From assembly GCA_017467335.1 (NCBI GenBank), contig JAFTSJ010000019.1, positions 1 through 41,608 of the forward strand: DNA of 41,608 nt, written 5' to 3'. Positions 1 to 41,608 of this stretch are shown piece by piece. Origin of the DNA: Alphaproteobacteria bacterium. Its GTDB lineage: Bacteria; Pseudomonadota; Alphaproteobacteria; CAAHEQ01; UBA3637. Below the pieces are notes generated by a model. The model was given only the letters and a program-made list of their open reading frames with translations, ran no database searches and was not told the origin of the DNA. How positions within the stretch are numbered: the first letter of the stretch is position 1; every line of letters starts with the position of its first letter. A program made the translations under genes and the position numbers.

Positions 1-636
1 CACATAAATAGAGATTTATATCAGCAAGAATGTGAAGCCTGCGGTCATCATGCATTCATCAATAAATACTGTGTTTACATAAATCCCGGTCAATCAGGTA
101 TATGCAACAATGATAGTCCGGATACAACCAAATGGTCGAATTATAAAGACGGTATCGGCGTCCTTTATCGGGATAATACAGGTGTTTGTCGTCGTTGTGA
201 TGATCAAAGTAATTCATATGCATCAACGCAAACAGAATGCGAAAGTTGTGTTGTGAATGGTGTTCAAATTCGCCGTTGGGTTGGAGGCAGTTGTATCTAT
301 GGCGGTTGTAGTGAAGGCGATACGTTTAGAACGCCGACAGGTTGCACCAGTTGTTCAACAAGTTCTGTTAAAGTGGAAACAACAGGACAAGATGCCGACT
401 TGCTTTGTAATGCGTGTCATCGGCGAATTATGACAGATGTGAATGAAACAAAATATTGCGTTCAAAAATGTGATTTGGATGAATGGCAAGATATTAACGG
501 CGACTGTTGGGGCGCAGAAACAGATGTCGGCAATAATGAAATCGGTACGGATGAATTATCGGCTCAATTATGCCGAAATGCATCACGAACACCCAATAAA
601 GATACCGCAACAGGAAAAGTTTATTGCCAACAATAA
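1..636 (+). CDS. Cysteine-rich CxxC-repeat protein, 5' truncated
   Basis: The frame is open from base 1, so the gene begins outside the window; a GTG at 253 is internal, not the start. The visible 211 residues hold about 19 cysteines, mostly as CxxC pairs. A loose repeat is visible: CEAC, CESC and CNAC are each followed 9 to 14 residues later by another Cys, and two of these units end in KYCV. Units one and three are about 125 residues apart. Closely spaced Cys pairs could bind metal or form disulfides in a secreted protein; which is unknown because the N-terminus is missing. No membrane segment is visible in this part. I do not recognise a named family. A hairpin terminator follows the stop. 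Confidence 0.75.
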   Translation, partial: HINRDLYQQECEACGHHAFINKYCVYINPGQSGICNNDSPDTTKWSNYKDGIGVLYRDNTGVCRRCDDQSNSYASTQTECESCVVNGVQIRRWVGGSCIYGGCSEGDTFRTPTGCTSCSTSSVKVETTGQDADLLCNACHRRIMTDVNETKYCVQKCDLDEWQDINGDCWGAETDVGNNEIGTDELSAQLCRNASRTPNKDTATGKVYCQQ

Positions 637-654
637 CAGTATTTGAGTATATAT

Positions 655-684
655 CAAAAAAGAAGCAAGTTTGCTTCTTTTTTG
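655..684. terminator. Bidirectional rho-independent terminator
   Basis: A 7-8 bp stem (AGAAGCA at 661-667 with TGCTTCT at 672-678) has an A-run on its left and a T-run on its right. It lies between the convergent Cys-rich gene and glk and should end transcription from both sides. Confidence 0.85.
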
Positions 685-707
685 GATATATAAATAATAT
701 TGCAATA

Positions 708-1970
708 TTAACGTGTACGACCTTTAGATCGTTTTTTGGTTTTTGTTCGCTTCGTTTTGATACGTTTCGGGTGAACTTCCTTATTTTGAGCATCTTTAAA
801 ACGTTCAATAGCTCGTTCAACTTTTTTCATATAAGGACGTACTTGGGGACAATTTGCTTCAATAAATGCCTGCATAATAGCTAATGACATCACAATATCA
901 TAATTGGCTTGTTTTTTTTCTTCTTCACTTTTTGTCGTTTCGATTAAGTGTTTAGAGCGAACAACAAGACCTAATGTTGCCATATCTCGATAGCATGAAG
1001 CACTAAATTGAACATTTTTCATGGCATCTGTCATACCGGCACGGTTGATAAATTGTTGTTTGAAATCTTCCGATTCTTCAAGCATTTGTAATACATATGG
1101 ACTGGACATCAAACCACCGCAAAAGAAAATATTTTGTGCTTTGGTTGTAGAGGCCATTGAACCGGTATGGGCTCCTAAATAAGCGTTAAAAAATTTGAAT
1201 GTTTTTAATGCAATAACATCTCCTCGGCTTGCCAATGTTTCAATTTCCTCTGATGTAACCCGTTGCGATTTTTGAGACGGAATAAAACCATCACGAAAAG
1301 CGTGATATACATTGGTAATTCCTGTTCCTGATACAATATGTTCCATAACGGGTTTTGTGCCTCTTTGCGCATAATATTCATTTAAAATGCGTAATAATTT
1401 ACGATTGTCTTCATTATCGGCATCATTTGAAAATTCAATATGGGGTAGGGTACTATGACCGGCTTCGGACGTGTAAATTGTTTGAGGATGTTTCCCGTTT
1501 TGCATAATTAAACAAGTTCCCAATCCTGTCCCCGGACCGATAATGACAACTTGTCCTTGTGAAAAATCAGATGAGTTTTCTTTTCTGAAAATGGGACGAT
1601 ATTGTTCCGGTGTTAATTCCCCTAATGCCCAGCCTTGTAAAGCAAAGTCATTTACCAAACGAATGTGTCTGAAAAAAGGAAATTGTGCTTTTAATTTTGG
1701 TGCACTGGCCTTCCATGGCGTATTAGTGGTTAAAACTTCTCCGTTATATTCATCAATATTTCCGGCAGCACCAATAACACAGAGAGTCGGTTGCTTGGAC
1801 TGTGTTGATAAGTAATAAGCGACAGCTTGTTCAAAAGAAGTAAATTGATCACATTTGTATTTGGCATCAAAATTTACTTTTTCCCCTTCGCCTTCGGTGT
1901 ATAATCCAAAACGAACGTTTGTTCCCCCTATATCACAGATTAACACAATTTGTTTTTGTTGATTTTGCAT
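708..1970 (-). CDS. glk: Glucokinase (Glk family)
   Basis: Phosphorylates glucose with ATP to glucose 6-phosphate in the cytoplasm. Family motifs are clear: phosphate-binding DIGGTN (13-18), the NTPW segment (83-86), the catalytic Asp in LVNDFA (about 106-110), the nucleotide loop GPGTGLG (145-151) and SEAGH (168-172). The protein has 420 residues against about 320 for E. coli Glk. The extra length is mainly at the C-terminus, which ends in a Lys/Arg-rich tail of about 30 residues. It starts 2 nt after the stop of the upstream gene, so the two are probably co-transcribed from the promoter near 2607-2636. Its product feeds Pgi, encoded at 33031-34632. The family call is firm; the job of the basic tail is unknown. 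Confidence 0.93.
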   Translation of the reverse strand: MQNQQKQIVLICDIGGTNVRFGLYTEGEGEKVNFDAKYKCDQFTSFEQAVAYYLSTQSKQPTLCVIGAAGNIDEYNGEVLTTNTPWKASAPKLKAQFPFFRHIRLVNDFALQGWALGELTPEQYRPIFRKENSSDFSQGQVVIIGPGTGLGTCLIMQNGKHPQTIYTSEAGHSTLPHIEFSNDADNEDNRKLLRILNEYYAQRGTKPVMEHIVSGTGITNVYHAFRDGFIPSQKSQRVTSEEIETLASRGDVIALKTFKFFNAYLGAHTGSMASTTKAQNIFFCGGLMSSPYVLQMLEESEDFKQQFINRAGMTDAMKNVQFSASCYRDMATLGLVVRSKHLIETTKSEEEKKQANYDIVMSLAIMQAFIEANCPQVRPYMKKVERAIERFKDAQNKEVHPKRIKTKRTKTKKRSKGRTR

Positions 1971-1972
1971 GA

Positions 1973-2581
1973 TTAGTCCTCTCTTTGTTGCAAGGCTTCT
2001 TGTATATATGAATTTGGTTTAGGCATACCTCGTGTAAATCGATACTGTATGCAGATTCTGTTAAGTTGCAAACGATCTTCATCTGTTGCTGCCAGATTTA
2101 AATGGGCGTTGTTTTGAGATGACAGACGAAATCCATCTGTTTTATAAGAAATAATTTGGGATAGGATGTGCATAAAAAACATAACATCGTGTTTATCAGT
2201 AAAAAGATGTGCTCCCGAAATATTACTTTGCGTTTGGATAAGGGCTTCTTTCCCGTCAAAAACAGCAATGGATTCGGCAAAATCCTGTAACGGTTCAACA
2301 AATTTTGAATCTGTCATTTGATATGCACAAACCTTGTATCCGTTTTTATCTAAAGAATCTTCCAGTTTTGATGCACGTAACGGAGATATGATATCGATGA
2401 GCCCGTTTTTGTCATGCGTGAAATTGATTAAGTCGGTTTCAAGTGATGTTTTATGAAACATTAAACCGGTCGCACGATGCAAAACCTGTTCCGTTAGAGA
2501 TGGCAGAAACAAAAAAATATGAGATTGAGCATTTCGCACACATTCTCTGAGTTTATGATAAAAACTACCAACAGATTGCAT
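1973..2581 (-). CDS. Unrecognised 202-residue protein, possibly PLD-like fold, upstream of glk
   Basis: The start is supported by an AAGGAGA ribosome binding site just upstream on the minus strand and by a good promoter beyond it. There is no signal peptide or clear membrane segment. The pattern resembles the PLD-like half of TrmB-type sugar regulators: a helix with AQSHIFLFLPS, a strand-like GYKVCAY, an AVFDGKEALI strand, then a TD-containing segment and a hydrophobic helix. This is only a resemblance. No HKD catalytic motif and no DNA-binding helix-turn-helix is visible. The 2-nt spacing to glk suggests a linked role, perhaps sensing or regulation. Function is unknown. Confidence 0.7.
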   Translation of the reverse strand: MQSVGSFYHKLRECVRNAQSHIFLFLPSLTEQVLHRATGLMFHKTSLETDLINFTHDKNGLIDIISPLRASKLEDSLDKNGYKVCAYQMTDSKFVEPLQDFAESIAVFDGKEALIQTQSNISGAHLFTDKHDVMFFMHILSQIISYKTDGFRLSSQNNAHLNLAATDEDRLQLNRICIQYRFTRGMPKPNSYIQEALQQRED

Positions 2582-2606
2582 AAAATCTCCTTATAAAAGT
2601 TTGTGC

Positions 2607-2636
2607 AGTATATCATATTTTCATGTATTGTGTCAA
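2607..2636 (-). promoter_or_regulatory. Sigma70-type promoter for the glk operon
   Basis: On the minus strand TTGACA (2631-2636) is followed after 18 nt by TATACT (2607-2612). It sits 26 nt upstream of the start codon at 2581, leaving room for the AAGGAGA site in the leader. Confidence 0.7.
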
Positions 2637-2704
2637 TGATTTTTTGTTTTTTGTCACTTGACGTTTATTTGAAACCGTTGTATCTTGCTTTAGAAAGGTT
2701 AAAA

Positions 2705-2995
2705 ATGATAACTCAAAAAGAAAAAGGAATTTATATCGCTGTTCGTGTTTCTCCGAATGCCAAGCGAAGCGGTATTGAGGGAATATGGCAGGAAAAAGCG
2801 TTTAAAATTGCTTTACGAGCTCCGGCCGTTGATGGAAAAGCCAATGAAGCCTTAATTGATTTCCTGTCGGAATTATTTCATTTGAAAAAACGACAAATCA
2901 ATATTGTATATGGTGAAACATCTCGTGAAAAAGTGATTTGCCTGAATGATGTTTCGTTAGATGCTGTTCAAAAAATTCTTCAGCCGTTCATGTGA
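2705..2995 (+). CDS. YggU/DUF167 family protein
   Basis: A small cytoplasmic protein of 96 residues, the usual size for DUF167 (YggU). The family core is visible: a VRVSPNAKR strand, ALRAPAVDGKANEALI, and a final VYGETSREKV strand. No enzymatic activity is established for the family. The frame is open further upstream, but the ATG at 2705 is preferred: it has AGAAAGG at 2692-2698 with good spacing, and the family begins at this point. It is a lone gene with a terminator about 35 nt downstream. Confidence 0.88.
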   Translation: MITQKEKGIYIAVRVSPNAKRSGIEGIWQEKAFKIALRAPAVDGKANEALIDFLSELFHLKKRQINIVYGETSREKVICLNDVSLDAVQKILQPFM

Positions 2996-3024
2996 AAACA
3001 AAAGGTAATGAAAATGAGTTGTAT

Positions 3025-3057
3025 AAAAAAAAGGCGTTTCATTGAAACGCCTTTTTC
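3025..3057. terminator. Bidirectional terminator between DUF167 gene and rpsA
   Basis: Stem GGCGTTTC (3033-3040) pairs with GAAACGCC (3044-3051) around a 3-nt loop. An A-run on the left and TTTTT on the right allow it to work on both strands. Confidence 0.88.
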
Positions 3058-3069
3058 GATTAGCCTTTC

Positions 3070-4773
3070 TTATTCGGCATCTGTTTTAGAAGATTTTTTT
3101 GTTTTTTTAGCTTTAGCTAAAGCATCTCCTAAAATATCACCCAAAGAAGCACCGGCATTTGTTGCGCCGAATTCTTCCATAGCGGCCTTTTCTTCTGCAA
3201 CTTCACGAGCTTTAATCGACAATGTCAATTTGCGTGTTTTTGCATCGAAAGAAGTGACTTTGGCATCAACCTTTTCACCGATAGCAAAACGTTCTGTTTT
3301 TTGTTCAGCACGGTCTTTTGCTAAATCAGTGCGTTTGATAAAGCCTTTGATTCCGTTTACTTCAACTTCAATACCGCCATCTTCGATTGCGGAAACGATA
3401 CCTGTAACGATTTCGCCTTTTTTGATGTTTTCAGAAGCTGTAGCCAACGGATCTTCCGTCAATTGTTTAATGCCGAGAGAAATACGTTCTTTTTCAACAT
3501 CAATATCTAAAATCTTTGCTTGAACAACCATTCCTTTTTTGTAATCTTTAATGGCTTCTTCGCTGGATTTTTCCCAAGATAAGTCTGATGTATGAATCAT
3601 ACCGTCAATATCATCGTTTAAGGCAACAAAAATACCAAATTCAATCATATTTTTGATTTCGCCTTCGATAACATCACCAATAGCATGTGTATCACCAAAA
3701 GCTTTCCATGGGTTTTCTTGAATTTGTTTCATACCCAATGAAATACGGCGTTTTGATTCATCAACATCCAAAACAATACCTTCAACTTCTTGACTTAAAG
3801 AAACGATTTTGCTTGGATGAACGTTTTTCTTTGTCCAGCTCATTTCTGAAACGTGGATTAAACCTTCAACGCCCGGAGCCAATTCAACAAATGCACCGTA
3901 GTCTGTGATATTGCTGATTTTGCCTTTGAATGAAGAATTTAACGGGAAACGTTCGTTGACACCAACCCACGGATCGCTGTCTAATTGTTTCATACCTAAT
4001 GAAATACGACCTGAATCCGTATTGAATTTGATGATTTGTACTTTAACCGGTTGACCGACTGTCAAAACTTCTGCCGGATTTGTAATGCGTTTCCATGAAA
4101 TATCTGTAACGTGTAATAAACCGTCAACACCACCCAAATCAATGAAGGCACCGTAATCAGTAATGTTTTTAACTGTTCCTTCAACAATTTGACCTTCTGA
4201 AAGATTTTTAATGATTTCAGAGCGTTGTTCAGCACGTGTTTCTTCTAAAACAGCACGGCGGGATACAACGATGTTTCCACGAACACGATCCATTTTTAAC
4301 AAAGCGAACGGTTGAGCAACACCCATTAACGGTGTAACGTCACGAATCGGACGAACATCAATTTGACTGCCCGGTAAGAATGCCGTTGCCCCATTTAAGT
4401 CAACAGTGAAACCACCTTTTACACGACCGAAGATTGTACCGATGACGTGTTCACCTTTTTCCATTGATTTTTCTAAATCACCCCATGCTTCTTCACGGCG
4501 TGCTTTTTCACGAGATAAAACAACGTTACCGTTTTTGTCTTCATAACGGTCAACATAAACGTCAACATCATCACCTAAATTTAAATTTTGAATGCCAAAT
4601 TCCGTAACAGGAATGCGTCCTTCTGATTTTAAACCGACATCAACAATAACCATATCGTCGTCAAAACCAACGATTTTACCAGAGATAACTTTACCTTGTA
4701 AAGAACCTTTTCCCATAAATTCGTCTAATAAAGCGCCGAAATCTTCTGTCGCTTGGTTTACTTGTGTATTCAT
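3070..4773 (-). CDS. rpsA: 30S ribosomal protein S1
   Basis: Binds mRNA on the small ribosomal subunit and helps translation start on structured or weak-SD messages. The 567-residue length matches alphaproteobacterial S1 with six S1 (OB-fold) domains. Several carry the typical DYGAF(V/I)(E/D)L ... G(L)(I/L)HV(S/T)(E/D)(M/I)SW core, for example about 205-235 and 290-320. It begins with the acidic N-terminal segment that docks to S2 (NTQVNQATEDFGALL). It lies 20 nt downstream of cmk, the common cmk-rpsA order, and has an AAGGAT binding site in the gap. The C-terminus ends in a lysine-rich stretch, as in relatives. Confidence 0.97.
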   Translation of the reverse strand: MNTQVNQATEDFGALLDEFMGKGSLQGKVISGKIVGFDDDMVIVDVGLKSEGRIPVTEFGIQNLNLGDDVDVYVDRYEDKNGNVVLSREKARREEAWGDLEKSMEKGEHVIGTIFGRVKGGFTVDLNGATAFLPGSQIDVRPIRDVTPLMGVAQPFALLKMDRVRGNIVVSRRAVLEETRAEQRSEIIKNLSEGQIVEGTVKNITDYGAFIDLGGVDGLLHVTDISWKRITNPAEVLTVGQPVKVQIIKFNTDSGRISLGMKQLDSDPWVGVNERFPLNSSFKGKISNITDYGAFVELAPGVEGLIHVSEMSWTKKNVHPSKIVSLSQEVEGIVLDVDESKRRISLGMKQIQENPWKAFGDTHAIGDVIEGEIKNMIEFGIFVALNDDIDGMIHTSDLSWEKSSEEAIKDYKKGMVVQAKILDIDVEKERISLGIKQLTEDPLATASENIKKGEIVTGIVSAIEDGGIEVEVNGIKGFIKRTDLAKDRAEQKTERFAIGEKVDAKVTSFDAKTRKLTLSIKAREVAEEKAAMEEFGATNAGASLGDILGDALAKAKKTKKSSKTDAE

Positions 4774-4793
4774 ATAAAATATCCTTAAAATAA

Positions 4794-5489
4794 TTAAAAT
4801 TGGCCACCCAAACGTGTTTGGGGGACTTTTTGGTTCCGCTCTTGAATAAAACAGACAACTTGAGCGTACACATCGTCTGCTGTTAAATCAGATGTATCCA
4901 AAATAAACGCATCATCAGCCGGTTTTAACGGGGCTGTTGTCCGTTCGCTATCTCGTTTATCACGAGCAAGAATATCTGATAAAACGTCCTCATATATAAC
5001 ACATAATCCTTTTAATTGCAACTCTTTAAATCGTCTTTCTGCACGAATTTCAGGCCGAGCCGTTAAAAAAATCTTATATTCGGCATCAGGACAAATAACC
5101 GTGCCAATGTCTCGACCGTCTAAAACTGCTCCTTGGGCAATAGCACCGTCTTTTTTAACAGGATTCTGTGCGAATCGGCGTTGAAATTCAAATAAGGCTT
5201 TGCGAACACCGGGAAATGCTGATACAATGGATGCCGCTTTTCCGTATTCTTCGGTTCGTATAACCGATTCGTCTTGCAGATGTAACATTTTTTCGCCGGA
5301 AAGGCTTTTTGCTATTTCAATGGCTTTGTTTTCATCATTGGGTGAAAAGCCATTTTTGAGTAATTCATAACCAACACCCCGATATAGGGCTCCGGTATCT
5401 AAATAAGCATAATCAAATACTTGTGCCAGTTTAGAACAAAGTGTTCCTTTGCCGGTTGCAGAACTGCCATCAATTGCAATAATACTCAT
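4794..5489 (-). CDS. cmk: Cytidylate kinase
   Basis: Transfers phosphate from ATP to CMP and dCMP in pyrimidine nucleotide recycling, in the cytoplasm. The P-loop is near the N-terminus as DGSSATGKGT (about 7-16). YLDTGALYRG follows as the nucleotide monophosphate site, then GRDIGTVICPDAEYKIFL and RDKRDSERTTAPLKPADDAFILDT, both Cmk signatures. Length 231 fits the family. It is the first gene of a cmk-rpsA pair. aroA, which often precedes cmk in alphaproteobacteria, is absent here: the next gene upstream is the divergent zinc-ribbon gene at 5591. Confidence 0.96.
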   Translation of the reverse strand: MSIIAIDGSSATGKGTLCSKLAQVFDYAYLDTGALYRGVGYELLKNGFSPNDENKAIEIAKSLSGEKMLHLQDESVIRTEEYGKAASIVSAFPGVRKALFEFQRRFAQNPVKKDGAIAQGAVLDGRDIGTVICPDAEYKIFLTARPEIRAERRFKELQLKGLCVIYEDVLSDILARDKRDSERTTAPLKPADDAFILDTSDLTADDVYAQVVCFIQERNQKVPQTRLGGQF

Positions 5490-5590
5490 ATCTGTTTTTT
5501 TTCCTCAAAGTGTGTAAATTTTTATTGACAATTTGAACATTACATGTAAAAGGCACAAATAACAAGTTTTTTTTTATTCGGAGGTTAAAT

Positions 5591-5956
5591 ATGGCAAAAG
5601 AAACATGGGGTTCAAAACGTAAATGCTTAAAATGTGGTGCATTTTTTTATGATATGAACAAAAAAACATTTGTTTGTCCGAAATGTAAAGAAAAATATAC
5701 CACTGCTTCATACGAAGAATCAAAGACAAAGCAGTTAATGAAGTTGGCGAAAAAAGCGGCACCTAAAATTGATGATGAAAATTTGGATGAAGAAGCATTA
5801 TTAAAAATGACGGAAGATGTTCCGTTAACGGATGAAGAATTAGGACCTGATGATTTGGAAATTTTAGATGATGAAGGTGATTTGTCTGATCATGACGGAT
5901 CTGAATTAACAGGTATGGTCGATCATTATGATGATGAGGAAAATAACGAGAGATAA
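5591..5956 (+). CDS. TIGR02300/FYDLN-acid family zinc-ribbon protein
   Basis: A small protein of 121 residues: a basic N-terminal half followed by a strongly acidic tail rich in Asp and Glu. The N-terminus matches the alphaproteobacterial FYDLN-acid family, with FFYDMNKK at the namesake position. Here the segment carries CLKC and CPKC pairs, so a zinc ribbon looks intact; as I recall, many family members have lost some of these Cys. No biochemical role is established. The start has a strong CGGAGGT site 5 nt upstream. It is divergent from cmk, the family's usual setting, and heads an operon whose next gene begins directly after its stop. Confidence 0.88.
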   Translation: MAKETWGSKRKCLKCGAFFYDMNKKTFVCPKCKEKYTTASYEESKTKQLMKLAKKAAPKIDDENLDEEALLKMTEDVPLTDEELGPDDLEILDDEGDLSDHDGSELTGMVDHYDDEENNER

Positions 5957-6532
5957 ATGACAAAACCGCAACAATCTTTTCATTCTTTAAAGGGGCAATT
6001 TTTGATTGCCATGCCCCAGATTGATGATTTGCGATTTGAAAAGGCGGTTATATATCTTTACGAACATACACCACAAGGGGCTGCCGGTATTGTTATTAAC
6101 AGACCGGCAGAACGTATGTCTTTTGTGGAAATTTTAAAACAATTGAAGATAAAACATGAACAATTGGTGTATGAACCGACAATCGTTTTAGGTGGACCGG
6201 ATAAATTTACAAACGGATTTATTTTGCATACATCTGATTATGAAGTTGAAGGTACACAACATATCAATCCGGATATTTGTTTGACGGCAACGCAAGATAT
6301 TTTATATGATATTTCGCAGGGAATCGGGCCGTCAAAAAGTTTGATTTCGCTTGGGTGTGCTACATGGATTAGCGGTCAATTGGAAGATGAAATCATGAGT
6401 AATGTTTGGTTAACGGCTCCGGCGGATAAAATGGTTATTTTTGATGTGCCGTTTTCTAAAAGATGGCATTTTGTTCTCAATAAAATGGGGATACAATCTC
6501 ATTTTTTATCAACTGAATGTGGAAAAGCCTAA
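5957..6532 (+). CDS. YqgE/AlgH family protein (DUF179)
   Basis: A cytoplasmic protein of 191 residues with the YqgE hallmarks: GQFLIAMPQIDD near the start, AAGIVINRPAE (about 37-47), VLGGPD (about 77-82), a SLGCATW turn and a C-terminal FDVPFSKRW. YqgE is widely conserved and often called a putative transcriptional regulator, but its function is not settled. Its ATG follows the previous stop without any gap, and its own stop overlaps the next start by one base, so translation is probably coupled along this operon. Confidence 0.93.
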   Translation: MTKPQQSFHSLKGQFLIAMPQIDDLRFEKAVIYLYEHTPQGAAGIVINRPAERMSFVEILKQLKIKHEQLVYEPTIVLGGPDKFTNGFILHTSDYEVEGTQHINPDICLTATQDILYDISQGIGPSKSLISLGCATWISGQLEDEIMSNVWLTAPADKMVIFDVPFSKRWHFVLNKMGIQSHFLSTECGKA

Positions 6533-7659
6533 TGATAAAAAAAAGGTATTTAGGAATAATTTTGTTGGGGTGTTTTATCGGTTGGATAGTTACGGTATCA
6601 GTATCCGCCGCTGAAAAAAAACCACTTATATCTGTTGTTATGCCGACATATAATCGGGTGGATTTATTACCTCGATCAATTGAATCTATTTTAAATCAAA
6701 CAGTCAAGGACTTTGAATTTGTAATTGTAGATGACGGTTCTACGGATAATTCGATTGAGTTGATTCAATCGTATCAGTCGAAAGATAAACGTATTCGCCT
6801 GATTCGCAATCAAAAAAATTGTGGAATTGCCTGTGCCAGAAATCGAGGAATGGACGCTGCTAAAGGTAAATATTTAGCTATTATGGACAGCGATGATTAT
6901 TCAGAGCCGAATCGATTGGAAAAATCATTGGCTTTTTTTAAAAAACATCCGGATTATGTTGCTGTAAACAGCGTGTATTATGAAATGGGACGGGAAGCGA
7001 AGGGTGTGAATAATTGGGTTCCTCCTCGTCGTTGGGAAATTATTTATCATTTTGCAAATTACTATACAAATTTAGCGATGTTTGATTTAGAATTTGTGCG
7101 ACAACACGGTATTCGATATGATGAAACACTTATTTCTGCCGAAGATTATGATTTTTGGTCTCGTTTATGGTTGGCTGGTGGTAAATTAGGTATGATTAAC
7201 GAACCTTTGTTAAGGTTACGCCGTCATGCTACTTATCCTAAAAAATATTATGACACAATACTTGAAATGCGAAAAGTTATTAGTGCCCGTTTGTTGGAAC
7301 GTTTTGGAATTTCGAAAGAAGAAGCATATCAAGGAAACAGATGTTATTTGATGGACAAAATGATACAGTCTAATCAAGAAAAACAAATTATCAATCAGTA
7401 TGCACTTGTTTTGACATTTAAAAAACAATGTACGGATGAAATATTGCCTGAAGGTACCCTATATATAAAGCATTTTGATTTTATTGATAATCTGTTTTGG
7501 GTTGATGAAAAACGATATGTTCGTGCCGAAAATAACGATGAATATACACTGATAGAAAAAACAAAAGATGTACTTGTTTTGCAAAATCCTCAAGGAAAAC
7601 AAGAACGGTATCATCGACAATCGGATAATTCGTGGGGATTGGTTGAAGATTTAAACTGA
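6532..7659 (+). CDS. Family 2 glycosyltransferase with N-terminal signal sequence
   Basis: The GT-A fold is clear: ISVVMPTYNR (33-42), VDDGSTD (66-72), a CARNRGMDAAKGKYLAIMDSDD segment ending in the metal-binding DSDD (119-122), and a later AEDYDFWSR motif at the usual acceptor-side position. The ATG at 6532 is preferred over one at 6517 because it overlaps the yqgE stop by one base. That start places a typical Sec signal (Lys-rich start, hydrophobic core, SVSA-A) directly before the catalytic domain. An exported GT2 enzyme would be unusual, since sugar nucleotides are cytoplasmic; the segment could instead be a membrane anchor. About 90 C-terminal residues form an extra domain I do not recognise. 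The sugar donor and acceptor are unknown. Confidence 0.85.
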   Translation: MIKKRYLGIILLGCFIGWIVTVSVSAAEKKPLISVVMPTYNRVDLLPRSIESILNQTVKDFEFVIVDDGSTDNSIELIQSYQSKDKRIRLIRNQKNCGIACARNRGMDAAKGKYLAIMDSDDYSEPNRLEKSLAFFKKHPDYVAVNSVYYEMGREAKGVNNWVPPRRWEIIYHFANYYTNLAMFDLEFVRQHGIRYDETLISAEDYDFWSRLWLAGGKLGMINEPLLRLRRHATYPKKYYDTILEMRKVISARLLERFGISKEEAYQGNRCYLMDKMIQSNQEKQIINQYALVLTFKKQCTDEILPEGTLYIKHFDFIDNLFWVDEKRYVRAENNDEYTLIEKTKDVLVLQNPQGKQERYHRQSDNSWGLVEDLN

Positions 7660-7676
7660 ATGTGAACGGAGGCTTT

Positions 7677-8477
7677 ATGCGGTTATTTAAGATTATTTTG
7701 ATTGGCATAATATGTTTGATTTCTTTAAATTCATCTGCTACCACAAATGCTGTTCTGGATAATCGAGCTAAAAAATTACCATATAGTCAAGGACAATCTG
7801 TTCAAAGTATTGTGCAGAATTTAACGTCTGATTTAAACAGTGATTTAGAAAAAGCTCGTATTTTGGCTTCATTTGTCGCATTTCAGTTGGATAGAAACGG
7901 GTATGCAGAGCGTGAATTAGAACAATCTTCACAACAAAATAAACCGGCTCAAAAAATGCCATCTAATGACATTTTAAAAACACGTATCGGTACATCTCAA
8001 GAATATGCAATCTTGTATAAACAATTATGTACGGCAGCCGGATTGAATGTGGTTAAAATTGATGGTTATGCCGGAAATAATATTCAATCTCCCGATAGAA
8101 AAGACCCAGCCGGATTACAGGCTGTGCGACACAGTGTACAGCAGTTAACCGGTTTACCTGATTATAGAATGCAACAATACGAATCATCATGGAATGCAGT
8201 TCAGATAGATGACCGATGGATTTTGGTTGATACATATCGTATGATTTTTGGTAAAAAAAGCATTGCAAAAGATATAACATCTCATAAAGAAATGATTCGT
8301 TTTTTAAAACAGCGTGAAAGAGAAGGATTTCGGGGAAATGAATTATCTCAGGGAAAACGAATTGATGAAGATTATTTTAATGCAAAACCTAACCAATTTA
8401 TCAAAACACATTATCCTTTAAATCCCAAATGGCAATTGTTACCTGTCCCGGTTACTTGGCATTCTTTTTTAAGATAA
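7677..8477 (+). CDS. Secreted transglutaminase-fold protein with substituted catalytic residues
   Basis: A 266-residue protein with a clean signal peptide (about 1-22). It resembles the transglutaminase-like/kyphoscoliosis peptidase fold: DLEKARILASFVAFQLD (helix before the active site), GTSQEYAILYKQLCTAAGL, a GYAG turn, and WNAVQIDDRWILVDT. In active members the first motif reads GxCxxYA and the second HAWN. Here Ser107 stands at the Cys position and Ser170 at the His position; only the Asp (185) remains. It is therefore probably a non-catalytic binding protein. The ATG at 7677 has a CGGAGG site; a GTG at 7662 in frame would add five residues ahead of the signal. Same operon as the exported glycosyltransferase. 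Confidence 0.72.
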   Translation: MRLFKIILIGIICLISLNSSATTNAVLDNRAKKLPYSQGQSVQSIVQNLTSDLNSDLEKARILASFVAFQLDRNGYAERELEQSSQQNKPAQKMPSNDILKTRIGTSQEYAILYKQLCTAAGLNVVKIDGYAGNNIQSPDRKDPAGLQAVRHSVQQLTGLPDYRMQQYESSWNAVQIDDRWILVDTYRMIFGKKSIAKDITSHKEMIRFLKQREREGFRGNELSQGKRIDEDYFNAKPNQFIKTHYPLNPKWQLLPVPVTWHSFLR

Positions 8478-8513
8478 AAGCCATTGGTTTTTTAAAATTT
8501 TTATGAAGAAATA

Positions 8514-8540
8514 TAAAAAAACGCCGATAATAATCGGCGT
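8514..8540 (-). terminator. Rho-independent terminator of the ialB-rlmN-nitroreductase operon
   Basis: An 8-bp perfect stem (8521-8528 with 8533-8540, loop of 4) is followed on the minus strand by a run of seven T. On the plus strand only two T follow, so it is a weaker stop for the glycosyltransferase operon. Confidence 0.82.
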
Positions 8541-8558
8541 TTGACATAATACAGATAA

Positions 8559-9071
8559 TTATTCCCATCCGTTTAAGTGAATGCGAGTTGGGTCAAATCG
8601 TTCTTTAACAGTTGATGTTGACGATGATGCTGGTTTACCCAAAGCAATTAACCCAATCGGAATAATGTGTTCCGGTAAATCCAATAATTCTAAAAAGTGA
8701 TCGGTATGCTCCGGAAAAATACCACAATAGCAAGAGCCATATCCCATTGTATGAGCCATTAACATCAAATTTTGGGAAGCCAATGAAACATCGATAATTC
8801 CCATACCGTTGTATTCTCGTGTTAAATCAACGCAAACAATGATACCCGTACCAGCATCCGATAAAAAAGAAGCATACGGATGATTGTTTTGAACTTTATC
8901 TAAAAGAGATTTGTCTGTCAGCACAATAAATTCCCAAGGTTGTTTATTCATTGCACTGGGTGCATACATAGCGGCTTTTAAAATTTGTTCTAAATCCGAA
9001 TTGGGGATTTGAAAATCTTTTTCATATTGGCGAACTGAACGCCGATGAAAGATTGCTTCGTCTGATTTCAT
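8559..9071 (-). CDS. Nitroreductase family FMN oxidoreductase
   Basis: A 170-residue flavoprotein of the nitroreductase superfamily, using NAD(P)H to reduce nitro compounds, quinones or similar substrates. FMN-binding features are visible: HRRSVRQYEKD near the N-terminus, AAMYAPSAMNKQPWEF (about 33-48), the ASQNLMLMAHTMGYGSCYCG helix and turn, and a C-terminal ALGKP. The true substrate cannot be read from sequence. A strong GGAGGAGG site lies just ahead of the start. It follows rlmN by 45 nt and probably shares its transcript. Confidence 0.9.
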   Translation of the reverse strand: MKSDEAIFHRRSVRQYEKDFQIPNSDLEQILKAAMYAPSAMNKQPWEFIVLTDKSLLDKVQNNHPYASFLSDAGTGIIVCVDLTREYNGMGIIDVSLASQNLMLMAHTMGYGSCYCGIFPEHTDHFLELLDLPEHIIPIGLIALGKPASSSTSTVKERFDPTRIHLNGWE

Positions 9072-9116
9072 ATTATTCCTCCTCCTTTTTTACATATAAG
9101 ATAATATTTTTCAATT

Positions 9117-10184
9117 TCAATCCTTTTTTGTATCTGTTCCTTTGGCTGATTTTAATTGTCCGCAGGCCGCCATAATATCTTCACCTCGGGAACGGCGAAT
9201 TGGGGCTGCAAACCAGTTGTTTTCCAAAATTTTTGAAAAACGATGAATAGCATTATGACCGGATGCTTCAAAAGGAGCTCCTTCCCAATGGTGAAAGGGA
9301 ATTAAATTGAATTTAACTTCTAAACCATCAACCAACTTCATCAGTTCTTCGGCATGTTTCGGTTGATCGTTAACATCCTTCAATAAAACATATTCCATTG
9401 TGATAAATTGTCTGCGTTCACATCGTTTTTGATACTCTTTACAGGCATTTATCAGAACTTTAAGCGGAAATTTGCGATTAACAGGCATGATTTGATTTCT
9501 GATTTCATCATTAGGAGCGTGTAAACTGATGGCTAATTTTACGCCTAAGTCTGCTAATTCAGGAATATGGTTTGCAACACCCGATGTTGAAACAGTAATA
9601 CGTCTTTTTGAAATAGCCAAACCATCTCCATCCATAGCAATACGGAGTGCTGTTTTTAAATTTTCAAAATTGCATAACGGTTCACCCATTCCCATAACAA
9701 CAATATTTGATAAATATCGTGTTTCGTCCGTTGGTGTCGGCCATTCATGATAACTATCCCGAGCGGACATAAATTGTCCGATAATTTCACCTGCGGTTAA
9801 GTTTCTCATCATTCGTTGTGTACCGGTATGACAAAATTTACATCCTTGAGCACAACCGACTTGTGTGGAAATACAAACAGCTCCACGATCAGATTCCGGA
9901 ATGTAAACACATTCAACCTGTTTACCATCTGTAAATTCCATAAGCCATTTGCGGGTACCGTCAATGGAATTTTGCTCCGTAACAATAGACGGATGGGTAA
10001 TTGTATAAAGTGAATCAAGCTTTTCACGAAATGGTTTTGCTAATGTTGTCATTTCTTGAAAGTTTGTTTTTCCTTTGTTGTATATCCATTGCCACAATTG
10101 TTTGGCTCGGAAACTTTTTTCGCCAAGAGTTATCATTTCTTGAACCAGTTCGTCACGTGATAACCCAATCAATTCTTTTTTCAT
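9117..10184 (-). CDS. rlmN: Dual-specificity RNA methyltransferase RlmN
   Basis: A radical-SAM enzyme that methylates C2 of A2503 in 23S rRNA and of A37 in some tRNAs, improving translational accuracy. The iron-sulfur cluster motif CAQGCKFC is at 111-118, followed by GTQRMMRNLTAGEI. The second catalytic Cys, which is methylated in the reaction, lies near the C-terminus in MAACGQL (about 341). GEPLCNFEN and SISLHAPNDE patterns are also typical. Length 355 is normal. It sits 13 nt downstream of the IalB-like gene, an arrangement I recall from other alphaproteobacteria. Confidence 0.97.
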   Translation of the reverse strand: MKKELIGLSRDELVQEMITLGEKSFRAKQLWQWIYNKGKTNFQEMTTLAKPFREKLDSLYTITHPSIVTEQNSIDGTRKWLMEFTDGKQVECVYIPESDRGAVCISTQVGCAQGCKFCHTGTQRMMRNLTAGEIIGQFMSARDSYHEWPTPTDETRYLSNIVVMGMGEPLCNFENLKTALRIAMDGDGLAISKRRITVSTSGVANHIPELADLGVKLAISLHAPNDEIRNQIMPVNRKFPLKVLINACKEYQKRCERRQFITMEYVLLKDVNDQPKHAEELMKLVDGLEVKFNLIPFHHWEGAPFEASGHNAIHRFSKILENNWFAAPIRRSRGEDIMAACGQLKSAKGTDTKKD

Positions 10185-10197
10185 ATGTTCTCCATTA

Positions 10198-10695
10198 TTA
10201 AGGGCAAGCTTGTGTCATTGCATTTAATGCTTTTGTAAATCCTTTGAGTGAATATGTATCTTTTAAAACCGTTCCTTTTGTTGATTTAGTAACTATTCGA
10301 ACAACATTTCCTTCAATCATTTTGTTGATAAGATTTTTTTCTATTTTACCGTCTTTAATCCACGCTGCATTATCAACGGACAATAAAGAAACCACTTTTT
10401 GATTATCAATCCCCAATGTCGGAACATGTTTTTGATGAAATTTAACGCCGGTCAGTACAGTAATGACATTATATTCTTTTTCTGTCGGACGGCGGTAAAC
10501 CATCAAATAGGCATCTTCACGCTTGGGGGAGGAATATAACGGTGATGATGATATAAAACAGATTTTTTGATTGTTTTCAGTCGCTTCGTAAACACGCCAA
10601 CTGGAATAATGAGCAATAGGCTTCATGTTTAGTGTATTTTTGGCCATACATGTAACAGAAAAAAATAAACTCAAAGCAATTAAAAGATATTTCAT
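10198..10695 (-). CDS. Invasion-associated locus B (IalB) family protein
   Basis: An exported protein of 165 residues with a signal peptide at about 1-18. The IalB pattern is present: a WRVYEA strand, KICFISSSPLYSS, LMVYRRPTEKEYN, VTKSTKGTVLKDTYSLKG, and the family's ending GFTKALNAMTQAC. IalB was named for Bartonella erythrocyte entry, but the family is common in non-pathogenic alphaproteobacteria and its molecular role is unclear, so no virulence role should be read from this. It is first in an operon with rlmN and the nitroreductase and has its own promoter at 10718-10746. Confidence 0.85.
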   Translation of the reverse strand: MKYLLIALSLFFSVTCMAKNTLNMKPIAHYSSWRVYEATENNQKICFISSSPLYSSPKREDAYLMVYRRPTEKEYNVITVLTGVKFHQKHVPTLGIDNQKVVSLLSVDNAAWIKDGKIEKNLINKMIEGNVVRIVTKSTKGTVLKDTYSLKGFTKALNAMTQACP

Positions 10696-10717
10696 TTATC
10701 CTCCTTGTATTACATGG

Positions 10718-10746
10718 AGTGTACACAACTTAAATAAAAATAGCAA
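10718..10746 (-). promoter_or_regulatory. Promoter for ialB-rlmN operon
   Basis: On the minus strand TTGCTA (10741-10746) and TACACT (10718-10723) are separated by 17 nt. The start codon is 23 nt further on, behind an AAGGAGG site. Confidence 0.6.
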
Positions 10747-10801
10747 GTGTAAAAGGAATGATTTTAGAAAACATTTATTCAAAAAAAATGATGAAAAGAA
10801 C

Positions 10802-10830
10802 TTGCTTTTTTTCAAGTGTTGTCATATAAT
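10802..10830 (+). promoter_or_regulatory. Promoter placing the transcript start at the parC start codon
   Basis: TTGCTT (10802-10807), a 17-nt spacer and a perfect TATAAT (10825-10830). The expected first transcribed base is around 10837-10839, and the parC ATG is at 10839. No Shine-Dalgarno sequence lies between. Confidence 0.72.
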
Positions 10831-10838
10831 CCGAACCT

Positions 10839-13058
10839 ATGAATGAAATATTAACGGAAAATATCAGAGAAACAAAACTGGCAGATGCGTTATCTGAACG
10901 GTACTTGGCTTATGCCGTATCGACAATTGTTGCCCGTTCATTGCCGGATGTTCGGGATGGATTAAAACCGGTTCATCGCCGTTTATTGTTTGCTATGCGT
11001 CAATTGAAGTTGGATCCGGTTTCAGGTTTTAAAAAGTGTGCTCGGGTTGTTGGGGATGTTATCGGTAAATATCATCCGCATGGTGATTCGTCTGTTTATG
11101 ATGCCATGGTTCGGTTAGCCCAAGATTTTGCTGTTCGTTATCCATTGGTTGACGGGCAGGGGAACTTTGGTAACATTGATGGGGATAAAGCGGCTGCCAT
11201 GCGTTATACGGAAGCCCGATTGACAGCGGTTGCCGTTGCATTGATGGACGGATTGGATGATGATGCTGTCGATTTTGATAAAACGTATGATGGAGAAGAA
11301 GAAGAACCGGTTGTTATGCCTGCTTCGTTTCCCAATTTGTTAGCAAACGGAGCATCGGGTATTGCTGTTGGTATGGCGACAAATATTCCGCCTCATAATG
11401 TTGGGGAAGTTTGTGATGCGTTATTATGTTTGTTAAAGAAACCGGATGCGGATATTGAACAACTGATGACTTTTATACAGGGACCGGATTTTCCGACCGG
11501 TGGTATATTAGCAGAAAGTCGTGCCGGTATTATTAAAGCTTATTCAAGCGGTCGTGGGGCAATGAAAGTTCGGGCCAAATGGGAAAAAGAAGACCTATCG
11601 CACGGACAATATCAAATTGTTGTTACGGAAATACCTTATCAGGTACAAAAATCTGATTTAGTTATGCGTATTGCCAAGTTGTTATCAGAAAAAAAATTAC
11701 CGTTGCTGGCGGATATTCGTGATGAGTCATCAGATGTTGTTCGATTGGTTTTGGAGCCGAAATCTCGAACGGTTTCACCTGAGCAGTTGATGGAACATTT
11801 GTTTAAAAATACTGATTTGCAAGTTAATTTTAACTTAAATATGAACGTATTAGATGCAGATCGTACACCTCGTGTCATGAATATTAAAGATGTTTTAATA
11901 GCGTTTTTAAAACATCGTGATAATGTATTGGTTCGCAAATCCAATTATCGTTTAGCTAAGATAGCTCATCGTATGGAATTGTTATCAGGCTTTTTGATTG
12001 CCTATTTGAATTTGGATCGTGTTATTGAAATTATTCGTAATGAAGATGAACCCAAAGCCATTATGGTCGCTGAATTTAATTTAACGGATGTGCAAGCTGA
12101 AGCCATCTTAAATATGCGTTTACGGTCATTGCGTAAGTTGGAAGAAGAACAAATTAGATCTGAATACGATAATCTGTTGATTGAAAAACAAGGGTTGGAA
12201 GCCTTATTGTCTGATACTGAATTACGTAAAAAGAAATTATCAGAAGAAATTAAAGATATTCAAAAAAGGTTTGGTCAAAAAACGCCATTAGGAAAACGGC
12301 GTACATCGGTTGTTGAAGCCCCCAAGGAAATTGAAATTTCAATTGAAGCGATGATTGAAAAAGAACCGATTACCGTTGTTTTATCAAAACAGGGGTGGAT
12401 AAGATCGATTAAAGGTCATATTGATTCGGTAGATGATATAAAATTTAAAGAAGGGGATTCTTTAAAGGCAACGTTAAAAGCTTATACAACGGATCAGATT
12501 ATTTTGTTTGCCAATAATGGTCGTTTCTTTACGGTTTTAGGTAATAATATTGCCGGTGGACGAGGATATGGTGAACCATTGCGTTTGTCTGTTGATGTTG
12601 CCGAAGACGCTGATATTGTAACAATGTTTGTATGGCAATCGGAACAGCTTTTATTGGTTGCATCTCGAAATGGAAAAGGGTTTATTGTCAACAGCAATGA
12701 TGTTGTTGCCCAAACACGTGCCGGTAAAATTATTTTGAATTTGGCGGATGCAGATAAGGCTTTGCTTTGTAAACCCGTTAATGGTTCCCATGTTGCCGTT
12801 ATTGGAACAAACAGAAAAATGATTGTCTTTAAAACAGAAGAAATTCCGACAATGACACGAGGAAGTGGTGTTATCTTGCAACGCTATCAAGAAGCTAAAT
12901 TGTCTGATGTTCGTTTCTTTAATATTGAGGATGGATTGCCTTTCCCAAGTGGTAACGGAACAAGAATTGAACGTAATATCAGTTTATGGTTGGCAAAACG
13001 GGCGACAGTCGGTAAATTTCCACCGGTAGGATTTCCTCGCAGTAATAAGTTTGATTAA
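10839..13058 (+). CDS. parC: DNA topoisomerase IV subunit A
   Basis: The cleavage subunit of topoisomerase IV, which unlinks daughter chromosomes. The N-terminal breakage domain shows [21 protein letters not shown] and the active-site Tyr123 in MRYTEAR. The [14 protein letters not shown] region (79-92) carries Ser84 and Asp88 at the quinolone-determining positions, the sensitive-type residues. A coiled-coil segment (about 420-490) leads to the C-terminal beta-pinwheel. Length 739 and the start [24 protein letters not shown] favour ParC over GyrA (usually over 800 residues). The ATG lies almost exactly at the predicted transcript start, suggesting a leaderless message. Confidence 0.95.
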
Positions 13059-13120
13059 CAAATAAGATTTTATTTTTCTATCTGATAAATGATAGGTTAT
13101 CTCTTGCAAATTCAAGAAAA

Positions 13121-13148
13121 TATATTACCTAATTATTGGGGTAATATA
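13121..13148 (+). promoter_or_regulatory. Perfect inverted repeat over the zupT ribosome binding site
   Basis: TATATTACC (13121-13129) is the exact reverse complement of GGTAATATA (13140-13148), with 10 nt between. The right arm covers part of the GGGG ribosome binding site and the A of the ATG. It could be a dimeric repressor operator or an RNA hairpin hiding the start site. Confidence 0.55.
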
Positions 13149-13939
13149 TGTCTCAGGTTTTATTTGCGTTTTTATTAACTTTACTAGCCGGATTAGCTAC
13201 AGGAATAGGGGGAGCTATTTCTTTTTTGGCTCCTCGTTTTGATAAAAAATTTTTATCTGTTTCTTTGGGGTTTTCGGCAGGGGTTATGATTTATATTTCC
13301 TTTTTTGAACTTGTTCCCAATGGATTAGAGTTATTACATAATGTGGATGAGCAACGACAACGTTGGATTTACTTATGGGCTTTCTTTGGCGGAATTTTAT
13401 TAACATACGGACTTGATTTATTTATTCCGCATGAAAATAATTTAAAAAATATTCAAATAAAATATAAAAAACATTCTTGTTATTCATCGAAAAAATTATT
13501 ACGATTAGGAATTGTTATGGCATTTGTATTGGCACTTCATAACATTCCGGAAGGTATGGCAACTTTTTTTTCAGCCTTGGAAAAACCTAAAATCGGGTAT
13601 GTTGTAGCTATTGCCATCGCTTTTCATAATATTCCGGAAGGAATTATTGTTGCTATTCCGGTTTATTATGCAACATTAAGCCGGAAAAAAGCATTTGTTT
13701 ATTCTGTTCTATCCGGTTTAACAGAACCGCTGGGAGCATTAATCGGATATATATTTTTGTCTTCGTATCTGAGTGATACTTTGGTTGGCATAATACTTAT
13801 CGGTATAGGCGGTATTATGATTTATATTTCTTTAAGTGAATTATTACCGACAGCTTATATGTACGGAAAACATCGTTTTTCCGTTTTGGGTTTATTAAGT
13901 GGTATGTTTTTAATGGCGATTAGTTTAATTATATTTTAA
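13148..13939 (+). CDS. zupT: ZIP family metal transporter (ZupT-like)
   Basis: An inner-membrane importer of divalent metals, mainly zinc, of 263 residues with about eight hydrophobic segments. The two metal-binding helices are unmistakable: ALHNIPEGMATF (about 135-146) and AFHNIPEGIIVAIP (about 158-171), the ZIP HNxPEG signatures. A variable loop holding HENNLKNIQIKYKKHSCYSS lies between the third and fourth segments, as usual. ZupT-type members also take Fe, Mn and Co. The start codon overlaps an inverted repeat, so metal-dependent control is plausible. It converges with the kinase gene and their stops overlap by 4 nt, with no terminator between. Confidence 0.92.
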   Translation: MSQVLFAFLLTLLAGLATGIGGAISFLAPRFDKKFLSVSLGFSAGVMIYISFFELVPNGLELLHNVDEQRQRWIYLWAFFGGILLTYGLDLFIPHENNLKNIQIKYKKHSCYSSKKLLRLGIVMAFVLALHNIPEGMATFFSALEKPKIGYVVAIAIAFHNIPEGIIVAIPVYYATLSRKKAFVYSVLSGLTEPLGALIGYIFLSSYLSDTLVGIILIGIGGIMIYISLSELLPTAYMYGKHRFSVLGLLSGMFLMAISLIIF

Positions 13940-14814
13940 GAATATTCTTTAACGATGTTGTTTTGTTGAATTTGTGAAAAATATTGTTCGATTTTGCGAC
14001 ATAAAAATTGTCCTTTTTGTGATTTTAAATCTTGTTGAATATAAGACATAATAAACAGCATTCGTAACATTAACGCCCCATCAAAATAATCAAGATTAGA
14101 TTTGGTTTTATCTTCATACATTTTTTTGAACAGATAAGAATCTTGTTGTGAATAACGGGGATATAAGGCAATATCAAAAACGGGATTAGCAAATGAAAGA
14201 GTATCAAAATCAAAAATACCCGTTATTTGATAGGATGAATTGACATGATAATTACGTGGATTTAAGTCACAATGGCATAATGTCTTGCGGTTGTGAAATA
14301 CCGATAAACAATTACTTATCAAAGAATACAGCGGATGGGTTTGAAATCTTCTGGCTAATTGATCTTCCATAAATGGAATTTTAAATTGTGTCATATCTTT
14401 CGGATTGATAGTATGCAGTGATTTTAGAAAAACCGATAATTGGTCAAAGATATATTGTTTTGTTGTCCTTGGTAATTGAGAAAATTTTTCTTCACCAAGT
14501 ACATGACCTTCAATACGGGGCATAACACACATGGTTTGTTGTTTGTTTTGATATTCTCCATAATGAATGGAAAATTGACTAATCGGGTAGGGAACACGAC
14601 TTGCCAAAAAATTTAAAATTTCTTGTTGGTATTCTATCTGTTTTTCAATAAAGCTATTTTTGAAAAAACGAACAACGGTTGTATCATTAACCATATATGT
14701 AAAATTTTCATTTCCGTTTAATTTTTCTAAACGAAAAACGGGCAAATTCGGTTTGCATGCTTGTATAACTTTTTTGACAAATGTATAATTTTGTGCTTCA
14801 TCGAGTGTTATCAT
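13936..14814 (-). CDS. Aminoglycoside phosphotransferase-fold kinase, substrate unknown
   Basis: A 292-residue small-molecule kinase of the APH/choline-kinase fold. Visible features: the N-lobe NENFTYMVNDTTVVRFFK with the ATP-binding Lys, a hinge-like CVMPRIEG, the catalytic loop CHCDLNPRNYHV (HxDxxxxN, about 178-189), and the metal-binding IFDFDTL (about 199-205). This fold covers antibiotic, choline, homoserine and amino-sugar kinases, and sequence alone does not separate them. It follows the AnmK-like gene by 25 nt. The APH-fold kinase AmgK phosphorylates amino sugars in peptidoglycan recycling, so a cell-wall sugar is a possible substrate, as inference only. The start lacks a strong ribosome binding site. 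Confidence 0.82.
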   Translation of the reverse strand: MITLDEAQNYTFVKKVIQACKPNLPVFRLEKLNGNENFTYMVNDTTVVRFFKNSFIEKQIEYQQEILNFLASRVPYPISQFSIHYGEYQNKQQTMCVMPRIEGHVLGEEKFSQLPRTTKQYIFDQLSVFLKSLHTINPKDMTQFKIPFMEDQLARRFQTHPLYSLISNCLSVFHNRKTLCHCDLNPRNYHVNSSYQITGIFDFDTLSFANPVFDIALYPRYSQQDSYLFKKMYEDKTKSNLDYFDGALMLRMLFIMSYIQQDLKSQKGQFLCRKIEQYFSQIQQNNIVKEYS

Positions 14815-14839
14815 TTTATATGCTTCATTTTAATTGTTA

Positions 14840-15934
14840 TTATGGATAAAATATTTTTCCACCGGTGGTTGGTTCGGATACACCGGTTGTATGAGGAAAA
14901 CTAATAGGAAGTTTCATGAGAGAACGCACACTTAAAAAGGCATAACTTTGTGCATTGAGTGTTGTATTTTGGAAACCGCATTCTACTCCTGTTCTAACGG
15001 GTTCTGTCAAAATAGATTTAATCATTCTGACCAATACGGGATTATAAATACCGCCTCCGATTAAAATCCATTCTTGGGGTTGAACAGATAAAAATGTTTG
15101 GGCTTTTTTGATACTATGTGCAATCAAAGCTGTTAGGGTTGCTGCTCCGTTTGGCAGTGAACATCCCAATACTTGTTCGTACATATCAATAAATTCATTT
15201 TTATCAACGGTTTTAGGAGGATGTTGAAGATAAAATTTTTCATTAAGTAAGCGACTCAATAAACGCTTGTCAACAGTCCCTTTTGAGGCATACAAACCAT
15301 CAAAATCCATTTCAGAACCGGTATGTTTATAAATCCAATAATCTAGTAAACGAGTCCCTATACCAATATCGAAAGCTTGCATTTCCCCAAATTCACCGAT
15401 ACAGGTTAATGTTGTAATCCCGCCTAATGAAACAATACCTATCGGTTTTTTGAATTTTTGTGTTATGGCCGTATAATATGATGCAAATAGAGGACCACCT
15501 TGACCGCCGGATTTTAAATCAGATTGAATAAAACGGGAAACAACAGGTGTGTTAAATTCTTTGGCAATTTTGTCAGAACTACCCAATGAAATAGAAATTT
15601 TATCTTTTGGTTTATGGTAAACAACGTGACCGGAATAACCAATGGCATCAATATCAGGATATTTTCGTTTGTGTTCTTCATAAAATTCACGAATAACGCT
15701 GATATGAAAGTCTGTTAAAAAAGAATCAATCTCTTTCATTTCATAGGTTTGTGTATAATCACCTTTTAATATAAACCGAAAAATTTTATCCTTTAAATCA
15801 ATTGGATAAGGGCGGGACATACAGACAGGTTGATGATATACATCAATCCCGTCTGTTTCCAATAAGGCTAATTCTACAGCGTTAAGACCTGAATCGGAAT
15901 AAACACCTAAAACTGTCTTTTTTTCAATCAGCAT
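14840..15934 (-). CDS. AnmK-like anhydro-N-acetylmuramic acid kinase, divergent
   Basis: Resembles AnmK, which opens and phosphorylates 1,6-anhydroMurNAc during peptidoglycan recycling. The catalytic region is kept: SDLKSGGQGGPLFASY matches the family's Asp followed by GGQG(A)PL. Also present are SLGGITTLT (for NIGGIAN), DIGIGTRLLDYW (for DTGPGNxLxDxW) and LIGGGIYNP. The N-terminal nucleotide loop, normally GxMSGTSxDGxD, reads GVYSDSGLNAVE, a marked change. Length 364 is normal. The protein may be a diverged AnmK or a relative with another substrate. It overlaps the plsC stop by 7 nt. Confidence 0.78.
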   Translation of the reverse strand: MLIEKKTVLGVYSDSGLNAVELALLETDGIDVYHQPVCMSRPYPIDLKDKIFRFILKGDYTQTYEMKEIDSFLTDFHISVIREFYEEHKRKYPDIDAIGYSGHVVYHKPKDKISISLGSSDKIAKEFNTPVVSRFIQSDLKSGGQGGPLFASYYTAITQKFKKPIGIVSLGGITTLTCIGEFGEMQAFDIGIGTRLLDYWIYKHTGSEMDFDGLYASKGTVDKRLLSRLLNEKFYLQHPPKTVDKNEFIDMYEQVLGCSLPNGAATLTALIAHSIKKAQTFLSVQPQEWILIGGGIYNPVLVRMIKSILTEPVRTGVECGFQNTTLNAQSYAFLSVRSLMKLPISFPHTTGVSEPTTGGKIFYP

Positions 15935-16680
15935 TTGTTATCTCGATTATGAAAAGGGTGGGGTAATTTTTCTTGAGCTGTTTCAATTGTTTCACACAAT
16001 TCATCTAAAAATGCCCGTTTGTTTTTACCTGCTTCAATGGGGGGTAAAAATTGAATCGTTACAATACCGGTACGCTTGATTGTTTTATTTTTAGGCCAAC
16101 AATAACCGGTATTCAGTGCAACCGGAACAACCGGAACTCGACATTGGTCGTATAAAAAAGCAACGCCTGGTGTGTAAGGTTGTTTTGTCCCTGGGGCTGT
16201 ACGTGTTCCTTCCGGAAAGATAACTAAATTCATGCCATCAGCCAGATGTTTTTTGACACCGGATAACATTTGTTTCATTGTTTTTGCCCCACCTTTTCGG
16301 TCAATAGCAATACACCCTGTTTTTAAAAAGTAGATCCCGACAAACGGAATCCATAAAAGTTCTCGTTTCAGTACATAAAAGACATGCGGAACAATACCGT
16401 GAAATAAAACCGTTTCCATGGCAGACTGATGTTTGGACGCAATAATGTATCCGTTTTCTTTTGGTAAGTTTTCCAATCCTTTCAATTGAATTTTAATACC
16501 ACAAAATATCCATAGTAATTTGCGAGACATAATTGACCAGGTTTTAGGTAAAATACCGGCTTGTTTACAGGGAATAAAAAGTGTTGGTATAAAAATAATC
16601 AATAAAAATAGGGTGGAAATATAAAAAACAATTAAAAAGATAATTGAACGTATAATTGTTAGTGTGTTTGATAATGTCAT
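15928..16680 (-). CDS. plsC: 1-acyl-sn-glycerol-3-phosphate acyltransferase
   Basis: Adds the second acyl chain to lysophosphatidic acid, making phosphatidic acid at the inner membrane. A hydrophobic N-terminal anchor (about 10-35) is followed by the acyltransferase motifs. Motif I reads SKHQSAMETVLF, with Glu in place of the usual Asp of HX4D; similar KHQSxWE forms are common in alphaproteobacterial PlsC, so this is not a sign of inactivity. Motif III FPEGTR and the later VPVVPVALNTG are standard. Length 250 fits. It follows ydcF with a 4-nt overlap in the ftsEX operon. Confidence 0.93.
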   Translation of the reverse strand: MTLSNTLTIIRSIIFLIVFYISTLFLLIIFIPTLFIPCKQAGILPKTWSIMSRKLLWIFCGIKIQLKGLENLPKENGYIIASKHQSAMETVLFHGIVPHVFYVLKRELLWIPFVGIYFLKTGCIAIDRKGGAKTMKQMLSGVKKHLADGMNLVIFPEGTRTAPGTKQPYTPGVAFLYDQCRVPVVPVALNTGYCWPKNKTIKRTGIVTIQFLPPIEAGKNKRAFLDELCETIETAQEKLPHPFHNRDNKC

Positions 16681-17258
16681 AAAACCTCCTTTAATAAAGA
16701 TTTAAGTCGTACAAATATAAATTTATGGTATTCTAAAAATAAAAGCCATGTGTATCTTGTTTTAATCCAGTTAACGGAATCACCATATGATTTGGGAAAA
16801 ACCGGTCGTGGGTAAATTTTGAGTGTTTTATTGAGTTTAGATATTTCAAAAAAACTGCGAGGCATGTGGTAAAAACTGGTAACAAGCAAAATAGAACTGA
16901 TATTTCTTTCTTTAACCCAACCATCTATTTCTTGGGCATTTCCGACCGTGTTTTCTGCCGTATAACCAAGTGTTATTTTTTTGCGTTGGGTTGGAGAAAC
17001 ATTTTTTAACAAATCATTTTCTGTAACTTGTTTGTTAACCCCAGATATAAGTAAATAATTCGCTTTTTGTTGTTTCATCAATTGAATGCCTGTTTCAATC
17101 CGATTACTGCCTCCTGTTAAAACAACAACAGCATCCGGTTGTTCTAATGAATCGGATTGTAGCGAAAGAGCATATACACAAAAAACAATAAATCCGATAA
17201 ACCAAATCGCAAAGAAAATTGAAATAAAATAAAGACTCAATCCGCAAAAATACTTCAT
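16677..17258 (-). CDS. YdcF/ElyC-like DUF218 membrane protein
   Basis: A 193-residue protein with one N-terminal membrane helix (about 8-30) and a DUF218 domain. Domain marks are DAVVVLTGGSNRIETGIQLM (40-60), LLISGVNK, the TAENTVGNA motif (about 112-120) and ILLVTSFYHMPRSFFE. Relatives such as ElyC affect envelope polysaccharide or undecaprenyl-phosphate metabolism; no exact reaction can be given. The start overlaps the ftsX stop by one base. The order ftsE-ftsX-ydcF-plsC recurs in alphaproteobacteria, which supports a link to envelope growth and division. Confidence 0.9.
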   Translation of the reverse strand: MKYFCGLSLYFISIFFAIWFIGFIVFCVYALSLQSDSLEQPDAVVVLTGGSNRIETGIQLMKQQKANYLLISGVNKQVTENDLLKNVSPTQRKKITLGYTAENTVGNAQEIDGWVKERNISSILLVTSFYHMPRSFFEISKLNKTLKIYPRPVFPKSYGDSVNWIKTRYTWLLFLEYHKFIFVRLKSLLKEVL

Positions 17259-18151
17259 TATAAACTTCTTTTTAATTCTGTTAAAACAGTTTTAAATGCT
17301 GTTAAATAGGCTAAAATACCGGATATGAATGGTAAACTTGCCAAAATTCCCCATTGTTGGTGTGTTAACGCTGTTCCTAAAATAAAACTTCCCGTTAAGT
17401 TATTTAAATAGTATGCAAACATCATCATAATAGGTAATGCTAATAAAAAACCAATAAAACTACCGATAAAAGCAATTTTAAAACTACGATTGGCAAATTG
17501 TCGGGTAATGTAAAAATCTCCAGCCCCCATCATATGAATTAAGGCAATCGTTGCATGATGTACTTTCAAGCCGGATTTGGTAACAAACATAATCGAAAAT
17601 GCCATACTGATAAGCAGTAAAATTAAGATACCGCCAATCAATTTGATGATGTTATGTGCTAATTTTATTAAATCTGCCAATGCAACACGGTGACTATCTA
17701 AAACGGCTAATGGAACTTGTTCAGCTAAATCTGCTTTGATTTGAGCCAAATCCGGTAAATTTTCCGTATCAATGACAACATCAATGATTTTAGGGAGAGG
17801 TAGTTCGCTTGTTACAACATGATCTCCCAACCAAGGAGCCATTAACTGATCCATTTGATTATCATTTAGCGGATTAGCACCGATAACGCCATCCGAGGAG
17901 CGAATAATTGTTAAGGCTGTTTCAATATCGCTTTGTAAAACATCTTTGCGAGAGTTCCCTTCTTTATCATAAGACGGTATTTGAACAGTTAGTGAACCGG
18001 CAATGTCCTTATGCCAAGATTGAACGGAACTATATGTAATCATGGCAAGAGCACATGTAAGGGTTGCAAGAAATACCATCAGCATTCCTATCCAAGCGAC
18101 AAAAAAACAAGATGAATCTTGTACAAACGGTATATCAGACGGTTTTCTCAT
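17258..18151 (-). CDS. ftsX: Cell division protein FtsX
   Basis: The integral-membrane half of the FtsEX complex, which links ATP hydrolysis to activation of peptidoglycan hydrolases at the septum. The 297-residue sequence has a membrane helix at about 20-40, a periplasmic domain with EVPLAVLDSHRV-like character to about 160, and three further helices toward the C-terminus (about 165-190, 220-245, 265-285), the usual four-helix layout. A GAGDFYITRQFANRSFKIAFIG segment matches the conserved stretch before the last helices. It overlaps ftsE by 4 nt, so the two are translationally coupled. Confidence 0.92.
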   Translation of the reverse strand: MRKPSDIPFVQDSSCFFVAWIGMLMVFLATLTCALAMITYSSVQSWHKDIAGSLTVQIPSYDKEGNSRKDVLQSDIETALTIIRSSDGVIGANPLNDNQMDQLMAPWLGDHVVTSELPLPKIIDVVIDTENLPDLAQIKADLAEQVPLAVLDSHRVALADLIKLAHNIIKLIGGILILLLISMAFSIMFVTKSGLKVHHATIALIHMMGAGDFYITRQFANRSFKIAFIGSFIGFLLALPIMMMFAYYLNNLTGSFILGTALTHQQWGILASLPFISGILAYLTAFKTVLTELKRSL

Positions 18152-18879
18152 GCCGTTTCTCCTTGTTGAAAATGCTTGGATTGTTTTTCTTGATTGATAT
18201 ATTGAATATGTCCATGAGACAAATGCAATTGAACAAATCCGAAATGTTTGATTAAGTTTTGATTATGGGTTGCAATCACAATTGTTGTTCCCAATTTATT
18301 TAGTTCGAGAAATAAGTAGAGTAATCTTTTTGCCATAGCATCATCGACATTTCCGGTCGGTTCATCCGCAATAAGAAGTTGAGGTCGGTTAATAACAGCT
18401 CGAGCGATGGCAATCCGTTGTTTTTCACCACCGGATAACTCATCAGGAAATGCTTTTATTTGCTTTTCCAATCCAACCCAGGCCAGCAATTCGCTGACAT
18501 GTCGCTTGATTTCAGTTTCTTTGACGCCGGCAATACGAAGCGGAAGTGCAACATTATCAAAAGCGTTTAAATGAGATAAAAGGCGATAATCTTGAAAAAC
18601 AACACCAATTTGTCGGCGAATTTGAGCCTTGTCGGCTCGAGATAATGTATCAACAGCCTTTCCAAACAGACGTACACGACCTTTTGTCGGCAAATGATTC
18701 ATATAAAGCAACCCTAACAACGATGTTTTCCCGGCTCCGCTTTCACCGGTCATAAAGTGAAAAGAGCCCGGATCCAGTGTTAACTGAATATCTTTTAAAA
18801 TATCAGTCCCTGTTCCGTAACGAAAAGAAACCCCGTTAAATTCAGCAATCGGCGAAGAAAGTTTGTTCCCTTCAAACAC
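18148..18879 (-). CDS. ftsE: Cell division ATP-binding protein FtsE
   Basis: The ATPase of FtsEX, at the inner face of the membrane. ABC motifs are complete: Walker A TGESGAGKTS (about 44-53), Q-loop VVFQDYRLLSH, signature LSGGEKQR (about 143-150), Walker B LLIADEPTGNVD, and the switch His in VIATHNQ. Length 243 includes a short C-terminal tail beyond the usual 220 or so residues. It is the first gene of the six-gene minus-strand operon running to 13936 and is divergent from the zinc-ribbon gene at 18969. Confidence 0.95.
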   Translation of the reverse strand: MFEGNKLSSPIAEFNGVSFRYGTGTDILKDIQLTLDPGSFHFMTGESGAGKTSLLGLLYMNHLPTKGRVRLFGKAVDTLSRADKAQIRRQIGVVFQDYRLLSHLNAFDNVALPLRIAGVKETEIKRHVSELLAWVGLEKQIKAFPDELSGGEKQRIAIARAVINRPQLLIADEPTGNVDDAMAKRLLYLFLELNKLGTTIVIATHNQNLIKHFGFVQLHLSHGHIQYINQEKQSKHFQQGETA

Positions 18880-18904
18880 TTTTATATTCCTTTTTTAAAA
18901 ATAG

Positions 18905-18933
18905 TTGTATCTTTTTTCAAAATCGTATATATA
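18905..18933 (+). promoter_or_regulatory. Candidate promoter of the miaB-ftsY operon
   Basis: TTGTAT (18905-18910), 17 nt, then TATATA (18928-18933), ending 35 nt before the ATG at 18969. The -35 is imperfect and the TA-rich stretch allows other -10 registers. Confidence 0.45.
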
Positions 18934-18968
18934 GTATCTACACTATTTTTTTAAAAAGGGAAAGATAA

Positions 18969-20432
18969 ATGTTAGTTGTATGTCCAAAATGTTTTACTCA
19001 ATATGCCATTTCTGATGAGATTCGGATTAAAAAAGGGCAAAAGTTTCATTGTTCAGCCTGTCAAAACTATTTTGTTTTAGCAGATTCCGTTTCACAAAAC
19101 GAATCGGATGACGGTGATATTATACCAACGGTAACATCTGTTATGGAAACGGTTAATCAACCGCCATTACCGGCTATGGGTGTTTCTGTTTCTCCGAAAG
19201 TTGAATCACAAAATGAGGCTGTTTCGGGTAATGATGTGAATGATTTTTTACATGTATCTCCTTCACAAGAACAAAAAGAACCTCAATTTGAAGAACCTTT
19301 GAATTTATTGGCTAATGAACGACCTAATCCGAATATTCGGCTTGATACAATACCGGAAGCATTTCAACCGGTTAAACAAACCCCGAAAACAACTTCATTT
19401 TTGGGAACGGTGTTTTGGTTGTGTGTTGTCGCAGGGATTTGTTCAGCTGCCTATATGAAAAAAGATTTTTTAATTGAACAATTGGACGCATTTATATTAA
19501 ATCAATTGGATAAAGGGAATGTTTCCGCTGAATCTGTTCTTACGCCATCTGTCAAAAAGACACATATTACAAAAGACATTATTGCTTCGGTTGAACCCAA
19601 AGGAGCTAACGTTCATGTAAAACCGATTATTGATGATGTTAAACCACAAAATATGCCTCAAAGGGAAAAATTAAGTCAATCATCAAATGATTTAGCGGTA
19701 AAAAAGGATGATGTACAACAAAAGCCTATTATTCAGTCGGTAACTGAAAATGTTCAGATGACACAAACAAAGCCATCAGATGAAAAAGAAACTGCTCAGC
19801 CATCATCTGTTTCGGCAAAAGTTGAGCCTGAACAAACGGATGTGATACATCAGTCTGAATCTGTTAAAGAAGATGTACCTGTTGTGATACAAAAAAGTGA
19901 TACCGATGTTTTGGTAAATGAAGTCCCTCAAGTAAAAGCAGAAAGTGAATTTCCAACACTTTCAGGGCAATTAGATACTTTAACGGTTATCAATCCAATA
20001 TCACAAGAGTTACCAAAATTAGATAATGAACAAATGGTGGCTGGTGAATCTTCGATTGCACAGCCGGAAATCGTACGGGAACAGGCTGTTATTCCTGAAA
20101 CGTTTGCCTCTTTAGCAGAGCAACCGGTTAAAAATCTTGATAATGTATCAAAAGTATTGGAAATCAGAAACATTTCATACATCATTGCCCCAAATGAAGT
20201 GGGGGTTATGCGGTTAATGATAAAAGGGGAATTAGCAAATACAGAGTTGACTCCTTTGGTTATTCCTGAATTGAAAGCGGTCGTCTATAATGATGAAGAC
20301 ACGGTTATTGCTCGAAAAAGGATTATTATTTCACAGCCCAAAATAGAAGGTAATTCTGTTCAAGAATTTTTTTCAAGTGTTGTTCCGGCACCGGAACGGG
20401 TTAGTCATGTGGAGGTTGTTTTTGATGAGTAA
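18969..20432 (+). CDS. MJ0042-type zinc-ribbon membrane protein
   Basis: A 487-residue protein in four parts. The N-terminus is a zinc ribbon of MJ0042 type, VCPKCFTQYAISDEIRI followed by FHCSACQNYF (about 4-38). A low-complexity linker follows, then a membrane helix near 140-160 (FLGTVFWLCVVAGICSAAY), and a long Gln/Pro/Val/Glu-rich region (about 190-390). The last 90 residues form a DUF3426-like domain with IAPNEVGVMRLMIKGEL and VPAPERVSHVEVVF. The function is unproven; this domain set is common in proteobacteria and often sits beside ftsEX in alphaproteobacteria. GGGAAAG lies ahead of the start. The next gene overlaps its end by 8 nt. Confidence 0.85.
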   Translation: MLVVCPKCFTQYAISDEIRIKKGQKFHCSACQNYFVLADSVSQNESDDGDIIPTVTSVMETVNQPPLPAMGVSVSPKVESQNEAVSGNDVNDFLHVSPSQEQKEPQFEEPLNLLANERPNPNIRLDTIPEAFQPVKQTPKTTSFLGTVFWLCVVAGICSAAYMKKDFLIEQLDAFILNQLDKGNVSAESVLTPSVKKTHITKDIIASVEPKGANVHVKPIIDDVKPQNMPQREKLSQSSNDLAVKKDDVQQKPIIQSVTENVQMTQTKPSDEKETAQPSSVSAKVEPEQTDVIHQSESVKEDVPVVIQKSDTDVLVNEVPQVKAESEFPTLSGQLDTLTVINPISQELPKLDNEQMVAGESSIAQPEIVREQAVIPETFASLAEQPVKNLDNVSKVLEIRNISYIIAPNEVGVMRLMIKGELANTELTPLVIPELKAVVYNDEDTVIARKRIIISQPKIEGNSVQEFFSSVVPAPERVSHVEVVFDE

Positions 20433-21267
20433 TATTTTAAAGCAAATTATATATCGAAAGAAAAAAACAGTTGGTCCAGATAGCCGTAAAAAAGATATTG
20501 AACAAAAATCTTATTCTATGGGGGCTTTTTTATCAGGGGTTTTATGTCTCATTTCCTTTGTGAGTATTTTTTTGATTATGGTTTTAGGTATGGTTTTTGA
20601 TGCCGGAGCTGTTTGTGTTCAAGGTGAAACACTATTAAAACAACAGGGAATGAAGCAAGCCTTCAACGCATTTGAAACATGTGCGTTAGGCGAAAATGAT
20701 GATACGGCACAGATTCGTTTGGGACAGTATTACAATGGTTTAAAAGACCCATCAGATAAAATGAAAGCTCTTTTTTATTATCATTTAGCGGCGGAAAACG
20801 GTAATGCAAATGCACAGGTTTCTTTGGCTAAATTATTATTTCAATTACAATCCGATCAGGAAGGTAAGCATATTTTAACACAATATAACCAACAAATAAA
20901 AGAAATGCTTTCTTATTCGGATGCTCCTTTTCGGGGAGAGTTGTTACATCCTTATACATTGTTGATGTTAGCCTCTGAAAATGAAGGGCAAAAGTGGTAT
21001 TATCCGACAACGCAAAAAACAAATACCGAAGCGGGTATTTTATTGAAAAAATATCAAGTTTCAAAAGAACAACAAAAAAATTTCATTCGACAGGCCAGTT
21101 TGTGGAAACAAAAAAAGATGCGTGAAACGGCATATGAAGTTTTTTCTGTTTCAGAATATCAAGATTTTATGAATATCGTTTATCCTAAACAAGGACGACC
21201 CGATGCTTATAAAAGACAACAGGCAGTTGAAAAATTAAAGGAAAAAACAATAAAATATTTGAATTAA
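20425..21267 (+). CDS. Membrane-anchored Sel1-like/TPR repeat protein
   Basis: A 280-residue protein with a basic N-terminal segment (1-28), one membrane helix (about 31-58) and a presumably periplasmic helical part. Residues about 85-135 have Sel1-like repeat spacing, with AQIRLGQYYNGLKD and ALFYYHLAAENGNANAQVSLAKLL. Such repeats usually bind other proteins. The rest, up to a Lys-rich end, is not recognised. The ATG at 20425 is chosen because GGAGG at 20411-20415 is correctly spaced and it gives the short overlap typical of coupled genes; the frame is open further upstream inside the previous gene. Confidence 0.78.
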   Translation: MSNILKQIIYRKKKTVGPDSRKKDIEQKSYSMGAFLSGVLCLISFVSIFLIMVLGMVFDAGAVCVQGETLLKQQGMKQAFNAFETCALGENDDTAQIRLGQYYNGLKDPSDKMKALFYYHLAAENGNANAQVSLAKLLFQLQSDQEGKHILTQYNQQIKEMLSYSDAPFRGELLHPYTLLMLASENEGQKWYYPTTQKTNTEAGILLKKYQVSKEQQKNFIRQASLWKQKKMRETAYEVFSVSEYQDFMNIVYPKQGRPDAYKRQQAVEKLKEKTIKYLN

Positions 21268-21279
21268 AGGGAGTTTTGA

Positions 21280-22611
21280 GTGAGTAAAATTTTTATAAAA
21301 ACATTTGGTTGTCAGATGAATATTTATGATTCTGCGCGTATGCGTGATGCGTTCGCTGTAATGGGGTACACTGAAACTCAAAATCCCGATGAAGCAGAAA
21401 TTTTGCTTTTGAATACATGTCATATTCGAGAAAAAGCATCTGAAAAATTATTTTCGGAAATTGGTCGTTTAAATGAAATTAAAACGATTCGGACGGAAAA
21501 AGGATTAAGTACGTTGATTATTGTTGCCGGATGTGTCGTTCAGGCGGAAGGTGAAGAAATTTTAAAACGGGCTCATGCAGTTGATATTGCCGTAGGACCG
21601 CAAAATTATCATCGGTTGCCGGAGTTGGTAGCTCATTACAATCGCAAAAACGGTCGTGTTCTTGAAGCACATTTTCCGGCTGAATCAAAATTTGATTATT
21701 TACCTCAAACAAAAGCAACTTCTGCTTCGGCATTTTTGGCAATACAGGAAGGATGTGATAATTTTTGTTCGTATTGTGTTGTGCCATATACCAGAGGGTG
21801 TGAATATTCTCGGTCTGCCAAAGAAATTATTTCTGAAGCTATTGAATTGGTTAATAGTGGTGCCAAAGAAATTATGTTGTTAGGGCAAAATGTTAATTGT
21901 TGGCATGGTGAAGGGGCAACGGATTTAGGTGATTTAATACGACAAATTGCTCAAATTGACGGATTGGAACGGATTCGTTATACTACATCATATCCGTCTA
22001 AAATAACGGAAAATTTAGTGCAGGCTCATGCAGATATTGAAAAATTGATGCCTTATATTCATTTACCGATTCAATCGGGCAGTAATCGTATTTTAAAAGC
22101 GATGAATCGTCAATATACGGCAGAAGAATATATTGAAATTATTCAGCGTTTCAGAAAAGTCAGACCGGATATTGCTATTTCTTCTGATTTTATTGTCGGT
22201 TTTCCGGGTGAAACGGATGAAGATTTTGAAGAAACGATGTCAATTGTCCGTCAGGTTGGTTATGGTTCATCATATTCATTCAAGTATAGTCCTCGACCGG
22301 GCACACCTGCCGCTTTGATGAAAAATCAAGTTTCGGAAGCGGTTAAAACGGAACGATTACTTCGCTTGCAGGCTTTATTGTTGGAACAGCAAAAGAAAGC
22401 ATATGAATCAATGGTTGGTAAAACAGTGCCGGTTTTATTGACGGAAAAAGGTAAAAAAGATGGGCAGTTAATCGGATACACGCCATATATGCAAACGGCT
22501 CATGTTAAGGCACCAAGCAATTTATTGAATCAGATTGTTTCATTAAAAATTACAAAGGCAAGTGCAACCTCCTTGTCAAGTGAATTGGCTTGTGCTACAA
22601 TAGAAAAATAG
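21280..22611 (+). CDS. miaB: tRNA-2-methylthio-N6-dimethylallyladenosine synthase MiaB
   Basis: A radical-SAM methylthiotransferase that adds the ms2 group to i6A37 of tRNAs reading UNN codons. The UPF0004 domain supplies three cluster Cys in FGCQMN, LNTCHIREKASEK and VAGCVVQAEG. The radical-SAM motif CDNFCSYC (159-166) is followed by VVPYTRGCEYSR. A C-terminal TRAM domain begins near 375. Length 443 is standard. It starts with GTG at 21280, backed by AAGGGAG just upstream and by family alignment. The HIREKASEK stretch separates it from the MtaB paralogue at 23840. Confidence 0.96.
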   Translation: MSKIFIKTFGCQMNIYDSARMRDAFAVMGYTETQNPDEAEILLLNTCHIREKASEKLFSEIGRLNEIKTIRTEKGLSTLIIVAGCVVQAEGEEILKRAHAVDIAVGPQNYHRLPELVAHYNRKNGRVLEAHFPAESKFDYLPQTKATSASAFLAIQEGCDNFCSYCVVPYTRGCEYSRSAKEIISEAIELVNSGAKEIMLLGQNVNCWHGEGATDLGDLIRQIAQIDGLERIRYTTSYPSKITENLVQAHADIEKLMPYIHLPIQSGSNRILKAMNRQYTAEEYIEIIQRFRKVRPDIAISSDFIVGFPGETDEDFEETMSIVRQVGYGSSYSFKYSPRPGTPAALMKNQVSEAVKTERLLRLQALLLEQQKKAYESMVGKTVPVLLTEKGKKDGQLIGYTPYMQTAHVKAPSNLLNQIVSLKITKASATSLSSELACATIEK

Positions 22612-22636
22612 GATATAACAGAAAGGGGAAACGGAT

Positions 22637-23341
22637 ATGACTGATAAAGGAACGTATGCTGCTTCGGATTTAACGTTGCGTACAAAAAAAAGACACATCA
22701 ATCCACGAACGGAAACGCAAGGTGTTTTCATTGAAGCAATGAATAAGTATGAAATGGTTTTTGGATTAGGACCGGCTGGAACGGGTAAAACATTTTTGGC
22801 CGTAGCAAAGGCTGTTTCGGAAATGCTTGAAGGTAAAGTTGATCGGATTATTTTGACACGTCCCGCTGTTGAAGCCGGTGAAAATTTAGGTTTTTTACCC
22901 GGTAATTTGAAAGATAAGATTGATCCGTATCTGCGTCCTTTATATGATGCTTTGTATGAAATGTTGCCGGCTGATATTGTGGATAAAAAATTGGAATGTG
23001 GTGAAATTGAAATTGCTCCGTTAGCTTATATGCGTGGTCGTACATTGAGTCATTCTGTTATTATTCTTGATGAAGCCCAAAATACAACGGCAATGCAAAT
23101 GAAAATGTTTTTAACACGATTGGGGGAAGGTTCTCGTATGATAATTAACGGGGACTTGACACAAACTGATTTACCACGAGGGGTAAAATCCGGATTACTT
23201 GATGCCATTCATACACTCAAAAGTGTTTCGGAAATTGCTTTTGTAACGTTTACGGAAAAGGACGTTGTACGACACGGATTGGTATCGAAAATTGTCAAAG
23301 CATATGAAACAGCAAAGAAAACGGAAGAAGGAAATGCCTGA
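22637..23341 (+). CDS. phoH: PhoH family ATPase, short form
   Basis: A cytoplasmic P-loop ATPase of the PhoH/YbeZ family, linked to RNA metabolism and generally found beside ybeY. The PhoH domain covers most of the 234 residues: [13 protein letters not shown] (43-55, Walker A), [26 protein letters not shown] (Walker B) and [13 protein letters not shown]. Alphaproteobacterial PhoH proteins are usually over 300 residues; here the N-terminal extension is absent and cannot be recovered upstream, because miaB ends 25 nt before. A GAAAGGGG site precedes the ATG. It overlaps ybeY by 8 nt. Confidence 0.93.
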
Positions 23342-23801
23342 TATACAAATTCAAATCAATGATAAGCGTTATTATCGGCGTCTTAAAGGTATTCGTTTGT
23401 TTTGCCAAAATATCATTCAGTCTGTTTGGAATGATTATGAGCCGGCAGAGGTTTCTCTTGTTTTAGCGGATAATCAATTTGTTTGGGATTTAAATAAGCA
23501 ATATCGTGGAAAAGATTCTCCGACAAATGTTTTGTCATTTGAAACGGGTAATCGTCCGACAAATAGCATGCCATGGGTTGCAGGAGATATTGTTATTGCT
23601 TATGAAACAGTATTACAAGAGGCAAAAGCTCAGGAAAAAACATTTGAATCTCACTTGGCTCATTTGTTGATACATGGTGCTTTGCATCTGCAAGGATATG
23701 ATCATATTAACATGAGTGATGCTCGTGAAATGGAAGCATTGGAAACATCCTATATGTTAAAATTAGGTTATGAAGATCCCTATAAAGACCTTGAAATGTA
23801 A
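23334..23801 (+). CDS. ybeY: Endoribonuclease YbeY
   Basis: A zinc-dependent endoribonuclease needed for 16S rRNA 3' end maturation and ribosome quality control. The metal-binding signature is exact, [11 protein letters not shown] (about 115-125), preceded by the family's [17 protein letters not shown]. The ATG at 23334 is preferred: it overlaps the phoH stop, follows AGAAGG and gives the normal length of 155. The frame is open upstream, but that part lies inside phoH and does not match the family. In many relatives a CorC gene follows; here mtaB comes next, 38 nt on. Confidence 0.95.
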
Positions 23802-23839
23802 AAAAGTGGTTTGAATAATTTATTGGCAGAAGAAAACTT

Positions 23840-25048
23840 ATGAAAATATTAACCTTTGGCTGTCGGTTGAATACATTTGAATCAGCAATGATAAATAAAA
23901 TCGGTCATTGTATGGATGATGTTATATTTGTCAATACATGTGCCGTTACAGGTGAAGCCGAACGACAATGCCGTCAAGCCATTCGTAAGGTTCATCGTGA
24001 ATTTCCACACATGAAGATTATTGTCGGAGGGTGTGCAGCACAACTTCATCCGGAAGTTTATGCCGCAATGCCGGAAGTAACACGTGTGTTAGGAAATCGG
24101 GAAAAATTGGTACCGGAGGCACTTTTTTCATCGGAAAAAATTTTGGTCGGTGATATTGATACACCGGCTTCGTGGGATTTACCGATTGTATCTGATTTTG
24201 ACGGTCGTGTTCGGGCTTTTTTGCAAATACAACAAGGATGTGATCATGCATGTACATTTTGTATTGTTCGTCAAGCTCGAGGTCGTAATATTGGTATTAA
24301 ACCGCAAAAAGTTATTGAACAGGCTCGTTGCTTCGTGGAAAACGGTTTTTCCGAAATTGTTTTAACAGGAGTTGATATTACATCATATCCATATGGATTT
24401 AATGCGTTGATTTCGCAGTTGTTAACAGAAGTTCCGAATTTAAAAAGACTGCGTTTGGGTTCGTTGGATCCGGCTTGTATTGATAATGAATTTATTGAAT
24501 TATTTAAAAAATTTCCTGCTTTAATGCCTCATATTCATTTATCTGTTCAAGCAGGAGATGACTTAATATTAAAGCGGATGGGACGCCGTCATTTGCGTCA
24601 TCAGGTTATTGAAATCTGTCAAAAGTTGCGACAAGTTCGTCCGGATATGGTTTTTGGGGCTGATATTATTGCCGGTTTTCCAACAGAAACAGAACAGCAT
24701 TTCATCAATACAATGAGTATGGTTGAAGAAGCCAATATTGCCTTATTGCATGTGTTCCCATATTCTATTCGCCCGGGGACACCTGCTGCTAAAATGCCGA
24801 TGGTTGATGTGCAAATTCGTAAGGAACGAGCTTCTCGCTTGAGAAATTTAGGACAGTCATTGGAAGCGAAATTGTACGATTCTCTGATTGGCACAACACG
24901 TTCTGTTTTAATAGAAAGAGAAGGGCAAGGTTACACGGATAATTATTTAAAAGTGGCTGTACCGTCAGCAAAAAATATCGGAGAAATTTTATCCGTCAAA
25001 ATGATACAGAGGAGAGAAAATGAATTGGTTGGAAAAACTGAAATTTAG
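23840..25048 (+). CDS. mtaB: tRNA t6A37 methylthiotransferase MtaB
   Basis: A radical-SAM enzyme that converts t6A to ms2t6A at position 37 of tRNAs reading ANN codons. N-terminal Cys motifs FGCRLNTFES, VNTCAVTGEAERQ and VGGCAAQLHPE are those of MtaB-type proteins, and CDHACTFC (134-141) is the SAM cluster site followed by VRQARGRN. A degenerate TRAM-like C-terminus follows. Length 402 is normal. Having it in the same operon as miaB means both tRNA position-37 thiomethylation routes are co-expressed. It overlaps ftsY by 29 nt. Confidence 0.93.
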   Translation: MKILTFGCRLNTFESAMINKIGHCMDDVIFVNTCAVTGEAERQCRQAIRKVHREFPHMKIIVGGCAAQLHPEVYAAMPEVTRVLGNREKLVPEALFSSEKILVGDIDTPASWDLPIVSDFDGRVRAFLQIQQGCDHACTFCIVRQARGRNIGIKPQKVIEQARCFVENGFSEIVLTGVDITSYPYGFNALISQLLTEVPNLKRLRLGSLDPACIDNEFIELFKKFPALMPHIHLSVQAGDDLILKRMGRRHLRHQVIEICQKLRQVRPDMVFGADIIAGFPTETEQHFINTMSMVEEANIALLHVFPYSIRPGTPAAKMPMVDVQIRKERASRLRNLGQSLEAKLYDSLIGTTRSVLIEREGQGYTDNYLKVAVPSAKNIGEILSVKMIQRRENELVGKTEI

Positions 25049-25895
25049 TCTTAAAAAAACCGCTAGAATTTTATCGGGTGTTAAGATGGATATGTCTTCT
25101 TTGGAAACAATAGAAGAATCCTTATTACAGGCTGATGTTGGTGTTAATACGACAATGCAATTGATTGAAGAATTAAAAATTCGTCATCCGAAAGATGAAC
25201 AGGAAACACGTCAAATTATTCGTGAAAAATTACTTGAAAAATTATCTTCGAATGAACAACCATTACAAATTGATACAACGCATAAACCATATATTATTTT
25301 AATGATTGGTGTAAATGGAGCCGGTAAAACAACCACAATCGGAAAATTGGGCATGCAATATAAAAAACAAGGTTTGCGTGTTTCACTGGTTGCCGGAGAT
25401 ACTTTTCGGGCTGGTGCAACTGAACAATTGCAACAATGGGGTGAAAAAATCGGTTGTCCTGTTTATGCTCATCCTAACGCTGATTCTGCCGGTTTAATCT
25501 TTGATGCGATAAAGAATGCTCAAAAATCAAAAGACGATGTTTTATTGATTGATACGGCTGGTCGTTTACATAATCGTTCTGATTTAATGGATGAGTTAAG
25601 TAAAATTGTGCGTGTTATACAAAAATGTGATGCAACGGCTCCCCATGCCGGTATTATGGTATTAGATGCTACGGTCGGACAAAATGCTTTGGCACAGGTT
25701 GACACATTTTCGAAAATGACAAAAGTGACCGGTTTAATTATGACGAAATTAGATGGAACGGCAAAGGGGGGAATTTTATTGGCTTTATCTGATAAATTCG
25801 GGTTACCGATACATGCAATTGGTATCGGAGAAAAAACAGAAGACTTAAATACATTTAAAGCGTCTGATTATGTTGACGCATTATTAGGAGAATAA
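25020..25895 (+). CDS. ftsY: Signal recognition particle receptor FtsY
   Basis: The SRP receptor GTPase that docks ribosome-nascent chains at the membrane for co-translational insertion. The N domain is at about 1-85, and the G domain has GVNGAGKTTTIGKLG (97-111), DTFRAGATEQL, LLIDTAGRLHNR and TKLDGTAKGG with the typical C-terminal IHAIGIGEKTEDL. At 291 residues it has no acidic A domain, only a basic amphipathic start (MNWLEKLKFSLKKTARIL), as in short FtsY forms. The ATG follows GAGGAGA and lies inside the end of mtaB, suggesting coupled translation. Confidence 0.95.
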   Translation: MNWLEKLKFSLKKTARILSGVKMDMSSLETIEESLLQADVGVNTTMQLIEELKIRHPKDEQETRQIIREKLLEKLSSNEQPLQIDTTHKPYIILMIGVNGAGKTTTIGKLGMQYKKQGLRVSLVAGDTFRAGATEQLQQWGEKIGCPVYAHPNADSAGLIFDAIKNAQKSKDDVLLIDTAGRLHNRSDLMDELSKIVRVIQKCDATAPHAGIMVLDATVGQNALAQVDTFSKMTKVTGLIMTKLDGTAKGGILLALSDKFGLPIHAIGIGEKTEDLNTFKASDYVDALLGE

Positions 25896-25902
25896 AAACA
25901 AA

Positions 25903-28683
25903 ATGGGTTTATTCAAAAAAATATTTGTTACAGCATCGCAAATGCCTGCTTTTCAAATCAGTTTATTGTTTTTTATTATGTTTTTAGCTGTAATAAAATC
26001 AATGGCTCTGACATTTTTAGATGTAAGTGCCGTTCATTTTATATTAACGGAAACATCTCGCAGAGCATTGGGAATTGATTTGATTGCTGTTTCAATTATT
26101 TTAGGATTAGTTGGATATAAAACACGTTTATTATACCGGCGAAAAGGATATGGAGCCATTGTTTTAATGACTATACTTATCCTTACTTTAATTGCCATAA
26201 TCGGATTGATTGAATATCCTTATTCAGAAGTTTACAATATTCTTTTTATCTTAAAATATGCGTTCTTTTTATTGATAAATGCTGTTTTTTGGTCTGTTTG
26301 CAGTCGTTTTTTTTCCTTAATTACTTCATCACTTAAATTTATCTTCCTTCTTATTTCAGAAGGGTTAGGATATATTTTAGGGGGTGGAATTATATGGTTT
26401 ATCAGTATAGGAGCCTATGGGTTGTTGTATTATTCCGTTGCATTATTGATTGTTTTATATGCCGGAATTTATGTGTTAACTCAAATGAAACCGGTTGCAA
26501 AAGAAATTTTTATAAAACCGGTTGGAGAAGCTCAAGATTTTACTGAACAAAAGATGGTACGTATTCTGTTGATGTTTGGCTTTTTCCTTATGACGGCATT
26601 TTGTATTATCAATTATCTTTTTTACACACAAACAATTTTGACCTATCAAGGAAAAGATATTTTGAAATGTATGGCCATATGGTGGGGAGTATTCGGTTTA
26701 ATTGAATGTTTATTATCTTTTACGTTGATACGGCGGCGTTTCTTTTATTTGTTGTCCGGTAATATGACTTTAACTGCCGTTATGATGGTTTTAGCATCGT
26801 TGAGTGTTTTTTACCAAAATTATCAGTTTATTTTTATATCCTTTTTAGGTATATCCGTTATTTTATATATGCACTATCAAGGATTGGTAGATATTTTGAT
26901 TAAAACATTGCGGGTTAATGGTAATCATAGCATCAATTTTAAACGTGTTTTTTTAATTGAACCAACCGGATTTATGCTGGGCGGTATTTTAATATATCAT
27001 ATATCATCATTGTTTGCATTATCATATGTTTTGTTGGCTTTAGGGGTTATTTCATTTTGTTTGTTGATGATATTATTTTATTTTTATGCAAATGTATTAC
27101 TTAAATCTATGCGATTACGAGAATGGCGGGGTTGTTCGTTGGTATTTGCTTCTCAGCGGGTATTTGATTATATAAAAAAAGAACTTCCGACCGTTTCACC
27201 GGATGAAGTTATTTATTTTTTGCGTGTATTAGAAATTTCACAACATCCTATTTATATGAAAACGGTTTTAAAGTCATTGAAGCATTCATCGGAAAAAGTT
27301 CGTTTTTTTGCCTTAGACCGCATTCGGCATGATTCAAATTTAACGAGATATCAATCAACGGTACAATTTATTTTTAATACGGATGCTTCTGTTTCCGTAC
27401 GGCGACAGGCGTTGGCAATTTTGATACAAATTGCCATTCAAAAAGAAGATGCAACTCTTTTAGATTCTTATGCTCCATATCTTGACAATCCGTCTTTACG
27501 AAGTGGTGCCATGATTGGTTTTTTAACCGCAGGTGGTCATCATGCTCTTTTGGCTATGGATGGTTTACAACAGATGTCAAGCAGTAACAAAACAAGTGAT
27601 AAATTATTGGCTTTACAGGTTATGAAAGAGGCTCCTTCTTCGGGTTTAATACGCTTGTTAATGCCTCTTTTAAAAAACAGAAACACACAAATTGCCCAAG
27701 ATGCCATGAAAATTGCCGGCTTAATTAAACATGCTGAATCACTTCCTTTTATTTTATCGGCCATAGATGATATTGAATTACAGGAAAATGCTTTAGTTGC
27801 TTTAAATATGTTTGGTATTCAATCATATCCCCTGATAGAACGAACGTTGCATAATGCTGAAACCAGTGCCTTTCGACAAAAGGTCTTAATTTTGTTTTTA
27901 ACAATGCAAGATAATATTGAAAGCAAACAAGTTTTGTTACGGGCTTTAAAAATCGGTAATCAGAAACTCAGAAAAGCCATTATTCGAGGTATGATAGATA
28001 CAGATGTATTTTGGACCCATCAAAGTAAATATTCTTTATTGAAACAAGGGATAGAAGCAGATTTTCAGCGAATTGATTTTTTCGACAAGTTTTTAAAGAA
28101 ATATAAACATTCTCCGTTACCCCAAGCACAAGACGCATTTGCTTTTTTAATCAGAGCAATAACGGAAGATATTGAAGAAACACGTCAACTTATTTTTTAC
28201 CAATTGCTTTTGTTGAACAGGAGTAAATTATTTACAAAAGCCGTTCGTATTTTACTGGAAGGAAATGAAAATATTTATCCGATAGCTTTAGGGGTTTTAC
28301 AAGATTTATTACGTAAAGATTTATATCGTATTATTGAACAAGTAGCCTATTTTTCATTAGAAAATCAAAAAGAAGTTATTTCATCATCGGTACCGATTGA
28401 AGAATCGGTAGAAGATTTATGCCAATTATTTTTAAAACCATTATTTCCGCTTGCTCCTTGGATACAGGCTAATATTTTAAATTGTTTAAGAAAATTAGGG
28501 CATCCAAACGGTTTGAAAGCAGTTTTAGTCGGTTTAAAAAGTCATAATACATTGGTTTTGGAAGCGTCCGTTGAAGCGTTGTGTCGGTTAGAAGAAGATC
28601 AAGATAATCTTAATAAAATTTTATTGACTGTTCCAACCAGCATTTTAGTAACTTTAAATTTAAATTCTTTACTTAAGAAATAG
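25903..28683 (+). CDS. NTT-like multi-pass membrane transporter fused to HEAT repeats
   Basis: A 926-residue protein in two halves. Residues about 15-410 hold roughly 11-12 hydrophobic helices in the pattern of ATP/ADP translocase-like (NTT) or MFS carriers. Residues about 415-926 are soluble and helical, with repeated HEAT-like pairs such as PIYMKTVLKSLKHSSEKVR, RRQALAILIQIA and NTQIAQDAMKIAGLIKHAE. I recall NTT-like proteins joined to HEAT and cyclic-nucleotide-binding domains in free-living bacteria; here the nucleotide-binding part is the next gene. The cargo is unknown, and it should not be assumed to exchange ATP for ADP as in obligate intracellular parasites. It follows ftsY by 7 nt. 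Confidence 0.75.
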   Translation: MGLFKKIFVTASQMPAFQISLLFFIMFLAVIKSMALTFLDVSAVHFILTETSRRALGIDLIAVSIILGLVGYKTRLLYRRKGYGAIVLMTILILTLIAIIGLIEYPYSEVYNILFILKYAFFLLINAVFWSVCSRFFSLITSSLKFIFLLISEGLGYILGGGIIWFISIGAYGLLYYSVALLIVLYAGIYVLTQMKPVAKEIFIKPVGEAQDFTEQKMVRILLMFGFFLMTAFCIINYLFYTQTILTYQGKDILKCMAIWWGVFGLIECLLSFTLIRRRFFYLLSGNMTLTAVMMVLASLSVFYQNYQFIFISFLGISVILYMHYQGLVDILIKTLRVNGNHSINFKRVFLIEPTGFMLGGILIYHISSLFALSYVLLALGVISFCLLMILFYFYANVLLKSMRLREWRGCSLVFASQRVFDYIKKELPTVSPDEVIYFLRVLEISQHPIYMKTVLKSLKHSSEKVRFFALDRIRHDSNLTRYQSTVQFIFNTDASVSVRRQALAILIQIAIQKEDATLLDSYAPYLDNPSLRSGAMIGFLTAGGHHALLAMDGLQQMSSSNKTSDKLLALQVMKEAPSSGLIRLLMPLLKNRNTQIAQDAMKIAGLIKHAESLPFILSAIDDIELQENALVALNMFGIQSYPLIERTLHNAETSAFRQKVLILFLTMQDNIESKQVLLRALKIGNQKLRKAIIRGMIDTDVFWTHQSKYSLLKQGIEADFQRIDFFDKFLKKYKHSPLPQAQDAFAFLIRAITEDIEETRQLIFYQLLLLNRSKLFTKAVRILLEGNENIYPIALGVLQDLLRKDLYRIIEQVAYFSLENQKEVISSSVPIEESVEDLCQLFLKPLFPLAPWIQANILNCLRKLGHPNGLKAVLVGLKSHNTLVLEASVEALCRLEEDQDNLNKILLTVPTSILVTLNLNSLLKK

Positions 28684-28692
28684 GAGAGGTTG

Positions 28693-29115
28693 ATGTCAAA
28701 TACATTTGATAAGGTTTTAATTCTAAAAAATATTTCATTATTTGAAGGGGCTTCAGAGATGGCTTTATCTGATTTAATATCCGTATCGGAAGAAAAAACA
28801 TATAAAGCCGGTGAAGAATTATTGAAAAAAGATGTTGAAAATTCATACTTGTATATTGTTTTATCCGGAAATATACATTGTATAGATAAAGACGGAACGA
28901 TAACTGAATTAGGACCTCGTCAATTTTTTGGCGAAACCACGGTTTTTAGTCCGGCTGTGATACCTTATACTGTTAAAGCCAATGAACGAACCAGTGTTTT
29001 ACGAATCAGTTCCAATCGATTATATCATATGATTTCGTTACACCCGTCTATTGCTAAAGGATTTATCGGAGAATTGTCAAGGAGATTACAAAGAGGTTAT
29101 ATCAGAAATATTTAA
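28693..29115 (+). CDS. Stand-alone cyclic nucleotide-binding-fold protein
   Basis: A 140-residue protein covering one cyclic nucleotide-binding (cNMP/CRP-type) domain and nothing more: FDKVLILKNISLFEGAS, then KAGEELLKKDVENSYLYIVLSGNIHCI, and a phosphate-cassette region FFGETTVFSPAVIPYTVKA. FGE is kept, but the Arg that normally contacts the cyclic phosphate (R-S/T-A) is replaced (PYTVKA), so it may not bind cAMP or cGMP. No DNA-binding domain is present. The ATG at 28693 follows AGGAG at 28682-28686. It lies 9 nt after the HEAT transporter and is likely its regulatory partner. Confidence 0.82.
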   Translation: MSNTFDKVLILKNISLFEGASEMALSDLISVSEEKTYKAGEELLKKDVENSYLYIVLSGNIHCIDKDGTITELGPRQFFGETTVFSPAVIPYTVKANERTSVLRISSNRLYHMISLHPSIAKGFIGELSRRLQRGYIRNI

Positions 29116-29123
29116 AATAGTGA

Positions 29124-29152
29124 TTGCTTTTTCAAAAAAAAGAAACTATTAT
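29124..29152 (+). promoter_or_regulatory. Promoter of the parvulin gene
   Basis: TTGCTT (29124-29129), a 17-nt spacer and TATTAT (29147-29152). A leader of about 25 nt with AAGGAGA leads to the ATG at 29185. The -35 resembles that of parC. Confidence 0.68.
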
Positions 29153-29184
29153 ACGAATAACCATTATAAAAAAAGGAGAAAAAC

Positions 29185-30282
29185 ATGGTCAAACAGAAGA
29201 AACAAGACGAAGTTATAGTAGAGGAAAATGCAGAAACTGTTTTAGTGAATGAAACCTCTGTTTCGGATAAGGAAAAAACAGGCTTAAAAAAAAGCACGAT
29301 TATAACCGGAATTTTGCTTTTAGGTGTTGCTGCCGTTTGGAGTGTTTTTGGATATCAGGCCATGCATTCGGAAGGCGATTCATTTTTAGGTAAGTATTTT
29401 TCAAAACAACAAACAAATGATGTTGTTGTTGCAACCATTGACGGTAAAAATATTTATATGTCTAAAATTAAAGCCATCGCCGAACAATCTCCTCAATTGG
29501 CTGAATTACCGTTTGAAGTTATTTATCCGAAATTAGTACAAGATTATGTTTTGAAAGAAGTTATTTTAAAATCTGCAAAAGATTATGAAATTCAAAAAGA
29601 TCCGATTGTTCGGACGATGATTCGTGATACTAAAAACGGTATTTTACGTAATGCTTACTTGGAAAAACGTATCAATGAATTGGCAACGCCGGAAAAATTA
29701 AAAGAATTGTATCTGGAAGAATTAAAGCAAATTGAACGTCAAGATGAAGTTCATGCACGTCATATTTTAGTTCGTACAGAAAAAGAAGCTAATGATATAT
29801 TGATTCAATTAAAAGCCGGTGCTGATTTTAAAATGTTGGCTAATGCCAAATCATTGGATGCCGAAGGTGATAACGGTGGTGATTTAGGTTATTTCCAAAA
29901 GAACATGATGATACCGGAATTTGGTGAAGCTGTGTTTGCATTGAAAAAAGGGCAGGTATCTGCTCCGATTAAAACGCCATTTGGTTGGCATATTGTTTTG
30001 GTTGAAGACAGAAGATTGGCTTCACCTCCTTCTTTTGAAGAAGTCCAAGATCAGTTACGCCAATTATTTTTTGAACGTAATGTAGAAGCCATTATGGAAC
30101 AAGAAATAAACAAACATAGTGCTAAAATTCTTGTTCCTACATTAGTCCAGTCAAAAGCATCGCCTGTTGATACTATTGTTCAAGAAATGACACAAGAAGT
30201 TTTAGACAAGGCTGCTTCCGAACAAGATAATGTTGTAGAAGTTGTTGAAGAAACACCGATAAATGATGATGTAAAAAAATAA
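29185..30282 (+). CDS. Membrane-anchored PpiC/parvulin-type peptidyl-prolyl isomerase
   Basis: A 365-residue foldase: short acidic cytoplasmic segment, one membrane helix (about 34-55), then a periplasmic chaperone part and a parvulin domain. The parvulin core spans roughly 190-285: HARHILVRTEKEANDILIQLKAG, GGDLGYFQKNMMIPEFGEAVFALKKGQVS and TPFGWHIVLVEDRR. The helical part before it resembles the SurA/PrsA N-terminal chaperone region. It probably helps fold exported or outer-membrane proteins. The C-terminal tail is acidic and low in complexity. It has its own promoter and terminator and appears to be a single-gene unit. Confidence 0.9.
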   Translation: MVKQKKQDEVIVEENAETVLVNETSVSDKEKTGLKKSTIITGILLLGVAAVWSVFGYQAMHSEGDSFLGKYFSKQQTNDVVVATIDGKNIYMSKIKAIAEQSPQLAELPFEVIYPKLVQDYVLKEVILKSAKDYEIQKDPIVRTMIRDTKNGILRNAYLEKRINELATPEKLKELYLEELKQIERQDEVHARHILVRTEKEANDILIQLKAGADFKMLANAKSLDAEGDNGGDLGYFQKNMMIPEFGEAVFALKKGQVSAPIKTPFGWHIVLVEDRRLASPPSFEEVQDQLRQLFFERNVEAIMEQEINKHSAKILVPTLVQSKASPVDTIVQEMTQEVLDKAASEQDNVVEVVEETPINDDVKK

Positions 30283-30312
30283 TCACTTGTTTGGTATTAT
30301 ATTATTTTGTTA

Positions 30313-30348
30313 ACAAAAAAGAATCCAATGGTTTGGATTCTTTTTTTT
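30313..30348. terminator. Bidirectional terminator between parvulin gene and mutL
   Basis: GAATCCAA (30321-30328) pairs with TTGGATTC (30333-30340) around TGGT, with an A-run before and eight T after. It serves both converging genes. Confidence 0.9.
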
Positions 30349-30382
30349 GTTATATGTTCTCTTAACAAATCAAAAACAGATT

Positions 30383-32269
30383 TTATTTTTTTCTGCCAAA
30401 TAATTTTTCAATATCAGATAATTTTAATTCAATATATGTGGGGCGACCATGAATACATTGTCCGGATGTACCGCATTGTTCCATTTGTCGCAACAAAGCA
30501 TTCATTTCATCAATGGTTAATTCACGTCCGGAACGTATTGAACCGTGGCAAGCCATACGGGCACATATATCTTTCATCTTGTCCTTTAATAAGATGGTAT
30601 CATCATATTCTTTAATCGTATCAACTAAATCTTGTATTAACGATTTAATATTCGTTTTGCTCATGAGGGAAGGTATTTCCCGTACAGCAACACAATCATT
30701 CCCAAAACGGTCGATAACATATCCTAATGTTTTCAATTCATCTGAACGATCAGACAATAAAATAACTTCATCTTGTTTTAAATCAATAATTTCCGGAATA
30801 AGAAGTAATTGAGTTTGTATATTCATTGTGCCGGATAATTTTTCATATGTTAATCGTTCGTGAGCAGCATGTTGATCCGTAATAATAATGCTTTCAGGTG
30901 TTTGTGAAATAATATATGTTTTATGTAATTGGGCTTTGGCAAGACCGAGAGGCGGAAAATCCGTATATGATATTTGTTCATCGTGTTGGACAGATAAATT
31001 ATCTTGTGTTTCTGATAATGGGGAAGAGAGAGTATCTGAAACGGTTTTAACGCTATAACCGATATTGTCAAAAGTAGGGGTTTCTTTACCAATACAATCA
31101 TTAAAGCATAGATTATTTGAATCGATAGACTCGTTTGACTTATTTTGAGATGAAAAAAAAGTATTGATTTGAGAACTTATTTTAGAGTGCTTTGAAAAAG
31201 CAGAAGGAACATAAACTTTATTAGGAATCAATCTGTTTTCACTTTTTTCCAAGGCTCCGATACCAATTGTTGTTGCTGTTTTATGGCCGTTTGCCGCTAA
31301 GGCATTGCGAATGGCTGAAATCATTAGTCCTCGAATACGGGCACTATCACGAAATCGAACTTCAATTTTAGCCGGATGAACATTCACATCTACTTCTTCG
31401 GGAGGAACAGATAAAAATAAAGCCAATACAGGATGTGTGTCATGACCGATTAGACCTTGAAAGGCTCCTCGAATTGCGCCGGATAAAATTTTATCTTTGA
31501 TAAAGCGTCCATTGACGAATAAATATTGCTCAGAACTTGTTGAACGGGTATATGTCGGTAACCCGATAAAACCATTAAGTTTAATGTTTTCATATTCGGC
31601 TTCAACAGGTATGGCATTTTCATCAAATGATTTTCCGATAACTTGTGAAACCCGTTTAAATAAAGTATCAACAGATGGATAATTTAAAATTGTTCGTTTA
31701 TCATCTGAAAAAATAAAATGAACATTTGGATAAGCCATGGCAATCCGATTGATTGTTTCTTTTATGCTTAAATATTCACTTTGATCTGATTTTAAAAATT
31801 TAAGTCGAGCCGGTGTTGCATAAAATAAATCTCTGACTTCAACAGTTGTACCGTACCCATGCGGTGTCGGTTGTACATCTTCCTTATGACCGGCATTAAC
31901 TTGTATTTTCCACGCCTCGTCTGAATTTTTAGGGCGAGATGTAATTGTTAAACGAGCAACAGAGGCAATAGAAGGAATGGCTTCACCTCTAAATCCTAAA
32001 AATTTAATTTGAAATAAATCATCGTTTGGTAATTTGCTGGTAGCATGTCTTTGTACGGCTAAATCAAGCTCTTGTGGGGACATGCCTTTTCCATTATCAA
32101 TAACTGAAAAATATGTTTTCCCCCCATTTTGAATTTTTATTTCGATACGAGTACTATCTGCGTCAATTGCGTTTTCAATTAACTCTTTTAAGGCAGAGGA
32201 GGGACGTTCAACAACTTCACCGGCAGCAATTTGATTGATTAAATTTTGAGGCAATAAACGTATCGTCAT
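30383..32269 (-). CDS. mutL: DNA mismatch repair protein MutL
   Basis: Couples MutS mismatch recognition to strand removal. The GHKL ATPase domain is clear from the start: INQIAAGEVVERPSSALKELIENAIDAD, DNGKGM, and GFRGEAIPSIASV (about 95-107). The C-terminal domain holds DQHAAHERLTYE, the DQHA(X)2E(X)4E endonuclease motif, plus ACHGSIRSGREL and CIHGRPTYIEL, which complete the metal site. The protein is thus the nicking type, as expected where MutH is lacking, unlike E. coli MutL. Length 628 is typical. It is the last gene of the lspA-lipoprotein-pgi-unknown-mutL operon, 2 nt after the gene before it. Confidence 0.97.
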   Translation of the reverse strand: MTIRLLPQNLINQIAAGEVVERPSSALKELIENAIDADSTRIEIKIQNGGKTYFSVIDNGKGMSPQELDLAVQRHATSKLPNDDLFQIKFLGFRGEAIPSIASVARLTITSRPKNSDEAWKIQVNAGHKEDVQPTPHGYGTTVEVRDLFYATPARLKFLKSDQSEYLSIKETINRIAMAYPNVHFIFSDDKRTILNYPSVDTLFKRVSQVIGKSFDENAIPVEAEYENIKLNGFIGLPTYTRSTSSEQYLFVNGRFIKDKILSGAIRGAFQGLIGHDTHPVLALFLSVPPEEVDVNVHPAKIEVRFRDSARIRGLMISAIRNALAANGHKTATTIGIGALEKSENRLIPNKVYVPSAFSKHSKISSQINTFFSSQNKSNESIDSNNLCFNDCIGKETPTFDNIGYSVKTVSDTLSSPLSETQDNLSVQHDEQISYTDFPPLGLAKAQLHKTYIISQTPESIIITDQHAAHERLTYEKLSGTMNIQTQLLLIPEIIDLKQDEVILLSDRSDELKTLGYVIDRFGNDCVAVREIPSLMSKTNIKSLIQDLVDTIKEYDDTILLKDKMKDICARMACHGSIRSGRELTIDEMNALLRQMEQCGTSGQCIHGRPTYIELKLSDIEKLFGRKK

Positions 32270-32271
32270 TT

Positions 32272-33009
32272 TTATCCTTTTTGATGAACGTGTGTAAAGC
32301 GGATATAAGCATATTCTTTTTGAGATGGAGAAACCCGAACAATTCGAGGAGTAGGAAGAGGGGCTTTTATTGTTCCATAAGGGGGATTTGTCTGCTCGGA
32401 AAACGGTAATGGATGCGTTAGTATTTGTTCAATATCTTCGAGATAATTAGCACCTTTTTGAACGTTTTCAACGGTATTCGGATGAGTTGTACAATAGCAA
32501 TAATAAGCCCATTTATCATTGATGCCTTGTTGCTTATAGAATGTTTCAGCTGAAGAATCCGGTTCATTGATACAGTGAACAATATCAGCAAAATCATTTT
32601 GTTTAATGTAATGTAATGCTGTAATTGATTCATATAACGTGTGAAAAAATGATTCTTGATTTTTATCGGTTAAGTGTTGAAAAGGGTATTGTGTTGCCAG
32701 TTGAACAAATGTTTCTTGCGATAAGGGTGTGTCTTGTATCACATCTGAATATAAACACGACATTTGGAAACCGGAATATATATCGTTTCCCGTTAATTCT
32801 TCAAATATATGAGCCGATACATGTAGTGGTGAAAAATGTTCTTTTTCATCTGCTATATAGGCAATCATTTTTTGTCTTTTTTCTTGTGGTAATTCACGCA
32901 TGATACTGACAAAATTTTGCAATAGGCGTTGCGTCAAATCGTTGAGATAAACAACCCCTGTTTCACTATCGATATCTGAATAATATGAACTCGATTGTGG
33001 TTTAGTCAT
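32272..33009 (-). CDS. Hypothetical protein between pgi and mutL
   Basis: A 245-residue protein that I do not recognise. It has no signal peptide, membrane helix, Cys cluster or nucleotide-binding motif. The N-terminal third looks helical (LTQRLLQNFVSIMRELPQEK), the middle is rich in Phe, His and Gln, and the end is Pro-rich followed by a short strand-like stretch (KEYAYIRFTHVHQKG). A suitable binding site precedes the ATG, and it is tightly placed in the operon, 2 nt before mutL and 21 nt after pgi, so it is very likely expressed. Confidence 0.72.
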   Translation of the reverse strand: MTKPQSSSYYSDIDSETGVVYLNDLTQRLLQNFVSIMRELPQEKRQKMIAYIADEKEHFSPLHVSAHIFEELTGNDIYSGFQMSCLYSDVIQDTPLSQETFVQLATQYPFQHLTDKNQESFFHTLYESITALHYIKQNDFADIVHCINEPDSSAETFYKQQGINDKWAYYCYCTTHPNTVENVQKGANYLEDIEQILTHPLPFSEQTNPPYGTIKAPLPTPRIVRVSPSQKEYAYIRFTHVHQKG

Positions 33010-33030
33010 TTTATTACATCCCTTACTTGA

Positions 33031-34632
33031 TTAACCATGGCGTTTTATTCTGATTTTTTCAATTAAAGCATTCGTTGAAGAATCATGCTTTAACTTCTTG
33101 TTTTTATCAAAAAGTTCCGGTAAAATATTTTTCGCTAATTGTTTACCTAATTCTACACCGAATTGGTCAAAACTATTCACATTCCATATAACACCCTGAA
33201 CAAAAACTTTATGTTCATACAGGGCAATCAAGGCTCCTAATGTCCAAGGAGTTATTTTTTCAATTAAGAGCGTGTTACTTGGTCGATTACCGTCAAACGT
33301 TTTAAACGGAATCAAATCTTCAGTAACGCCTTCTTGACGCAATTCATCAGGTGTTTTCCCTTTCATTAAGGCTTCCGGTTGGGCAATAAAGTTGGCTAAT
33401 AAAATATCGTGTTGTTGGCCTGTTTCATTCAATGAATAAATAGGAGCAATAAAGTCAGCCGGAATAATGTGTGTTCCCTGATGTATCAATTGATAAAAAG
33501 AGTGTTGTCCATTTGTTCCGGCTGCCCCGAATAAAATCGGACCGGTTTTGTAATCAACATTTTTTCCATTCTTTTTAACACTTTTTCCATTACTTTCCAT
33601 ATCCAATTGTTGCAGATAAAGCGGAAGTTTACTTAAATATTGGTCATAAGGTAAGACTGCATATGATTCGGCTCCCAAATAAGTAGTGTACCAAATGCCT
33701 AATAAACCCATAATAACCGGTAAATTTTGATTAAACGGAGCTGTTCTAAAATGGTTATCCATTGCAAATGCCCCTTCAAGCATTTGTATAAAATTATCAT
33801 ATCCGATTCCAATCATCAAAGATAAACCGATGGCTGACCACATCGAATAACGACCACCGACAAAATCCCAAAAGACAAACATATTGCCGGGATTGATACC
33901 AAACTCAGCAACGGCTTTTGTATTCGTTGAAACGGCAACAAAATGTTTTTCAACAGCATTTTGACCCAATGCCTGAACCAACCATTGACGGGCTGTTAAT
34001 GCATTTGTAATTGTTTCTTGGGTTGTAAACGTTTTGGATGAAATGATAAATAATGTTGTTTCAGGTTGGCACTGTTTCAGATGTTCCGTAATATCAGTTC
34101 CATCCACATTGGATACAAAATGAAAACGAATGTTATCAGTACGATAATATGTCAAGGCTTCACTTGCCATAGCCGGTCCCAAATCAGAACCGCCAATGCC
34201 GATATTAACAACATCAGTTATTTTTTTTCCCGTTGCACCAACCCAAGTTCCGTTTCGAACGGCATCCGAAAACGTTTTCATTTGATTTAAAACCCGATTA
34301 ATTTCAGGCATAACATCTTGTCCATCAACATAAATGGGATGATTATCACGATTGCGTAATGCAATGTGTAATACGGCTCTGTTTTCCGTTGTGTTAATTT
34401 TTTGACCGGAAAACATATTGTTAATGGCTTCTTTTAAATGTGATTCATTTGCTAATTCATACAACAAATCCATCGTTTTTGTGGTAATATTATTTTTTGA
34501 ATAATCCAATAAAAAACCATCAAATTCTGCATGGAATTTTTTAAAACGGTCTAAATCTTCATCAAATAATTTTCGCAAATGTGTAGCTCTAATTTCTTGT
34601 GAATGAGCTGATAATTTTTCATAAATACGCAT
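33031..34632 (-). CDS. pgi: Glucose-6-phosphate isomerase
   Basis: Interconverts glucose 6-phosphate and fructose 6-phosphate in glycolysis, in the cytoplasm. Signature segments are intact: [17 protein letters not shown] with the phosphate site, [24 protein letters not shown], and [20 protein letters not shown] carrying the catalytic His. The final helix includes the Lys of the active site in [14 protein letters not shown]. Length 533 is close to the 549 of E. coli. A CGGAG site precedes the ATG. It sits 24 nt downstream of the small lipoprotein gene. Together with glk at 708 it routes glucose into glycolysis. Confidence 0.97.
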
Positions 34633-34656
34633 TTGATACTCCGTTCATATGTTAAA

Positions 34657-34821
34657 TTAGTCTTCTTTAATTGGTTGAGTTTGTGTTTTGGGTAAAACAT
34701 AAAATTCGGGAGGCATAACAATTGATTTACCATCAACAACTTGAGTTTCTTCTAATGGTGGTTTTTTCGTTGTGCATCCCATTATCAATCCGCAAATAAC
34801 AATACAAATTATATATTTCAT
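34657..34821 (-). CDS. Small DUF3035-like lipoprotein coupled to lspA
   Basis: A 54-residue open frame too short for standard gene filters. The start ATG overlaps the lspA stop (ATGA overlap of 4 nt) and has AAGGAT upstream. The product has a lipoprotein signal, a hydrophobic stretch ending IMGC with Cys16 as the lipidated residue, then a short Lys/Pro-rich mature part of 39 residues including MPPEFYVLPK. That PPEF.L.P pattern and the position after lspA recall the alphaproteobacterial DUF3035 lipoproteins, though this one is much shorter. It should be processed by the LspA enzyme encoded just before it. Role unknown, probably outer-membrane related. Confidence 0.8.
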   Translation of the reverse strand: MKYIICIVICGLIMGCTTKKPPLEETQVVDGKSIVMPPEFYVLPKTQTQPIKED

Positions 34822-35273
34822 TTTTCATCCTTCTTTTTCTTGAATGATTGCAAAAAAATTAAAAAAGCCCCTAAACAAATGGCTGTATCGGCAATATTAA
34901 AAGCCGGCCAATGGAATGTTTGATAATGGAAGTCAATAAAATCAACAACAGATCCGATTCGTATTCGATCAATAACATTACCGATGGCACCGCCGATAAC
35001 AAGAGCCAATCCGTACTGTATCCGTTTGTTGTTTTCTTTATATAACCAATAAATCAATCCGATACAAATGACAACAGATAAGGCACTTAACAAAAATGGA
35101 CCATATGTTGTATCAGATGACAAAAAAGAAAAGCTAACCCCCTTATTATATGTTAAAAACAGGTTTAAAAAGGGTGTTATTTCTAAAAAATTATGCAAAA
35201 TCAAACTTTTTTCAGCCCAAAATTTTGTAATTTGATCAAAAAATAATGTGGCTAAAACAATTAAATAAACCAT
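34818..35273 (-). CDS. lspA: Lipoprotein signal peptidase (signal peptidase II)
   Basis: The inner-membrane aspartic protease that cuts lipoprotein signal peptides before the lipidated Cys. Four membrane helices are visible. The two catalytic Asp lie in GNVIDRI and FNIADTAICLG, and the N-terminal DQITKFWAEKSL is typical. The ATG at 35273 is preferred, because AAAGGA sits at proper distance and the length is then 151; an ATG at 35288 in the same frame adds five residues with a poor binding site. It heads the operon that runs to mutL. Confidence 0.95.
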   Translation of the reverse strand: MVYLIVLATLFFDQITKFWAEKSLILHNFLEITPFLNLFLTYNKGVSFSFLSSDTTYGPFLLSALSVVICIGLIYWLYKENNKRIQYGLALVIGGAIGNVIDRIRIGSVVDFIDFHYQTFHWPAFNIADTAICLGAFLIFLQSFKKKKDEK

Positions 35274-35352
35274 TTTGTATCCTTTCATGTTCTTTTTATA
35301 ATATATTTTCTTTGTGTTGTCATCTTTTTTTTATTTATTTTTTGTTTTTATG

Positions 35353-35361
35353 TGATATAAT
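35353..35361 (+). promoter_or_regulatory. Extended -10 promoter of the pentapeptide-repeat gene
   Basis: TGATATAAT is a perfect extended -10 element (TGnTATAAT). The expected transcript start is at about 35367-35369, coinciding with the ATG at 35369. There is no good -35 and no Shine-Dalgarno sequence, as expected for a leaderless message. Confidence 0.62.
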
Positions 35362-35368
35362 GACAAAC

Positions 35369-36976
35369 ATGATAAAAGAATTAAAAAAACCGCAAAGAAA
35401 AGATGCCTCAGAAAAAATTACGGACGAGGATATGATTTATTTCTCTCTGGGTATCGATACACGGGAATTTATTTTGCCTTCACAAAGAGGGGATTATCAT
35501 ACGGATTTTCGGGCAGTGCAATTGGTCGAAAATATTCGCCGTGGCAAGCGTATGAAACAAATGGATTTTTCAGGTGTTAATTTGAAAGGCGCCGATATTT
35601 CGGAAGGGCATTTTGAAGACTGTAATTTTAAAGGGGCGGTTTTTTATAAAACAAATGCTTCTACGTGTGATTTTACCGGCTGTTGTTTTGATGAAGCCTA
35701 TATGGAAGACAGTATTTTTGATGGCAGTGATTTCACGAATGCAACGTTTAAACGTGTGTTTTCAAAAAATAATCAGTGGAAAAATGCTTTTTTGGATGAA
35801 GAAGCCGGTCGCTATTTAACTGTTTTAGAAAAAATTATCAAGTTGATTGAGCAAGGAAAGATAGATATTCACACATTATCAAAATCTGATTTGTTGCATT
35901 TAGATATTCGCCGATTGGATTTTTCTAAAATTGATTTAGAAGATTTGGATTTATCCATGTTTGCTTTGGATGGAATCAACCTATGTGGTACATATATCGA
36001 TCCTAAACAATTGATGAGTTTGGAAGGGTGGAACAGTTATTGTTTGGATTTACGTAAAACCAAGGAAGTAACTCGGGCTCGGTTGTGTCGGCGTATTATG
36101 ACAGAACAAGAAGAAAACTTACGCCGATATGCTCAAACACAACAAAAAGCCACTGATACGATTCGAACAAAGAAATTGAAAAAACCGACCATAAAACAAG
36201 AAGGAACGGCTGATAACCGAGCTTGGGGATTAGAAAAGGTACGTCCGGAATTTGTAAAATCCGAAAAAATCCGTTCTCAAGAAGAACAAAAACGACTTCA
36301 AGAAGAACAAAATCAAAATGAACAATTGGTACGTACACAAAAAAATCAAAAAGAAAACATACATACAGATAATGACAATACGATAACAGAAACGGCGGAT
36401 CAAAATCATGGTGTTGTATCAAAAGAAGAAAGTTGTCAGAAGGGTATTTTGTTAACTCCGGATAAATCAGTTCAACCAGTTGATTTAATTGTAGCAGATA
36501 AAATTTCTACACCTATAATAGATGAAAAAAGAAAAGAACAGTTAGTTGAAAATTTGTTAAATCAAAAAAACAATAATCAAGAACAATATATTGAAAATAA
36601 AGATTTATATTGTGAAAAATCAGGCGATAAAAATATCAAAAAAGAGCCGATTAAAATTATTTCCCATGAAGATAAAAATATTGATGAAACGGTAATGTTA
36701 GTTGAAAATCCACCTTCGGAAACATCGCTTCATCCATCTGAAACGACAATTCAGCCTACGGTTTCAACAACCCCTTATCCTTATTTTTTAGATAAGAGTG
36801 AATCAACGGAAACTTTGCCATTAAAGACAGATTCTGATGATGAAACATTGCATGATATACAAAGTTCAGGGCTTTCTTTTACGGAAATGACACAGATTTT
36901 AAGGGAAAAAGGACCTTTAAAGGTGACTAGTAAATTGCCTAAAGGACGCAAAGCACGAACAAAAATGAAAGGATAA
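35369..36976 (+). CDS. Pentapeptide-repeat protein with charged linker, paired with a VirD4-like gene
   Basis: A 535-residue protein without signal peptide. Pentapeptide repeats (A/N-D/F-L/F-x-x) form a first block at about 66-141 (for example MDFSGVNLKGADIS and FEDCNFKGAVF) and a shorter second block near 185-215 (DIRRLDFSKIDLEDLDLS). A long Gln/Glu/Lys-rich, disordered-looking region follows to about 440, and the last residues are strongly basic (KLPKGRKARTKMKG). Pentapeptide repeats form a beta-helix used for binding; the target here is unknown. ATG 35369 is chosen from the promoter; 35360 is in frame but overlaps the -10. Two nt separate it from the coupling-protein gene, so they form a unit. 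Confidence 0.8.
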   Translation: MIKELKKPQRKDASEKITDEDMIYFSLGIDTREFILPSQRGDYHTDFRAVQLVENIRRGKRMKQMDFSGVNLKGADISEGHFEDCNFKGAVFYKTNASTCDFTGCCFDEAYMEDSIFDGSDFTNATFKRVFSKNNQWKNAFLDEEAGRYLTVLEKIIKLIEQGKIDIHTLSKSDLLHLDIRRLDFSKIDLEDLDLSMFALDGINLCGTYIDPKQLMSLEGWNSYCLDLRKTKEVTRARLCRRIMTEQEENLRRYAQTQQKATDTIRTKKLKKPTIKQEGTADNRAWGLEKVRPEFVKSEKIRSQEEQKRLQEEQNQNEQLVRTQKNQKENIHTDNDNTITETADQNHGVVSKEESCQKGILLTPDKSVQPVDLIVADKISTPIIDEKRKEQLVENLLNQKNNNQEQYIENKDLYCEKSGDKNIKKEPIKIISHEDKNIDETVMLVENPPSETSLHPSETTIQPTVSTTPYPYFLDKSESTETLPLKTDSDDETLHDIQSSGLSFTEMTQILREKGPLKVTSKLPKGRKARTKMKG

Positions 36977-36978
36977 AA

Positions 36979-39204
36979 ATGGTCATACGTTTCGCTCCTG
37001 AAAAACAATCAACTCGTGACTGTCTGAAATGGTGGTCATGGCGTGCTTTGGTCGGTATTGGCATTCTTTGGGGGTTATTACTTATTTTTGTTCCTTTTTC
37101 AGTGGTTATTTCACGTTATATGACGGTTGAATCGTGGTCTGTTATTCCTGACTATCTATCATTCGTTATTAACGGTGATTTAATGTTGCCTTTTCGTAAT
37201 TACGGTCAATGGATTGTTGATTATTTATTCAACGAACCCCGTCATTATAATTGGTACAGTTATTTTGCTTGGCGTATCATGTTAGTTCCGACATTTTTAT
37301 TTTTAGGATATGAATTTCTTTTATTTCATCAAAATCCGCATTATCTTTTTCCGCAAAGATTTGGGACTGGTCGTGAAGCAAATGATGAAGATATTGAAAA
37401 GATGGGGTTATTTTCGGGACAGCATTTATTATTGGGCGTTTTTGGTAAGAAAAAAATAAAAATGCCGGATACACGATCTGTTTTTTGTATCGGTTGTCCC
37501 GGTTCGGGAAAAACAATGGGGGTTGTTATTCCGGCCATATTAGAAGACAAAATATCAACAATGATTGTTCATGATCCCAAAGGTGAAATTGCTAAATTGA
37601 CCAGTGGGTACCGTTCAACTTTGGGACCGGTATTTATGATGAATTGGATGGGAAAGGATAATCTTGAAAAAAATATCAGATGGCCCTCATGGAATCCGAT
37701 TGGAGGCGAAAATCTGCCTCCGTTAAGCAGTGGACGAGAAGGATATATTGATGCTCTTGTTTCGTATTTAATTCCCGATGGTCCGTCCGGAACAGATCCA
37801 TACTGGGTTAAAACGGGGCGAGGTTGTTTGACGGGATTGACGGGTTACTTGTGTGGAAAAGTTGATCAGGCTCAAGCAAATGATTATTTCTTTTCCCGCA
37901 TTCAAAACGGGACAATGGATGAAGATGATTATGAAATTTTGATAAGTTATTATGAATCTATGCGTGATTTTCCGGAGGTTTTAAAAGCCAAAGAAATTGC
38001 TAAAAATCGAAAAATAACCATAGATAATTATCTTCCCATCGGTACTTGGAATCTTATTCCGGACAGTTGGAAAGGGCATGATGCTTGTTTTGCGATGTTG
38101 TTGGATATTATCAATAACTCTCAAATACAATATAACGCTGAAATCAGTCGCCGTCAAAAAGAACAAGATATGAGTGCGATTGGTTTAGATGCTTGGCAAA
38201 TGATTTTTGAAAATGTTGTACTTGAAACAGCATACTACGGTTATGGTCGCCGTACACTTTTGGAATTAAATCAGGTGTTAAGTTTACCTGATAAACAACG
38301 GGGATCGGTTGTTTCTATGGCGATGTCCGGTGTTAATATCTTTAAAAACTCAGCTGTTCGTTGTCGTACATCCATGAATGATTTTAATTATAATCAATTG
38401 CGAGGTATGAAGCATCCTGAAACAGGTGAATATCAACCGGTAACGATTTATATGTCCGTTCCATATGAAGATTTAAAATCATCTGTTTTATTAAGCACGT
38501 TATTTGTTAATATGTCACTTCAATATTTAATGGAATGTGGTCCGAATCAAGGCGGAGCAGGGCCGGCTTCCGTTGGTTTTATATTAGATGAATTTCAACA
38601 TATGCCATCTGTTGACGGTATAACGGATGGCATTATTTTCGGTCGGACAAAGCAAAATAAATTTTTGGTTTGTGTTCAAGATTGGCATCAAATTACGGCT
38701 AAATATGATCAAGAAACAACTGATGTTATTATGAGTTCCTCAGCAGCTAAAATTATTAAGCGACAAAACAATCCGCAAACACGGGCTCCATTGTTAAAGG
38801 GAATTGAAACACTGACAAAAGTTGTCATTTCATATGAGTCTCGGCGTGGTTATTTTGATTGGTCCGGAGATATGTTCCCCAATTCTTCGTCAAAGTGGAT
38901 TTGGAAAGATTTTAATTTATATCATCCGATAAAGAAAAAAATTAAAACGCAGTCCGATTCGGTTATTGGGGGATCCGGTATTTTAAGCATGGCTCAAGAT
39001 AAACAATTGGTTTTGTATGCCGGACATTTAGATCGACCGATTAACAAAGTCAATTCTCCTTTATGTTTTAAATATCCTGAATATAAGGCGTTAACGGCAA
39101 TTCCACCAGCCACGACAATTCCGGATTATATTCAACGAGAAGCTGATGAAGTTGGTTTAATCAGTCAAATGCACGTTTCAACAATTACTACGAATCTTTC
39201 GTAA
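36979..39204 (+). CDS. VirD4/TraG-family type IV coupling protein
   Basis: A 741-residue membrane ATPase of the kind that delivers substrates to a type IV secretion or conjugation channel. Two N-terminal membrane helices (about 24-48 and 95-118) bracket a periplasmic loop. Then come FGTGREAN, Walker A IGCPGSGKTMG (171-181), VHDPKGEIAKLT, and Walker B GFILDEFQHMP (about 532-542), followed by the CVQDWHQITAKY motif typical of TraG/VirD4. An insert with NNSQIQYNAEISRRQKEQ lies between. The AAAGGA binding site overlaps the end of the upstream gene. No other VirB-type gene is in the window, so the partner system must lie elsewhere, or the protein works alone. Confidence 0.92.
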   Translation: MVIRFAPEKQSTRDCLKWWSWRALVGIGILWGLLLIFVPFSVVISRYMTVESWSVIPDYLSFVINGDLMLPFRNYGQWIVDYLFNEPRHYNWYSYFAWRIMLVPTFLFLGYEFLLFHQNPHYLFPQRFGTGREANDEDIEKMGLFSGQHLLLGVFGKKKIKMPDTRSVFCIGCPGSGKTMGVVIPAILEDKISTMIVHDPKGEIAKLTSGYRSTLGPVFMMNWMGKDNLEKNIRWPSWNPIGGENLPPLSSGREGYIDALVSYLIPDGPSGTDPYWVKTGRGCLTGLTGYLCGKVDQAQANDYFFSRIQNGTMDEDDYEILISYYESMRDFPEVLKAKEIAKNRKITIDNYLPIGTWNLIPDSWKGHDACFAMLLDIINNSQIQYNAEISRRQKEQDMSAIGLDAWQMIFENVVLETAYYGYGRRTLLELNQVLSLPDKQRGSVVSMAMSGVNIFKNSAVRCRTSMNDFNYNQLRGMKHPETGEYQPVTIYMSVPYEDLKSSVLLSTLFVNMSLQYLMECGPNQGGAGPASVGFILDEFQHMPSVDGITDGIIFGRTKQNKFLVCVQDWHQITAKYDQETTDVIMSSSAAKIIKRQNNPQTRAPLLKGIETLTKVVISYESRRGYFDWSGDMFPNSSSKWIWKDFNLYHPIKKKIKTQSDSVIGGSGILSMAQDKQLVLYAGHLDRPINKVNSPLCFKYPEYKALTAIPPATTIPDYIQREADEVGLISQMHVSTITTNLS

Positions 39205-39250
39205 TTGTTATGAAAATATCCTTTAAAATAAAAAGAAACAAGAATTTTAA

Positions 39251-39278
39251 TTGACAAATTTTTGAAAACGTGTATAAA
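39251..39278 (+). promoter_or_regulatory. Sigma70-type promoter of gltX
   Basis: A perfect TTGACA (39251-39256), a 16-nt spacer and TATAAA (39273-39278). A leader of about 30 nt with GTGAGGA reaches the ATG at 39314. Confidence 0.75.
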
Positions 39279-39313
39279 AAAATGAATTTTAATATTTATA
39301 ATGTGAGGAAAAA

Positions 39314-40954
39314 ATGACACCAGAAATTATTAAAAGATTATTTCCTAACCCGTTACCGACAATATCAGAAATTGAAGGTCGTTATCCGCTTAGAACATTA
39401 CCATCAGGAGCAAAGGTGACTCGGGTTGCTCCCAGTCCGACCGGTTACATGCACATTGGCGGTATTTATGCCGGTTTGGTATCTGAACGTATAGCCCACC
39501 AAAGCGGAGGTGTCTTTTTTTTACGTGTAGAAGATACGGATCAAAAACGAAAAAAAGAAGGGGCACAGGAAGTTATTTGTAATTCTTTATCTCGCTATGG
39601 TATTATTGCAGATGAAGGTGTTGATATTGATGGTAATGATTTTGGATTATATGGACCTTACACCCAAAGTAAAAGAAAAGAAATTTATCAAGCATATGCT
39701 CAAAAATTATTGGCAGACGGATTGGCCTATCCGTGTTTTTGTGCTGCGGAAGATTTAGATTTGATGAGAAAAATTCAAGAAAAACAATCTCAACGTCCCG
39801 GATATTATGCTAAATATGCGCATTGTCGTTCTTTATCTGATGATGAAATTATTGCAAATTTAGATGCCGGTAAACCATGGGTGTTGCGATTTAAATCCGG
39901 TGGTAATAATGAAAAGAAAATGTTGATTAAAGACTTAATGAAAGGTGAAATCAACATGCCGGAAAATGATTTGGATATTGTTATATTGAAAAGTGACGGA
40001 TTGCCTACATATCATTTTGCACATGTTGTTGATGATCATTTGATGGGAACAACACATGTTATTCGAGGGGATGAATGGGTATCTTCGGTACCGTTACATA
40101 TACAACTTTTTGTTGCTTTGGGGTGGAAAGCTCCTAAATATGGACATTATGCACCTTTACAAAAATTAGATAATGGCAATAAACGTAAACTTTCTAAACG
40201 CAGTGATCCCGAAGCTAATATTGTTTATTTTTGGGAAAAAGGTTATCCGGAAGACGCATTAGTTGAATACTTATTTAATTTGATTAACGCTTCTTTTGAA
40301 GATTGGCGTCGTTTGAATCCGGATAAAAAAGCATTTGATTTCCCCTTGAATTTTAATAAAATATCAAATACAGCAGGAGCTTTGTTTGATTTCCAAAAAC
40401 TGCATAGTATATCTAAAGATGTTGTTGCCAGAATGACTGCGGAAGAAGTCTATGATGCTGTATTAAATTGGGCAAAGGAATATAAGTCAGATTTTGCTCA
40501 ACGATTGATTGAACATAAAGATTATTACATTTCAATTTTAAATATTGAACGTAATATCGGTAAAAAATCTCGAAAAGATATTGTAAAGTGGGAAGATGTT
40601 GAAGCTGATACTTCTTATTTCTTTGACGATACATTTTCGGTTGATTTGGCATCATATGCTAATGAATTAAATTTAACTATTGAAGATATGAAAAAGATTT
40701 CTTCTGAATTTAAAGCATTATTTAACGTTAATGATGATAAAAACGCTTGGTTTGAAAAGATAAAGATGATTGCACAAAATCATGGTTTTGCAACGGAAAT
40801 GAAAGCGTACAAAGAAAATCCTTCATTGTACAAAGGAAATGTATCTGATGTTGCAAACGTGTTAAGAATTTTGATTACCGGACGTACGCAAAGTCCTGAT
40901 TTACATGCTATTATGCAAGTTATGGGTACGGATAAGGTACTAAGCCGATTATAA
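39314..40954 (+). CDS. gltX: Glutamyl-tRNA synthetase, long form
   Basis: Charges tRNA-Glu with glutamate in the cytoplasm. The class I signatures are VAPSPTGYMHIGG (the HIGH region, about 36-48) and KLSKRSDPE (the KMSKS loop, about 294-302). The zinc-like knuckle CFC...YAKYAHC is at about 138-169, and RVEDTDQKRKKEG is conserved. The protein has 546 residues against about 470 for usual proteobacterial GltX and begins with an extra segment (LFPNPLPTISEIEGRYPLRTLP). Both traits resemble the long GltX of Clostridia and relatives, suggesting transfer. Whether it also charges tRNA-Gln cannot be told. It has its own promoter and terminator. Confidence 0.92.
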   Translation: MTPEIIKRLFPNPLPTISEIEGRYPLRTLPSGAKVTRVAPSPTGYMHIGGIYAGLVSERIAHQSGGVFFLRVEDTDQKRKKEGAQEVICNSLSRYGIIADEGVDIDGNDFGLYGPYTQSKRKEIYQAYAQKLLADGLAYPCFCAAEDLDLMRKIQEKQSQRPGYYAKYAHCRSLSDDEIIANLDAGKPWVLRFKSGGNNEKKMLIKDLMKGEINMPENDLDIVILKSDGLPTYHFAHVVDDHLMGTTHVIRGDEWVSSVPLHIQLFVALGWKAPKYGHYAPLQKLDNGNKRKLSKRSDPEANIVYFWEKGYPEDALVEYLFNLINASFEDWRRLNPDKKAFDFPLNFNKISNTAGALFDFQKLHSISKDVVARMTAEEVYDAVLNWAKEYKSDFAQRLIEHKDYYISILNIERNIGKKSRKDIVKWEDVEADTSYFFDDTFSVDLASYANELNLTIEDMKKISSEFKALFNVNDDKNAWFEKIKMIAQNHGFATEMKAYKENPSLYKGNVSDVANVLRILITGRTQSPDLHAIMQVMGTDKVLSRL

Positions 40955-40983
40955 TATATAATATTGGTAAATTGGTATATTAT

Positions 40984-41016
40984 GAAAGAATCCAAAATTT
41001 TTTGGATTCTTTTTTA
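40984..41016 (+). terminator. Rho-independent terminator of gltX
   Basis: A 12-bp arm, AAGAATCCAAAA (40986-40997), pairs with TTTTGGATTCTT (41000-41011), followed by five more T. The stem shares its core GAATCCAA with the terminator at 30321. Confidence 0.9.
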
Positions 41017-41043
41017 TCGTTATGACGAACCATTCTCTCATAT

Positions 41044-41086
41044 CGTTATGCTGAATTTATTTCAACATCTTATCGAGTTATGGTCG
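41044..41086. repeat. Dispersed palindromic repeat, copy 1
   Basis: A 43-nt unit, CGTTATGCTGAATTTATTTC onward, aligned without gaps to copy 2 at 41202-41244. Its core forms a near-palindrome (ATGCTGAA / TTCAACAT). Repeats with a TGCTGAAC..TTTCAGCA core are familiar from alphaproteobacterial intergenic regions. Confidence 0.6.
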
Positions 41087-41106
41087 GGTACTATATCGTT
41101 CAAAGA

Positions 41107-41125
41107 CCCTGAACCAAGTTCAGGG
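41107..41125. repeat. Palindromic hairpin within repeat patch
   Basis: CCCTGAA (41107-41113) and TTCAGGG (41119-41125) form a perfect 7-bp stem around CCAAG, with GC-rich flanks unlike the surrounding DNA. This CCTGAA..TTCAGG core often accompanies the neighbouring repeat type. Confidence 0.6.
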
Positions 41126-41201
41126 AGACGGTGGGCGTGGCAGAGTGCCGTATCGTTAAAAGCTCCGCTCACTTTTCGTCATGCTGAACACCACCCCCTA
41201 C

Positions 41202-41244
41202 CGTCCTGCTAAACTTGTTTCAGCATCTCATCGAATTATGGTAG
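41202..41244. repeat. Dispersed palindromic repeat, copy 2
   Basis: A 43-nt unit matching copy 1 along its length, with the right arm intact (TTTCAGCATCTCATCG) and the left arm changed. A truncated third copy of the left arm, CGTCATGCTGAA, is at 41177-41188, so the patch looks like a mosaic of nested units. Confidence 0.6.
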
Positions 41245-41391
41245 CAAACAACACAGGATTCTGATAAATTCACAAAAACGAATCGAAAAATAGACCTTTA
41301 ACTAACCTTAAAAAACACATCAAAAAAACCGTTTGGAATTTTTTCAAACAGCAAAAATAAAAATATAATCAAATCAAGGTGTTATCTTCTG

Positions 41392-41559
41392 AAAATGTGT
41401 CAAAAAAACGTCCCTTTTTTTGACATAATATTTTAGATTTATTTCGTTGTCAACTAAAATTTATAATTATTTGATTTTTAATGATTTTTTTTTTTTTAAA
41501 AAATTGTAACACATTACAAAAAAAGCGTTCAAAAAAGGGACGTTTTTTTTACACATTTT
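41392..41559. repeat. 29-nt near-perfect inverted repeats around 110 nt
   Basis: The left arm (41392-41420) and right arm (41531-41559) are inverse copies with one mismatch, both containing ACGTCCC/GGGACGT between A and T runs. The 110 nt between them is AT-rich with no gene. It could be a miniature transposon-like element, a large cruciform or hairpin, or paired regulator sites. Confidence 0.65.
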
Positions 41560-41586
41560 TGAAAAATAACTGTCTGATTTTATTAA
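41559..41586 (+). promoter_or_regulatory. Candidate promoter for the gene at the window edge
   Basis: TTGAAA (41559-41564), a 16-nt spacer and TATTAA (41581-41586), then GAGGGG (41597-41602) and an ATG at 41606. The -35 touches the right arm of the inverted repeat. Confidence 0.45.
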
Positions 41587-41605
41587 CTTTTGCAGTGAGG
41601 GGTCT

Positions 41606-41608
41606 ATG
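41606..41608 (+). CDS. Probable start codon of the next gene, cut by the window edge
   Basis: Only the ATG is inside the window. It is called because GAGGGG lies 3 nt upstream and a plausible promoter precedes that. Nothing can be said of the product. Confidence 0.35.

What the first reader, a model, noticed from the sequence alone, without database searches (positions are those of the whole stretch)
35369..39204. Pentapeptide-repeat protein translationally coupled to an orphan VirD4-like ATPase
The two genes are 2 nt apart and transcribed from one promoter between lspA and gltX, in a housekeeping setting without other T4SS genes. The pentapeptide protein ends in a basic tail like those of some type IV substrates, so it could be an adaptor or cargo for the coupling protein. 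A conserved pair of this kind would be a little-described secretion or DNA-transfer module.
Basis: partly seen in the sequence, partly recalled or inferred. Interest (0 to 1): 0.62.

Follow-up and report, generated by a model that had tools for sequence, protein, structure and literature searches.

The report
Pentapeptide-partnered second VirD4 coupling protein
In a group of small-genome Alphaproteobacteria, several of them gut MAGs, a second copy of the protein that loads cargo into the type IV secretion machine has been inherited for a very long time as a fixed pair with a pentapeptide-repeat protein, which points to an undescribed alternative loading complex.

Summary
The gene pair is real and its structure is as described: a pentapeptide protein (pent, 35369-36976), a 2-nt gap, then a VirD4-type coupling protein (D4p, 36979-39204), with D4p's ribosome-binding site inside the last codons of pent. 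"Orphan" is wrong. The same 1.32-Mb genome carries a dispersed VirB-type system (virB4, virB9, a 2171-aa virB10, virB11) and a second, canonical VirD4. Paired D4p genes form one clade and canonical VirD4s fall outside it, so the duplication is old. The pair occurs in f1, f38, f70, f22 and f46 (and in f49 with the contig cut at pent). D4p was never found without pent. In f1, 25 of 34 genomes have pent and 24 of those also D4p, the 25th being cut at a contig end; all 34 keep canonical VirD4. Two f46 genomes keep pent without D4p. I read the pair as an alternative coupling complex: D4p the receptor/ATPase, pent its obligate cytosolic partner. Whether pent is adaptor or cargo is unsettled. An AlphaFold fusion model gave no confident interface (pTM 0.63). 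No paper found describes this pair.

The parts
35353..35361 (+). extended -10 element TGATATAAT ending 7 nt before the pent ATG; implies leaderless transcription of pent
   Evidence: TGnTATAAT 6-9 nt before a start codon in 25 of 38 pent genes versus 3 of 568 control ORFs; transcription start itself not measured
35369..36976 (+). pent: pentapeptide-repeat protein, 535 aa
   Evidence: homologs align from this ATG
35384..35401 (+). first [KR]Pxx[KR] motif (KKPQRK, residues 6-11)
   Evidence: P8 invariant in 25 pents of five families, K11 in at least 90%
35552..35797 (+). pentapeptide beta-solenoid (residues about 62-143)
   Evidence: Pfam PF00805; AlphaFold pLDDT about 90-97
35891..36004 (+). 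second short pentapeptide-like segment (residues 175-212, LDIRRLDFSKIDLEDLDLSMFALDGINLCG)
   Evidence: most conserved block outside the solenoid
36020..36175 (+). long helix / coiled-coil arm (residues 218-269)
   Evidence: AlphaFold
36179..36196 (+). second [KR]Pxx[KR] motif (KKPTIK, residues 271-276)
   Evidence: present in nearly all f1 and f38 pents
36197..36973 (+). variable, largely disordered C-terminal tail ending in a basic stretch (last 25 aa net +9)
   Evidence: low pLDDT except short helices; charge test against controls
36968..36973 (+). Shine-Dalgarno AAAGGA of D4p embedded in the last two codons of pent
   Evidence: sequence; AGG/AAGG-type site in the last pent codons of nearly all homologs
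36979..39204 (+). D4p: VirD4-type coupling protein paralog, 741 aa
   Evidence: Pfam PF02534/PF10412/PF12696; Foldseek best hits Cag-beta (8dol) and TrwB for the relative L012 model
37045..37110 (+). N-terminal transmembrane helix of D4p (residues about 23-44); a second hydrophobic stretch at residues 96-118
   Evidence: hydropathy
37492..37515 (+). Walker A GCPGSGKT
   Evidence: GKT kept in all paired D4s aligned
38578..38595 (+). Walker B FILDEF
   Evidence: Glu kept here; Asp or Asn in f1 clade 2, f38 and one f70 genome
34818..35288 (-). lspA, divergent neighbour (context only)
39314..40954 (+). gltX, downstream neighbour (context only)

Best explanation
The pair encodes an alternative type IV coupling complex. 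D4p is a membrane-anchored VirD4-family receptor/ATPase that arose by an old duplication and probably docks on the genome's dispersed VirB-type secretion channel beside the canonical VirD4 (docking inferred). Pent is its obligate cytosolic partner: made first, probably from a leaderless mRNA, then D4p translated from an RBS inside pent's last codons so both are produced together (arrangement shown, coupling inferred). Pent probably grips D4p through its conserved N-terminal and post-solenoid RPxxK segments or its basic tail, and uses its solenoid and fast-evolving disordered tail to bind and present a distinct set of substrates (inferred). Shown: pair structure, old single-origin pairing, co-occurrence with a T4SS. 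Not shown: binding, secretion, cargo.
For: Pent directly upstream of D4p in every D4p locus not cut by a contig end or a run of N. In 34 f1 genomes pent is in 25 and D4p in 24 of those 25; the 9 without pent have no D4p; canonical VirD4 in 34/34. 30 paired D4s form one clade, UFBoot 99 / SH-aLRT 98; 19 canonical another, 99/97; with f46 added the paired set is still one side of a branch. VirB4 in all 22 genomes tested. VirB9, VirB10 and VirB11 in the own genome. D4p fold matches Cag-beta and TrwB. SD embedded in pent. Canonical VirD4 has its own different conserved partner genes, so two separate coupling operons coexist.
Against: No direct evidence of contact: fused AlphaFold model pTM 0.63, linker disordered. 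Two f46 genomes keep pent without D4p (G288, G361), and G010 has an in-frame TAG in D4p with pent intact, so pent is not useless without D4p. Adaptor versus cargo is not resolved. Walker B Glu is lost in several paired D4s, which fits poorly with a strictly needed motor.
Confidence: 0.42

Rival explanations
1. Pent is the cargo: a secreted pentapeptide effector with a dedicated receptor, as relaxase genes often sit next to their own coupling-protein gene. D4p recognises its basic C-terminal tail and feeds it to the VirB channel.
For: Tail significantly basic: median net +7 against +1 in 581 controls, and still +4 against 0 when the last 5 residues are left out. Pent evolves fastest (pent 46%, D4p 73%, canonical VirD4 90% identity between the same two genomes). 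Pent kept without D4p in G288, where canonical VirD4 remains. Relaxase-T4CP gene adjacency is common (PMC12857230). A Rickettsia pentapeptide protein, cREM-4, interacts with RvhD4 (PMC11077975).
Against: Tail only +3 in f46 and +1 to +3 in some f1 members; the last residues are partly fixed by the RBS. D4p is never found without pent, which is unusual if it had other cargo. G361 keeps pent with no VirD4 detected at E<=1e-140.
Confidence: 0.3
2. D4p-pent is a regulator or mixed-ring subunit of the canonical VirD4 rather than a separate receptor, as CagZ regulates Cag-beta.
For: Walker B Glu replaced by Asp or Asn in f1 clade 2, f38 and one f70 genome while all canonical VirD4s keep it. Canonical VirD4 accompanies D4p in the complete genomes. 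Closest solved fold is Cag-beta in the CagZ-regulation entry.
Against: Walker A and overall fold kept; only about 37% identity to canonical VirD4, so mixed hexamers look unlikely; the own D4p keeps DE.
Confidence: 0.12
3. The pair is not part of protein secretion: a HerA/FtsK-superfamily membrane ATPase and scaffold with another role (DNA handling, envelope organisation or defence).
For: No cargo known; pair sits in housekeeping context; pent kept in G361 without a VirD4.
Against: D4p is a VirD4 by profile and fold and is found only in genomes with VirB4 among those tested. No PADLOC hit. No PHROGs hit for D4p.
Confidence: 0.1
4. The pair is a conjugative remnant that moves DNA.
For: T4CP family membership.
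Against: No PF03432 relaxase in the genome. f1 clade 2 and f38 share a divergent neighbour that looks like uvrA, as expected of vertical inheritance (read from sequence). Plasmid matches below 30% identity for the rows shown.
Confidence: 0.04

Closest known systems
VirD4/TrwB/Cag-beta type IV coupling proteins
   Same: Pfam families, Walker motifs, N-terminal TM region, fold
   Different: Second, faster-evolving paralog beside a canonical VirD4, always preceded by a pentapeptide gene; Walker B Glu changed in some lineages
Dot/Icm type IV coupling complex (DotL-DotM-DotN-IcmSW)
   Same: Coupling ATPase with dedicated auxiliary proteins that select substrates (PMC7280309 and PMC7251119, titles/abstracts; PMC12857230)
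   Different: No pentapeptide subunit named in those texts; here one partner gene only, and the accompanying channel proteins score as VirB-type
Cag T4SS of Helicobacter (Cag-beta, CagZ, CagF, CagY)
   Same: Closest solved fold for D4p; auxiliary protein on the coupling ATPase; giant VirB10 reminiscent of CagY (CagY from memory)
   Different: CagZ and CagF are not pentapeptide proteins (from memory); here genes are dispersed and the coupling protein is duplicated
Rickettsiales rvh T4SS and cREM-4
   Same: Dispersed chromosomal VirB-type system in Alphaproteobacteria (dispersal from memory); cREM-4 carries a small pentapeptide repeat and interacts with RvhD4 (PMC11077975)
   Different: cREM-4 is about 950 aa, not described as next to rvhD4, and rvh is not described there with two VirD4s; homology to pent was not tested
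Type VI secretion DUF2169/pentapeptide accessory proteins
   Same: Pentapeptide protein encoded as accessory of a secretion machine (PMC8747328, title/abstract)
   Different: Different machine; no sequence relation tested beyond the shared repeat

Membership tests
VirD4 type IV coupling protein | T4SS-DNA_transf / TraG-D_C domains | tested here: met
   PF02534 2.2e-33, PF12696 2.9e-08
VirD4 type IV coupling protein | Walker A and Walker B motifs | tested here: met
   GCPGSGKT and FILDEF in the window protein; Glu to Asp/Asn in some relatives
VirD4 type IV coupling protein | N-terminal membrane anchor | tested here: met
   hydrophobic stretches at residues 23-44 and 96-118
VirD4 type IV coupling protein | T4SS channel genes in the same genome | tested here: met
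   VirB4, VirB10, VirB9 and VirB11; VirB6 and VirB8 not searched in the own genome
VirD4 type IV coupling protein | Hexamer formation and substrate binding | not testable with these tools
   needs experiment
Pentapeptide-repeat protein | tandem A(D/N)LXX beta-solenoid | tested here: met
   PF00805 1.2e-13; solenoid pLDDT about 90-97; nearest PDB pentapeptide fold 2j8i for the relative L012
Conjugative coupling module | relaxase with the coupling gene | tested here: not met
   no PF03432 match in the genome; other relaxase families not tested
Dot/Icm coupling complex | DotM, DotN, IcmS, IcmW subunits | not tested
   no Pfam match to such families for canonical VirD4 neighbours, but the subunits were not searched for directly
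T4SS substrate | basic C-terminal signal | tested here: inconclusive
   basic above controls, but last residues overlap the D4p RBS and f46 tails are only +3
Anti-phage defence system | match to a known defence family | tested here: not met
   no PADLOC hit at 0.01

The most novel reading that the evidence does not exclude
A second, parallel coupling complex for a single dispersed T4SS, built on a pentapeptide-solenoid adaptor that defines its own substrate set, inherited since before several alphaproteobacterial families separated.
Probability: 0.4. Interest if true: 0.78.

Novelty: new variant of a known kind. Interest (0 to 1): 0.6.

Why it matters
If true, one secretion channel is fed by two different loading complexes, so substrate choice is modular at the level of the coupling protein. 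It also adds a pentapeptide solenoid to the parts known to work with coupling proteins, and gives poorly known Alphaproteobacteria, including gut MAGs, a marker for finding T4SS substrates.

Tried and rejected
Orphan or shuffled tra fragment: rejected, since the genome has a T4SS and the pair is old and co-inherited. Mobile element: rejected on synteny and low plasmid identity. Defence system: no PADLOC hit. Viral origin: only weak pentapeptide-repeat matches in viral contigs; PHROGs hits for pent fall on the repeat region and there are none for D4p. Complex prediction through an in-frame read-through of L012 (gap of 3 nt): both halves fold well but relative placement is not confident. PDB sequence search with D4p alone gave nothing; the profile gave Cag-beta only. 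Literature: one paper holds all terms pentapeptide repeat, VirD4, coupling protein and type IV secretion, and the passages read do not describe this pair. The library lacks most subscription journals.

Full report
Observation. Pent scores as a pentapeptide-repeat protein and D4p as a T4SS coupling protein. lspA is divergent and gltX follows; the rest of the window reads as housekeeping genes.

The gene is not orphan. The window lies in a 1.32-Mb genome (G000). It has a VirB4 on another contig (TIGR00929 4.4e-103) with a VirB3-like gene beside it (by eye). A further contig carries VirB9 (CagX plus SPOR), a 2171-aa protein with many beta-flower repeats and a TrbI/VirB10 domain, and VirB11. A second VirD4, 37% identical to D4p, sits on a third contig between partner genes that recur beside canonical VirD4 in f1, f38, f22, f49 and f70: a roughly 350-400-aa membrane-anchored protein upstream, and a roughly 200-370-aa protein and a roughly 145-aa SUKH-like protein downstream. 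No PF03432 relaxase was found.

Conservation of the pair. In all genome-contig loci with enough flank and in the relatives fetched, pent is directly upstream of D4p on the same strand. Among 34 f1 genomes at least 85% complete, pent is in 25 and D4p in 24 of the same 25; in G008 the pent hit runs to a contig end. The nine genomes without pent (all eight g3 plus G018) have no D4p, and all 34 have canonical VirD4. These are few independent events, since eight of the nine belong to one genus. Class-wide (386 genomes), profiles for pent and D4p find the pair in f38, f70, f22 and f46, and pent at a contig end in f49. Exceptions run one way only: G288 and G361 (f46) keep pent without D4p, and in G010 D4p carries an in-frame TAG. 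No D4p without pent was seen.

Age. A tree of 53 proteins puts 30 paired D4s in one clade (99/98) and 19 canonical VirD4s in another (99/97). A quick tree with f46, f151 and f67 keeps the paired set as one side of a branch (SH-aLRT 100), although f46 branches are long. Between G000 and G001, canonical VirD4 is 90% identical, D4p 73% and pent 46% (66% over the first 286 residues). f1 clade 2 and f38 share a divergent neighbour that reads as uvrA, as expected from vertical descent.

Anatomy of pent. N-terminal leader with a [KR]Pxx[KR] motif, a pentapeptide solenoid, a helix, a second short pentapeptide-like segment, a long helix, a second RPxxK motif in most f1 and f38 members, then a variable disordered tail. 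f46 pents lack the N-terminal motif by eye. The tail is basic beyond controls (the pent set there includes seven short viral-contig pentapeptide proteins, which are not basic and so lower the contrast), but the last two or three codons double as D4p's Shine-Dalgarno.

Expression. TGnTATAAT lies 6-9 nt before the start in 25 of 38 pent genes against 3 of 568 control ORFs; two of those three controls are VirD4 genes of f67. This suggests leaderless transcription; no transcript was measured.

Anatomy of D4p. Two hydrophobic stretches near the N-terminus, GKT of Walker A in every paired D4, and Walker B Glu replaced by Asp or Asn in f1 clade 2, f38 and one f70 genome. Foldseek places the fused model nearest Cag-beta (8dol) and TrwB. 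The fusion, an in-frame read-through of the relative L012 given to AlphaFold with 40 rows, gave mean pLDDT 81.3 and pTM 0.63 with residues 277-342 disordered; it does not show or exclude an interface.

Mechanism. The strongest inference is a dedicated receptor-partner complex feeding the resident T4SS. VirB4 is present in all 22 genomes tested, including those lacking D4p, so the pair is an addition to the T4SS rather than its core. Adaptor and cargo readings remain close. Adaptor: D4p is never alone, and the conserved part is the solenoid and motifs. Cargo: basic tail, fast evolution, pent sometimes kept without D4p.

Known systems. The nomenclature review describes T4CPs working with auxiliary proteins (D4Aux) and relaxase genes often next to T4CP genes, and a term search found no 'pentapeptide' in it (PMC12857230). 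Rickettsia cREM-4, with a small pentapeptide repeat, interacts with RvhD4 (PMC11077975). T6SS has pentapeptide accessory proteins (PMC8747328, title/abstract). None is this pair.

Limits.

Noticed in passing
L067 10618-17130: Giant VirB10 (2171 aa) with many beta-flower repeats; a VirB10 domain is found in 34 of 42 genomes tested, usually in a frame of about 2000 aa or more. Genomes without a hit may be assembly gaps.
   Followed up: partly
L046 6891-12217; L088-L095: Canonical VirD4 operon with conserved partners: membrane protein of about 350-400 aa upstream, a protein of about 200-370 aa and a SUKH-like protein downstream; conserved across several families.
   Followed up: partly
L002 3035-5403; L046 12254-12973: Proteins that read as ankyrin-repeat proteins beside virB4 and beside the canonical VirD4 operon: possible T4SS substrates. 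Identified by eye only.
   Followed up: no
L117 5262-7484; L118 5157-7379: f67 VirD4 genes also carry an extended -10 right before a start codon, hinting at shared leaderless expression of coupling genes.
   Followed up: no
L057 1462-4650 (G010): D4p interrupted by an in-frame TAG while pent is intact.
   Followed up: no
L002 1-2928; L046 1-588; window 1-636: Large low-complexity Thr/Pro repeat and Cys-rich proteins at contig ends; look like surface proteins.
   Followed up: no
L087 (G013): A 4000-base run of N within the stretch that should hold D4p.
   Followed up: no
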